The notes under the pieces are model-generated. The model saw only the letters and a list, made by a program, of their open reading frames with translations. It made no database searches and was not told the DNA's origin. DNA of 64,000 bases from Owenia fusiformis (Eukaryota; Annelida; Polychaeta; Sabellida; Oweniidae): the NCBI GenBank assembly GCA_903813345.2, contig CAIIXF020000008.1, positions 16,784,822 through 16,848,821 on the forward strand. The letters run 5' to 3'. Below, one piece after another: positions 1-64,000 of this stretch; the first letter of the stretch is position 1, and every line of letters starts with the position of its first letter. The position numbers and the translations under genes were made by a program.

Positions 1-261
1 GATGAAACTGCCCGCTTGGCTTGGGAGCATCTACATATTATCTTATATCACTTGTGGCTGGTGAAGAAAGGTATTCAAAAATTATATAGCATTGATAGCA
101 GGATATTGATAAAAGCACTGACTTGAAGAGTCATACGTTCATGTCCATTGTTAAAAGCTTGCAATTTTAAGTCCTGGACCTCAAGCCCATTATGACAATT
201 TAAATTTGAGCAAAATGATTGTACATCTAGTTATCAGCTGACATCTATAGTTTCTATGGCA
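1..261. other. Downstream flank / possible 3' UTR of HTD2
   Basis: No coding signal on either strand. It should include the HTD2 3' UTR (minus strand). I see no clear AATAAA on the minus strand here, so the polyadenylation site may lie outside the window. Confidence 0.4.
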
Positions 262-321
262 TCAGCTGGCAGGCTTGGTACTGTTGGTAGGAGGTTTTGG
301 CAATAGAATTTTAGCAGTTCC
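262..321 (-). CDS. HTD2: HTD2 exon 4 (terminal)
   Basis: Acceptor TTACAG, phase 0, encodes GTAKILLPKPPTNSTKPAS then TGA. The GxAxxxxP strand ending matches the end of R-hydratases. The last dozen residues are not conserved, so the terminal end is a little less certain. Confidence 0.8.
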   Translation of the reverse strand, partial: GTAKILLPKPPTNSTKPAS

Positions 322-3300
322 CTGTAACACAACCTGAAACATGAAAATAAAAATTTACAGTTAGAAAGGTGGCAGCACGTCAAAATAAACTCAATAATAT
401 TGATGCAAGGTTTCTTATTCATATGTCTTGCTAAGGTTTTGACTTATCTTATTTCCATATCAATGTTAGTATATCAGCTAATCGAATGATAAAACAAAAT
501 GACATTGCATACTGTAATATATTACATGCAATTTAGATAATATTCCATCACTTGCAATCCTGTATAACCATGGGCATTCAATAGAAAGCCCATGGTATAA
601 CCAAATAAATGAATGTACCCTCTGCAGGCCGAATAAAATATAGTTTCACTTGCATGGGAGGCTATTTAGCCCATATTTCCAGTGGCAAAGACTTCATGCT
701 TTTAAAACCTGACACTGCCAAAATATAGGGCTCATATCAAAGGATTTTTGCATTATGCGTCTTCATGTCATAGAGATAGGAGCCAACACAAACATAGCAG
801 AGATACGATTTGATTTTGGAATGGATACAAATTTAATATTTTGACACTTTTTAGTATATGCTAGATTTTATAAATCCAAACTTTACTATTGCAAAGAGAT
901 TAAACCAAAACCAAAACCTATCAACTCACTTCTTAATTTCATCAAATAATATTTATTTTAACAAAATGTTAATTTCCTAAAGAGGGCTCTGTCTATACCA
1001 TGGTAGTGGCAGCTGATGGATTTCAGGGTAAATAAATGTAAAATTCACAGATTGTTCTTTGATTAATTGAACAACCAAGTGGAATTATATGACATGTTTA
1101 AAACTATACCTTCTTATCATCAGGTTTAAAGCATATTGTTTGGAATGTGACTAGACGCTTTCTTATTTCAAGAACTTCAACTTTCGCTGTAACAGCCTCC
1201 CCAACATACACTGTAAATATAAATCATACTTTATAAATAGAAAATAGAACAATGCATGGAAAAAAATCGAGTAACACCATACAACAATATAACTGAGAGT
1301 AGAATGGGGAAGTCTTGCACCATGTATTACCCCCCCCCCCTTCCCTCAAACATATAAATGCAGTTATCTGTAAAATCTGGCCTATTACCCCCCCCCCCTT
1401 CCACATTCCCTCAAACATATAAATGCAGGTGGGTATGGGGGCTTGAGCAAGACGAAGAATGAGTAAGAAAAAGGCACTCCTTTAACAAGCTGGGTATTAT
1501 TTATTACACTGTGGGAACTGAGCATATGCTTGGTACAGTAGAACTTTTGAGATTTATTACATAGTACAGTACACACATATTCCATATTCTATTCAGTACA
1601 TGTACACAATACTCACATGGGTTGGGGAACTCGATTTGTTGAGAGATGAATATCGTTCCGAAACCAGGAAGTTTATTACCCAATACAGACGATATTAACC
1701 TGAAATCAAATTAATATACAACCATGAAGATGCAACTAAAAATAGTAATAAAAAGATTTTTAAAAGGCCCACAGCTTATCCCGTTCCCGGACTATGGACT
1801 ATAGTCCGGGAACGGGATAACCCACAGCCAGCTTTTGCCAAAGGGGGTTAACTTTTCTAAAAATTCCAGGGAGGGGTTTACAATTGACAATTTGGCCCAA
1901 AATCACTTGAAAGTGCTCAGGATGATGAAAAACAACATAATTCTGGGAGAATTTTTGGCCAGGAGGGGATTCACTCAAACCCCCCGAATCCCCTAATTCT
2001 CTCCTGGCCTGAAAAATCACTTTCTAAAGCAGGTATCACGAGAAAGCTGCATGCTGGTTGAAAATATATTTATGATAGTCAGAGTAAAATTGGAAGGGCG
2101 GGATCAAGGTTGGTGTTTAAAACTGGAATTTTTGGTTACTGGGTAACTGGGTACATAATGTTCATAGCAAGGTTAACAAATGTTAAATTCATTTTTAATA
2201 TTTCATGCACATCCACATTCTCCATTCAACCATTCTAGTGTGTAACACTCATCACAACACCTGAAAAAAGGTACATAAAAAGAAAGTATGATGTGATTTC
2301 TTCATTTCTGTAGCACCATGCAGAAGTAACATTTTATTTAAATTGAAACAATTTTCATGTCATGTGGCCTTATCAAACTATTATACATAAAACACATCAT
2401 GTAAACAAAATAGATCTAATTGTGAAACTTTACAAAAGAATATTTAATTTTGAAATAAAGCACAAGATAAACTTTCCAATGGTGTGCTGAATGTGTCGCT
2501 AGCTGTTTTAAATCTTATGTTATGTTGTCAGAAACTCTATAGATATTCTATGCATTGCATTTTATTTGATTTGAGTCTGGTGCAAAGAAGATTAAAGAAA
2601 ATGAAGAAGATGAGATAAACTTTCCAATGGTGTGCTGAATGTGTCGCTAGCTGTTTTAAATCTTATGTTATGTTGTCAGAAACTCTATAGATATTCTATG
2701 CATTGCATTTTATTTGATTTGAGTCTGGTGCAAAGAAGATTAAAGAAAATGAAGAAGATGAGATAAGCTTTCCAATGGTTTGCTGTATGTGTGGCTTGAT
2801 ATTTTAGATTACAAGAAAATACTATGAAAGGTGCCTTCACTTCACTTAATCTACTAGAGTCCAGACATAAGTTAGTACTCCAGACCGGGCAATTTTCTAA
2901 ATGATGCTTCTTCAGTGAAGAAAACAATAGCATGTGCCAATACCCGTACTATGAGACAAAGTGAACTTATAATTGCTTGACAAATAAATTCACTGAACTT
3001 GCAACTTTGAAATTTATCAAACCTGCTAAACCTGCCTAAGTACTGTATACTCAATTACTTAGTACCTAATTCTCTGGTGATCCGTTTTTTTACCAGAGCT
3101 TCCTACATGTAAAGTTATAGATGCATCCCAAAAACTTATATATAATTATAAATGATAGCCTACATATACGATTGGCTTGCCTCACACTAAAGAGGATTGG
3201 CTCCAAGAATGCAATCGGGCTTGACCTTGATTGATATCAACGTTGAAAATTTTGTTATTTTCTGACATTACAACTGAACTGACTATCACTGGTGTAGTGC

Positions 3301-4960
3301 TATTTTTATGAGGCTTTTGAGTAGTATGCCACCAAGAGAACACGAGCTGAAGGAAGCATAAAACGAGCATCCAGGGAGTTCTCCCCGCAAAACATTTTGA
3401 AATTTGGTTATATTAGGGGGGGGGGGGGGCATTAGGAGTGTATTTATAACACGGGTAGTGGGAAGTCCTCGACACGACAAATAATATAAGTAATATATGG
3501 AGGACTTCCCATAACCATGATTTATAACCATCTGGTATACCAGGCATACTGGGTGCTACGCCTATGACTATAAATTCATTATAAGCGAGCCGAAAGATTT
3601 GAACTAGTAACTTGATCATTTCTTATGTTTTTAATATTTTTGTATGGAAATTACGAAAACTAACGATTCAAATTTTGATACAGGTATCATGGTAGTCTAT
3701 ATCCAATTGACTGAATATCCAAATTTCAAAAAAAATTCAGACTACTATTTTTTTCAAGGCCTGTCTGCGTCGCTAACATGCTAAATATAAGAGTTAGCTG
3801 ACGTTTGGGAGTCTGACTTACCTTCTAAAGGTTAGAACCCGAATCTTAATGAAACTATATCACCTTTGTTGCGTCGATGATGATGCATAAACATAGCATT
3901 TGATAGAAATTAGCGTAAATGCTTTTCCGACTTTTTCATTTTTCATCAATGTTGACTTCCGGGAAGGCGTTGTAGTTATCACGAAATAACGCATTGACCC
4001 TTGAACTTTACTTTGTTGACGTGTCAACCAAGCATGTCTGGTGTGAGAATTAAAAGAATATTAAGCAATGTTCTACATCCGCCAAGCTAAGTGAAGTAGT
4101 CAATATTAAAAATTACCAATTTCAAGTGAAGTACGCAACGAACGAAACTGCGTGATCTACACTCCCACTATTGGTCTGAATGAAATGCTACGTAGAAATA
4201 TGAGCCGTCTGCTGTATTAGTCGATTAATAGAGAAAGACCTGTTGGTGATGCTTTATAATTTAGACCAAAACATTGAAGAACAAACGAACCTGTAAATCG
4301 TGAAAACAACGAACAAATATTCGGTTTTCACATATGTTCGGTAATTTTTCGTATTGAAACTTCCGGAACTTACAAGGAAATCATTCATTTTCTCGATCCA
4401 TGATTTACCTCTTGGATGTTGTGGCAAATGCTCCATGGTTGACGGAACAAAGGTGATATGGTTTCATTAAGATTCGGGTTCTAACCTTTAGGAGGTAAGT
4501 CAGACTCCCAAACGTCAGCTAACTCTTATATTTAGCATGTTAGCGACGCAGACAGGCCTTGAAAAAAATAGTATATAGTCTAGGTATCATAGGGTCAAAG
4601 TTTACTCCTCCAATCTTCCATGGGCTTTCAATTCTAGTTGAAATCCCATGAATCTTTCAATAACAGCCTTTAGAATTGTAGTTTATGTAAATATAGACAT
4701 ATGAACATGCAATTTAGTTATGTTGCCACTACCCACCCATTCGAAAGAACTCCATGTACAATACATCGTCCAAATTGACTTGTTTTGGCATATTCTGTAT
4801 CCAAATGTACTGGGTTTCTATCTTCACTAATTTCAGAAAACAGCCTCACATCTTCAGCTGTGAATGTCTTAGTTATCTCCGCTGTTTCTCCAATGTGTAT
4901 GAAACGACGTGATAGATTGCATACAGTCCTCAGATTATTCAATAAACCACTAGCAAACAT
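262..4960 (-). CDS. HTD2: HTD2-like mitochondrial hydroxyacyl-thioester dehydratase (MaoC/hotdog), complete, 4 exons
   Basis: The joined exons 4960-4737, 1699-1617, 1210-1110 and 321-262 give 468 nt, i.e. 155 aa plus TGA. Every intron starts GT and ends AG, and phases agree. The family dehydrates (R)-3-hydroxyacyl-ACP in mitochondrial fatty acid synthesis (established for HTD2). The N-terminus (MFASGLLNNLRTVCNLSRRF) is basic and lacks acidic residues, as a mitochondrial presequence would. Residues 41-70 contain the MaoC hydratase motif FSEISEDRNPVHLDTEYA followed by HG, so Asp47 and His52 are the expected catalytic pair of R-specific enoyl hydratases. Exons 2-3 complete the hotdog fold (LPGFGTIFISQQIEFPNPLY, then VGEAVTAKVEVLEIRKR). 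Human HTD2 is about 168 aa, so this is full length. In vertebrates HTD2 shares a transcript with RPP14; no RPP14-like reading frame is seen here. The gene is divergent to the SLC5 gene. Confidence 0.9.
322..1109 (-). other. HTD2 intron 3
   Basis: Non-coding. It holds a short imperfect palindrome at about 570-603 with CCATGGGC and GCCCATGG arms, and otherwise unremarkable AT-rich sequence. Confidence 0.7.
1110..1210 (-). CDS. HTD2: HTD2 exon 3
   Basis: Acceptor TTTACAG, donor AAG|GTATAG. Encodes the beta-strand segment YVGEAVTAKVEVLEIRKR followed by LVTFQTICFKPDDKK, colinear with the C-terminal half of the hotdog fold. Confidence 0.88.
1324..1430. repeat. Two-copy tandem repeat with poly-C tracts (HTD2 intron 2)
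   Basis: Two copies of a unit with TTAC, a run of about ten C, TTCC, CCTCAAACATATAAATGCAG. The second copy has a few extra bases after the C run. The apparent reading frames here are products of the repeat. Confidence 0.7.
1617..1699 (-). CDS. HTD2: HTD2 exon 2
   Basis: Acceptor TTCAG precedes GTTAATATCG and donor GTGAGT follows CCCAT. It encodes the hotdog central region (LGNKLPGFGTIFISQQIEF). It is too short to stand out as an open reading frame and was found by homology to MaoC proteins. Confidence 0.88.
1776..1820. mobile_element. 45-bp near-perfect palindrome flanked by 8-bp direct repeats
   Basis: Arms 1776-1795 and 1801-1820 are exact 20-base reverse complements around a 5-base spacer. 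The octamer CCCACAGC lies directly before (1768-1775) and after (1821-1828). This looks like a minimal insertion made only of terminal inverted repeats, with an 8-bp target duplication. It sits inside a repeat also present at 11669 and 59886. Confidence 0.7.
1821..2030. mobile_element. MITE-like repeat, GGCCCGTAGCCAG family, copy 1
   Basis: Contains CAGCCAGCTTTTGCCAAA, then GACAATTTGGCCCAAAATCA and an AAGTGCTCAG segment. Parts of these recur at 11669-11821 (inverted) and 59886-59990. The left end is interrupted by the palindrome at 1776-1820. Non-coding. Confidence 0.5.
2466..2800. repeat. 148-bp tandem duplication plus a third, partial diverged copy
   Basis: The segment beginning GATAAACTTTCCAATGG at 2466 is repeated essentially identically at 2614. 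A third, diverged partial copy starts at 2762 (GATAAGCTTTCCAATGG). Period 148 bp. The near-identity of copies one and two suggests a recent duplication in the intron. Confidence 0.85.
3739..4581. mobile_element. Foldback element with ~138-bp inverted arms
   Basis: Left arm about 3739-3877 and right arm about 4441-4581 are near-perfect reverse complements: both carry AAGGCCTGTCTGCGTCGC and GTTAGCTGACGTTTGGGAG or their complements. They flank a loop of about 560 bp with no transposase reading frame. It lies in HTD2 intron 1. Confidence 0.75.
4737..4960 (-). CDS. HTD2: HTD2 exon 1
   Basis: Encodes aa 1-74 plus two bases of codon 75: the presequence and the catalytic D..NPVH segment. The exon ends AATGG before a GTGGGT donor. 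It joins exon 2 to read VLSNGLISSVLG, which matches the family at that position. Confidence 0.9.
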
Positions 4961-5510
4961 GATATTTTATGCTAATCTACCAAAATGGAGGAAGTAATAA
5001 TTCACTTCCGGTTTTTGTAGAAACTGAAACTGGGCCACCTAGTTAGTATATAATGGTCTTTAAATGACTAAACACAATCACTGCATATTATTATACATAA
5101 ATACAAATATAATTTTGTTGTTGATTGCTCATTTGATAGCATTGTAGCTTCGGAAAAAGCCACTTCTACACACTGAATAAGATTAGTAAACATGATCAGG
5201 TGATAGTAAAAACATGTGCATTTGTTATTGTCACGTGACTTCATTCATTGGTTATTTCTTCAATATCTTTGCAGTTGTTGAGAGTCATTGAGGATATCAC
5301 ATAACCACACAAGCAGACATCGTAATCTCAATATACATAAAAAGCTCCACAGATCTTACTAGCACTGTACGTGTATTTGATTTAACATGATATCAAAAAC
5401 GTTTTCTTGTCTCGTTTGAAGGTTAAAGTTGAAACGGGTAACGTGGACCATACAAAAGCAAGTTTTCCTCACTCCTCCATCGAGAAAGGATAAATATCAC
5501 AACTAGAAAC
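4961..5510. promoter_or_regulatory. Shared divergent promoter region between HTD2 and SLC5
   Basis: 550 bp separates the two start codons, so both promoters and 5' UTRs must lie here or be spliced in. It contains the palindrome TCACGTGA at 5231-5238 (an E-box of the USF/MITF/TFE type) and an ATTGG reverse CCAAT box at 5247. There is no obvious TATA box. Function is inferred from position. Confidence 0.5.
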
Positions 5511-5588
5511 ATGGAATCTAAGCTAGACGTATGGGATTTTGTCGCTGTAGGTTTATACTTTGCCGCCGTCATCGTGGCAGGTTTGATA
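5511..5588 (+). CDS. SLC5 exon 1 (start)
   Basis: ATG at 5511 in context AAACATGG. Encodes [17 protein letters not shown] and the rest of the first helix, ending before GTAAGT. The position of the Asp-Trp-Asp segment matches the N-terminus of SLC5 proteins. Confidence 0.85.
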
Positions 5589-8500
5589 GTAAGTAAACTT
5601 TTTTGTTTTTTGAGGAAAAATATTGGAATTTTCCAAATGATTTAAATTTGATTGGGGACCTGTCACATTTCAATTTTCATGATGTGATTTGTCAAAGGTC
5701 CAAATTGTGATATTATATCACGGATTGTGGGACTTAGTTGCCTTTGTATTATCAATAACTAGACTCTATTAAAAGCCCATGGTATTATATACTCCAACTT
5801 TCCACTATATCCTTGTTCGAGAAATTGAAGTCTATCAAAACCTGCCTCAGTTATCTAGCCTACTCAGTTGCTGGAATTACACCTGAAAAAAGCGCCTCAA
5901 GTGAAAGCGTTTAACAAAATCGCCAACCTTATAACACCAACATTTCTTAAGCGCCTTAGGAGTTTTATTTTGAAATAAGACCTGTCATTTCTTGCACTTT
6001 TAACGAATTAGATATGGAGAACATCCAGCAGATGTGTACATCTACAATAAATGTATTCTTTTAGCATCTAAGAGAAAACGTAACCGAGACTTTTGCAATA
6101 TAATTTGATGACCTATTGCATTTTTGGGTCCCATCCATCATTTCCTGTATTTTTGTGGTGGCCCAAAAATGTGTAGCATTCGAAATACGTCTTATTTCGT
6201 TTAGGGCAAATGGTAAGAACCCGGGTAAGGCGTTTTACAAAAGCTGATCGGTATTACACTACACTCCAAAAGCGCCTTGCGATTTAAGGTGTTTTTTAGT
6301 GACTAGGGTTCTAGGAGTTTTGGAAAAGCGCTTTTGTAAATCCGCAATTGTGATTACACCTATTTTTCAAACCGGGTTAAAAGCTTATACGCCTTTCTGA
6401 AACGTGTAATTCCAGCAAGTGTGTCATATATCATTCCAAATTTACTGAACACAGCTGGGTGTCAGCTCAGTAGAGTAATTCCAGATCTACGGCATGTCAG
6501 AGTCAGGCACAGATCCAGAGCCAGGTCAAACTGGTCAAATTTTTGTACAAAGGGGTGGCGCTGAGACTCAAAATATCTACCCCCATCTAGGGATTTTTTT
6601 CTCTAAAGATGGACCCACATCTAGGGGTTTTCTTTGAAAAATAGACCCACTTCAATGTAGTTTTTAAAAAACAAGACCAACTTCCAGTGATTTTTTTCAA
6701 AAACAATACCCAGTTTTATGATTTTTCAAAAAGTAGACCCAGTTCTAGGGATTTTTTCATCAAAATGGGACCCATATCTAGGGTTTTTTCTTCAAAATGG
6801 GACCCACATCTAGGGATTTTTTGGCAAAAAAGTGACCACTTTAGCAGCACGTCCCCATATAGCTAATATATGGGAGTCCCCCCCGGGGCCTGTATCGGCA
6901 ACATTCCGAAGTCAGTCTGTCAACCGTGTGGAAATTGCAGTGGAATGTTTGGAAAACATTATCAATTTGAGGAAGCATTAGACTCGTTAACAAAAATAAA
7001 TATATTATTAGTTAAGTAGTAAGTTACAATTAAATACTATAAAAAGTAATACAGCCTATTGTCAAGTGGATATAAAGCTAGGGACAGAAACAAATATGCA
7101 AATTAATTCACTATATCGGCCATTTTGAATAGCACTTCCCTTGTAAACAATTGTTTTTTTAAACCAAATTTAACATATTTTGGGCTCCCGGGATTGGGCT
7201 TATTGGCTGTCATCTGACATTTTCAGCCAATTTTTCAAAAATGTCAGAACTATAGGATAGTCTAATTATGGCCGTATTAGAAGTAGGCTACTGTAGCTAA
7301 AGCTAAAAACGGCATTTAAAAGTGCCAACAAAGCAAAGGAACCACCTTGTTGTATATAACCCAAAGACTATAAGTTTGCAAAGATATCTTTTACTTAAAT
7401 ATGAAATGTCTTCACTCGTTAAGAAAAGCCTCTCTGAAGGGAGGATTTACTAAATAAGTGTTCAAAATGACAGGTGCTTGTGCTGTTGACTTTTGTGGCC
7501 TTTACATCATGAATATTTGCCAAAACAGGCCACTAGAGATGAGCTGATTTCAGGTCCATTATGATTGCTAAAATTTACTTGTAAAATTTCTCAATTTACT
7601 GCATAAATCTTCTGTTAGTGGTATATTTTCAGAAACAACTGAGCAAATGGGCAAGATTGTGGTTTTTCTGGGCACTCTGACCTGGAATGATCAAAAATAC
7701 CCCCATTTGACCATCATATGTAGCTTCATCATTTCTGATGGGCCTTCAAGAAGGCAATTAACTTACTAACTACTGTAACTCTGCAAATTATTTTTATTCA
7801 ATATTTTCTTTGGGTGGGGGGATAAGAACCACTGATGTTGACTTAGCCAAGCAAGCATCTCATTGATCTATGAGGGAATCTGTCTTCAATGCATAATGCC
7901 TATGTCCATAGAGGCATGGTATCTACATGCTCGCCCATGCCTGAAAAGCATGTAACAAAATATAACAGAGTGGTCTTCTCTATTGATATCCTCTGCTCCA
8001 TGCCTTGTGAGCATGCACAGGGGATACTGGCTGCAGAATGGTGTTTTCCATTGATACATTCTTTTGTACTATTATACTACAGACTGATTTATCTTCAGGT
8101 TGCTCTTAACTAATTTTGTAATTTATAGAAGTAAAGTTTCCTGTCTTTTTTCTGTGTTTGTACTTTTGTATACTGACTTATGCCTTGAATGTTATATTCA
8201 AATGCCTATTGAATTATCCTCCTGAATACATCATAGAAGCTTAGTAATTATTCTCAAGTTGATGACAATAAATAAGGAATGGGGCTTACAGGGTGGACCC
8301 TTCAGTAAAAGCAAGTCTGTAAGATGGGAGCATGATATATAAAGCCTTCCTTCCATAAACATAGATCCCAGAATTATGTGAGCAAAAATGTAATTATGCA
8401 ACAAAAAACACAACATTTTGCGTTTGAAAATGCAATTTATGCGACTGTGTTGCGTCCTAACACACCTTTTGGCAAAACAAATTTTTGACACTATCCCTTA

Positions 8501-11500
8501 TAAGAGTGATTTTGTGGTTGTTTGCAAGCCATAATTCAAGAGTGATTAAGTGCCTATGATTAACATCTGAATGCAAAAGACAAGAGATGATGTGACCAAT
8601 ACCAGGAGATTAAATGTGACTTATTGGCCTGTCAGGCTCAAAATTTTATATGGGGGGGGGGTTAGTTGATTGAAGTTTAAAGATTATTAGAATGTTATCA
8701 GAGGATTATATAGCACGTGTGGCTTCTATTTGTTTCTAAGGAGATTTATATACTATACCTAACTAAACATCTGTATATACATGTATATATTGGGGTACCG
8801 AGCCAACGAACCCCTAAAAGGGGGGTATTGGAGTTTACCCCAGAATTTTTTTAAAAATTAACATTATATATGGTGCATTTTAAGCATTTCAAACTATGCA
8901 TTGTTTGTTTTTTTCAAAAAGTTTTACAAAATTGCTTTTTTCTTTTGGGGGTTGGGGGGAGGTGTTGCGATCGCACCCACCGCACCCCCTGGCTTCACCC
9001 ATGTATATAACTAATGATGAGACAGTCTTCATTTAGGTTTCAGAGAGTTGGGAGTTAGTTTAGTTAAACAAGAAGATATTCTTAAATCCTATCATGCTAG
9101 TGCATAAACCAATAATCAAAATCAAAATATGTACATGTATCTTTTTTATTTATTGTCCACTTGATTTATTCAGATGAGGCCCTCCAAAATGTAAATGGTT
9201 TATGTTTTTGAGGTGTATCAATTAAATATAAGGTTAAAGAAATGAACAAAAAGTTTCTCTTTTTTCAAAGATTGTTATGCTGCTATGTTTTTTGCATATT
9301 ATGTTTTGACCTTTACTATTTAAGCAGTGGTGCTTGCTTATTTTGTGAAGCCTTTTATTTTAATCTTCGTTGTCCTCCCATCCTCAGGTGAATGTAATAA
9401 ATGGAGACAAGTTTCAGCATTCATGAATCTCATTGATGTGTTAAAATTGTTGGGACAAGAAGAAGAAGTTTGATAAATAATGTCAAAATATGTATATAAC
9501 CAGGGGCTTCATTAGCACCAGGCAACAGGCGATTTTCACTGGTTGTTTTCACAAAATCTGTTGTTTTCAACTTTTCCATGTTTGATTTATTATTTCCATT
9601 AATTTTGCCTGTTTTCATTTATTTAGCCTGTTGTTAGAAATTCTAATGAAACCCTTGTATAACCCCAAGACCCAATAACGTGTTTTAGTTTCATGCCTAT
9701 AAATGCTTTTTATTTATGATATTTTAACATACCCAGCTTACTGAGCTGAAATAACATTGTAAGACAGGTGCATTTTAAGTGGTCAAATGTTTCTGTGGAT
9801 TTATGGTAAAATGTATTTAGACGGCCTTGTGTCCAAGGTATGATATATTACAAGATGGGCCATAAAATATGGAGAAATGTTTTAAGAGGGAGAAGTGCCC
9901 TTCAGAAATACCACTGAATGAATTAAGATCTACCTGTTTTCTTGCATGCAATGATTAAAGATATCATTGAAAGACATTCCACAGGGTGCATTTCTTTTAC
10001 CTATATTCTTTAGTTATATTCTTTATTTGGATGAGGACTTTTTATACCAAATTTTTGATTTGTTCACAAGTTGTTTTTAAGTAAAACTATCATATGGTGA
10101 TGTCCTCAACACTGAAACAACAGGGTGTTACCCCCAATTAAACTGAGTACATGTACTTTGCAGCCAGGAGGTGAAAATAAAAATACATGTGACTAGTTAA
10201 AATTTTTTAAAACAGCTTGATAAATTTGGATTTGAAGATGGTGTGTACTAAATTAAGATCCTGTTTTTATTTGATTTGAAAACTATATTTTATTCTGCGT
10301 AGCTCAATCAGTAAAAAAACTGATCTTCTTAGAGGCCCAAGGAGAGTTTACTTCCACATAGCCTAGTTTCACAAATGGGTAGACCTAGGTTGATTTTGAT
10401 AACCAAAATAGAAGCCAATCTACCCTTTCATATCTTATCAAATCTAAGTAACACATGTAGTCACAATCATTGTTTGCCATTAAAGCCTCATAATGATTGT
10501 AAATAAACATGTTAAAGATCTTAACTTTATTTTTCACCTCCTCTTATCAAATATACGTACATGCTTCAGAAGTATGACACAGTAGTTCCAAATAAGTAGG
10601 GTAAAAACAATAACAGACAATAACAATACAGATGTACTGCCTTTTTCATATCTTTGTTTACATGTTTTACCTTGGATTTTAAGCTACATTGTGGATGGAG
10701 CTTCTTCATACTAAGTTAAGATGACACCAATGGTACTACATTGACATATCTATTTCATGTGACCTCAATTTTGATTGACTTTGTACCTTTCAGTATTGCC
10801 TTAGTCATAAATTTTCATTTTGATTGAGATAAATATGATTTAGACTTGTGGCCTTTGAAACGACCATTACTCTATTAAAAATACGTAAACCCCTTCATTT
10901 ATGATAGTGTGGGGACATACACCTCTCTGTGAAATGATTAAGGTGATTGTATACCTTATGATATCGTTACAACTACAATACATATATTGTACTTTGTTAC
11001 CACAGATACAGTGATGTTAAATCAAGATGTTACCATTGTAGTTCATTCTGGTTGTTTGCACTTTCAACATTTTCCCAGGTTAAAGCAAAGGAACAATGAT
11101 TTTATGAGTGTTTAGTTTTTGTCCATACAATTGTGTGATGTTGTCCTTAAAACATGTTGTGATTTTCATGAATGTATAATTTTGACAAATGCTATTAATG
11201 CAATTGATGTCCAAGTGTCCAGAAACAAATCTTACCTCTGAAGCTCTTATACTCATTCTCTCTCAAACTTTAATTTGATGCAAAACGAAAGTATTAAAAC
11301 TTGACCGAAATACTTATAATTTCAGATAACTTTTCCAATTCTACCTTCTTCATATATATCTTTTTTCAACTTGATACATAAGAGTTTTCATAATTCTCAA
11401 ATCATCAATGCATGGCATATTAGATATTCTCTGTATGATTTAATCTTATACCATAGTCCTTAACCCCATTTTTGTATTACAAGTTAAAATAACATTCAAC

Positions 11501-14500
11501 TCCATAAGTTTATTAAAAGGAGCTATAATGACCCTAATACAGTTTTAAGATTTTGTCTTTTCTTTGTTTTTTAGTCGATGTGTCGGAACAATAGAGGGAC
11601 AGTGAGTGGATACTTTCTTGCTGGCAGATACATGATTTGGCTCCCGGTAAGTTAACATGCCTGACCCAGGCCCGTAGCCAGAGTATTCGATATGTTTGAA
11701 ACACCCCACACCCCCACCCCTCCCCATTGCTAAAATTTCTTTCGAAATCAATGCAATTTTTCACCATTCTGAGCACTTTTTAAGTGATTTTATCCATTTT
11801 GGCAAAAGCTGGCTTCGGGCCTCTTACCAGTTTGATCAATACATGTAGGTGTTATTTGATTGGAGGGAAGGATATGTTTTTTACTCTGAAGGAGAATGTG
11901 TTACTCTACTTGATCCATGAGTTAGGTCTTCCAAAATTTTAAGATCTTGATTCAAGAATGTTTATTTTGAACTTAACTCAAGCATCCCAACCTGTTACAA
12001 TATTTTTATAGATTTCCCATATAATGATGCTTTAGTACTTTATTTGTAAAACATGCAAATATTAACACAATGAGTTAGTAAAGTGACATAGTTGTGTGAA
12101 TAGTTCAAGATGATCATTTGATTTAGATTTTACATGTGTACCTTTGTAATTTAGGTAGGCATTTAGGTATGTTTAACATGTGAAATAATCTTCTATTAGA
12201 TATTAATTGTAACTTAAGCCATTTGTCTATTGTTTTCCTAAAGGCCCTGTGAAATGTTATTCCAAAATTTTTGAAAACAGTTTTAGCATTCAATTAGATC
12301 TTAAATTTTTAAGTACAGATCTTTACTGAACCTGATTTTCATACTTGTGGGTTATTTTGTCACTCATTTCAAGTATTTTCATGATTTCTATTCTGAAATA
12401 GCCTAGGATGATACTTTTATTCTATTATCAGTGGTATTGAACACTGTTTATTACAAGATGTATGTGTTTTTTTCTGACATACAGTTTAAGGAAAAAGCTA
12501 TAAATCAACATTTTGGACAAAAAAGTTGTTTCAAACATACTTTTTGAAGTTTTAGACTGAAGTTACACATATCATATCTTGATTCTTGATTTATTCAATA
12601 TAATCCAAAAGGTATAACCCCAATATTGGCCTAGGTATATATACTTTTGAAAAAATCAAAAACATCATCCATCATCATGTCCACATCATTTCAAAAATGG
12701 ACAAAAAAAGTATTGGACAGTAGATATAAGAAATTGTTCTTGATATCTCGAAATGTAACCCTACTCCCTATAATTTAAAAGATAAATGTAGATTATTTAA
12801 ACCCCCATATAATGAACATTTTGATATACACCTGCCATGATTGGGGTTAGCATTCCATAGTAGCCCACAAACTTTATGTTCCAAATATTTGACAGGATTT
12901 CTCATTTTATGTAGGATTATGGAATCATACCAATACTAATATTTAATTCAATTGCTCTTGTTCCATGCCAGATCAAACAATAATTATATATTTGCCAAGA
13001 ATGGTTTGGAATTATCACTGGCGGATCCAGAAGATAACAAGGAGGGGGGGGAGATATTTTTGGGCCCCTAAATAAAACTGGGCCCAAAGTTTGAAAATTT
13101 AAGGCCCATTTTTTTATTTTGATAATGTGGCCTAAAAAAGCCCAAAAAAGGCCAAGTAATGCCCAAACTTTTTCTGACTTTTGAATTTTTTCTGCCCCCA
13201 CCAAAGGGGGGTGGCCCCATGGGCCGCCAGTGATTATACTATGTATTATTACTATATCATCTCATTAGGACATGCATTTTTCCACAATACAATGTCCCAG
13301 AATGGGGGAAGTCCTTTACCACAAATAACACTGATATTAACAAAATTATACAGTAATAGAAAGGTGTATTTTATAAGCTACACTCCTATCACCTTTACAT
13401 GGCTCAGAACATTATTATGTGATCAATAAATTTTGAAAACAGAAACTTTGAACCAATGTTTGAAGTGAAATCAATATCAGCTACACATGTTATGTGACAG
13501 TCTCAAGTGGTATGTGTTAATACTATTGAAATCACTTATGTCTTACGATATTTTGGAGAATCTCTACATATTAGAATCAAGACAAAATGTGGGTAAAACT
13601 AACTAAAAAAGACTCATTATTAAACTACAGGGTGTTAAAAAAAAAACGCAACCCAAATAAATCGCGATATCTTGGAAAATACTGATCCAATTATGTTCAT
13701 ATTTTCCGGAAAGAAAGAAGAGACTGTGTATGTATAGCCCCTGTTGTTAGTTAGTTGTAAAACTTGATGTCTTGGACATTTGCTCAAAAGACAGTTGTAC
13801 TAGCAAAATACGAAACACACGAATGGAAAATAACTATATATTGGAAAATACCAATTCAATTATGTTTATTTTTTCAAGAAAAGGAAGAAGAGACTGTGTA
13901 TGTACAGCTCCTGTTGTCAGTAAGTTGAAAAACATGATGCCTTGGACACCTGCTCAAATGACAGTTGTACTAGGAAAATATGAAAACGCAGTCAGAGGTG
14001 ACTGCCACAGCAATAAAACCAAATAACTTTCTAACCATGGTGTTTTGGCACTTCAGATTTGGCATAAATTATCCTCATTCAATATGTGGTTAATTTGTGG
14101 AGTTTCATTAAAATCACTCCAGGGACTTAATAGTCATGGTCAAAATGCCTTCTTAACTCTCCCTGAACCAGGGCGTTTGACTGTGATTTGAAAGCATTTC
14201 AACCATGACAGTGAAGTCCCTGAAGTGATTTTGATTTCACTCTACAGATTTATCATACAGTGAATGAAGATGATTTGTGCCAAATTTGAAGAGCCAAAAC
14301 ACTATGGTTAGGTAGTTATTTAATTTTTTTGCGGTTGCAGTCACCCCTGGCTGCGTTTTTCGCATTTTGCTAGTACAACTGTCTTTTGAGCAGGTGTCCA
14401 AGGCATCATGTTTTACAACTAACCATTGACAGGAGCTATACATACACAGTCTCTTCTTTATTTCCTGAAAATATGAACATAATTGAACCAGTATTTTTCA

Positions 14501-17500
14501 AGATATAGCAATTTTTTGGGGTTGCGTTTTTTTTTTGAACACCCTGTACTAGAAAACGGACCACCTCCAAATTCAAACAGTGAACACTCATATATGAGAA
14601 ATTAACCTGCCTAACTGAACACTTTTCACAAAATATGACATATTTTTCTCATAAATTTGCTCAAATATTTTATATGTCACACTGATTTCTTATCAAATGG
14701 TCTTAATCATAATGGTTCTTTCTAGCATGACTAAATTCATTTGATTTGGATTTTGGAATGCCATAAATCCATGTGGTCAATAGAAATATTAATATTCATT
14801 CAGAATGTATTTATATTTCTTCAAAATCCAGAATCTTGCATTTTCAAAAACCTTGAAATCCTAATCTGAACATTTTTAGCTGGTCCAAATAGCTTTTAGA
14901 TTAGACAGGTTTTAATGTACACCTGTTATATTCCAGATGTATGGATACAATACCAAATGTCTATATGGAATTATAGGGTTTTGTAACACTTGATGCATAA
15001 AGAAAAGTATAAATTATCTTGATCATCCCAGTTTTTGGACATCATTATCTTTGTGCAAAGTCCAGGCTTGTAAACCAAGTGAACATACATGTATTTCCTT
15101 TTTATAGGAGTATTAATGTACTGTGTTTGTTGGAGGCAATTGGAGAATCCTTGTCTATAGTATTTTTTACAGATTGGGAAAAGTGCCTCAAATTGCTCCA
15201 AATTAGCTGGATTTTCTGAGAAAAGATATTTGAATTTCTAACTGTAGCACTAATTGGTATTTAAAAAAAATTGTTGAATAGAAATCTCTTATTTTTGATC
15301 ATTTTGATCATCTGCAAATTACTTTTTATTGGTTACAAAAAATGTCAGAAATACTAATTATTCAGAATCTACTTTTTCAAAATTTATAAATTTATTTGAA
15401 TAGATGAGAGAATCATGAATTATAGTATGTAATTTTGTATTTCAGGTAGGAGCATCCCTGTTTGCAAGTAACATCGGAAGTGAACATTTCATAGGCTTGG
15501 CAGGCTCAGGAGCTGCTGCTGGAATAGGAGTTGGGGCATTTGAACTTAATGTAGGCATCTTTGTCATATCTTTAGTCTTATTCTGATTCCTTATCAGTTG
15601 TTACATGAAAACTACATGAATTATGCAAATGAAATTAAGAATTTAAACTCTGAATAGATGTTTTTATCACACCATCGGTGGGCGTGGGATATAGTCGTCA
15701 TGATAACTGCATGATTGTGATCGTCATTTCAGGAAAACCACTCATCAGATTTTCTCAAAATTCACACACATGATAGAGTATATCAAGTTTTAGGCCTGAT
15801 TTACTTTTGGGTGGCCATTTTGTTTTCTGGTGGCCATTTTGAAGGTTTTTTGATAAATCTTGTCATCACCGTTTGTGGAAAACCGCTCATTGGATTTTCT
15901 CCAAATTCGCACACATGATAGAGAATATCAAGTTCTAGAGTTTATTAACTTTTGGGTGGCTATTTTGTTTTCTGGTGGCCATTTTGAAGGTTTTTCGACG
16001 GTGTTATCTCGTTCACATCATGTGCCTTATTTAAAAAAAGAAATAGTTTTTCGTATTTATCTTTTCTAGTGTCAATCTTTTGTTCATCCTTCACTGAGTG
16101 TATAGTCTGATTACAGTGACATCTTTTATTTGCTATTAATTTATGATGAGTAATTGCACTTAAGTGTTGAGAATTGTTTTAAATCACCTTTTGACTAAGA
16201 ATTTTATCTGTTCGTCTGTCTGTCTGTTAACACATGGGTAGCTCCATGACTATTGAAGTGGTATCAGTGGCATCTCAAAAGGTCATCTTGTTTCAAAATG
16301 GTGGCCATTTTTTGTTAAAAACCTGGGTGTCAGCTCTGTTTGGTCATATCATAATTCCACAAATATTCCATCTATTTGCTTGAAATTGTACTGGTACCTT
16401 AATTTATAGGTTATCAATGATGTACATATTTTGGCAAAAGATGTAGCAAAGATTCAAGATGGCCTCCATTTATTGTTGAATCAGGTTTTCAGCTTTTTTG
16501 GTCATAAATCCACTAATATTCCACCAATTTTCTTTAAACAATATTGTCTCAAATTTTCTCCAAAACATGTCACAAAGATTCAAAATAGCCATCATTTTTA
16601 TCATTGAAATATCACTTTTTATATGTTAAGAATCAAAAAGTATTACATTGATTTGCTAATTGTACAGACAGCAAAGTGTATAGGTTAACAGTAATATCTA
16701 GAATGCACTTTCACCATGTGAGCTCAGTACCCATGGTACTATTTATTAAAATCTCAATTAGGTGCATTGCACATTTGCTTTACTGCTTGGAGATCACTGA
16801 TTCTATATTCTATCATGTGACGTTGGCTAAGATGTTCAGATGACCTAACAACAATGTAATAATTCAGGTTTTTATGTTACCTTGCAACAATTTGTCATGT
16901 TCCATCAATGTTTTGGAAAAAATGTCAACCTTTGATCACAATACATGTATTTTGTTTTTGAATGTTCTATTGTTCACCCATAGTATGTAATTATAATTAT
17001 TATTTGTTTAAATAATTGATAGAGTAACAATAATAAAGGTACATTTATTATATGAACTACATAAAAATATGAAAATATTATCTAATTCGTTAATTATTGG
17101 TACATGTAATTATATACGTGAAAATTTAAAAAAAACTACTTTGTTTAACATGAAAACTGCCGACTTTAAGAAAGACATAATGCTCTTAAGGTCTTGAAAA
17201 TAATTTATAACTATGTAATTGAGAGATGTATGCCTCTGAAAAGCAACTCGTATAATTTGTCTTATGTTCCAGGCTGGCTTCCTGCTGCAGTTGCTAGGGT
17301 GGGTCATGCTGCCTGTCTATATTGCCAGTGGGGTAATTGATAATTTTTTTTCATGTTATCATTTTATGATTATGTCACTACTTGTCAAAAGTGGTGACAT
17401 ATTGTTCCCAACTTTTTGTGAATGCCATTCAACATTTGGCATCTGTAACAAATGGCAAGTGCTGACATTTTGCATGTTAATGTCTCATTTCAAATATTAA

Positions 17501-20500
17501 CATATTAAAATATTAGTTAAATTGAAGTTAACAGATAAATTATATTTATTTTACATCAAGAAATAAATTAAGTATGTGATGTGTATCATGGAATCTTGAA
17601 GGATTCCATTTTCATCTATTATCATTTTTGTTTATTTGTATTATTCATTTTGTTGATATCAATATTAGCACCAGTCATAGTCAGGAACATGAATGAAGTT
17701 GATAAAATGATATTTGATAAAAATCAAGTGGTTATCAGTATTTTCATGAGTTGAGAACATTGAATGAGAGAAAATGTTGAAGTCCATACTATAGAATATA
17801 TAGAATTTAGCTTGGGTTATGCTATGATATTAAAAATAAGAGGGTAATTCCTTAAATATATTTTGGATATGTTTTTTTAATTTTAATCCATTCAAATTGT
17901 AATGTGTAATGTGATATAAAGTTATGGAATTAGAAAATATGGAAATCATGGCAATAACAACTACATGTACTTACCGATATTAATTTAAAATATTTCAACT
18001 TTTTTAACTTTTTTTGCAACTAAGCGCAGTTTAAGAAACATGAAAATATAAATATTGCATACAGTACATGTAGTTTTCTCAAGAGATATTCATGTTTTCT
18101 TCAGAATTAGATTCTTAATTCATAATGAATACTTAAAATTCAAGGCAAGCTTAGTATTGGATTTGGGCAAGAGTTGAATTAAAAAAGATTGAATTTTGAT
18201 TCATGGTATCAATAGCAATCTAATAGCTTTTAAATCCAGTATTGGATAGACATACATCCAATGCTAGTTCTTCACTCTGCTGTAGGTCAGAAAATCTATA
18301 GAAATCACTTTCAACATTTCTCACCAAGATCACATCGGTGTGAAATCATCAAATAAAATGCAAATGGCCTCCGACAGGCTACTTTTAAGCTTTTAGTATT
18401 GTTAATAATTTAAGTTAGTATGGGTAAACATACACTTTATCAAACGAAAGAAGTAGCAAAAAACACACTGTGAATGAATGAATCAGAATGAAAATAATTT
18501 TTGTTTTGAACAAAAATGTCCAAAAATGACTTCATTTTGTTAGAAAGAAACAGATCAAATATTCTAGATGTGCTTATTGTGTCAGTAGTTTGGTAGCTTT
18601 TAAGTAGCTTACCTCAGTGTATCCAATTTCTTATCGAGGTAGGATTATTGATTTTCCCATGTTTGCAATATAGAACAGCAAGTGGTTAGAAAACTGTATT
18701 CACAGATTGATCAATCCCCATAATTCTAGAACATTCTACCCTAGTCAGCACTTACATTTAGGAGAATAGATTATGATAATGCACCCTATTTCACAACAAT
18801 ACCCTCTAAGCACGGGGATTTTTATTCTTCCACGTAGGCAGTTTTGATTTTCAATAACAAGGTAATACAATGTTGTTTTGCAATGAAAGCTTTGTTATGA
18901 ATGGAGTCATTTTGTCCTTGTGTAGGGGTGACAATGACGGAAATTTCCATTGAACCAGTTCAGTTTGGAAACAGAACAATCAACCAAATGTACTTTATGA
19001 TGGAAAGATCCAGTTTTTGCCCTGTCATCAACATAAGTCACCTTGATTACTGTTGGGAAGATTGTGATATTACACAGTATCATTTACAAGTTGTGTAAAT
19101 TGTAATTTTCACATCAAGTTTAGTCCTTTCAATGAATGCTCAAGTAAAAATATTACCCAATGTTATCTTTCTCACACAAGGTTGCCACTCTCCCACAATT
19201 CATGCGCAGGAGGTTTGGTGGGACCAGGATCCAGATTTACCTCTCTTGTCTCTCACTGCTACTCTACATCCTTACTAAAGTCTCAGTAAGTAAAAACACC
19301 CATATACACCCATTAAAGGTTCTGTGTAATGTTTCCAGAAGTGTACATCAATTATTTAAAGGTTCTGTGTAATGTTTCCATATGTTTACACCCATTGTTT
19401 AACGGTTCTGTTCTGCGTTCTGTCTCGTTAATTATACATCCATTATTTAAAGGCCTCATGTAACATCTCTGACTAATATCTGGTAATTAATTTCTGGCCA
19501 GCATAATTTCTCTATAAGCTTACATCCATTGTTTAAAGACCCTGTGTAATGTAAATGTCAGTAATTATCCATTTATTAAAATAGATCAGGATATCATGCA
19601 TCTAAAAGTCAACAAACTTTCTTCAAAAACAATTTTTCCAAGCTTCGACAATTATAAAAAGAAGGTTTATATCTAAGTTTATTGATTGAGTTAGTTTCAT
19701 TACAAATTATATTTTAGGGTTATTTAGAGGGCAATTACGTCTATTAACACTCCAAGTCAGGAAAATATGATATTTTAATGATTAAAAAACAATTTTACAT
19801 TGGGACTTTAAATAATGATAAATTATAATTTTTGAAAAAAGTTTTAGAGGAGATACACATATACTCAAGCAATGTTATTATAATATTGGAGGGGAGAATG
19901 TTTCTTAGACAAATGTTTATAGCAACGTTTTAACTTTTGTTAAAAGGTTATTAATTGTTTGCAGGTAAACCTTTATTCTGGAGCTATATTCATACAACAA
20001 AGTCTTGGGTGGAATATATATCTTGCAGTGTGCTTGTTGCTCCTGGCAACTGCAATTTGTACAGTTACAGGTAATTGTTAGCTCGTCATTTATTTAGATA
20101 AGTGGGTTATTTCCAAAAACAATGTCAAAAAACTTTGCCCCAAAACAAGGTCAGCCAAAAAGTATAAAAATACATAATAGTGTTTTTTTTTAGTGTTTTT
20201 GCTCTCCTCGGAAGAAGTTCAACTATACTGTCTTAGACCTCTCTTGAATCTATAATATCTCATATTTTACTGTCATACTTTTACATAGCAATGTTAGAAT
20301 ATCATGGTTCGCAACCTTGTGTTGAACTCAATGAAAATACCTTCATCATTGTACAAAAATGGATGCTTGTAATACATACAATTCTTTGTGTAGTAAAGTA
20401 AAAGAGTACATGTATGTTATGTTAAGCGAAGGCCCTGTATACCCTTGTATACTCTTTCTGCTACTAATATACAAATATTCTATATTGATGTGTGTCTTTC

Positions 20501-23500
20501 ACAAGCAATATTCCCTGAACCCCAAAGGGTTAGGGCCTGTTGAACTTGCGAAAGATCCTTGGGTATTCACCCGAGATAGAATGAAATATTTGTTTTATTA
20601 TTCACTTTCAATATTCCTCTCTAGTCTAGACCTCTCTAGATCTTCACTGATGTTTTTGATGCTTTTATAATGTTTTTTTGAATGGATATTACTATGAATT
20701 CTATCAATTTCTTATGACAGTGAATAATGATTAAAATTATATTGTTGATGTCACATTCCTCACTCTCTGATTGGTATATGTCCTTCACGTGACTAAAAGA
20801 TAACAGGCGATATTCAGTGGAAGTCACGTGAGTGAATAATAAAACAAATATATGATTCTATTTTCGGTGAATATCAGTGGCACTTTCACAAGATGATATA
20901 CCACTACAATTGAATATATGTATAATATTCAGTAGCAGTTTAAGCACAATATATATATTGGTATTTATCATATTAAATAGGTGCATCACCTGCCAAAATA
21001 TAGAGTACATATCGTGCATTTACCTGAAATATTTTAATATAATTGTAGTGTACATTTACATACACATATACATGTACTTTTACCATTCTGGAGGTGGTCG
21101 GGTACATTTCCATATGGCATATACATGTACTTTTACCATTCTGCAGGTGGTCGGGTACATTTCCATACACATGTACTTTTACCATTCTGCAGGTGGTCTG
21201 GTACATTTCCATATACATGTACTTTTACCATTCTGCAGGTGGTCTGGTACATTTCCATACACATGTACTTTAACCATTCTGCAGGTGGTCTGGTACATTT
21301 CCATATACATGTACTTTTACCATTCTGCAGGTGGTCTGGTACATTTCCATATGGCATATACATGTACTTTTACCATTCTGCAGGTGGTTTGGTACATTTC
21401 CATACACATGTACTTTTACCATTCTGCAGGTGGTCTGGTACATTTCCATATACATGTACTTTTACCATTCTGCAGGTGGTCTGGTACATTTACATATACA
21501 TGTACTTTTACCATTCTGCAGGTGGTCTGGTACATTTACATATACATGTACTTTTACCATTCTGCAGGTGGTCTGGTACATTTCCATATACATGTACTTT
21601 TACCATTCTGCAGGTGGTCTGGTACATTTCCATATACATGTACTTTTACCATTCTGCAGGTGGTCTGGTACATTTCCATATGACATATACATGTACTTTT
21701 CTCATTCTTCAGGTGGTCTGGCGGCTGTTATATACACTGACACATTGCAAGCTTTGGTCATGGTCATTGGAGCATCCATACTGTCAATTCTAGGTAAAAT
21801 ATTTGAAATTCATTGCCATTTTCAGAAGTCTCTTGGTTTGACAATTGACAATTTAGGCATTAAAAGTCATATTTGGTAGCTGTTCACTATGTGACCACAT
21901 GGCCCTTTATTATCCCAACAAACAAAGTTTGTTAGGGATATACCAATGGCCTCCATCCATCTGTCCGTCAGTTCATCCATCTTTTATTCACTCAGTCCAT
22001 CTGTCCGTCTGTCCAAATTGGCCACCTAATTCAAGAATTTTCAATGATTAGGAGATCTCTATGGCCATATTATACTTGAATGTAACATATTTCAGATTTA
22101 TTAATAATTTGTTTGTTGGGATTTGCTACTTTATGGAGTTGCCATTTTCTATTTATTTTTCCTTTTACTCGTGGTAATTTCATTTATTAAACTGACTGTT
22201 TTTACCTTTTACCACAAGGAATTGAATTCGCAAATGACTAAAATTTAAATGTGCTTTGTATTATCTAGGCTTTATGCGAGTTGGTGGAATGACTGGCCTT
22301 CGTGAAAAATATATGAATGCCATACCTAAAGTTCCAAACTCGACACTCGCATTTTACAACTACACAATGATGCCAAACACTACATGTGGTGTGCCAAAGG
22401 ACGACTCCTGGATTATGTTACGTAATCCAACCACTAGTGATATGCCGTGGCCAGGTTTCATATTGGGCCAAACACCAGCCTCTGTTTGGTATTGGTGTGC
22501 TGATCAGGTAGTAATGTTATATGGGTATTAGAAGTGTAAAAAATAGAAAAAATGATTGGAGTCAAGTTCAACTTTAAGACCCACAGTTTTCATACCTTGG
22601 AATCTGAGGCTAAAATTCCTGCCCAAAATCCTATTATTTTGTCATAGATGGAGGGTTATGATGAATGAGATATCATTTTATTCAGCCTACGTAATGGTGA
22701 TTCTTATGTATTAGATAAATGGAAGTGCAGCAGTCAGCCTCATTAGTTGCCAATTAAGGGCCATTAATATGCTTCAAAAGCAATCTGAATAGAATTGAAC
22801 CAATGAGATCCCAGCAATAAATTATCTGATCGACCCATGTTAAATCCCACATCAGTCAGATGTTTTGTTTGTTTTTCAAATAGAAAAAGGGTCATGTAAG
22901 GTCATATAGACAGTTCCACATTTACCACATCTTCTGAAACTTTACCATGATATACTCAAATATTACCACATTTCAAAAAGAAGCACAACATGAAAATATT
23001 GATAGCATCAGATGTACTCAGTACTACATGTACTAAAAAAGTACCAGATGTACTCAGACAGTACTACATATACTCAAACAGTATCAGGTGTACTTGGAGA
23101 GTCCTACATGTACTCAAATAGTATCAGATGTACTCATTGAGATCCACATGTACTCAAATAGTATCAGATACACTCAAAAAGTACTACATGTACTCAAATA
23201 GTACCAGATGTACTCAGAGTTCTTCATGTACTTAAATAGAACCAGATGTACTCAGAGTTCTACATGTACTTAAATAGTACCAGATATACCTAGAGAGTAC
23301 TACTTGTACTCAGGTAGTACCAGATAATCAAGTAGTACTCACAGAGTTTTACATGAATTAGAATAGTACCAGATGTACACTGAAAGTTAACACATATACT
23401 CAAATAGTAGTAAATGTCCTCGGAGAGTATTACATGTATATAAATACTTTCACTTCTACTCAGACAGTACTACATGTATTCAAACAGTACCACATGTGGT

Positions 23501-26500
23501 CAGACAGTACTACATGTACTCAAATAGTACCACATCTTCTGGAACTTTACCACATTTTTCAGATGATGGTCCAGAGGGCATTAGCTGCTAAGAGTCTTTC
23601 CCATGCCCAGGGAGGTACCCTATTTGCTGGATACCTTAAGCTGCTCCCTCTCTTCCTCATGGTTTTACCTGGGATGATTAGTAGAGTGCTTTACACAGGT
23701 AAAATATCATCTTATATTTCTCTTGTTTGGTTCTTATAAGTTGGAGGGGTTTGATTTTCATATGTTGCCCTTTGAGCTTTCCTTCTCATACAATCTGGGT
23801 CATTTGATGAATATACAGGGTGAGCCAACTTTAAATCAGGATAAAAATAGCTAGGTTCAATATGATACATTGATTTATATATCATTTTAAAGGTAATCTA
23901 TTTTCAAACAATTTGGTATATAACACTATGTCATGAAATCAATATTAAAGTTATACTTATTTGGGAGGCCGGGTTGCTATTTGTTGTTATAAACATGTGA
24001 AACCTGTTATTGTTTTAGATGAGGTTGCCTGTGCAGATGAGGTGACATGTATGGATGTGTGTCAGAACCCTGCTGGATGTTCCAATATCGCATACCCTAA
24101 ACTTGTGCTGGGCATCATGCCATCAGGTATTTAATAACGAGTCTCCTTATTTGGATAAGTTACATAGATTTATTAGAGGTGTCACAGGTCAGATATTTTT
24201 GGGGTCAGGTTGGGCCAGAAAAAAGTGTGCGGGTCACATAATTTTGGGTTGGGTCACAAGAAAACAGAAAAAGGAATTTGATGAACCAAATGAATTGTTG
24301 AACCAACAAAGTTTTTAAAAACATCTTTTAAGAACGGTAAATTATTTTCTTTTCGTACTTTATATATATTTACAAGAAATAGGGCAGCTAGAAATTTGAA
24401 ACTTTTGCTGGGAATATTTTTTGATAATTTACAATATTCCTGAGTGTCCTGGCCCGACCTGAAATTGGTAAGTAGTTGTTTGTGACCTGACCCAAGCCTT
24501 CCGATTTCAGGTCGGTGTGACATATCTACAATTTACACTTGATTCATTCTCTCATCCTCCAAATGCAGGATTCTAGACGTTATCCACTCTTCTTGCCTTG
24601 AGAAAAATCAAGAAATGGATGTCTGGAGCCTGCATTCAGAGGACACCATTCTCTTGAAATGCATTGAAATGTAACATCTATTGAATAATCTTCTATGTAG
24701 AGTATGTATGACAGTAAAATCAAATTTTCCACTTTTGAGACAAGAAATTCATACAGTCTCACTCAGAGTCCTGAGAAGGTGCGATATTTAGCCAAATTGT
24801 CTCTGTTTATACGAGATGAGGCATGTGTCAGTTCATGGCCTGGCTAGATTGAAATGTGACAAATTGACTGGCCATTTTAATTGAATCTATTGACCTGTTA
24901 TTGCTCATTTTGGGTCAGCATGCTAAACCTGAGTGGAGGAGCCTGTTACCATGGCTACAACCACTTAACTGGCCAATTACCAAGACAAGGCATCCATGTT
25001 TGCTTTACACAGCCAGTTCACTGGCCAATTACCAAGTCATCCATGTTTGCCTTCTCAGGGCTCTGGGTAATACTGAATAATACTGAATTTGCAACTTACT
25101 ACTTTGCTTAAAGATTATAAGTTATGCTTTTTTCCAGATTTCCTGGATCTGCCCAAGCCAGGTTTAATCACTATAAAGGTGTTGAATATTTTCAGATTTA
25201 CTTTTTAACCTTTTTGATTCTTGATCATTCTTTAAATAGAAATTGGGTTGCATTGGATTTTCTACCATTTCAATGCCATTCATGTTCTATTTGAGGTATA
25301 TTTCTTGAAGGTGGGTTACCTCTCTCCATTGGCCTGATAAATCTTGAAATCCATTTTGCAATGTCAGAACAAAGGGGTTTTAGTCTGTTTTTGCTTATTA
25401 CTATGGCATTATCATGTTTCTCAATTGTCAATGTGACCTCAAACATCATTTCCATGGTGTGTCTGTACCTCACTCTGTGATTGGTTAGTAGTGTGTCATG
25501 TGACAAGATATGTATTTGTAGTACAGTGGTATTTGAAATCTATTGAAAAAACAGTTCATTATTGATTATCCCATCGAATGAAGTACGTGGGGATACAGAA
25601 AACGCTTTTGTCCGTCCATCCATCCATCCATACACATCAGTTCACATATTTCTGTCCCAGTGATAACTCGAATACCATCGGCCTGATATAGTGTTCATAC
25701 TTTTTACTCATATGCCCTACATGAATACAAGTTTGCCCGAAAGCCAATTTTGAAAATGGCTGCTGCTTTCAAAATGACCATCATTTAATTGTTGATTTTA
25801 TACTTCTTTGTCAAGACAGAATTAAATGAAATAAAACATGGTGGCCATCTTGAAATATGGTGGCAATTACATGCTATTTTGTGGTGTTGCTGTATCTCAA
25901 AAAGTAGTGAAGCATTTTGTTGGATATTCGATCTATAAATAGTTGTATGCATGGCACACTGTCTTTTGATGATTTAACTTTAGTAGGCCATTTTGAAAAG
26001 GTGGTTGTTTTCATATGTGTTATTTCACATTGTATGCTGTACATGTAACTGGAAAGATATAATGGAATGATTTTGTTGATATTCTATATGTGAATATTTA
26101 GAGGCATAAAAACACTGTCTAGCAATATAATGTAACAATTTCAATTTTTTATGAGATGTTCAATGGGATTTGCTACACCTTGGTGTTGCTGTTATCTTGT
26201 TCTTTTTTATGTACAATTGCCAATATAATTGAATAGGAAGCCTTGTAACCTATAAAACTGCTGAATTCCTAGATGATGGTAACAAGTCTTTCTGTACACC
26301 TACTATAATTGTGTTCCAGGGTGTTAAATAGGTCATCTCCTCTACAGCCAAAACTAAGATACATGGTATCAATTGTGATATATCATTTTAAAGATCATCC
26401 AAAGTAAATTGATCGGTACATGTATAGATCTGATACTTGTCAGTCAATGTCACAAATTGCTTCATCATATCAACTGAGGTGACCATTGACCTAGAAACAC

Positions 26501-29500
26501 AATTTGACATATTTGGCAGGATTTTAAGAATTAGGCATCAGAAAAGTCAAAGGAACTCTAGATGACAACATTTGTGTATGGCAGTAAATTTAACCAATTT
26601 GTAGATAAGGTTAGATGTGTAGCATATATGGGAGCAACGGATAGTGTTGAAGACAGTGGAATGCAAAAAATTGACTTTTTGACATAATGCTGAGGTCATA
26701 TCCTTCTCATTTTTACCAAATAAAAGCTGCTGAAGGAGGGTTCACTGACTATTAAGGACATTATGTAAAGGACGATTCTCGGTTTGGAGAACAGTCTCCT
26801 GGGCTAATAATTTTTTCATGAAAAGTATAGAAATATTACCCAAATTAAATTATGAATATTCAAAAGAGGACATTTAAATCTACAAGATGTAAAAATAACA
26901 AATTGGTCTGAAGCAGGGATAACACTCAATTTGACCGATTCAATAAAATACAAGTCTCGATTTGGGGAAAGAAGTTCATCAGTGTACTGCGCTAATATTT
27001 TTTTGCGAAAAATCTAGAAATATTACCCAAATTAAATTATGACTATTCAAAAGAAGACATTCAAATCTATATTATGTAAAAAAAATCAAATTTGTCCGAA
27101 GCAGGGATAATGCTCATTTAGATTGATGAACTTCGTTCTCCAAACCGAGAATCGTCCTTTAGGTAAATTTCATCCAAAATACTTGAGAGTTGGTAAGTTA
27201 ATATTACTTTGAATGACCTTTTCAATGGTATATCACACAAGATGCCACCATTAAGTTGTATTTAGCTGTAGCAGGGGGAACAGGACTTATTTGACACCTT
27301 GTATCTATGTATATACCTTGAAATGTCCATTTTGATAGGTCTGAGGGGTGTAATGCTTGCTGTCATGTTGGCGGCGTTAATGAGTGACCTGACATCTATA
27401 TTTAACAGTGCAAGTACATTGTTCACTATCGACATCTATAAACGTGTCAGGAAGTCACCCTCCGTCAGAGAGTTGATGTATGTTGGAAGGTATGTAGCTC
27501 CCATAAATATGGGTTCTTGTCCCATGATCAGTATTTACATACATGTATGTCTATTAGACTGTTACGTATAGTAGTTGAGCACCTCACATGTGCCTAAGTA
27601 TAATATTGGTTGTTTACAGTGGTGATATAGATGAAAAGGAAAAATATGAATTTATATTTTCTTTCAGACTATTCAAACCTTTTTGGCAAAATTATCAGTA
27701 AAGATCAAATATGAAAAAATTCTGTATACTTTGTAGTAGAACACAGCAATAAGCAAACATGTGTAGCCATGGATTTTCATGAAAATTCATGGTTCAGTGA
27801 AAGTCACTGAAAAATTATCTTAGGGATTTTAAACCTCATTTACATTGAACTAAATACAATTGCAGAGGATTCGTTTTGATCATGGTGGTGATAGGCGTTG
27901 CTTGGATCCCACTTATTCAGCAGATGCAGGGGGGTGAACTGTATCATTACATCCAGTCAATTGCAGCTTACTTAGCGCCACCTATTGCCTGTGTCTATTT
28001 ACTAGCTATACTGTGGAAAAGAGTCAATGAACAAGTTAGTATAGTCGTTATATAACATCCATATTTAAACTTTTAGAAAAGACAATTCATGCCTTATTTA
28101 CCAAAATAGTTGTATTTCTACAAGAAGTTTGAGTTCCAATTGAAGCAGACAGTTTCGCAATTAAACCATTATTATATTTTTAAAAAGTTGATAAAATTTT
28201 GCTCATTTCTGCCACCATGGGATTGAAAGCCTGTGCTGCCACTAAATAAGGAGCATGCAAATTTCAGTTCTAAAATAAATTTATGCTCACATTAATTTTT
28301 ATTAACCCATATACTTCAGGGAGCATTCTGGGGTTTGATGATAGGGCTCGTAGTAGGCATGGTACGCATGGTGCTAGACTTCATCTACAAAGCGCCATCT
28401 TGTGGAGAAATTGATACACGTCCTGGTATGATCGCCAAAGTGCACTATATGTACTTTGCCATGTTGTTGTTTTGGATCACAGGCATTGTCATGATAGTCA
28501 TCAGTCTCCTCACTAAAGCCCCAGATGAAAAATTGGTATGGAATTTTTTCTTTATAAAAATCTCAATTTTGTATATGCACACGCAGAGACTATTTTATAT
28601 GTCTCTGGCACACATCATGGACTTCCTTGCAAGCCCATTTGTCTATAGATCTCTATAATCGATTAATCATTTAGTCATCAGTTGGATTGGTATAACAAGT
28701 GCCTGGTTGTACTGTATTTTACTACAATCACTCATTTTCTGGGCATAATTCAGAAAAAATCATTTTAAAACATCTGAAATTTACGATCAAAAATAATATT
28801 ACATGTTTTTGCATGTTGAAGCACAAAATACCAAATTGGGCATTGACTTATGCCGAGTATTTTTATTACTTTTTGTAATTGTAGCTTGTCCGAACGACAT
28901 ACTGGACACGGTTTGATAAGACAGTCCTTGCAGAAAGTCCAGTAGCCACTGATGAAGGGAGTGAGGATAGCATGAAAGCAGAAAAGGTAAAACAGTTGCA
29001 TATTCTATTCATTTGTCAGAATGGTCGCATGTTTTGTATGAGAAATGTATGGAAAATATGGTATGAAAGTAAGTGTACCAGGTTGTTCAATAAATACATA
29101 TAGTCAACACTCTAGTCTTGCCTCAAGCCTCTGGATGCCACCCCACCCCACCCCACCTCTCTTAAATCCAAAGTACACCAATGGGGCCTGTTGGAACTTC
29201 CATAGATTTAACATTGCATGGGATTTCATTGGGTCCCGTGAGACTTGATGGGTCCCACAAAGCCCCATCGAGAATGAACATGTTAATTCTTTCCATGGGT
29301 CATAATCAGGAGATGTGTCAGGTGACTTAGGATCAAAATGATGGTGGTAAAACTTTCTAAACTAAATTACATAATTTCTGTGGAGCAAAGTTAACGAGGT
29401 CTCATTGGACACGGTTAGACCCTCTGGGGCATAGTGGGATTCATTGCGGCAAGTGGGATTTTGCCCCATTGGTGTATGCTGGACTTTATCTACTTCACCA

Positions 29501-31277
29501 CTAGTGAGGTGTGTAGTAGAGGGGGATAACAACGGCTTGTAGCTAGACTATCAACACTCTAAATTGTACAGAAATGACTTAAAACGAGGCAGGTCATTCA
29601 AATTTTAGAGGGAAAATGAAAACGACATCATTTGTACTTTCTTATTTCTTTCAAATATTTCACTGATGTATCTCATCATTTCCAGTTGCAATTGAACAGC
29701 AGGGGTGAATATGGTCAAGATGTTCAGGAGCAAGCTGGAGAGACTGATAAACTGACAGATAATCATACAACGAATATAGACAGCCATCTGAATGGGCACG
29801 CTGCAAATGGTGACCTGTCATCTCATGCCAAAAAGATTAATAATGATGTTGAAACGGCAGTGATGAAAGAAAAAGGTAATGTTGCAACAGTTAACTTGAT
29901 TTGACCTGGCAACAGAATGGAATTTCGAAAATGATGCCACAATTATAACACTGCTCAAGACAACAAAATCTTCATCTTGACAAATGCCAATTAAAATGCT
30001 TTATTGGGGAAGTCCACTGAAGAGAGTGCCATAAATCAGAAACAAAAAAGTGAGGTCCTTGCATACATTGAACGTTTGATCAAAACCGCTACACATCTAC
30101 TTGTATTCTGAGGACACTGAACCACATCATCAAAATCATCCATGTACTTTTATTCTTGATATTGCATATCAGTTTCATATTATTTTTGAAATACTTTTAA
30201 TGTTATAATAATTGTACAATAAACATGCAATGTATTTCAGGAATTACTTTTCATTCATGGTGGTCCTGAAATTTTAGATATGCATAGAGGAAGTGTGAAA
30301 CTACTATATCTCTATAGAATTTCATGTAAAATAAGAATTTCTGAGAAGCTTGCAAGAATTTTTGAGCTAACCCAAAAATCTCTTAAATTAAGAGTCTCTT
30401 AAATAAAGAGATTTTTGGGTTAGCTCAAAAATTCTTGCATATCAGTTTCATATTATTTTTGAAATACTTTTAATGATATAATAATTGTACAATAAACATG
30501 CAATGTATTTCAGGAATTACTTTTCATTCATGGTGGTCCTGAAATTTTAGATATGCATAGAGGAAGTGTGAAACTACTATATCTCTATAGAATTTCATGT
30601 AAAATAAGAAACTCTGAGAAGCTTGCAAGAATTTTTGAGCTAACCCAAAAATCTCTTAAATTAAGAGATTTTTGGGTTAGTTCAAAAATTCTTGCATATC
30701 AGTTTCATATTATTTTTGAAATACTTTTAATGATATAATAATTGTACAATAAACATGCAATGTATTTCAAGAATTACTTTTCATTCATGGTGGTCCTGAA
30801 ATTTTAGATATGCATAGAGGAAGGGTGAAACTACTATATCTCTATTGAATTTCTTGTAAAATAAAAACTCTTTGAGAAGCTTGCAAGACTTTTTGAGCTA
30901 GCCCAAAAATCTCTAAAATAATTTTTTTAAGTCATAAAAAATAGTTAATGAATCATAAAAACATGCATGTATTTTCAAATTTTGCATGGGGCCTTTAACG
31001 ATGTCATTGTTTTATTATTCAAGGTGGAGGAGATAATGTTGCGCTACAGACAACTGAAGAAAAACACCGTTCTATATTAAAGCGAGGCTATGACTGGTTT
31101 TGTGGATTTGACACTACTGAAGAAGGCCTACAAACTGCATTAAAACACGAAGCTCATTTACAGAAAATCACATCCTTAAAACAAGACCCTCGAGCGAAAA
31201 TATTCCTCAACATAAATTTGGTGATCATCTTCATCATTGGTATATTTCTGTATATCTATTTCTCTATACCCCAGTGA
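5511..31277 (+). CDS. SLC5 sodium/myo-inositol cotransporter-like (SMIT1/SMIT2 type), complete, 16 exons
   Basis: Exons 5511-5588, 11575-11646, 15446-15550, 17273-17332, 19181-19285, 19965-20070, 21713-21793, 22269-22507, 23563-23698, 24019-24126, 27339-27489, 27866-28034, 28320-28535, 28885-28986, 29686-29875 and 31024-31277 join in phase to 2172 nt, 723 aa. The family moves a sugar or inositol with Na+ across the plasma membrane using 14 helices. Diagnostic runs are [15 protein letters not shown] (exon 3), RRRFGG (exon 5), [15 protein letters not shown] (exon 7), [14 protein letters not shown] (exons 8-9), [15 protein letters not shown] (exon 11), [14 protein letters not shown] (exon 13), a WFCGF motif and a last helix ending [26 protein letters not shown] and WFCGF resemble SLC5A3. 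PNSTLAFY and [11 protein letters not shown] resemble the SLC5A11 loops. Length is close to SMIT1 (718 aa). The orthology between SLC5A3 and SLC5A11 is not resolved, so no symbol is given; an SGLT1-like sugar transporter is the alternative. Confidence 0.9.
6560..6895. repeat. Degenerate tandem repeat, ~35-bp unit
   Basis: About eight diverged copies of a unit with GACCCACATCTAGGG followed by a T run and CAAAAATGG. The block ends in a C7-GGGG run resembling the ends of the 8-bp-TSD elements at 36681 and 54722, so it may be a decayed relative. Confidence 0.6.
9501..9657. mobile_element. Small MITE, hAT-like ends
   Basis: Begins CAGGGGCTTCATTAG and ends CTAATGAAACCCTTG, imperfect inverted termini. 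The flanks share TATAAC(C) (9495-9501 and 9658-9664), a probable target duplication of 6-7 bp. 157 bp, non-coding. Confidence 0.6.
11575..11646 (+). CDS. SLC5 exon 2
   Basis: Acceptor TTTTTTAG, donor GTAAGT. Encodes [20 protein letters not shown] then IWLP, matching the loop after helix 1 in SGLT/SMIT proteins (NRGTVxGFFLAGR). Confidence 0.88.
11669..11821. mobile_element. MITE-like repeat, GGCCCGTAGCCAG family, copy 2
   Basis: Inverted ends GGCCCGTAGCCAG and CTGGCTTCGGGCC. The internal GAGCACTTTTTAAGTGATTT and TTTGGCAAAAGCTGGCTT segments are reverse-complement relatives of copy 1. It begins only 22 bp after exon 2's donor. Confidence 0.6.
13016..13232. mobile_element. MITE, CACTGGCGGATCC family, 5-bp TSD
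   Basis: Ends CACTGGCGG and CCGCCAGTG are perfect inverted repeats flanked by ATTAT (13011-13015 and 13233-13237). 217 bp with GGGCCC-rich interior. Relatives lie at 53470-53707 and, partial, at 36509, 37575-37845 and 39305. Confidence 0.75.
13628..14546. mobile_element. 919-bp foldback element, CAGGGTG ends, TA target duplication (Tc1/mariner-like)
   Basis: Ends CAGGGTGTTAAAAAAAAAAC and its near complement CACCCTG at the right, flanked by TA on both sides (13626-13627, 14547-14548). The arms are inverted over about 190 bp, then continue as a more diverged inverted repeat to the centre near 14165. A direct partial copy of the left arm lies at about 13840-13985. No transposase frame is present. 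The TA duplication and CAGGGTG ends are typical of mariner-type elements. Confidence 0.75.
15446..15550 (+). CDS. SLC5 exon 3
   Basis: Encodes [20 protein letters not shown] and a glycine/alanine-rich helix ending AFELN. The Asn in SNIG and His in SEHF align to Na+/sugar pocket residues of SGLT1 (N78, H83). Glu before His is as in SMIT1, where SGLT1 has Gly. Confidence 0.9.
15551..17272 (+). other. SLC5 intron 3 with diverged repeats
   Basis: Non-coding. A direct duplication of about 145 bp occurs at 15720-15990 (both copies share ATTTTCTC, CACACATGATAGAG and TGGTGGCCATTTTGAAGG). A related block at 16205-16640 repeats a GATGGCC-type motif. These resemble the (GTCC)n/GATGGCC family at 21905, 25556 and 37985. 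Confidence 0.6.
17273..17332 (+). CDS. SLC5 exon 4
   Basis: 60-nt exon, acceptor TTCCAG, donor GTAATT. Encodes [20 protein letters not shown], equal to the helix-3 region (LLGWxFxPIYI) of SMIT proteins. Confidence 0.9.
17333..19180 (+). other. SLC5 intron 4
   Basis: About 1.85 kb of AT-rich sequence. Short reading frames here have no recognisable homology. I see nothing else. Confidence 0.7.
19181..19285 (+). CDS. SLC5 exon 5
   Basis: Encodes [20 protein letters not shown] and a helix [15 protein letters not shown]. The RRRFGGxRIQ motif is a hallmark of the SLC5 family. Confidence 0.92.
19286..19964 (+). repeat. SLC5 intron 5 with degenerate ~50-bp repeat
   Basis: Between 19298 and 19560 the phrase AAAGGTTCTGTGTAATGTTT recurs four to five times with decay at about 50-bp spacing, separated by CATCAATTATTT-like stretches. 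The rest of the intron is plain. Confidence 0.55.
19965..20070 (+). CDS. SLC5 exon 6
   Basis: Encodes [20 protein letters not shown] and a helix ending AICTVT. IFIQQSL is identical to SLC5A11 and NLYSGA is near-identical to SLC5A3. The split codon gives Gly with exon 7. Confidence 0.92.
20071..21712 (+). other. SLC5 intron 6
   Basis: Non-coding. 20,740-20,880 contains two CACGTGA motifs (20787, 20825) in an imperfect inverted arrangement. From 21062 to the exon it is occupied by the acceptor-bearing tandem array described separately. Confidence 0.7.
21062..21712 (+). repeat. Tandem array of 13 acceptor-bearing units abutting SLC5 exon 7
   Basis: Units of 46 bp (or 53 bp with a 7-bp insert) place CTTTTACCATTCTGCAG|GTGGTCTGG (in two parts, pyrimidine-rich acceptor and the first nine bases of exon 7) at 21094, 21147, 21193, 21239, 21285, 21331, 21384, 21430, 21476, 21522, 21568, 21614 and 21660. 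The true exon 7 starts at 21713 with the same nine bases after TTCTTCAG. The first unit has GAG in place of CAG, and the unit at 21384 reads GTGGTTTGG. Long frames in all directions are by-products of the repeat. The array duplicates an intron-exon junction. Confidence 0.92.
21713..21793 (+). CDS. SLC5 exon 7
   Basis: Encodes [20 protein letters not shown] and ASILSILG. The motif [10 protein letters not shown] is highly conserved in SLC5. The 3' junction chosen (21712|21713) gives the correct phase; upstream array copies at 21614, 21476 and 21239 would also keep frame. Confidence 0.92.
   Translation: MVWRLLYTLTHCKLWSWSLEHPYCQF
21794..22268 (+). repeat. SLC5 intron 7 with (GTCC)/CCCAACAAAC repeat element
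   Basis: From about 21905 to 22155 an interspersed element starts TTATTATCCCAACAAAC with a short palindrome AACAAAGTTTGTT, then TCCATCTGTCCGTC-type repeats, and ends near GGAGTTGCCATTTTC. Same family as 25556 and 37985. Confidence 0.65.
22269..22507 (+). CDS. SLC5 exon 8
   Basis: Encodes [20 protein letters not shown], an extracellular loop with three possible N-glycosylation sites (NST, NYT, NTT), then [20 protein letters not shown] ending ADQ. The latter is a signature of the SMIT branch. 79 complete codons after one split codon. Confidence 0.95.
22508..23562 (+). repeat. SLC5 intron 8 with GTACTACATGTACTC minisatellite
   Basis: From about 22980 to 23540 roughly 25 diverged copies of about 21 bp alternate AGTACTACATGTACTCAAAT and AGTACCAGATGTACTCAGA. 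The array is bordered by two copies of ACCACATCTTCTGxAACTTT (22935, 23529). It stops about 20 bp before the exon 9 acceptor. Confidence 0.8.
23563..23698 (+). CDS. SLC5 exon 9
   Basis: Encodes [20 protein letters not shown] and the helix [20 protein letters not shown] then RVLYT. VQRxLAAKxxxHAxGG and LKLLPxFxMVxPGMISR are conserved in SLC5A3/A11. Confidence 0.95.
24019..24126 (+). CDS. SLC5 exon 10
   Basis: Encodes the cysteine-rich extracellular loop [20 protein letters not shown] then [16 protein letters not shown]. The four-cysteine pattern and SNIAYPKLV match SLC5 transporters. Confidence 0.95.
24176..24531. mobile_element. MITE-like element with GTGTCACAGGTCAGA ends
   Basis: Left TGTCACAGGTCAG and right TTCAGGTCGGTGTGACA are imperfect inverted ends around about 350 bp. 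The interior repeats GGGTCAGGTTGGGCC and its complement GGCCCGACCTGA. No transposase. Confidence 0.55.
25556..26290. repeat. Interspersed element, CCCATCGAATG/(GTCC)n/GATGGC family
   Basis: Starts TTATCCCATCGAATGAAGTACGTGGGGAT (shown in part), followed by GTCCGTCCATCCATCCATCC, then several AAAATGGC/GATGGCC-type blocks, and ends near GGATTTGCTACACCTTGG. Same order of parts as 21905-22155 and 37985-38765. Confidence 0.6.
26768..27159. mobile_element. Dimeric MITE with perfect TIRs and TA target duplication
   Basis: Ends AAGGACGATTCTCGGTTTGG and CCAAACCGAGAATCGTCCTT are exact inverted repeats (about 25 bp), flanked by TA at 26766-26767 and 27160-27161. The interior is two head-to-tail diverged copies: both carry AGAAATATTACCCAAATTAA, GAAGCAGGGATAA and GCTAATA-type blocks. 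392 bp, no protein. Confidence 0.85.
27339..27489 (+). CDS. SLC5 exon 11
   Basis: Encodes [20 protein letters not shown] then [20 protein letters not shown] and [11 protein letters not shown]. The Ser/Thr of NSASTLFT form part of the conserved Na2 sodium site in the family. MSD as in SMIT1, where SGLT1 has MSS. Confidence 0.96.
27490..27865 (+). other. SLC5 intron 11
   Basis: 376 bp between exons 11 and 12. AT-rich, no repeat or coding signal seen. Confidence 0.7.
27866..28034 (+). CDS. SLC5 exon 12
   Basis: Encodes [40 protein letters not shown] and [16 protein letters not shown]. QGGxxxxYIQ aligns with the SGLT1 segment around Gln457 in the sugar pocket. Confidence 0.95.
28320..28535 (+). 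CDS. SLC5 exon 13
   Basis: Encodes [20 protein letters not shown], an extracellular stretch [20 protein letters not shown], then [20 protein letters not shown] and [12 protein letters not shown]. The CxExDxRP element is shared with SMIT1/2 and SGLT5. Confidence 0.95.
28536..28884 (+). other. SLC5 intron 13
   Basis: 349 bp, AT-rich, no repeats or coding signal noticed. Confidence 0.65.
28885..28986 (+). CDS. SLC5 exon 14
   Basis: Cytoplasmic segment [20 protein letters not shown] ending SMKAEK. TxWTR matches the position after helix 13 in SLC5A3/A11. The remainder is not conserved. Confidence 0.88.
28987..29685 (+). other. SLC5 intron 14 with inverted-repeat element
   Basis: Between about 29105 and 29550, CCAAAGTACACCAATGGGGC (29168) has an imperfect complement GCCCCATTGGTGTATGCTGG (29463), and the outer CACTCTAGTCTTG / CTAGACTATCAACACTC pair. 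A probable MITE related to 53744-53828 by its AGTCTAGCTACAAGCC end. Confidence 0.5.
29686..29875 (+). CDS. SLC5 exon 15
   Basis: Encodes a polar, unconserved cytoplasmic loop ([20 protein letters not shown] then Asn/His-rich sequence). SMIT1 has a similarly long, low-conservation loop before its last helix. Splice sites TTTCCAG and GTAATG fit phase. Confidence 0.85.
29876..31023 (+). other. SLC5 intron 15
   Basis: 1148 bp. Its middle (30162-30910) is the triplicated hairpin-bearing unit listed separately. The acceptor for exon 16 is TTCAAG rather than CAG. Confidence 0.7.
30162..30910. repeat. Three-copy tandem repeat (~257-273 bp), two copies with strong hairpins
   Basis: Units start TTGCATATCAGTTTCATATT at 30162, 30435 and 30692. 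Each carries ACAATAAACATGCAATG, TATTTCAGGAATTACTTTTC (TATTTCAAG in the third) and TTCATGGTGGTCCTGAAATT. Copies 1 and 2 end in long hairpins (about 30352-30438 and 30626-30695) with arms of AAGAATTTTTGAGCTAACCC and complement. Copy 3's hairpin is decayed. Confidence 0.85.
31024..31277 (+). CDS. SLC5 exon 16 (terminal)
   Basis: Encodes the cytoplasmic end with [15 protein letters not shown], an acidic/basic stretch and the last membrane helix [20 protein letters not shown], then Q and TGA. WFCGF followed by a terminal helix is the SMIT1 C-terminal arrangement. The acceptor is the less common AAG, but phase and homology support it. Confidence 0.92.
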
Positions 31278-33240
31278 GGTTTGCAGGATTGGCCTCTTGT
31301 GTGCTTTGACGTAGCCGATGTCTGCAAATTATGGCTGGAAAATATCAATCAAACCGTACCATGATGATGCAAAGTGATTGAATTAGGGGACATATGGTCA
31401 TGTGAGAGGACAATGTATACATTACATATATGTGTTTATCTTAAGTTTCAATAGGATAATTTTCAAGTAATGGATAATTATTGTTTAGGATTAATACACG
31501 GAAGATAGTTCATTTCACCTTAACATCCGTTTTAAATGAAGATCTAAAAATATGAACAGCTTAAAACATCTTAATGTGAACATTAGTTTTATTGTGTTCT
31601 GAATTTTGGAGTAATTTTGAAAGTTGATAGCCTTGTAAGGTTGCCTTATTTTAAACAATTGGTAGATCTTTGATAAATACATGTATCCGATCATGATGTT
31701 GTATATGTATTTATATCCTATAAGTGTGAAACTTTAAAGTGGTACTAGTTATTGGATTATCTTGTTAAAAGAAGTTAATGTCAAACTTTGCTCTTTCGTT
31801 GAAGCATGGGCTTTCAAGTTGAAAACCCATGATTGAAAGAACTTTAAAACTTAAATGCAGTGTTTTTTTCATTTACATGTAATATGTAATGTTCTTTAAT
31901 GAAATTGCTATTCAAGATGACATCACTTTGTACTGTACTTTTAGGTTTCTTAACTAAAACTGAAATTTTAACAAAATTAATGCATTCTAAAAGACAGCTG
32001 CAGATAACATAAAAATGACTTATAACAGTGGAAGAACAATTGATATGTGATTTACTTTGATTGTGTTCAATCATGAGATTTATAGGTTTAAGAGCCTTAT
32101 GGAAATTGAAAGAGTTTATTGTACTCTTGCATCAACCCTTCGTATGCCACATTCTCTTTAACACAGCCTATGATAGAGAATAGAATGCAGGTAGAAGGGC
32201 TTGATGCAAGACTAGGTTTATGTTAAGTATAAAATGTATGTTATACTTTTTTTTAAAACTATACCTAGTACTGTTTAGTAGTTAGTACAATTGTGGTATA
32301 CATTTAACTGTGATCAAATAAGAAACACATGTATTGTTACTAAATCTGACTTTGACAACATAACATACATTTACTGTAACTGTACGTTGATTACCTTAAA
32401 AGTTTAATACAAGTATCCTGCTTCATCATAATGCAGTATTTGAGTTCATACGATAAGCATCCTCTGATCACATGGCTTCAAAATCCAGAATATATTCTTT
32501 CTTTTTACCCCCTGCGATAAGCAGTTAGCATTTCCCCGATTAAGAACTCGCAATCTGATCGGCTGTCCCAACACTGCGACAGAAATCATGTATAAGTCAT
32601 TGCGCATAATTAGATCATGTGATTCAGTTTAATCGGGCGCTTCCAAATTGGTTAAAGCAGGGGGAAGAAGGAGGTACGGATTCTTGATACCTGCTTAGGA
32701 GGATGACGATTAGCAGTTCTTTGTCTAGTCATTGTCAAAATCAGTGTTAGTTATATTGTGGACTGTAAAAAGTTCTGTAAGTCCACATTTATACATGTTA
32801 TTCCAATATACAAAGTGCTTTCCCTCCAGAGTATGAACCGTAATATATTGTTAATTATATTTATAAAGTAAGCATTAAAGATGGAAAATAAGTGCTCAAA
32901 ACAACTGAACATATTTTATGTATATGTATACTACTTTAGCTACCATATAATGGGCACATGTAACAGTGTATTCTGTAATTTATTTATATTCTATAGCACA
33001 GATAATGGGCTTTTGTGACTTAAGTAGATGTAGGGTCACATCTGGGTTGTTTTAGACTTCATACTAATTTTATTACTTAAAGGAAGATTCAATATGAAGT
33101 TGGTTTTCATATTATTGTTGCAATTTGTTTTTGAGGTTTTGTGACTTGTAATTGAAGGTCACTTAATTTGGTACAAGATTGCCATCTATTGGCAGATGCC
33201 TCACTTATACCCACTTGGAAAATAAAAAAATATTCTATAA
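31278..33240 (+). other. Probable SLC5 3' UTR
   Basis: Follows the SLC5 stop with no coding signal. The first clear AATAAA found is at about 33220, followed by a T-rich stretch, which would give a 3' UTR of about 1.9 kb. It contains a short imperfect hairpin at 31805-31831 and a small inverted element at about 32508-32665 (CCCCCTGC / GCAGGGGG ends). The end is inferred. Confidence 0.4.
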
Positions 33241-34504
33241 TAGCTCTTCTTTTTATTATATTTTATATTAACAAGTTTTTGATTTATTGATTTAATATCC
33301 ACCGATCTTACATAACAGAAGACATTTTTGAAATCTAATAATTTTTGAAACAATTATAATTTGTTTTGTATTTGACAATCATCCCATTCTGATACTCATC
33401 TCTTATATGACTACAAATGGAGCAAGATAGTCCCTGAGCTGATTTTTCTAAGAGCTCTAGACAAGGAATTTGTTGTCCAGGTGTCTGCCAAAAACCTAAC
33501 ATTTCCTACATATATGCCCTACACCCGGGGCACTACACTGGGTTATGTTACATTTTTCTGGAGCAGCTCAGGGACTAAGACATGGACTAGTAGTTAGTTA
33601 CAAATTTCACTACTAGGTGGCTAACTCACATAACATTGCAGACTATTTAAAATTGAATAGAGATTTAGTGGATCATTTTTCTTCTCACCTTATTAGTATG
33701 AAAATCATAGCATTCATGAATTTTATCATTAGGAGGCCCTCAGAAAAAGGCCTCCTATAGCTTTCTTAGTTTTTTATATTTTTTTATTTTTCTTTCACAG
33801 CAATTTTCTCATACTTTGAGCTTGGTTATAGGGGCTGCGCTGATATTGGAGAAATATTAGATTTTATATAAGTTTCTTAAAGTTTGAGACTGCAAATCAA
33901 TAATTTTGACCGAAAGTCAGGACATCCATTCCTCTGAAGTATCTACACATTTTTTCAAATTTGGACCAGTTTTGAGATAAAAGTCATATTTCAAATCGAT
34001 TATTTCAATTCAAAATAGGTCAAATTGGTCTTTTCTGACAAAATTAGTAATTGAACAAAGTTAGTAATAACTATGTAATTCATTGACTTAGAACATTAGG
34101 TAACTTAGTGATTAACTAACTAAATTAGTACACTATTAAGTAAGTAACTAATGAAGTAAGTTAGTAACTTAGTACCTAAGTAACATGTGACTTGGTGATG
34201 GATTGTCTATCTTACTTACTAACTTAGAACTAAATGTTTCACATACAGTAATGATATTTAATCAAATTACTTAGTAACTAGCAACAAGTAATTTTGTAAC
34301 TAGATAAAAAAAATTAGATAACTTACCAATTAGTTTAGTAACTAACTTAGTAAGTAACTTAATAACTGTGTAACTAACTTACTTAGAAGCTAACTAATAC
34401 ATAATAAACTAAATTTATTTTGACAGTTTTTTATTATCACAGTTAAATGTGGAAACTACATCTTCTCTTTGTTCATCTACATATTTCAAGTCCTCTTGAA
34501 AGGA
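33241..34504. repeat. Intergenic, with AACTTAGTAAC-rich low-complexity block
   Basis: No gene seen. From about 34040 to 34410 the sequence is a degenerate mixture of TTAGTAAC, AACTAAC and CTTAGTA words, a decayed microsatellite. Confidence 0.6.
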
Positions 34505-35240
34505 TGGGTATCGATATGGCGAACCTTTTGAACACACGTTTCTCTTAAACCAGTCATCAAAAAATTCTGAAAATTGTACACAGTGTCAATTTAATGGTCA
34601 TCTTTTGAATGGTAACAATATAACTTGAAAAATATATATATACTTTCATCTATATTGTTTTAGAAAACACATCAAACACTTGTTTTGTTCTTGGTATCAT
34701 GTTTCCAGAGTGAAATGAAACATCTTTCCGAACCTCATTGGAACAAAACGACATAAACACAACATGTTTAGGTCTCTCAATATTGTAATTATACAAAGGA
34801 AATTTTGGTTGATTTTAAAAAAGTATCTTGTAAATGAAATGAAAGGTTTATCTTGATTTTTATCTATTTTGGGGGGATTTTGTTTTAATTTTTTGAATAC
34901 TTTTTTAAAATCAACCAAAAATTCCTTTGTATAACTATAATATTGAGAGGTCTTAAAACATGTTGTATATGCTATTTTGTTCCAACAAGGTTCGGAAAGA
35001 CATTTTATTTCATTCTCAAGAATTGGTAGAAAGGAGCAAAAACAATTGCACTAAAAAAACAAAAAATGTTAACAAAAACAGTTATATAAATTATTTCTAA
35101 ATAATTTTAGCATTAAATAGTTGTCAATCAGTCAACATTACATAAAATACCGTGTTTTTTTACAGAAAGTCTTCAATGATTGGTTTAAGAGAAAAACATT
35201 GTTGAATTCAGTTCTCCATATCGATACCAATCTTTTTGCT
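34505..35240. mobile_element. ~730-bp foldback element
   Basis: Two arms of about 360 bp are imperfect reverse complements meeting near 34870. Outer parts GGGTATCGATATGGCGAA / CTCCATATCGATACC, inner parts TTGGTTGATTTTAAAAAAGT / complement. No transposase reading frame. The frame at 34697-34918 is part of the arm. Confidence 0.75.
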
Positions 35241-36508
35241 AATTTTTGAAGAAATCTCTGTGTAGTATCCTACTCATTTTTATTGCACCACTTTGATAAT
35301 TAAATTACTGTAATGAAAATGTAAGGAGGAGAAAGATGGATTATTTTGTATTAAAAAGATGTGTTGCCATAAAAGTACTGTTATTCATATTCAAATAAAG
35401 ATTATAAGATGTTAATTTGAATGTTTGGTCATTATCAATAAAAGTTTCATGAAAATTATATGTAGTTTATTGTTTTTTATGTAGATCATCATTAATTGAA
35501 TTTTGGTTTTATATCAATTTAATACCTGATAACTAATGACTACTGATCTCTTTCTATATTTCAACTCTTGAAACAGATTGAATCATATTGGCCTTGACAT
35601 AAAATCAATATTCAGTCCCTCCCGGTAAATAACCTCTATACATATCTACACACAGCATATCATGACATATATAATGCCAAACAATGCCTCCATACATGTA
35701 CCATTACCAACTACCCAAGGCCCTGCAGAAGCAAAATTTTTTATGATAGACTGATGTTCAATCAACAATACCCACATAAATGTGAGGTTATTTTGAGGAT
35801 TTATTATCATTTTGACATTTTTAGCTCTGTTATTTGAGAAAAATGTAAAAATCTCAAAATAACCTCACATTTATGGTATGGGAATGGGGGTAATCAGCAT
35901 TTGCGCATCTTTCTTTTCATCCTTATTCAAATCTATTTCTTTTGCAAATCTATTAAATGAACTTAATAAACAACTCAGTACCCTAGTGATTTTTGGAAAC
36001 ATATATTAATAATCTATTCCTTGGCCTGAGCCAATACAAGAACCAGTAGAAGTACTGTAGCTACTACCTAGAAACAAGTATTATGCATTCCCGGGGAAAC
36101 ATCATTTGCTTGTTATTTCGTTCAGTGTAGGTCAGGGGTCATTTAAAAGCCCGGCAAGAGAAAAGAAGGTGAGGGAATTTTGTTTTAATCCTCTAATATC
36201 TGCAACAATTGACCACATTTAATAAAAACTGAGCGTGCATTTATACTAATTTAGACATATTTTAAGTTAGTGGTAGTTAATTGTACGACTCGTATTTCTA
36301 TTGCTCCTTTTGTTATTATAACATGAAAATCGGAAATTTTGTGCAAAAATTGAATTTGAAGTTTTGAACTGCAACTTTGCATTTCATGATGTGCTGAGCA
36401 AGGGTGGTTGAATACCTTTGAATGAGCTGCATGAGATTTAATATTTGCGCCCACTTTTGGAGACTTTTAAAAAATAGGTCAAAGTGAGGCATATCACAGG
36501 GGCATATC
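35241..36508. other. Intergenic, small hairpin
   Basis: No gene seen. A 21-bp perfect inverted pair TAAATGTGAGGTTATTTTGAG (35775-35795, complement 35852-35872; only part written here as a motif) forms a hairpin with a 56-bp loop. Confidence 0.55.
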
Positions 36509-36680
36509 CACTGGCGGATCTGGGGGGGGGGGGCCTAAAATATTTTTCAGATGCTGTCCGACAGCTGAGACTAACATAAAAATGTTCTCATTCCGCTGTA
36601 TTCTTTTCACCCCTATATAATAAATTTGACCGATGACTTATCTACACCTTCTTCCTTTCATCAGAGAACTGAGTAGAATT

Positions 36681-37236
36681 CCCGGGGGGTTTACTGTGTA
36701 CAAAATTTGGCGGGGGTCCTAGGCTGAACCCTCAGATATCAATATATTCCCATACCAAAATGTTTGGATGTGTTCCCATACCAACCGATATAGTGCCCAA
36801 AAGCCATACCAAATGCCCAAATATGAAACCAATGCCATACCAAATGTCAAAATATAGGACCAATGCCATACCAATGCCATGACTGGTCCAAAGTAGAATA
36901 TTTCCTGGGAAAAAAAGCTATTTATTTAAACTGAAGAAGGTCCCAATATGAAGAAGGCGATATTTGAGGAAAACGAACCAACAACCTCATATTAGTATAT
37001 GTGTGACTACTAGACCAATTCCATACCATAATTGTGAGATAACATATTTTCCATGACCATTCTCATACCAGAAAGTTGAAAAATCTGACCATTTCTATCC
37101 CTTAAAAGTCATAATGAGGGGGCATTCTCATACCACATCCTAAAATGTGGGTCCATTGCCATACCAAATGTCAAAAAAGGTACCCCATGTGCGCTGAGGA
37201 TCCCCGTCAAGGTTTATATACAGTGAACCCCCCGGG
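36681..37236. mobile_element. 8-bp-TSD element with internal minisatellite, copy 1
   Basis: Inverted ends CCCGGGGGGTTTACTGTG and its complement CAGTGAACCCCCCGGG, flanked by GTAGAATT at 36673-36680 and 37237-37244. Interior has repeated CCATACCAAATGTCAAAATA-like units of about 27 bp. An 8-bp duplication is typical of hAT-type elements. Copy 2 is at 54722. Confidence 0.82.
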
Positions 37237-37290
37237 GTAGAATTATGTCCAATTACCTTCAGATTAGAGTCCATTTCACTGTTTTATTGC

Positions 37291-37439
37291 GTCAGTAGAA
37301 CCCCAAAAATAAGAAATCGCGAGACCATTGTGCAATAATATATGGAAAAGTTTATTCATATTGTACATGAATGCTGAGTCTCAGATGAATGACATATGTG
37401 TATTTCAGATTTTTTAGTTTTTTTGTGCAATAAGCCTGT
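37291..37439. repeat. Direct repeat copy A
   Basis: GTCAGTAGAACCCC through GCAATAAGCCTGT. A diverged copy, about 90% similar with a 20-bp gap, occurs at 38765-38893. The pair flanks a MITE remnant and the GTCC element. Confidence 0.75.
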
Positions 37440-37574
37440 AGACTATATCCGAATGAGGGATTTGAACTTTTTCTAAAAATTGATTTTTTGACTGTCGGAC
37501 AGAAACTGAAAAATATTTTAGTATGTATCCAACAGACCGAATTTAATATTCGGTCTGAATTTATTCAGACGAAG

Positions 37575-37845
37575 GATAAAGTCTAGGGGGGGGCAGAAAA
37601 AATTGGGCTCAAAAATTTTTTAGGCCAATAAAAGCCTTGAGGCGGCAAAAAGTAGGCCTTTTTGGTCATTACTGGGCCTTTTAAGGCCTTATTTTTTAAT
37701 GTCAGGCCAAATTTCGAGGAAAATGAGCCTCAAAATTTTAAAATTTGGGCCCACTTTTCGGTTTTAGGGCCCCAAAATTTTTTCCTTATTTTTCTCAGAC
37801 CTGAAATTTGCCCCCCCCCTTGTTGGTTCCCAGATCCAGCCCTGA
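37575..37845. mobile_element. CACTGGCGGATCC-family remnant
   Basis: GGGG run then GGGCCC/AAAATTT-rich interior, and ends CCCAGATCCAGCCCTGA. The interior matches 13016-13232 and 53470-53707. The left terminus may be the fragment at 36509 (CACTGGCGGATCTGG), split by later insertions. Confidence 0.45.
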
Positions 37846-37984
37846 TATCTTTGAATATGGCCATAGCCTATAAGACCATTTCTACCCTGAGGACCATCCA
37901 TTGAGAGAAAGTTGTTCTATAGAGTCATAATTGATCAGGCAAGATATTCTACATTCTACTATGCCCATGATTTTACAGCCAACT

Positions 37985-38765
37985 GTTTTATTATCCCAAC
38001 GAACGAAGTTCGGTAGGGATATAGTGAAGCCCTCCGTCCGTCCGTCAGTCCGTCAGTCAGTCAGTCAGTCCATCCGTCCGTCCGTCCGTCCGTCCGTCCG
38101 TCCGGAAGATAACTCAAATACTAGTTGACGGATTTTCTTCATATTTAGTGGAATGATGTATATTGGTGAATTGTTTTATGCAAAAAAATTTTTTCCAAGA
38201 TGGCCGCCACTTTAAAAATGACGGGACTTTTTCGCAAAAATCATAAATTTTTCATTCTAATCTAAAGTAATTAATATTATTGTTTGAAATTTTGGTAGTA
38301 TATTCGCAACATCTATCCATTTCACATATATTCCGTGTTTGTCATCCTGACCCCCAGGGGCTGTGTATGGGGGGTCAGGAAAATAGAAATTTTTGCTAAT
38401 TTTTAGATCTTTCTGAAGTATAGCTTTATTATACTCAAATGAAAGGCAATTAAGAGTAGATTGCAAATATTGTATCTTTTTTCTGATTCGAGCCTCGTAA
38501 AATTCAAAATGGCCGTCTAATGTACGATTTCGCAATAATTTTTCGATCCCTTCAAAGTATGGCTATGTTATACTCAAATTGAAGGAATTTTGGAGTAGAT
38601 CAAAATTATGGTATTATTTTTCAGATTTGTACCTCAGAAAATTCAAAATGGCTGCTTTGCAGGAATTCGCAATTGTAAAATCTAAATTTTTCAATTTTAA
38701 ACAAAGTAATGAGTATAATTGATTGGAATTCGATAATTCCGTGGAGTTGCCATTATCTAGTTGTG
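37985..38765. repeat. Interspersed element, CCCAACGAACGAAGTTCG/(GTCC)n/GATGGCCGCC
   Basis: Begins TTTATTATCCCAACGAACG with a short palindrome CGAACGAAGTTCG, then (GTCC/GTCA)n at 38035-38103, a TCCAAGATGGCCGCCAC block at 38196, two further AAAATGGC blocks, and ends GTGGAGTTGCCATTATCTAG. The GATGGCCGCC block equals the consensus site for YY1-type zinc-finger factors. Confidence 0.7.
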
Positions 38766-38893
38766 TCAGTAGAACCCCTGAAAATAAGAAATCAGGAGAC
38801 CATTGTGCAATAATATATGGAAAAGTATATTCATATTGTACATGAATGTCATTTGTATATTTCAGATTATTACGTTTTGTGCAATAAGCCTGT
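38765..38893. repeat. Direct repeat copy B
   Basis: Second copy of 37291-37439, same orientation, lacking about 20 bp internally. Confidence 0.75.
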
Positions 38894-41800
38894 GCCCTCT
38901 TGTAATTTAAAGAATTTCAGCCATGTTAATCTTTTTGAAAACCAGACTCAAGATAAAGCTTTTCAGTATGCTGGATAGTTTGCAAGGTGGGAATTTTGAA
39001 TTTCAAATGCCATACTTAACAATATGTGTCTTGTTTCAACTAGGACACAAATAGCCTTTGACCAATCAAATGAAACCATATGTACATAATATGTATAATG
39101 CAGTAACATGTCAAATTGTCAAACTAAAAGTTGAGTCCTGGGGCCTTGACATCTTTCAAATGTTGTAATAATGTTTGACTCATAACTCACAGGGTAATAA
39201 CTCATTCGTAATAACTCAGTTACTCATTCGTTGTGCAGATTGTAAAATCATATTACATGTATGCCTCTTTGCCATTAGAGAGGATCAGAATCTGTAGCTG
39301 CCATCACAGTGGCAGATCTGAAAGCTTGCAAGGGGGGTACATTTCAAGTCAGAAGCTTGTGCGTAAAAAATTTTGGGCCCCGAAAACCAGCCAAATTTTG
39401 AAAATTTTAGACCTAGTTTTTTGATAATTTGGTCGAAAATTTTAAAAAATGGTCGAGTAATGAATGTATTAGTGATTTTAGAAAGACAAACTATTATGCA
39501 TGATTGAAACCATTCAATGTTTTTCTACAATTTTGGACATGATGATAAAACAGTGATTAATAGAGATTTATTTGAGCAATTTTTGAGAAAACATGTGATA
39601 TTTTATGAAAAATGTTCAGATTAGGTTAATTTTACAAATACAGTATGACTGTTCACTGTTCAAATTGGGAAATGTTCACATTTTAAGTCTTTTAAACATG
39701 GGAGTCAATGGAAGGAAAAAACAGAACTGAAAAAAATACGGTATTCAGATTGGGAGATGCTCTGATGTACCAGGTGATCAGATGTACAGGTTTTATTGTA
39801 TTTTTTTGTACTTTATTATTGTTTTGTACTTTATTGTATTTTTTGTCCTATTTCATTAGGGATAGTACCTTTGGGTCTTAGACTGTGTGAAGTCAATGGG
39901 CTATCACAAATTCAAATGCTACTGGACATCTGATCTGCATTATCTCCTAGTATATTTACAATTCTTCTTATGTTCTATTGTTATGTCCTATTGTCTCCAA
40001 ATGTAATGCAGGATTTAACCCTTACTAACTTCAAACTTATTCCCTATTTTAACAATTAAATTTTACTTACAATCTTTTAGTAAAAATGCTATCTCTTTTG
40101 AAATTTTGTTCTGAAATATCAATAGAGATATAGTGCAGAGTTACTTGAGAAATAGTGAAATTGAAGAACTCTAATTTAGATTTTGAAATATTTTTAATTT
40201 AACTGAAGGTAATGTTACATCAGTGAAGAAATTGGTTGCTATCGCATTTCATAAGATAAACCCAGATTGTGCATTTCAGACTTTGAAATATGAGACATGA
40301 ATTTAGCCATACCTTGTTTTGTTGAATGGCTACTGTTTGGTCTTGTGAGAGGAAATACAAAAAAATTGTTACCTAAATTTAGATCTGCATAATTCAAAAT
40401 AAATACAAAATATCCTATGTGTAATTCTTTGATTAGAGAAGTTTCTTTACGATGCCTAGTTACATCATGTATATCAATCTTTGAAATATATGTAACTGAA
40501 ACTTTCATAAGCACTAGTATGACAAATGTGAATTTGGGGATTTTTTTATCTTTATTGTCAAATTTCAATACATTTCATATTTTCTGAATATGTTCTAGAA
40601 TTTTCCAGAGAGAGGATATTTTCAGACATAGAAGTGTATTGGCGTTGCAAGTTACATTCTTATAAATTAAAAATATGATAAATAATTAAAATTATTTTAG
40701 AATAAGGAATTGCCCCTTTAATCAAATGGAGCAGATCTGGGTGAGGCTTAACCAGACTATGGGGCTGAGTAAATGTTAGAAATTTCCCTATCCAAAATTG
40801 CTGTTTTGCCTTTTAATTCAGTTTAGTCTGGCAGTATTTATTAGAATATCACAAGAAACCCTGCTATAACTTGGCAAATTCCAAGAAAATTCATTGTGGG
40901 ATCCACTACCCTTTACTATCCCTTGGAAGAACAGGCCCTCACAAGCATCAGATAAAGAGGTACTCTAGTACATCAGAATGAAGAAAATGTAACACATTTG
41001 AAAGTGATCTCTTCATGATTACTGTTATTTCCTGGTAGTTAATTATTGTGGCTTCCTTATGGTCAGCTAAACAAACCTTATCTTTCTACCACCCTGGTGT
41101 ATCAAATAAATCTGTTTGCCTTTGTTTAGGTTCCACTTTGATTCTGTTTATTATTCCCCTCTCTTAATTACCAATAGAAGAGCAACATGGAGATACCTCC
41201 CAGAAAATTCAACCTCATAATTTTCCATTTCTGATTATTTGCTGTCTTTGTTTGTCTATATGTATGTCAGTGTTTCTAACAGAATCTTCTTGATTGTCTT
41301 TTGCTTTGTTGTAAGAAACTGCTTATAAAACTCTTGTTTTATGAATGATCAGTACAACTCATTTGCAATGAAGTATACATATCTATTATAAACTAAATGA
41401 ACTACTCTACTCTAGAGGTCACAGAAGGTCAATGTTATATTCATAGGGTCAAGGTCAGTGAAAGATCAAGTTCACCTAAAAGGTCAAATATCAATATGTA
41501 TTAATTCTAGTTTGTACTGACATAAAAACATTTCACACTTTTTTAGATAAAAGTATTCAGTATCATAAACATTATTTAATTCCAAAATTGAATCTTGAAG
41601 CAGAGCACCCCCTAATGTGCTGTGTTAGGTCCACATTACCAGCCGGAAACATAGTATAGGTACTTTAAAACTTTTATTGACAAATGGATGGACATTCCAT
41701 AAAGTAGGAACTCACTTGTAATAAGGGGTGCAACCTTTGGTGTTTTAAGCTTCTAGTAACTAAGTGCTAAGGGCACCAAAATCACACATTGCAGTAAGTC

Positions 41801-41904
41801 TTGTATTACCTAAGGTACTGAGAGTTCATGAACTAAAGCCACACTACTAAGCTACAATTGTATTTACTTATCTAATTCATTATATTTTGGCTTCTTCATT
41901 ACAG
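38894..41904. other. Intergenic, no gene recognised
   Basis: AT-rich with a truncated CACTGGCGG-family fragment at about 39305-39465. Short frames here show no homology I recognise. Confidence 0.55.
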
Positions 41905-42229
41905 GTTGCGAAACTCAGAAGTTCAAACAATTAAGAAAGCTGACACCCCCTTTATCAGTTGAAGCCATAGATTAGAAGGATCATCAGTCATCCGCCACAG
42001 AGGCTTCGGGCTTGTATGTATGTAGAATAACATGTAGACTGTAGAGCCGATCAGCTGTCCAACGTGAATATAGGATATTTTCTGTACACAGCAGACCTGC
42101 AGAGAGCAAAAGGATATACAGCTTGACCATTTTAAATAGAGACAATTGGGATTATTTTACTTAAAATTTTACTTCAACTTGGATTTTTAATTTCAAAAAT
42201 ATTTTAATATTTAAGTGTTTTATTGAAAG
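41905..42229 (+). other. Candidate 5' UTR exon of papilin
   Basis: Bounded by a TTCATTACAG acceptor-like site and an AAAG|GTAAGT donor at 42229/42230. No long reading frame. If used, it would splice to the acceptor-like AG just before the papilin ATG (46242). Wholly inferred from splice signals. Confidence 0.25.
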
Positions 42230-45200
42230 GTAAGTTCTAATTTTGTTATTTTAAAACATAGTAATTTATTTGTGTATAATGCACTTTACTCGAGTCTCTA
42301 GCTTACAGCTAGACGAAACTTCATTGATTTCGTATGTACTGTGCTACACGCACCTACACGCACCTAGAACTCATTTTTAATAAATTTTATAAATATTTTT
42401 AAGAATATTAATCATATTTAGGATGAAGCGTTGCTTGTCTGGATTTAGATATTTCAAAATTTCATTTCGGAGTTTCAACACATGGTGAAATTTTCTCGCT
42501 GTAGCTAAAAATGGCTTCCGGTTCTGGACGTGAATAACATTTGAAATTATTCTCGCTTAAAGAAATCAAATCTATAACAATAGATTCAGACGGGGATGTG
42601 AGCTGGTGTTCTTCAAATCTATACATAAAGGTATATTTCATATTATTATGCCATATTTACTGTGCGTGTGACACAATGATTTACAATATTTATAATACTA
42701 ACGCAGCTCAATCTTCCTCCTCAAAGCCGGAATATAGAGAAGGCTTTGGACCGAAGTAAAATGCACTGGGACAGTTTAGTTGAACTCAAAATTCCAATTG
42801 AAAATTGAGAGTTTAATTGATTATACCAATGTCAAAATATTTACTTTTAACATCTTAAAAGATAAAAAGCTGTTAAAAAATAATTTCGTAATTTGAAAGT
42901 TCAACTTAACTTAACATTTAAGAAATTCAATTCAAGTGAATTTAACTTTTAATTATTTACTTGAGTAAAGATTCTAAGGGTTCTCTTGTTAATATGATGT
43001 ACATGTGTATATTATGTGATTATTTATTGTCCCTCCTGAGGTCAACTGTAGAATTTGTATACCTGAATTTTACATTAAATCTTGAGTCATTTTGTAATTA
43101 AATGAAGGATTTTGGGGTTGAGGGTGAAGAGGGAGTTGGGAATCAAAATCAAAATGGGCCAAAGCAATAATTTTTGTGAAATATCAATAGATGTAAAATC
43201 TGGAAGATATAAATGTCCGACAACCATGTTGAGTAAGTGTAAAGGGTATAATATGTTTCAATTTGTTAACTTTACCTAAAGAAAGAGGTTTTCACTTGAG
43301 GCTAAGTGTTTTCCTAATTCTTCCTCATTAGCACTAAGAATATATGAATTCTATACAGCTTTTGACCCTGTCTGACATTTGAAGCAATTAAACTCATAAA
43401 ACCATCTAGTGTCTGGTAGACTAAATCTTTTTCCTAATAATTTAAAAATCTATAGTTTGGGGTATTTTAGATACTGATATTTCTTTCAAATGCACAAACC
43501 TCTAAAATTTTGTTTCAATTGAATATGTATCTTTCAATTAATTAAAACTGTTCAGCTAACATTTTTATTCAGTTCACTTATTTCTTCGTGAAAAGTACTA
43601 TTTTAAAGACAAACTAGGATAGCATTGGGTTTATTACGGATTACATTCTACTTCAACATTGGTATATGTCATAAGGCCATGTCAATTGATACTAACAAAA
43701 TCATTTTCAAAGTAAATGATGGAAATACTGTAAGGGTGTACCACATAACCAATTCTATTTGACAAGCTCATAAGTCACGAATTGCTCAGTTGCTCCTGTC
43801 AATTTCTCTTCCGTTTCCAACAATTTCCTAATGTTTTAAATATAGTAAGTGTGTGCTATTTTTATCTATAAAATTGTCATTCATAAATCATGTTACTTTA
43901 TTTTTTGCCTGCAGATATTTGTCAATGATAAGAACATAATCTTACACAATCGAACAGCTGTTTATTTGTACCATGTAAAACCAAACTCACGTTTTTGAAA
44001 TCTGTGGGGAATTTTCTAAAAAATGTGCAATTAACTTTTTCATTATATACACTGTACAGGGGTTTCTTAAGTAATATTTGTTTTTGTTTTCTGACTTTTA
44101 TTTTCTTCCACTTAAATTTTAAGTTTATTTATATGGAAAACATTAATTGAAAAGTTGAAAAAAGAGTTCTTTTAAGTCTGACAAGGATTTTGCTGACTCC
44201 CAAACGTTATTAAGTTGTGAATATTTTACAACGAATATTGCAAAATAATATTAACTGAATCTTACAAAAAATCATCACAGTCAACTTTCTCAATACTTAG
44301 ACCTATTGATGATTTGTAAGTCAGTACCATGTGGTAACAATAACAATATTGCTACAAAGGGCCCTTTCGTTCTCTACTCTTCTCCATAAAGTCCACACCA
44401 AATAGGCCAGTTTAATTAGGTCCTTATTTCTTGCAACTTTTGAAAATTCACTCAAAAGCACAAGGGGCAACATTTAATAGACAGAGTTTGTTAACTATCT
44501 CAACCAATAAAACTAACATTAAGTCATAACAATTACAGTAAAAATCCATCAAACATCAAACCTTGACTCTGCACCATTTCACTTTTTCAAATACCTGTTA
44601 AAACATAACAGAGTGTAAATTGATAAAATAATGCTTGAAAGACACACATTGCAGAAATGAAATTGCAAATGGGCAAACAAATGTATCATTGTTCTCACCC
44701 TAGGTGAAAGATCAAAGAATGTTATGTGCTATTCTGGAATGCTCTATTGTGCTTTATGGCTTTTAAATCGACTGAAAGTATATTTACTTAACAGAACCTT
44801 TTGAGAAGCTACATAACTTGTAAAAATGTTGCCAATCAAAGAACAATATAGAGTGCATACATAGACTGGACATATCAGATAGATCTTGTAATTTGTCATG
44901 CAACATATACATTTTTAATCAGCTACTGGGCCAGGTTTAAAATCTACCACAAAATGTCACATTATACAAGAGACCTGTGGTTCCTGTGGTCTTTAAATAT
45001 AATGAATTACCGCAGAAATGTATCTTGATCTTTGAGTGGCAAGCCACAAATTGGAACATTATGCAGACACACTTCCTAATTCAATAGACTCAACACTTAA
45101 AAAAACATCATGTCGGCACTTAAGAACAATAAAATCAATCACAAGTAGGTATATCAGAGTTTCAGCAAAAAAGATAACTAAATCAAAAAGTTCAAAACAA

Positions 45201-45900
45201 TTTAAATTAGGTATTTATAACTTTCCCAGTATAGTAGAAGCAATAGACTACAACTTGTTGCATTAACTTGAAAATTAGAAATTGCAATAAGTTGATAATT
45301 CACTTGCACCCATTGCCAATCTAGTTGCACCATATTAACAATCAGTTTGCACCCAGTTGACAGTTTTCTTGAAGCCAGTTAACAATATATTTTCACCCAT
45401 TTGAGAATTGGATTGCACCTAGTTGACAATCTCCTTGCTCACAATTGAGAATTTGAATGAATTATAAGCATTTGTAATATTTTAACCAGATTCAAGAATC
45501 AAGTCAGAGGAAAGAAAATATAGTAATTGCATCAAGCTCACGTATCTCCTGCATTTTCTCAAACACAGTCTATGTTGTGAAATAAAGTGAGATTTTGCAC
45601 TTAATGAAAAAATATTTGGAGAAACGAAACCCTCTAGTACATGTTATATTGTACATATGGTCAGATTGGTGATAGTTGCAAAACCTCAAGCCATTCTTAT
45701 TCTAGTGATTCATTTTCCTGCTTCTTTACTTTCATGGGGCGTAAGGTCACTGCAACCCTAGTCCAGCCTTATACAGGACATACCTTGAGCTTATGGGACA
45801 TTTTTCTGAATCTTGTCAACCTCAAGCATAACAAATAACTTACATGTACTTTCATATGAACATAAATCATTGTTCATTGTATTCATACATATATTTCTTT
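42230..45900. other. Intergenic or 5' intron, no gene recognised
   Basis: Non-coding apart from weak frames (for example 42541-42759). A degenerate repeat of about 32 bp lies at 45290-45460 (TTGCACCCATTTGACAAT-like words). Confidence 0.5.
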
Positions 45901-45902
45901 TG

Positions 45903-46251
45903 TAGGTAGCCACCATGAGGTTGTTGTGGCGAATCTGTTATTGTTGTGGCTAATTTGTTATTGTTGTGGCTAATTTATGTACCACATATTGTTATGGTCG
46001 TCCACTTTTTTGTGACGGCATTTGGTGATTGGTGTCTGGTGTTCGGCATCTGTGAAAAATGGCAGGTGGTGACATTTGTACCTTAATGCCTTGTTAACTT
46101 ACTTTGAGGCGGTCGTGGCTTATCTGTTATTATTAATTTTGTAGCCATCATGAGTTTGTTGTGGCTAATTTGTTGTTAACTTCTTTTCTAGGTAGCCACC
46201 ATGAGGTTGTTGTGGTTAATTTGTTTTTAACTTCTTTTTTAGGTAGCCACC
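45903..46251 (+). repeat. Repeats of the papilin start-codon junction
   Basis: AGGTAGCCACCATGAGGTTG followed by TTGTGG occurs at 45903 and, in a 51-bp tandem series, at about 46140 (diverged), 46190 and 46241. The last copy is the real exon 1. Upstream ATGs read MSLLWLICC-stop and MRLLWLICF-stop, i.e. truncated signal-peptide look-alikes. Each complete copy has a pyrimidine-AG directly before GTAGCCACC. Confidence 0.85.
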
Positions 46252-46308
46252 ATGAGGTTGTTGTGGCTAACCTGCTTATGCCTCATTGCCATACAAGTAA
46301 AATCTCAG
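46252..46308 (+). CDS. PAPLN: Papilin exon 1 (signal peptide)
   Basis: ATG in a Kozak-like GCCACCATGA context. Codes a 19-residue hydrophobic leader ending KSQ before GTAAGT. This copy of the repeated start is the only one that stays open and ends at a good donor in phase with exon 2. Confidence 0.8.
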
Positions 46309-49300
46309 GTAAGTTCTACAAGCTAATACATTTCTATTTCACACTTATTGAAACACCCCTACGGAACTTCTCTTTTGTCAAAATATATTTTTTTTAAAAA
46401 TGAAGCTTAATTGGAAACAGTTAAAATGCTGTTATGTAAAGAAGTGAAATAATACAGCAACTTGCAAAACATAAACATCAAAACTTCAAGACTATAGTGC
46501 ATAATACCATTCTATTGTTCTTTGAGTTGGACTTTATTAACCATTTGTCGATTGAAAATTACCAAATAGACAGTTTTATGTTACATTTATCTGAGTGTTA
46601 TACCCAGCTACATCCTATTATATTTATGCCACATGTAAGAATCATAAATGTTGCATTCCAAATAAATAACAACAGATAACTCAGAGCCAGTTGGGGATGT
46701 AGAAATTAGTGTTATATCACTTCCATGTTACCTCTGCATGAGTTTGATTTTGAGGTACTAATGTAATTCTCTGGGGTTCATGCAGGGTGTTCTTGGCGTC
46801 TTCTTTCGAAGTGGAAAGGAACACAACATGTGGGAGGGGTGACAAGATATTTTTTGCACTTAGTCATGTGATATTGTTAAATGTAGTTAAGTCCCTTGTG
46901 AAGAGAAAGGATGAGTAAATGAAATCAGTGCACGTTTATTTGAAATTTTCAACCAGATACACAGTCCATCATCCTTTGTCCAAGGGCATTTCAATTTATT
47001 CCATTAGCTGGGATAGACGACTGATCCACAAAGGCAATTATTTTGGCTTGTCTTATATCAGGAGATACAACAGGTGGCTACAGTTCTGGGTTTCATTCAA
47101 TTCAATCATTACCCTGCGTGCAGAGTCTAGTTAAACTACACTCTGCCTAGTAGAGACCATATTACAGTTTAGTTACCCCACCCCCACGACGGGTACCAGT
47201 GACAGTTATGGGTAATAAATCACTTTTGACCTTCGCGCTGACCTTTCTTCCACCAATCAGCGAGCTTGAAGAAACATACGCCAAATGCGTTCTAATTAAA
47301 TATGCGCATGCCATTGGTCAATTCCGGGCTCAACGATGAAGTCAGAAGGAATGACTATATATAGAACGTCGGTCAAATTTGGCCGACGAACACTGATTGG
47401 CGCGGTGAGTTCACAGGTTTATTTTAGTTTGAAAGAGTGAAGACGAAGCTCTCTTTTAAGAAGTGAAGTCAAACGAATGCAAAGGGTATTCAATCATCCA
47501 GGTAATCCTTTATTTCTAATTCTGGCCAGTTAGTCTAATTATCTGTATACTGCTCATTAGAAAAGCATTTATTTGTCTCTGAGATGAACCCAGAAGTTTT
47601 GAAGATAGGATTTTACACAATCCAGGTGTTGTTCTTTCACCAAGGGCACTAGATCATCATGCTATCTCGGACATTATGTTAGTGTGGAATCATCTATATC
47701 TGCTTCAAGTAGCCTCTTTGTTCTTTGTTTCAAGGTGGTCTCGGACAATGGACATATATCAAAGATATTTATTTCAGTCGTTTACATTTATGTTTCTCTT
47801 GAAAAATTTTGTTTTTTATCCCATGCTTTTTTGTCACCACCAGAATGGGTGACATTGTTATAGTCTTAACTATTTTGTGGATGGTGTTTGGTGGTTGGTG
47901 TTAGGCATTCAGTGGTTGGTGTTTGGCATTTGGCGGTTGCCATTCGGTATCTGTGGCAAATTGCAGGTGGCGACATTTGGCATCTTAATGCCCCATCATC
48001 TTTATATAGGTCCTTCTCTGAAACAATAAAGAACTATGCACCTGAGCGATGGATCAAAATGAATCATTTTTCACTTTGCTTTAAGTTTTGTTATACTCTG
48101 TTTGGTTATCTCAAAGAAATTATGAAATATTGTTCAAGCCATGATATTTTCTCCGTCTGGTTTTTCAGTGTCAGCGTTTGGTGTCTGTAAAGAATTATTA
48201 TTACACTTTTGTAATTGCAAGCAGTTGCGACATGTTGACATGTTAATGCCTTGATGTTCTTGTCTTTGTATTTTCTGGTTTTCTCTTGTTATTTGTTTTT
48301 CAAAACCTCTGGTTTCCTTTTATAGTCCTGTTTCTCTTAATTGATTATGTCTATTGTATCTTTGCTTGTATTTCTGTTTCTGTTCCAATATTCTGTGTGA
48401 GTGAAATTCAATGTTTCAATGGCCTTAACTTAACCTTTAATTAAAAAGTAATTAACAGTTCTGTAGACAACAGGTTCTTTATTTACCAATAGCTCCCATA
48501 TGTTGATTTCAAGACCATGCTTTCTGTAAATTTGGAAACTTTCATTGTGCTCTTGTTTGAGGAGTATGTCTGGTCTTGTTCACATGTTGCAATAATCTTT
48601 CTCTTATTTTGCCATTCATACCAATTGTTTGTATATCAGTTGTTTATAAGCCAACTGTTTGTATATCAGTTGTTTGTAAGGCAGTTGTTTGTATATCAGT
48701 TGTTTGTAAGGCAGTTGTTTGTATATCAGTTGCTTGTAGGGCAGTTGTTTGTATGTCAGTTGTTCATAAGCCAATTGTTTGTATATCAGTTGTTTGTAAG
48801 GCAGTTGTTTGTATATCAGTTGTTTGTAAGGCAGTTGTTTGTACATCAGTTGCTTGTAAGGCAGTTGTTTGTATGTTGGTTGTTCATAAGCCAATTGTTT
48901 GTATATCAGTTGTTTGTAAGGCAGTTGTTTGTATATCAGTTGTTTGTAAGGCAGTTGTTTGTATATCAGTTGTTTGTAAGGCAGTTGTTTGTATATCAGT
49001 TGCTTGTAAGGCAGTTTTTGTATATCAGTTGCTTGTAAGGCAGTTTTTGTATATCAGTTGCTTGTAAGGCAGTTTTTGTATATCAGTTGCTTGTAAGGCA
49101 GTTGTTTGTATGTCAGTTGTTTGTATGTCAGTTGCTTGTAAGGCAGTTTTTGTATATCAGTTGCTTGTAAGGCAGTTTTTGTATATCAGTTGCTTGTAAG
49201 GCAGTTGTTTGTATGTCAGTTGTTTGTATGTCAGTTGCTTGTAAGGCAGTTTTTGTATATCAGTTGCTTGTAAGGCAGTTTTTGTATATCAGTTGCTTGT

Positions 49301-52300
49301 AAGGCAGTTGTTTGTATGTCAGTTGTTTGTATGTCAGTTGTTTGTAAGCCAATTGTTTGTATGCCAGTTGTTGTATGTTGATATAGACCATAATTTCCCC
49401 ATGGTCGAATTGTATGTATAGTAAAGATGTGCAAATACTTAAAATGGAGGGGGAGGTATAATTTGAAATGACAAACATCCCGACTTTTGTTTGCTATTTG
49501 AATCAGTTTGATAACAGGTATAACCCTCCAGATGTAACAAGAAGCTATATATATTAAGTATATCCTATGGATATCCTGTTATCCCCTGATTACTAGATAA
49601 CTCTTATATGATTCATTACAATAAATAATACAATTTACTAGTACAACAATCAAGTTGACTTGCATTAAATGAGCATATGATGTAATAAATACACTGCAAT
49701 ATAAAAAGCAATACTATGACAGAATATAGTGCAATTACAAAGCTGTGAAAGCAATACAGATTTACTGTATGAGAGTACTGGGTTTTGGTCATCCCAGACT
49801 ACTTGATATGTTGTAGTTTTATGTTAGAATCATTTATCACATCAAGTGTAGCCATCTGTCTGTCAACCTGTTTTGAGAAGCCATCATTAATTTAATTACA
49901 CATGCCCATTTCTGTAGACTTTTTACCACCAGCATGGGAGTGCTTTTGTAGTATTCACTTTTCAGCTCTTTTCAGCTCTACTTGTCTTCCCCCCTACCTA
50001 ACTCAGCAGATCATTGCTTGTTAGTTATTATGTATATGAGAAGCAGTTGTTCTTCTGTTTCACAACCTGGCCAGTTAGAACTACTCATTTATTACCAGAT
50101 ATCAATGTCTGTCCACCGTGTCCATTACCAGTTCATAAATTTCATGGAATGTCTAAACAATACCATCTGAGGGTGTCTGTTGCTTGACTGGACCTTTGAA
50201 GTTCATGGCCTCAGGTGCCTCACTGGTCACCCCTCTGGACATTGGTCATTCTGGCATTGCTTGAGATGATATGAGTCAGTGAACAGTATTGAATTTCCAT
50301 ATAGGGTCAATTGGGTTTGTTTTTTGTTTTTGAATGCTCATACTGTATATCCTACAAGCAAAGGGTTCCTCATGAGGGCCCCCCTCCAAGCAAGCGATGA
50401 TGTTTGGACCACTGCTTTTGGAAGATGACAATGTGTGACTTCCTTGTGACCAGCAACTGAATTTAAACTTTAAAGTTTTTGTTTAAAAAAGCTCTCACTT
50501 TCTCACAGACAAGGGGGTCACATTATGGCAATGTCTCACTTATTTTGTGAGAAAGTATATTTCTTTGAACCATGGTTATAATCTGTTTGAAAAAAAGTTT
50601 ATTCCTTTTTGCTCTTGTGTTCCTTTCCACCCCAATTTGGTGCTTTATATTTGGTTCTATGCCATTCTTAATGTCAGAATCGAGTATGTTGTGGCAGGGT
50701 GTAATGGGGAGGGGAGGGAGGGGGGTTATAAGGGCTTGTGCAATGTAGCTAGACTAAAGCTTTCTTTAAAGAAACTAAACGCAACTGTTAGAAAGGGTAA
50801 CTCTATGTCATTTTATTCCCAGGAATAGGAGTAATGTTGAGACTAAATAATCTTATTTTAGTCTTGGTTGTTGCTTGCATGTTGACAGGTCTCTTGAATT
50901 CATGTTGACAGGTCTACCAAGACATGTTGAAATATCACTGGTATCTCAAGCATCGCTAACTAATACTTCTGATAAAGCTTTGACCATTTACATTTGGGTT
51001 TCAGGTGTATTCTCGGACTAGTCACTTACCTTTAAAGGCTTTATTAGGTGCTTTTCTCGTCGTTCTTAATCCTAGGTTTCCCTACATTTTTTAACAATTT
51101 GTACTCTGGGAGGCTTAATTTATTTTCTGCAAATATGAAGCATTTAATGTCACTTACTAATCAGCAATTCTACAATGATGTTGTGAGAATTTATTATCAA
51201 TTTATTTATACCAAAATAAAATGTTACAACAAGAGTCCTTCAATTGGTTTTAAGCATTATAGAAGAGTTATCTTGTGAGAAAATGAGGTTCATATCTTAC
51301 TCTTAATTAATCAAGCATGCTACTTATACTGGCTGCTTATTGCTCAGTCTTAGGTACATTAAGTGCACCTTTATATACTATATTTCTATAATGTAGTCTT
51401 GCATCAAGTCTATGAATCTTACCCCCCCCTCCCCATGTGGTTAGGGAGGTGGAGTGTTAGGGGTCACATTGTTCTGAGGCAAGGTTATCCACATTACAGA
51501 GTTCATGTTCATGTTCATGGTCAATATAATTTTGGCATTTACTGTAAAATACACTTGAAATAATCTGCCATCAGCATATTTAAAATCCTACCACTGTTAA
51601 CTGCACAGGACAGATTATATTGATGCATGTGAAATCTGACTCAAACCAAGTTATACTATATGTTTTTTATGTTTTCAGGAAAGTGATAGAAAGAGCAATT
51701 GGGGCTTATTGAAAAATGCTATTAAAATAACCAGTAGTGATGTAAGTATTTTTCTTTCATTGTATTACAATATTCAAGTGTAAAGTGTTCACTAGATTCT
51801 TTTATATTCCTTGCTGATTCCACTCTTTTTCACTCCTTGTGCCTTTAGGTAACATTTCTGTTATTATTAAATACGAAATAAACACAATAAGCAACAATAT
51901 AAAAGCAAGAGAAGAAAACTATGATGCAACCATTTCTTGTACCAAAAAGTTGGAAGAATTGTACTTATAAAATTAGTATGTTGTTCTGTCGACTTAAGAA
52001 AATCCTACAGAGAAAACAGAATCATTGATTGCTTTATCTCTGCTCTAAATGATTCCAGGAATCTCCGTTCCTAGAACCTACAGACGGAAAATGGGGCCCT
52101 TGGAGTGAGGGCTCCGAGTGCTCTCGGTCCTGTGGGGGAGGAGTTTCTTTACAGGAACGACAATGCCAAGATACGAGGTAAGTCAAAAATAGAATCGGAA
52201 GTGTTCATATTTCCAGGTGTGCACATTAAGGTGCTTATATATTCATTACACATCTTTTTCAACAATTAATATGATTTTGTAAAACAGAAGAGGTGATCAG

Positions 52301-55300
52301 TCAATGTTCTAAGTTATATTTTGGACTAAATGGTACTAATGATATAATCTTGCACCTGGCCTATGCTGTCATTCTGCTTAAATCAGGTTTATGGTCGAGT
52401 TTTATTGTTCCTAAAGAGCCATAGAGTTCAAGAGCTGGCAGTATAATTTCAAAGAAAATAGGACTCCATTCAGGATCCATTAGGTCATGTAATTGCTTAT
52501 ATCATCATGTACTTCACATAAGTGTCCTCATCCTATCTTATACAAAGGGGCCTACAATAGAGATTTCCTACCGGACATACTTTGAAAGACATTATCATAT
52601 TTATGATATCTAAGAGGTCAAACTCATAGACAACAGGTTTATCTCAAGTTATTGTAGAATTTAGTTGATTATTTACAATGTTAGTCTGCTCAATTATCGC
52701 AGTTATTAAACAAAAATGCAGGGAGGTGTAAGATCATGTGCTAAGTTATGGGTACTTAATTTGTTAAGTCAGTTGGTGTAAAAAGTATTCATCTTTTAAA
52801 GATTTTGGCCCATTTTCCCTAAATTTTCAAACCACTTTTGATAAAATCTAGGTCTTTAAGGCAAATAGGTTTCAGGAAAGGCATTTACACTTTTTGGCTA
52901 ATTGCATGTACAGTATTTCTATTCTTCTAGTACCTTGTAAGAAAACTCCAAAATGGTGAGATTTGGCTTGAAAAAGTTTATCAATTCAATATCACGCTTT
53001 TTGATTTTTTTGTCACCCAGTAAGTCCCTTTGATAAATGCTGGAAGCATTTTTCCATCCATCTGAAATTCTGTCTCCCTCAATGCAAATTGTTATTTCAT
53101 ATGCTTGTGCATGTAGTTAAAAATTTAGAAGCTCCTTGACAGAGATAGATATATTAAAATCAGTGGTATATTTGCACTTACGATATAACACATATTTGAG
53201 TAAGCGATCTTTGCACCTCTTAGAAAGTGTTGGAAGTAGATCCTCAAGTGGTATATTGACTACTTTACTGTTCATTATATAACATACTTTAACATCCTTT
53301 ATATCATTGAACAATAAATATTAAATTGTCTTTAAATAGTTAGAGGCAAACATACCACTATGCACATACCATTGAAAGATATAACAAAGTTTAGTTTTAA
53401 CAATTTCAAAAATGACCAAGTGTTTTTTGCAGGCTCCTTTGTATGTGTAACAATTTCCCTTGTACAATCCACTGATAGATCTAGGTGGGGGCATGCCCCG
53501 TCCCCTGGGTGGGCCCAGAAAAATTTAATATGCCCTTGAAAATTTTGTAGGCCCAAGAAATTGGCTTTTTGGGCATAACTTGGCCTTTGTTTTGGCCAAA
53601 TTATCAAAAATGGACCTTAAATGTTCAAAATTTGGGCCCAATTTTTTGTTTTAAGTTATTTTTCTTACTTCAAATGTGCCCCTTGTTATTTTCTGGATCC
53701 ACCAGTGCAATATACATGTACTAATTTCCTTATACATGTGACTAGTCTAACTACAAGCCTCTGTGGCCCCCCTCTACTTGACTAAACACCTTCTCACACT
53801 TGTTGTGCAAGGCCTTGTAGCTAGACTTACAAGAGACCATTTATGAAAAATTAGATGTCTTTGAAATACAGTATTAGGGGTGCCCAAAGAGTAAGATATC
53901 AAATTGGATACTTATGTTTTCTTTTTTTTTGTTACACCTTTGGATAATATAAATTCATAAATTATCCAATGCTGTGGCTTTCAAGAGATGAGGCCACCAT
54001 AAAAGGCTTCAAGTCTGGAGAACTACTATTGATTAATTGCATAGTAGCGATTAACACAATTTTCTTATTTAAGACACTTAAAGATACACTGAATATTCAT
54101 AAAAAGACACTCAAAGATACACTGAATATTCATAAAATAAGCACCAGTATATCTCTAAGTATCCTTAAACCAGCATTTACTAAGGTAGCTATAGGGCCAG
54201 TGTACAGCTGCATTCATAAGTATATGTCATCACCCTTGTAAACTAAAATGCACCAGACTCTACCTGGCAGGCTTTAGACTTACTATGGATCGCTTCTGCA
54301 TTATAGCATGAAACACCCACCTTTTCTATACAAAAACCTCACTCCCATCATGCATTATGAATAACATGGGATTTTGTTGTCCAATCAGAGTTGAGCTATT
54401 GAGGAAAAGTAGGGTGTAAATCATGGGAGTTTTTGACAGGTTTTACACACAGCTTGAGGAATTTGCCATAAATAATAGGAGGATCATAATTTTCTCATAA
54501 GTCATTTCGAACGCCTGTTTTAAAGTTAAGTTCATCTTCACCAACTCATCACTCATCTTAAAATAGCCGAGTAATAGGCTGATTTAGGGCCATATTCTTC
54601 CTGTATTTGTATCTACTATACACTGAAATATTTACTATGTATCATGTACAGTACATTGTAGTAAGAAATATATTCTGTGTCCTCCCAATGAGTTTTCTTA
54701 ACTGGATACATAATTTTTGTTCCCGGGGGGTTCACTATATATAAACCTTGACGGGGATCCTCGGCGCATGTGGGGTACCTTTTTCAACGTTTGGTATGGC
54801 AATGGACCCTTATTTTAGGATTTGGTATGGGAATGCCCGGAAATTTCTGACTTCTGAGGTATGGCAATGGTCGGACTTTTGCTCTTCTGGTATGAGAATG
54901 GTCGTTGTAGATACGTTACCTAACATTCGTGGTATGGCATTGGTCCAGTAGTTGCAAATTTGAAGTTGTTTTGGATCGTTTCCCGAAGTATCTTCTTTTC
55001 CAGGGCCTTCTTCAACTTTTGAATTTTAGCCCTTTTCCCGGGAAATGAGGACCAATCATAGGCTTTGATGAAGTATCGCGAGATTTTTCGTGATTTCAAT
55101 ACATATTTGGACATTTGGTATGGCATTGGTCCTACATTTTGAAATTTGGTATGGCATTGGTCCCATAATTGGACATTTGGTATGGTATTGGTCCTATATT
55201 TGGACATTTGGTATGGCATTGGTCCTATATTTGGACATTTGGTATGGCCTTTGGGCATTATTTTGGTTGGTATGGGAACATATTGAAATTTGACAGATTG

Positions 55301-58300
55301 GTATGGGAACATATTGATATTTGAGGCTTCAGCCTAGGACCCCCGTCGAGTTTTATATACAGTGAACCCCCCGGGTTTTTGTTTTACCTATTTTGGATTA
55401 CATTTTTAATGAATGCAGAATTAAAGCACTCTAAATAGCACCACCTTCTACATTGGCACATTTGTGGAGTATGCGTTTAATGTGTTATAAATTGTGATCT
55501 TCATGTAAAACTGAATATGAATTAATAAACTGACTAGAATATGCTCTGATAAATAATTTTCTTTATTGTATTTGTAGTAAAACTGGAAGTCACAGCTGTA
55601 TAGGACCAAGCAAGATCTACATTTCATGTAATATACAGGTAAGTCACAGCTGTATAGGACCAAGCAAGATCTACATTTCATGTAATATACAGGTAAGTCA
55701 TAGCTGTATAGGACCAAGCAAGATCTACATTTCATGTAATATACAGGTAAGTCATAGCTGTATAGGACCAAGCAAGATCTACATTTCATGTAATATACAG
55801 GTAAGTTATAGCTGTATAGGACCAAGCAAGATCTACATTTCATGTAATATACAGGTTAGTCACAGCTGTATAGGACCAAGCAAGATCTACATTTCATGTA
55901 ATATACAGGTAAGTCACAGCTGTATAGGACCAAGCAAGATCTACATTTCATGTAATATACAGGTAAGTCACAGCTGTATAGGACCAAGCAAGATCTACAT
56001 TTCATGTAATATACAGGTAAGTTATAGCTGTATAGGACCAAGCAAGATCTACATTTCATGTAATATACAGGTAAGTCACAGCTGTATAGGACCAAGCAAG
56101 ATCTACATTTCATGTAATATACAGGTAAGTCACAGCTGTATAGGACCAAGCAAGATCTACATTTCATGTAATATACAGGTAAGTCATAGCTGTATAGGAC
56201 CAAGCAAGATCTACATTTCATGTAATATACAGGTAAGTCATAGCTGTATAGGACCAAGCAAGATCTACATTTCATGTAATATACAGGTTAGTTATAGCTG
56301 TATAGGACCAAGCAAGATCTACATTTCATGTAATATACAGGTTAGTCACAGCTGTATAGGACCAAGCAAGATCTACATTTCATGTAATATACAGGTAAGT
56401 CACAGCTGTATAGGACCAAGCAAGATCTACATTTCATGTAAGATACAGGTAAGTCACAGCTGTATAGGACCAAGCAAGATCTACATTTCATTTAATATAC
56501 AGGTAAGTTATAGCTGTATAGGACCAAGCAAGATCTACATTTCATGTAATATACAGGTAAGTCACAGCTGTATAGGACCAAGCAAGATCTACATTTCATG
56601 TAATATACAGGTAAGTCACAGCTGTATAGGACCAAACAAGATCTACATTTCATGTAATATACAGGTAAGTCACAGCTGTATAGGACCAAGCAAGATCTAC
56701 ATTTCATGTAATATACAGGTAAGTCACAGCTGTAAAGGACCAAGCAAGATCTACATTTCATGTAATATACAGGTAAGTCACAGCTGTTAGGACCAAGCAA
56801 GATCTACATTTCATGTATTATAAAGGTAAGTCACAGCTGTATAGGACCAAGCAAGATCTACATTTCATGTAATTTACAGGTAAGTTATAGCTGTATAGGA
56901 CCAAGCAAGATCTACATTTCATGTATTATAAAGGTAAGTCACAGCTGTATAGGACCAAGCAAGATCTACATTTCATGTAATATACAGGTAAGTTATAGCT
57001 GTATAGGACCAAGCAAGATCTACATTTCATGTAATATACAGGTAAGTCACAGCTGTTTAGGACCAAGCAAGATCTACATTTCATATAATATACAGGTAAG
57101 TCATAGCTGTATAGGACCAAGCAAGATCTACATTTCATGTAATATACAGGTAAGTCACAGCTGTATAGGACCAAGCAGGATCTACATTTCATGTAATATA
57201 CAGGTAAGTCATAGCTGTATAGGACCAAGCAAGATCTACATTTCATGTAATATACAGGTAAGTCACAGCTGTATAGGACCAAGCCAGATCTACATTTTAT
57301 GTAATATACAGGTAAGTCACAGCTGTATAGGACCAAGCAAGATCTACATTCCATGTAATATACAGGTAAGTCACAGCTGTATAGGACCAAGCAAGATCTA
57401 CATTTCATGTAATATACAGATAAGTCACAGCTATATAGGACCAAGCAAGATCTACATTTCATGTAATATACAGGTAAATCAAAGCTTTATTGAACCAAGC
57501 AAGATCTACATTTCATGTATTATACAGGTAAGTTATAGCTGTATAGGACCAAGCAAGATCTACATTTCATGTAATATACAGGTAAATCAAAGCTTTATTG
57601 AACCAAGCAAGATCTACATTTCATGTAATATACAGGTAAGTCACAGCTGTATAGGACCAAGCAAGATCTACATTTCATGTAATATACAGGTAAGTCACAG
57701 CTGTATAGGACCAAGCAAGATCTACATTTCATGTAATATACAGATAAGTCACAGCTATATAGGACCAAGCAAGATCTACATTTCATGCAATATAGAGGTA
57801 AGTCACAGCTGTATAGGACCAAGCAAGATCTACATTTCATGTAATATACAGGTAAGTCACAGCTGTATAGGACCAAGCAAGATCTACATTTCATGTAATA
57901 TACAGGTAAGTCACAGCTGTATAGGACCAAGCCAGATCTACATTTCATGTAATATACAGGTAAGTCACAGCTGTATAGGACCAAGCCAGATCTACATTTC
58001 ATGTAATATACAGGTAAGTCACAGCTGTATAGGACCAAGCAAGATCTACATTTCATGTAATATACAGGTAAATCAAAGCTTTATTGAACCAAGCAAGATC
58101 TACATTTCATGTAATAAATTAGTCACAGCTGTATAGGATCTGATGTGAGGCTGAGAAACAGTCATTGTGTGAGGCTAAAACATTTGTTATGTGAGGCTAA
58201 GAAGCATCATTATTTGAGGCTAAAAGGATTTGTTATGTAAGGCTAAGAAACAATCATTATGTGAGGCTAAAATATATATTTTGTGAGGCAAGGAAAAAAC

Positions 58301-61300
58301 TGATCATCCAAAATATGTACTTGCTCTATGTAATATGAGGACAAAAGTTTACTAAATAAATTGAAAATTGAATTTGAAATTGCAGGATTGTCCAGAAGGT
58401 TCAAAGGACTACAGAGAGGAACAATGCGCTGAATACAACAATATCGAATTTGATGGAAAAACTTATGAATGGATTCCTTATTTAGGAGGTAGGATTTCAA
58501 AAACATGCAGTATAACCCCATATGAATTAAAGAACTCGAAGATTGTACAGCTTTTACCATAGTTATCTTAAAAGGGGTGAATTTACCAGTGACAGTTGTC
58601 CAAAGAAAGTTGAGATTTGAATATAGAGCTTGTGCTCTTTGGATATGCCTTGCACTGTGTACACATGTATTTAAATTAATATAGACAATAGGGTTCTACC
58701 CTCTTGCTTCCAAATTTTCTAGTTATCTTCGATCCCCTTATAGTATAGTTTCACTTAAGATTTTTCTCTGAAGTTTTTATTGCTCTTGGGGACAAATAGC
58801 CTAAAGTTTGACATATTTGGGTTGACTAAGAGGCTCATCCCGTTCCTCATGTTGGAATGGTCACCTTATTTATTACAGACTTTTGACTCTATTTCAAAAT
58901 TGTTATTAGTTTTTGACTCAGCCTCTTGTAATTAATTAAATTAGTTGATGATGACCTTTAGTTGAAATCTTGATGAAGAACATATATTATTCTGTTGATG
59001 AAGATTTTTTAGAACTTCCTTAAAACCTCGCTTCATCTATACTTGCAGTAAATAGTTAGGAACACAAATATATCATGCTATGTCCCAGTGAGTTTTAAAA
59101 ATTTCCAGGATTTTAAAGTTACGCTAAGGATTTTTAGAAAAATGAAAGAATGCATTTTTTCTTCTGCATCATAGAAAAATACTCATATAATGACCCCCCC
59201 TCAATATAATCATGGTAAATGTTACCCATTGTACATATTATATACAGTAATAGATATGGTCTTTGTTTATTGCATTTATGCCAAATGTAAATTAAATTGA
59301 TTTGCAATCAATCAAACGGGACATTAACAACAGTTTGTTTATTGTGTATGTACAGTAGCTGCCAGGACATTTTGGAGTGTTAAGGTGACTTGTACCTCCA
59401 GAGTTGTCCTCAAGAAAAATTATCTGATCGTTATAAACTTTGTTTGATCTAAGTTACTAGATGATCAATCCCCCAAAGTGGTCATTAAACATATCCTATA
59501 CTATATATAGCAGTTAGTTTTGGAGCTGGACTGAAAAGTAAATTCCCATACTGAATAATTGGCTATTCCCCACTCAGCACCAATTATTCAATGATATATT
59601 TGTTTTGTTATGTGTTTATAAGCAATGTCAATTGTCCAAATTTTTTAGAAAATGTGGCCAGCTAGAGTATATAATCACACAGGTGTATCTGATGATCACT
59701 GGATACTACATGAAATCTCTTTCTAGCCGAGTATTCACCAACTCTTGGTTCCTAAACAGAACATGGGTGTGATTTATTTTCAAATTTTCCCATAAACACA
59801 GATCAGGGGTCTCTCCTATTTATGATTACATAATGATTCCAGTCAATAAACTTTACTCATCATGCCTCTAGACTTTCTACACAACAGGCCTGTAGGCAGC
59901 TTTTCCCACTTTTTAAAGTATTCCAGGGGGTTCACATTTGACAATTTTGGCCTAAAATCATTTGAAGCTCCCCCCCTGGCTATGGGCCTACACAATCTCT
60001 GTCTACCTGTTTTAATGTATCACATTGATTTTGGCACAATGGTTTAATAAAACTTTTGAATTCATCATGCTTTGTTGTTTAACTATAGATGAAGTGCCAA
60101 ACAAGTGTGCATTGAACTGTTTGGCTAAAGGAGAAAGTTTCTACTACCAACATGCTGTTCAAGTTAAAGATGGCACCACCTGTCAGGAGGACTCTTTAGA
60201 TGTGTGTGTGGATGGAGTTTGTCAGGTTTGCTCCTTAATTTTGTGACATGGGGGAGTATGTTGTCTTAATGATGTGGGGATGTTCCTTCTTAGGTGAGAG
60301 GTGTTTTAGTGAGGTGGGGTGTTTTCAAAGGGAGTTTGGGTTCTTTACGTGAAGTGGAGGTTTTTTAAGTAACATGGAGAAGGGTTAGTGTAGTAATTAG
60401 TTTAAATTGCATCAACATTATTGAATCTGGATATTTCTATTTTGAATTTGTGTAATTGAATTTATATTATTTAAAAAAAATTGCACAAAAATACTACAGA
60501 AATCCATTTGCCAAAGCACTTTATCTTAATTGAGCCTGATCAATCTGATTTCAACATTCAACCAAGGATTACAAATAATACACAAATTATATTTTAAAAT
60601 AACATGAAATTCAAAAATCAACCCTCTCTTTGTATATTGTAGCCTGTAGGGTGTGACATGATGCTAGGATCTCAGGCCAAAGAAGATATGTGTCGTGAAT
60701 GCAATGGTGATGGCTCGTCATGCCAAATTGTGACAGGAGAGTTCACCAAACCTATCCTGGAAACAGGTGAGTGGCAAATCATCCTGAAATATCAAGAATG
60801 TGGGATTTGAGTATCCTTATTTTTGTTGGCTTATATGATGAGCCTATGGAAACACACATTTTCTGTCAACCATTATCAGACAAATGAAACGTACATTTTC
60901 TGATCAATTGTCAATCTCAGAGAAATTAGCTTTTTAAGTAACCATTTTTAATAAAGAATATCTTATATCTTTGTCAGATATTTTTCATCAAGAACACATA
61001 TAGGTACATGCAAAAAACATTCAGTTGACATTCCGTTCACATTCCAATTTTTCATCCATGTTATTGTATATTGTGTTATTGCAGGTTATAATGATATTTT
61101 GCTCATTCCAAGTGGCTCTACAAATATTAGGATAGAAGAGACGGTTGCCACAAATAACTACCTCGGTAAGACAAAAACTGAATCCCGACATAGTCTTCAA
61201 ATGTTGCTTGTTGTAATTCAATGCACACCTGGTTCTTACTTATATAAAAATAATACTAGAGTCAGTTTTATACAAATCTTTTTTATGTAATTGCAAAATA

Positions 61301-63472
61301 TGAATTTCAAGAGTTCTTAAGATAAAAATTATTAATTAATAATTTATAATTCCATGTTTGTAGTAATTCTACAATCAGCCTTGTAAACAAATTATTGGAT
61401 TGCAAAATATTTATGCTTGTCATTTTTTTTTCCAGCAATGAGAAACCTCTCGGGTACTTATTTTCTGAATGCTGACTGGAGGATAAATTTCCCCGCTATG
61501 TATAAATTTGCCGGGGCTAACTTCCATTATACACGTGGTAGCATGCCTCTTGACAAACCAGAGGTCATTTCAGCAAAGGGCCCCACTACTGAAGCCATCT
61601 ATATTGTGGTATGTTATATATATAAATACTGTATTTCAATTCAATCTACAAAGATTTTTCGAATTAGTTTACTGAGTACCATACAACTTGTCAGAGAGCA
61701 ATTAATGGTGTCAAAGTACTGAATATTTTTTCAGAATTTTGATTTTCATTTACAATGATGTTGAATAATCCATTTTTTACCTTCATAGAAATCTAAACAA
61801 AGACATGCTGTTATACAGTAAACCTGTGTATGTTGATTCTCAAGATATTCTTAACTTTGGAGGTGTTCCACTTGAAGAGGTTCATTATAACATTAATGGC
61901 CAACAAGACTTGAAGATGTGTTGCATTTACAGACATAGGTATTCGACTTAGAGGTTTTACTGTACATCTTGATTGGTTGATTTTCAGCTTTTGCACCAAG
62001 AGAAAAATGAAGGGATCAAATATACTTACTACATTCCAAATGTTGCACAATCTACCTATGGCTGGGAGACCACTGAATGGGGAGAGTGCAGTCAGACTTG
62101 TGGTGGAGGTATGGTTCAGTGCCTTATGTTTGGTTTGGCTTTTGGTTATTGTTGGAGTCATATTGGAAGCTTTACAGACTCATGATCACTTACATGTGTA
62201 TATTTTGAAAATTATACATATAAACATACATATAAGATACATGTTGAAGGAACATAATTTATTTATAAAAGTGTAACCATTCCAAATCTCAATTAAACAT
62301 GCTAAAAAAGATAATAAAGAAATAATAATAAATGAAAAGATAAAAGCTTAAAGTAGGTTTTCTTTCAAAAACGTGATGAAATATGCATGTTCAAACCATT
62401 CTTGCCACATTGTAGGAAGCCAGTCAAGAACTGTGACGTGTCAGAAAGATGATGGTGAATCTGCGGAGAACCTTTGTGATGAGAGCCAGAAACCAGCAAC
62501 CACACAGACATGTAGCACAGAGTCATGCCCAGCAAGGTAAAATACTATTATATTTATATTTGTACATCCAATTATGTTGGAATAATCAAAAGGTTGTAGG
62601 ATTGTGTCTCAAAAGAGTTGAGGAACTGTTTCACAGGAGCTCTTCCATTTTCATTGTACCAAGAAAAGGGAACAGAATCTTGTCAGCATGGAGGTAAAGT
62701 TATGGCCTCTCGCTTTTCTTATCTGCCCATTTCAAGATAAATTGCTCAAGATTTATTCGTTTTCTTTACATGAAAATCAAGAGTAAAATATTGTTACTAT
62801 GTATCTTGTTTCAATATTTTTGTGCCTGTGTAGTTTATAGTAACTTTTTTAAATGATTTAATGTTTTAGTTGGGCAGTGGGAGAGTGGCAAGAGTGCTCC
62901 ACCACATGTGGTGAAGGATTCCAATACCGCATAGTCTTCTGTCAGCAAGTGACCAATGGAAACATTCCTAAGATAGTTGATAGTGATGAGTGTTCAGAGG
63001 AGAAACCAACCAATGAGCAAGCTTGTAACAAAGATGTTCTGTGCCCGGTATTTGAAGCTGGACCATGGTCTGAGGTATGATTTCAATGCACAATACAACA
63101 CATGTTCTAGATAATGTAAAAATAATTTGAATATTCACTGATTCTGAAAAAAGCTGCATATGCATATAGGGCAATATAGCATAAGAATGTATTCTTCAAC
63201 AAATTTATAAATCTTATTGAGAGAGCAAAAAGCAAAACTTGAAACTAAAATCCAAATTAATGAATTCATTGTAATTTCAGTGCTCACATGAGTGTGGCCC
63301 TGGTAAACAAACACGTAAGGTGACATGCCAGGATGTACCAACGAGCCCAGGAAGTAAAGTGCAGTCATATGAAGATGATGCCTGTGATGACCAAGAAAAG
63401 CCCAGTGAAGAACAGGAGTGCTCCAATGGTCCATGTGAAGGTGTGGATTGGGTCATTTCAGACTGGACTGAA
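46252..63472 (+). CDS. PAPLN: Papilin-like secreted matrix protein, N-terminal 519 aa, 13 exons, runs off the right edge
   Basis: Exons 46252-46308, 51679-51741, 52059-52177, 55578-55638, 58386-58488, 60089-60225, 60643-60766, 61085-61165, 61436-61608, 61988-62108, 62416-62536, 62870-63074 and 63281-63472 join in phase to 1557 nt. Signal peptide aa 1-19 ([19 protein letters not shown]). TSP1-1 aa 52-102 ([20 protein letters not shown]) with six cysteines 61, 65, 76, 87, 97, 102. Cysteine-rich region aa 108-210 with [32 protein letters not shown] and [14 protein letters not shown]-type spacer about aa 212-330. TSP1-2, -3 and -4 start near aa 335, 388 and 449; a fifth begins at WVISDWTE. No metalloprotease, so it is of the papilin/ADAMTSL class, and the cysteine-rich motifs fit papilin best. 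Papilins are basement-membrane proteins; the later TSP1, Kunitz, Ig and PLAC domains would lie past the edge. ADAMTSL is the alternative. Confidence 0.87.
47190..47405 (+). promoter_or_regulatory. Promoter-like block within papilin intron 1
   Basis: Less AT-rich than its surroundings. It carries CCAAT at 47253, ATTGG at 47313, TATATATA at 47356-47363, another ATTGG at 47396, and a GTGAGT donor directly after GGCGCG at 47404. The spacing (TATA about 30-45 bp before the donor-bearing stretch) resembles a core promoter with a short first exon. Could be an alternative papilin promoter, a nested transcript, or a mobile element. Confidence 0.35.
48620..49375. repeat. ~30-bp minisatellite in papilin intron 1
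   Basis: About 25 units of GTTTGTATATCAGTTG plus CTTGTAAGGCAGTT (29-30 bp), ending near 49375. Reading frames of up to 173 aa on both strands arise from the repeat. It includes many GTAAGG words but no true exon boundary. Confidence 0.88.
51679..51741 (+). CDS. PAPLN: Papilin exon 2
   Basis: 63 nt between TTTTCAG and GTAAGT, phase 0 on both sides. Encodes [20 protein letters not shown] then D. No domain; spacer before TSP1-1. Supported by phase and splice sites rather than homology. Confidence 0.7.
51742..52058 (+). other. Papilin intron 2
   Basis: 317 bp, AT-rich, nothing further noticed. Confidence 0.65.
52059..52177 (+). CDS. PAPLN: Papilin exon 3 (TSP1-1, first half)
   Basis: Encodes ...[18 protein letters not shown] and [13 protein letters not shown], the WxxW and CSxSCGGG core of a thrombospondin type-1 repeat. 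Codon 80 (Ser) is split with exon 4 as AG|T. Confidence 0.93.
53470..53707. mobile_element. CACTGGCGGATCC-family MITE, diverged
   Basis: CACTGATAGATCTAG at the left and CTGGATCCACCAGTG at the right. GGGCCC-rich interior like 13016-13232. Flanks CAATC/CAATA are an imperfect 5-bp duplication, consistent with the family's 5-bp target site. Confidence 0.65.
53744..53828. mobile_element. 85-bp inverted-repeat element, AGTCTAGCTACAAG family
   Basis: AGTCTAACTACAAGCC at the left and GGCCTTGTAGCTAGACT at the right form imperfect inverted ends. A similar end (TGTAGCTAGACT) is present near 50740 and 29545. Confidence 0.5.
54722..55375. mobile_element. 8-bp-TSD element with internal minisatellite, copy 2
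   Basis: Ends CCCGGGGGGTTCACTATATA and its complement, flanked by TTTTTGTT at 54714-54721 and 55376-55383. In the opposite orientation to copy 1. Interior has about five copies of a 27-bp TTTGGTATGGCATTGGTCCT-type unit. Its reading frames are by-products. Confidence 0.85.
55578..55638 (+). CDS. PAPLN: Papilin exon 4 (TSP1-1, second half)
   Basis: Encodes [20 protein letters not shown], adding Cys87 and Cys97, the fourth and fifth cysteines of TSP1-1. It ends CAG before GTAAGT at the first copy of the 54-bp array, and joins exon 5 ([14 protein letters not shown]) to give the standard cysteine spacing. Later donors in the array would also fit the phase. Confidence 0.9.
55588..58138 (+). repeat. 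47-copy, 54-bp tandem array of exon 4 plus its splice donor
   Basis: Copies start at 55588 and recur every 54 bp. Only copy 23 (56776, 53 bp) and copy 47 (58071, 50 bp) differ in length, and a partial 48th copy ends near 58138. Each unit is AGTCACAGCTGTATAGGACC through the end of exon 4 and into CAG|GTAAGT. Most units keep this perfect donor; variants are CAGGTTAGT, CAGATAAGT, AAGGTAAGT and CAGGTAAAT. In the exon 4 frame the unit reads [18 protein letters not shown] (18 aa, two Cys). The frame is open for 22 units; a one-base deletion in copy 23 makes TAG at 56788. The long minus-strand frames are the antisense of this array. Confidence 0.97.
58139..58292. repeat. TGTGAGGCTAA degenerate repeat next to the array
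   Basis: Six copies of (A/T)TGTGAGGCTAA with variable AAACAATCATT / AACATTTGTT spacers at about 24-30 bp, directly after the 54-bp array. Confidence 0.7.
58386..58488 (+). CDS. PAPLN: Papilin exon 5 (end of TSP1-1, start of Cys-rich)
   Basis: Acceptor ATTGCAG. Encodes [20 protein letters not shown] then [14 protein letters not shown]. [11 protein letters not shown] is a signature of the papilin/ADAMTS cysteine-rich module. Confidence 0.94.
58489..60088 (+). other. Papilin intron 5
   Basis: 1.6 kb, non-coding. Contains a CGTAGCCAG-family MITE at 59886-59990. No other feature noticed. Confidence 0.7.
59886..59990. mobile_element. MITE-like repeat, GGCCCGTAGCCAG family, copy 3
   Basis: AGGCCTGTAGGCAGCTTTT at the left and CTGGCTATGGGCCT at the right. 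Interior CAATTTTGGCCTAAAATCAT matches copy 1. 105 bp. Confidence 0.6.
60089..60225 (+). CDS. PAPLN: Papilin exon 6 (Cys-rich)
   Basis: Encodes [20 protein letters not shown] then [20 protein letters not shown] and DGVCQ. It matches papilin's KCELNCxxKGExFYYxH...DGTxC...DVCVDGxC order. Confidence 0.95.
60226..60642 (+). other. Papilin intron 6
   Basis: 417 bp. The first 150 bp is G/T-rich with GTGGGG words; nothing else seen. Confidence 0.65.
60643..60766 (+). CDS. PAPLN: Papilin exon 7 (end of Cys-rich, start of spacer)
   Basis: Encodes [20 protein letters not shown] then [20 protein letters not shown] and T. GCDxxLxSxxxxDxCxxCxGDGxxC is the ADAMTS/papilin hallmark. Confidence 0.95.
61085..61165 (+). 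CDS. PAPLN: Papilin exon 8 (spacer)
   Basis: Encodes [20 protein letters not shown] then ATNNYL. Matches the spacer strand GYNxILxIPxGATxIxIxE of ADAMTS-type proteins. Confidence 0.93.
61436..61608 (+). CDS. PAPLN: Papilin exon 9 (spacer)
   Basis: Encodes [20 protein letters not shown], then [20 protein letters not shown] and [17 protein letters not shown]. YFLNxxWxI...AGxxxxYxR...ExxxAxGPTxExxxI is the spacer consensus. NLS is a possible N-glycosylation site. Confidence 0.94.
61609..61987 (+). other. Papilin intron 9
   Basis: 379 bp, AT-rich, no repeats or coding signal noticed. Confidence 0.65.
61988..62108 (+). CDS. PAPLN: Papilin exon 10 (end of spacer, TSP1-2 start)
   Basis: Encodes [20 protein letters not shown] then [20 protein letters not shown]. 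The spacer ends at YYIPN; the second TSP1 repeat begins at [16 protein letters not shown]. Confidence 0.94.
62416..62536 (+). CDS. PAPLN: Papilin exon 11 (TSP1-2)
   Basis: Encodes [20 protein letters not shown] then [19 protein letters not shown], finishing the second TSP1 repeat with its last four cysteines. Confidence 0.93.
62870..63074 (+). CDS. PAPLN: Papilin exon 12 (TSP1-3, TSP1-4 start)
   Basis: Encodes [20 protein letters not shown] then [20 protein letters not shown] and [20 protein letters not shown] then FEAGPWSE. A complete third TSP1 repeat and the WxxGPWSE start of the fourth. Confidence 0.93.
63281..63472 (+). CDS. PAPLN: Papilin exon 13 (TSP1-4, TSP1-5 start)
   Basis: Encodes [20 protein letters not shown] then [20 protein letters not shown] and [20 protein letters not shown] then DWTE before GTAAGA. 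The next exon should start with the first Cys of TSP1-5; none is found by 64000. Confidence 0.93.
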
Positions 63473-64000
63473 GTAAGAATCACACTTTGCAAGAGTTTTG
63501 ACTTCAGCTGCACTCTTGAAGAAATTCAAGAAATACCCATGATTAGAAATAGTACCGCATTACTTGCCTACATTATATTGCTTAATACACTACAGAGTAC
63601 TTGCTTTAAGAGAATTTTGGTATTTAGAGGCAAAATTGCAATTTTGAAGCTTCAGAAGAAAATTCTTGTAATTTTTCAAAAAATGCCACTTTTTCAGGAA
63701 TCTGCCCAGCTAATTGTGGACAATTTTTTTTACATTTTTTTATTTCAGCAGTAGTTGAATTTGTGTTTTGAATTTTTCTTTGTGGTATTTGAGGCAGGTA
63801 TGGTGGTTAACTTAAAGTTTAACATTCAGAATGACAATTTACAATGTATTTATTTATTTACTTAAAGGGGAAAACCGGGTATAAAAGGAAGATGGAACAG
63901 CCAAGAACTGTCAATTATGTCTGTTGAAAATGTTTGAATCACTGAAACCAGTAAATTTATTTTGATTTTGCCAATATCATGATTTCTAGGAAGAATCAAA
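63473..64000 (+). other. Papilin intron 13, partial
   Basis: Runs to the window edge with no TSP1-like continuation. Candidate acceptors at 63749 and 63987 are not followed by a plausible sequence. Confidence 0.6.

Follow-up and report, generated by a model that had tools for sequence, protein, structure and literature searches.

A 54-bp tandem array amplified from an exon-intron boundary of papilin, and similar boundary arrays in other genes of the same assembly

An array of tandem units, each carrying the end of an exon together with its 5' splice site, was identified within a papilin gene in the analyzed window, a stretch of 64,000 nucleotides with a GC content of 34%. Arrays of this kind recur in other genes of the assembly, and the splice donors of the papilin array displayed no specific constraint. 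We consider it quite likely that the papilin array is a young, near-neutral boundary minisatellite, one of many here, whose inner donors are removed with the intron. The gene and its array comprise the following features (window coordinates; the slash in motifs marks a splice site):

52082 to 52177, + strand: papilin exon 3, of which the coding part alone is delimited; first TSP1, with the 3' end at GAG/GTAAGTC
55578 to 55638, + strand: papilin exon 4, 61 nt, ending at the first donor, presumably the one in use
55587 to 58123, + strand: array of 47 units in tandem, about 54 bp each; a partial extra unit runs to 58138
55639 to 56773 (G of the first and last GT), + strand: first 22 AG/GT donors, any one of which keeps the frame open (61 + 54n nt)
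56775 to 56827, + strand: copy 23, a short unit of 53 bp with a 1-bp deletion that brings a stop into frame at 56788-56790
58386 to 58488, + strand: papilin exon 5, after both intron 4 arrays
60090 to 63077 (approximate extent), + strand: further papilin exons encoding ADAMTS Cys-rich and spacer regions and TSP1 repeats

Exons 3-8 were joined by eye via the first donor. In the joined product TSP_1 (4.2e-05) and ADAMTS_CR_3 were detected above the Pfam cut-off and ADAMTS_spacer1 just below it, and alignments were obtained with solved ADAMTS13 and thrombospondin (TSP1) chains, the best PDB match being ADAMTS13. The downstream exons encoded additional TSP1 domains as well as a Kunitz domain (Pfam), and YGCCPDG-type cysteine cassettes were recognized by eye between these domains, two such stretches having no Pfam match. 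The order TSP1, ADAMTS Cys-rich/spacer, more TSP1 and Kunitz, found here in full, is the one that we take to be that of papilin.

Tandem Repeats Finder, run on the window, reported the array at 55587-58138 with a period of 54, 47.4 copies and 95% matches. An anchor within the unit was present 47 times, and its spacing was 54 in 45 of the 46 intervals and 53 in one. The 3' end of the last unit was altered, and realignment counted two indel places. The 47 copies given by the first-pass annotation were thus confirmed by both counts, and its statement that two copies differ in length was about right. The unit consists of 52 of the 61 nt of exon 4 followed by the intron GT, and the unit junctions thereby restore CAG/GTAAGT. 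Together with the Pfam and PDB matches, this composition supports the earlier proposal that an exon end with its 5' splice site was amplified inside the papilin gene. A total of 44 AG/GT donors were detected, comprising CAG/GTAAGT (35), CAG/GTTAGT (3), CAG/GTAAAT (3), AAG/GTAAGT (2) and GAG/GTAAGT (1), which agrees with their earlier description as mostly consensus; two copies with CAGATAAGT had lost the GT. In a search of the 498-Mb assembly in which the best candidates only were scored, the unit was found at the papilin locus alone. An origin from a satellite or mobile element was also considered and was rejected, since the 108-nt double unit matched the papilin array alone (assembly, best candidates scored). 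The first two units, folded as RNA in a stretch starting one base before exon 4, gave an unremarkable result (z -0.65).

Other repeats were observed in the vicinity. A short second array of about 23/46 bp ('atgtgaggctaagaaaca') occupies 58143-58296 of intron 4, immediately 3' of the 54-bp array. In intron 3, just 5' of exon 4, the near-matching inverted ends cccggggggttcactatatataa ... ttatatacagtgaaccccccggg enclose 'ggtatggcattggtcc' units at approximately 54723-55373, and this stretch resembles a small inverted-repeat element. A 15/30-bp array of about 50 copies with the consensus TTGTTTGTATGTCAG was located at 48625-49378.

Two donor words were used to look for sister arrays in the assembly. 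The whole-assembly search with CAGGTAAGT (three words spaced 35-60 bases) returned 109 hits, and at least 12 distinct arrays were present among the 100 matches listed. By reading, 11 of these 12 lie at a coding exon, namely papilin and loci L001-L010, the exception being L019; at L005 the first array donor lies 87 bases downstream of the donor that belongs to the exon. The affected genes encode CTDNEP1-like (L001), kringle (L003), coiled-coil (L004), methyltransferase-like (L005), PP2A B56 (L007) and VPS35L-like (L008) proteins and a protein kinase (L006, Pfam), which is presumably MOK-like. The copy number at L003 reaches about 69. Protein matches support six of the ten loci L001-L010, in addition to papilin, and the boundaries of L002, L004, L009 and L010 were read from an open reading frame, the weakest being L009, whose fetched locus is cut inside the exon. 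With ATGGTAAGT, 97 hits fell into 18 distinct arrays, 16 of which were fetched. Twelve of the 16 start at an exon by reading, two do not (L027 and L028), and L029 and L031 were placed in neither class. Ten of the 12 were scanned, revealing MBT, fn3 and PDZ above the Pfam cut-off and Laminin_B and M20_dimer below it; five had no match. Taking both donor words together, 23 of 28 arrays, papilin included, begin by reading at the 5' splice site of a coding exon (one of them 87 bases past it). A clear protein match was obtained for 10 of these 23, and for the other 13 the assignment used a match below the threshold or an uninterrupted reading frame.

Some of these loci showed further features. Three related 59-bp donor arrays lie within about 120 kb on C6 (39.61, 39.68 and 39.73 Mb, the first being L033), perhaps as duplicated genes sharing one boundary array. 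At L006, the 65-bp consensus unit following the MOK-like kinase exon (1762-2290) contains CACTTGCAG/AAACAACATTACGACAG/GTAAGT, possibly a 17-nt exon between an acceptor-like site and a donor.

Boundary arrays were detected on acceptor sides as well as donor sides, in several genes. One of them lies in the window and another, L014, is an acceptor-side array at an eIF3c exon that was located via a control word.

21065 to 21690, + strand: 46-bp array of 13 copies with the consensus CTTTTACCATTCTGCAG/GTGGTCTGG, ending just 5' of the 3' splice site of an SGLT-like exon
21713 to 21793, + strand: SGLT/SSF exon, directly after the acceptor array

Backward words served as controls for the donor words. 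The backward word of CAGGTAAGT gave six distinct arrays versus at least 12 for CAGGTAAGT among the matches listed, with 4,470 versus 4,025 single matches. By reading, the 10 control-word arrays (6 + 4 places) included a single boundary array, L014, and L016, L018, L020, L021 and L022 were intronic and close to an exon. A 60-bp donor array was present beside the control-word array at L016, where an exon (VDKLVKAGANILAPVQIGPKRLSGTAVDYAYHLFNL) is flanked by two arrays (265-911 and 998-2154), the 60-bp array on its donor side and, in the preceding intron, a 68-bp array; no Pfam match was obtained for this gene. ATGGTAAGT and its backward control gave 97 array hits each, as raw counts with the control arrays unclassified. 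Pfam matches with E up to 0.01 were detected upstream of 9 of 30 scanned single CAGGTAAGT sites (7 above the cut-off), and in 5 of 10 scanned ATGGTAAGT arrays (3 above the cut-off). The scanned loci were drawn from 40 single sites and 16 arrays, with one open segment per site, usually the longest, in both sets. Single CAGGTAAGT sites likewise often follow coding sequence, which indicates that a donor word is in any case frequently a genuine donor. Therefore, in the single-site and control-word comparisons, with their word-based sampling, no preference of arrays for splice sites was found beyond what donor words predict.

Several conserved proteins indicate which of the repeated sites is likely to serve. 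When joined at the first donor, the PP2A B56 protein (L007) aligned to a solved PP2A B56 epsilon chain without gaps, and the CTDNEP1-like protein (L001) likewise gave a gap-free alignment with a solved CTDNEP1 chain. The kringle (L003) and kinase (L006) Pfam matches run through the first-donor junction, and so does the alignment of the VPS35L-like protein (L008), which has six extra residues here shortly before the junction. Moving to the next donor would cause a frame shift in 15 of the 21 boundary arrays with a usable commonest spacing, since that spacing is not divisible by three in them. These conserved junctions and the frame shifts suggest that the outermost site should serve in these genes. 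For papilin, use of the first donor (55639) is most likely, because it gives an ordinary TSP1 domain and by analogy with the sister arrays.

The main alternative for papilin is a working splice ladder, in which isoforms with 1 to 21 extra inserts of 18 residues and two cysteines each would be produced in the first TSP1. We regard this as unlikely. It would be favored by the 22 successive donors that are in frame and stop-free, and downstream minisatellite donors are used in human IFI6, as far as the consulted part of that report describes (PMC4526556). However, only these first 22 of the 44 donors have both properties. Beyond them, the stop created at 56788 by the single-base deletion of copy 23 makes the remaining 22 donors unusable as coding extensions. 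The inserts would also be expected to land between cysteines of the TSP1 fold. Moreover, the sister arrays ignore the frame. Among the 23 boundary arrays, 21 were usable for a count of spacings, L025 and L038 having no commonest spacing and L034 a tie of 22 and 44, neither divisible by three. The commonest spacing was divisible by three in 6 of the 21, where chance would give 7. The significance previously attached to a unit length that is a multiple of three was therefore not supported.

Variation within the papilin array points in the same direction. Mismatches affected 12 of 423 cells in the donor 9-mer and 52 of 2129 elsewhere in the unit (p = 0.61; cells are not independent and p is rough), and so the view that the donors had been maintained did not hold up. 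Among 26 distinct variants, four were synonymous, as would be expected without selection (expected fraction 0.185). None of the 26 creates a stop codon, against an expectation of about 1.5 (fraction 0.056), and this point speaks against a near-neutral reading. A total of nine arrays, papilin included, were compared in this way, with p-values that are rough because the cells within one array are not independent. In L008 the donor 9-mer was better kept than the rest (6 of 373 versus 117 of 1756, p = 2.6e-05), which argues against a near-neutral reading. The opposite was seen in L003 and L004, whose donors were less well kept (p = 0.016 and 0.024, respectively). Differences in the six remaining arrays, papilin among them, were not significant. 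In L008 (rho 0.61) and L009 (rho 0.43), units farther from the exon diverged more from the consensus, and no significant trend of this kind was detected in papilin (rho 0.21) or L003 (0.21). The gradient in L008 and L009 looks as if growth or homogenization occurs at the exon end.

Returning to the near-neutral boundary minisatellite as the preferred reading, its history may be outlined as follows. A local tandem duplication of the exon 4/intron 4 boundary would have started the array, and slippage or unequal exchange would then account for its growth and homogenization. With the first donor (55639) in use, the ancestral TSP1 domain would be restored and the other copies would leave with intron 4, and the array itself would have little function, if any. 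The first duplication was perhaps aided by AAGT, which is common to the exon (GGAAGTC) and the donor (GGTAAGTC). At the repeat start, AAGT is present in both the exon GGAAGTCACAG and the donor GGTAAGTCACAG. The CTDNEP1-like and VPS35L-like arrays start alike (exon TCAAGTG and CCAAGTC versus donor GTAAGTG and GTAAGTC, respectively), and the shared start was not seen in the other CAGGTAAGT arrays whose edges were read. A birth helped by AAGT is therefore offered as a suggestion from these edge sequences.

A more far-reaching proposal is that, across a large class of boundary minisatellites, the outermost site is reliably selected by the spliceosome even where up to dozens of near-identical donors or acceptors compete, and that in the few genes with a unit that leaves the frame open (papilin and VPS35L) inner donors are used at a low level, giving length-variable proteins. 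We put this forward tentatively, as a possibility with the balance of probability against it.

Three other explanations were considered. The array could act in cis as a decoy or reservoir for U1 binding, altering splicing efficiency or blocking early polyadenylation, and the 44 AG/GT donors, 35 of them CAG/GTAAGT, within 2.5 kb would suit such a role. This appears improbable, as conservation in the papilin unit is no higher at the donors than elsewhere and like arrays occur on acceptor sides, where the common factor is not U1 binding. It is still less probable that each CAG/GTAAGT is a zero-length recursive site by which the array is removed stepwise: the consensus unit, TTTCATGTAATATACAG/GTAAGT, does place AG directly 5' of the donor, but by reading no long pyrimidine tract precedes that AG, and the final mRNA would be identical to that expected of a boundary minisatellite. 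Long tandem arrays are error-prone in assemblies and the copy number may be off, but an assembly artefact is hardly credible for units with distinct, scattered variants, in an assembly where 22 further arrays were read as boundary arrays.

The host was considered from a neuropeptide gene. The FMRFGKR pattern gave five hits within 674 bp. A single open frame at this locus contains FMRFG 21 times, in 20 cases continued as FMRFGKK or FMRFGKR. This locus is presumably a molluscan or annelid-type FMRFamide precursor, and on this basis the host was taken, with fairly high confidence, as a lophotrochozoan. An amphioxus host was considered because of the literature on boundary minisatellites in that animal. 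Matches to the GFP family were not obtained, nor were matches to the mollusc haemocyanin domain or COX1, although none of these three negatives demonstrates absence.

The closest known systems are the 'mirages' of amphioxus. As described in the consulted parts of these papers, they are minisatellite-like duplications of exon-intron boundaries, affecting either the 5' or the 3' side, in which many units carry AG/GT, and they occur in Adh3, the globins BflGb6 and BflGb9, and TnC, with similar repeats in PGBD5 (PMC3087553, PMC3902484). Normal splicing is reported there not to be disturbed by them (PMC3087553, PMC3902484). The papilin array is alike in that its tandem repeats run across a genuine boundary between exon and intron and mostly contain splice-site sequence, and in that arrays of this type recur in several genes on both sides. 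It differs in copy number, which in those parts is given as 3 and 6 for BflGb6, compared with 47 in papilin and about 69 in L003. Moreover, mirage hosts are described there as cephalochordates (PMC3087553, PMC3902484), whereas the host here is probably a lophotrochozoan. The papilin array thus fits the mirage description in all the features tested, with the probable exception of the host.

Other comparable cases are human. Turri et al. (1995) reportedly placed a minisatellite of IFI6 at an exon-intron boundary. The IFI6 (6-16, G1P3) minisatellite has multiple splice donors, the downstream ones being used and three mRNAs produced, according to the portions of the reports consulted (PMC4526556, PMC2572611). 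On that description, IFI6 likewise has a minisatellite supplying repeated splice donors. However, downstream donors are used there, whereas those here are only potential donors and would shift the frame in most sister arrays. Internal tandem repeats at exon-intron boundaries were described in human segmental duplications (PMC2812944), and intron gain of the Rogers type proceeds by AGGT duplication (PMC4974935). In both, so far as the consulted sections go, tandem duplication similarly adds splice sites at the margins of exons or close to them, but the outcome is new introns or alternative inclusion, whereas here an existing intron would be lengthened. No report of a boundary minisatellite outside the chordates was found among the titles and abstract starts of the open literature, which was partially covered.

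The papilin array is thus probably a boundary minisatellite of a known kind in an animal group new for such arrays, and for papilin itself it is probably inconsequential. The occurrence of a mirage-type array in an apparent lophotrochozoan suggests a general phenomenon rather than a cephalochordate oddity. With dozens of near-identical donors of consensus strength in many genes, these arrays offer a natural test of exon-proximal site choice by the spliceosome, and of how harmless minisatellites of splice sites are. If the outermost of up to dozens of equal sites is indeed chosen, they would constitute a natural experiment on exon definition.
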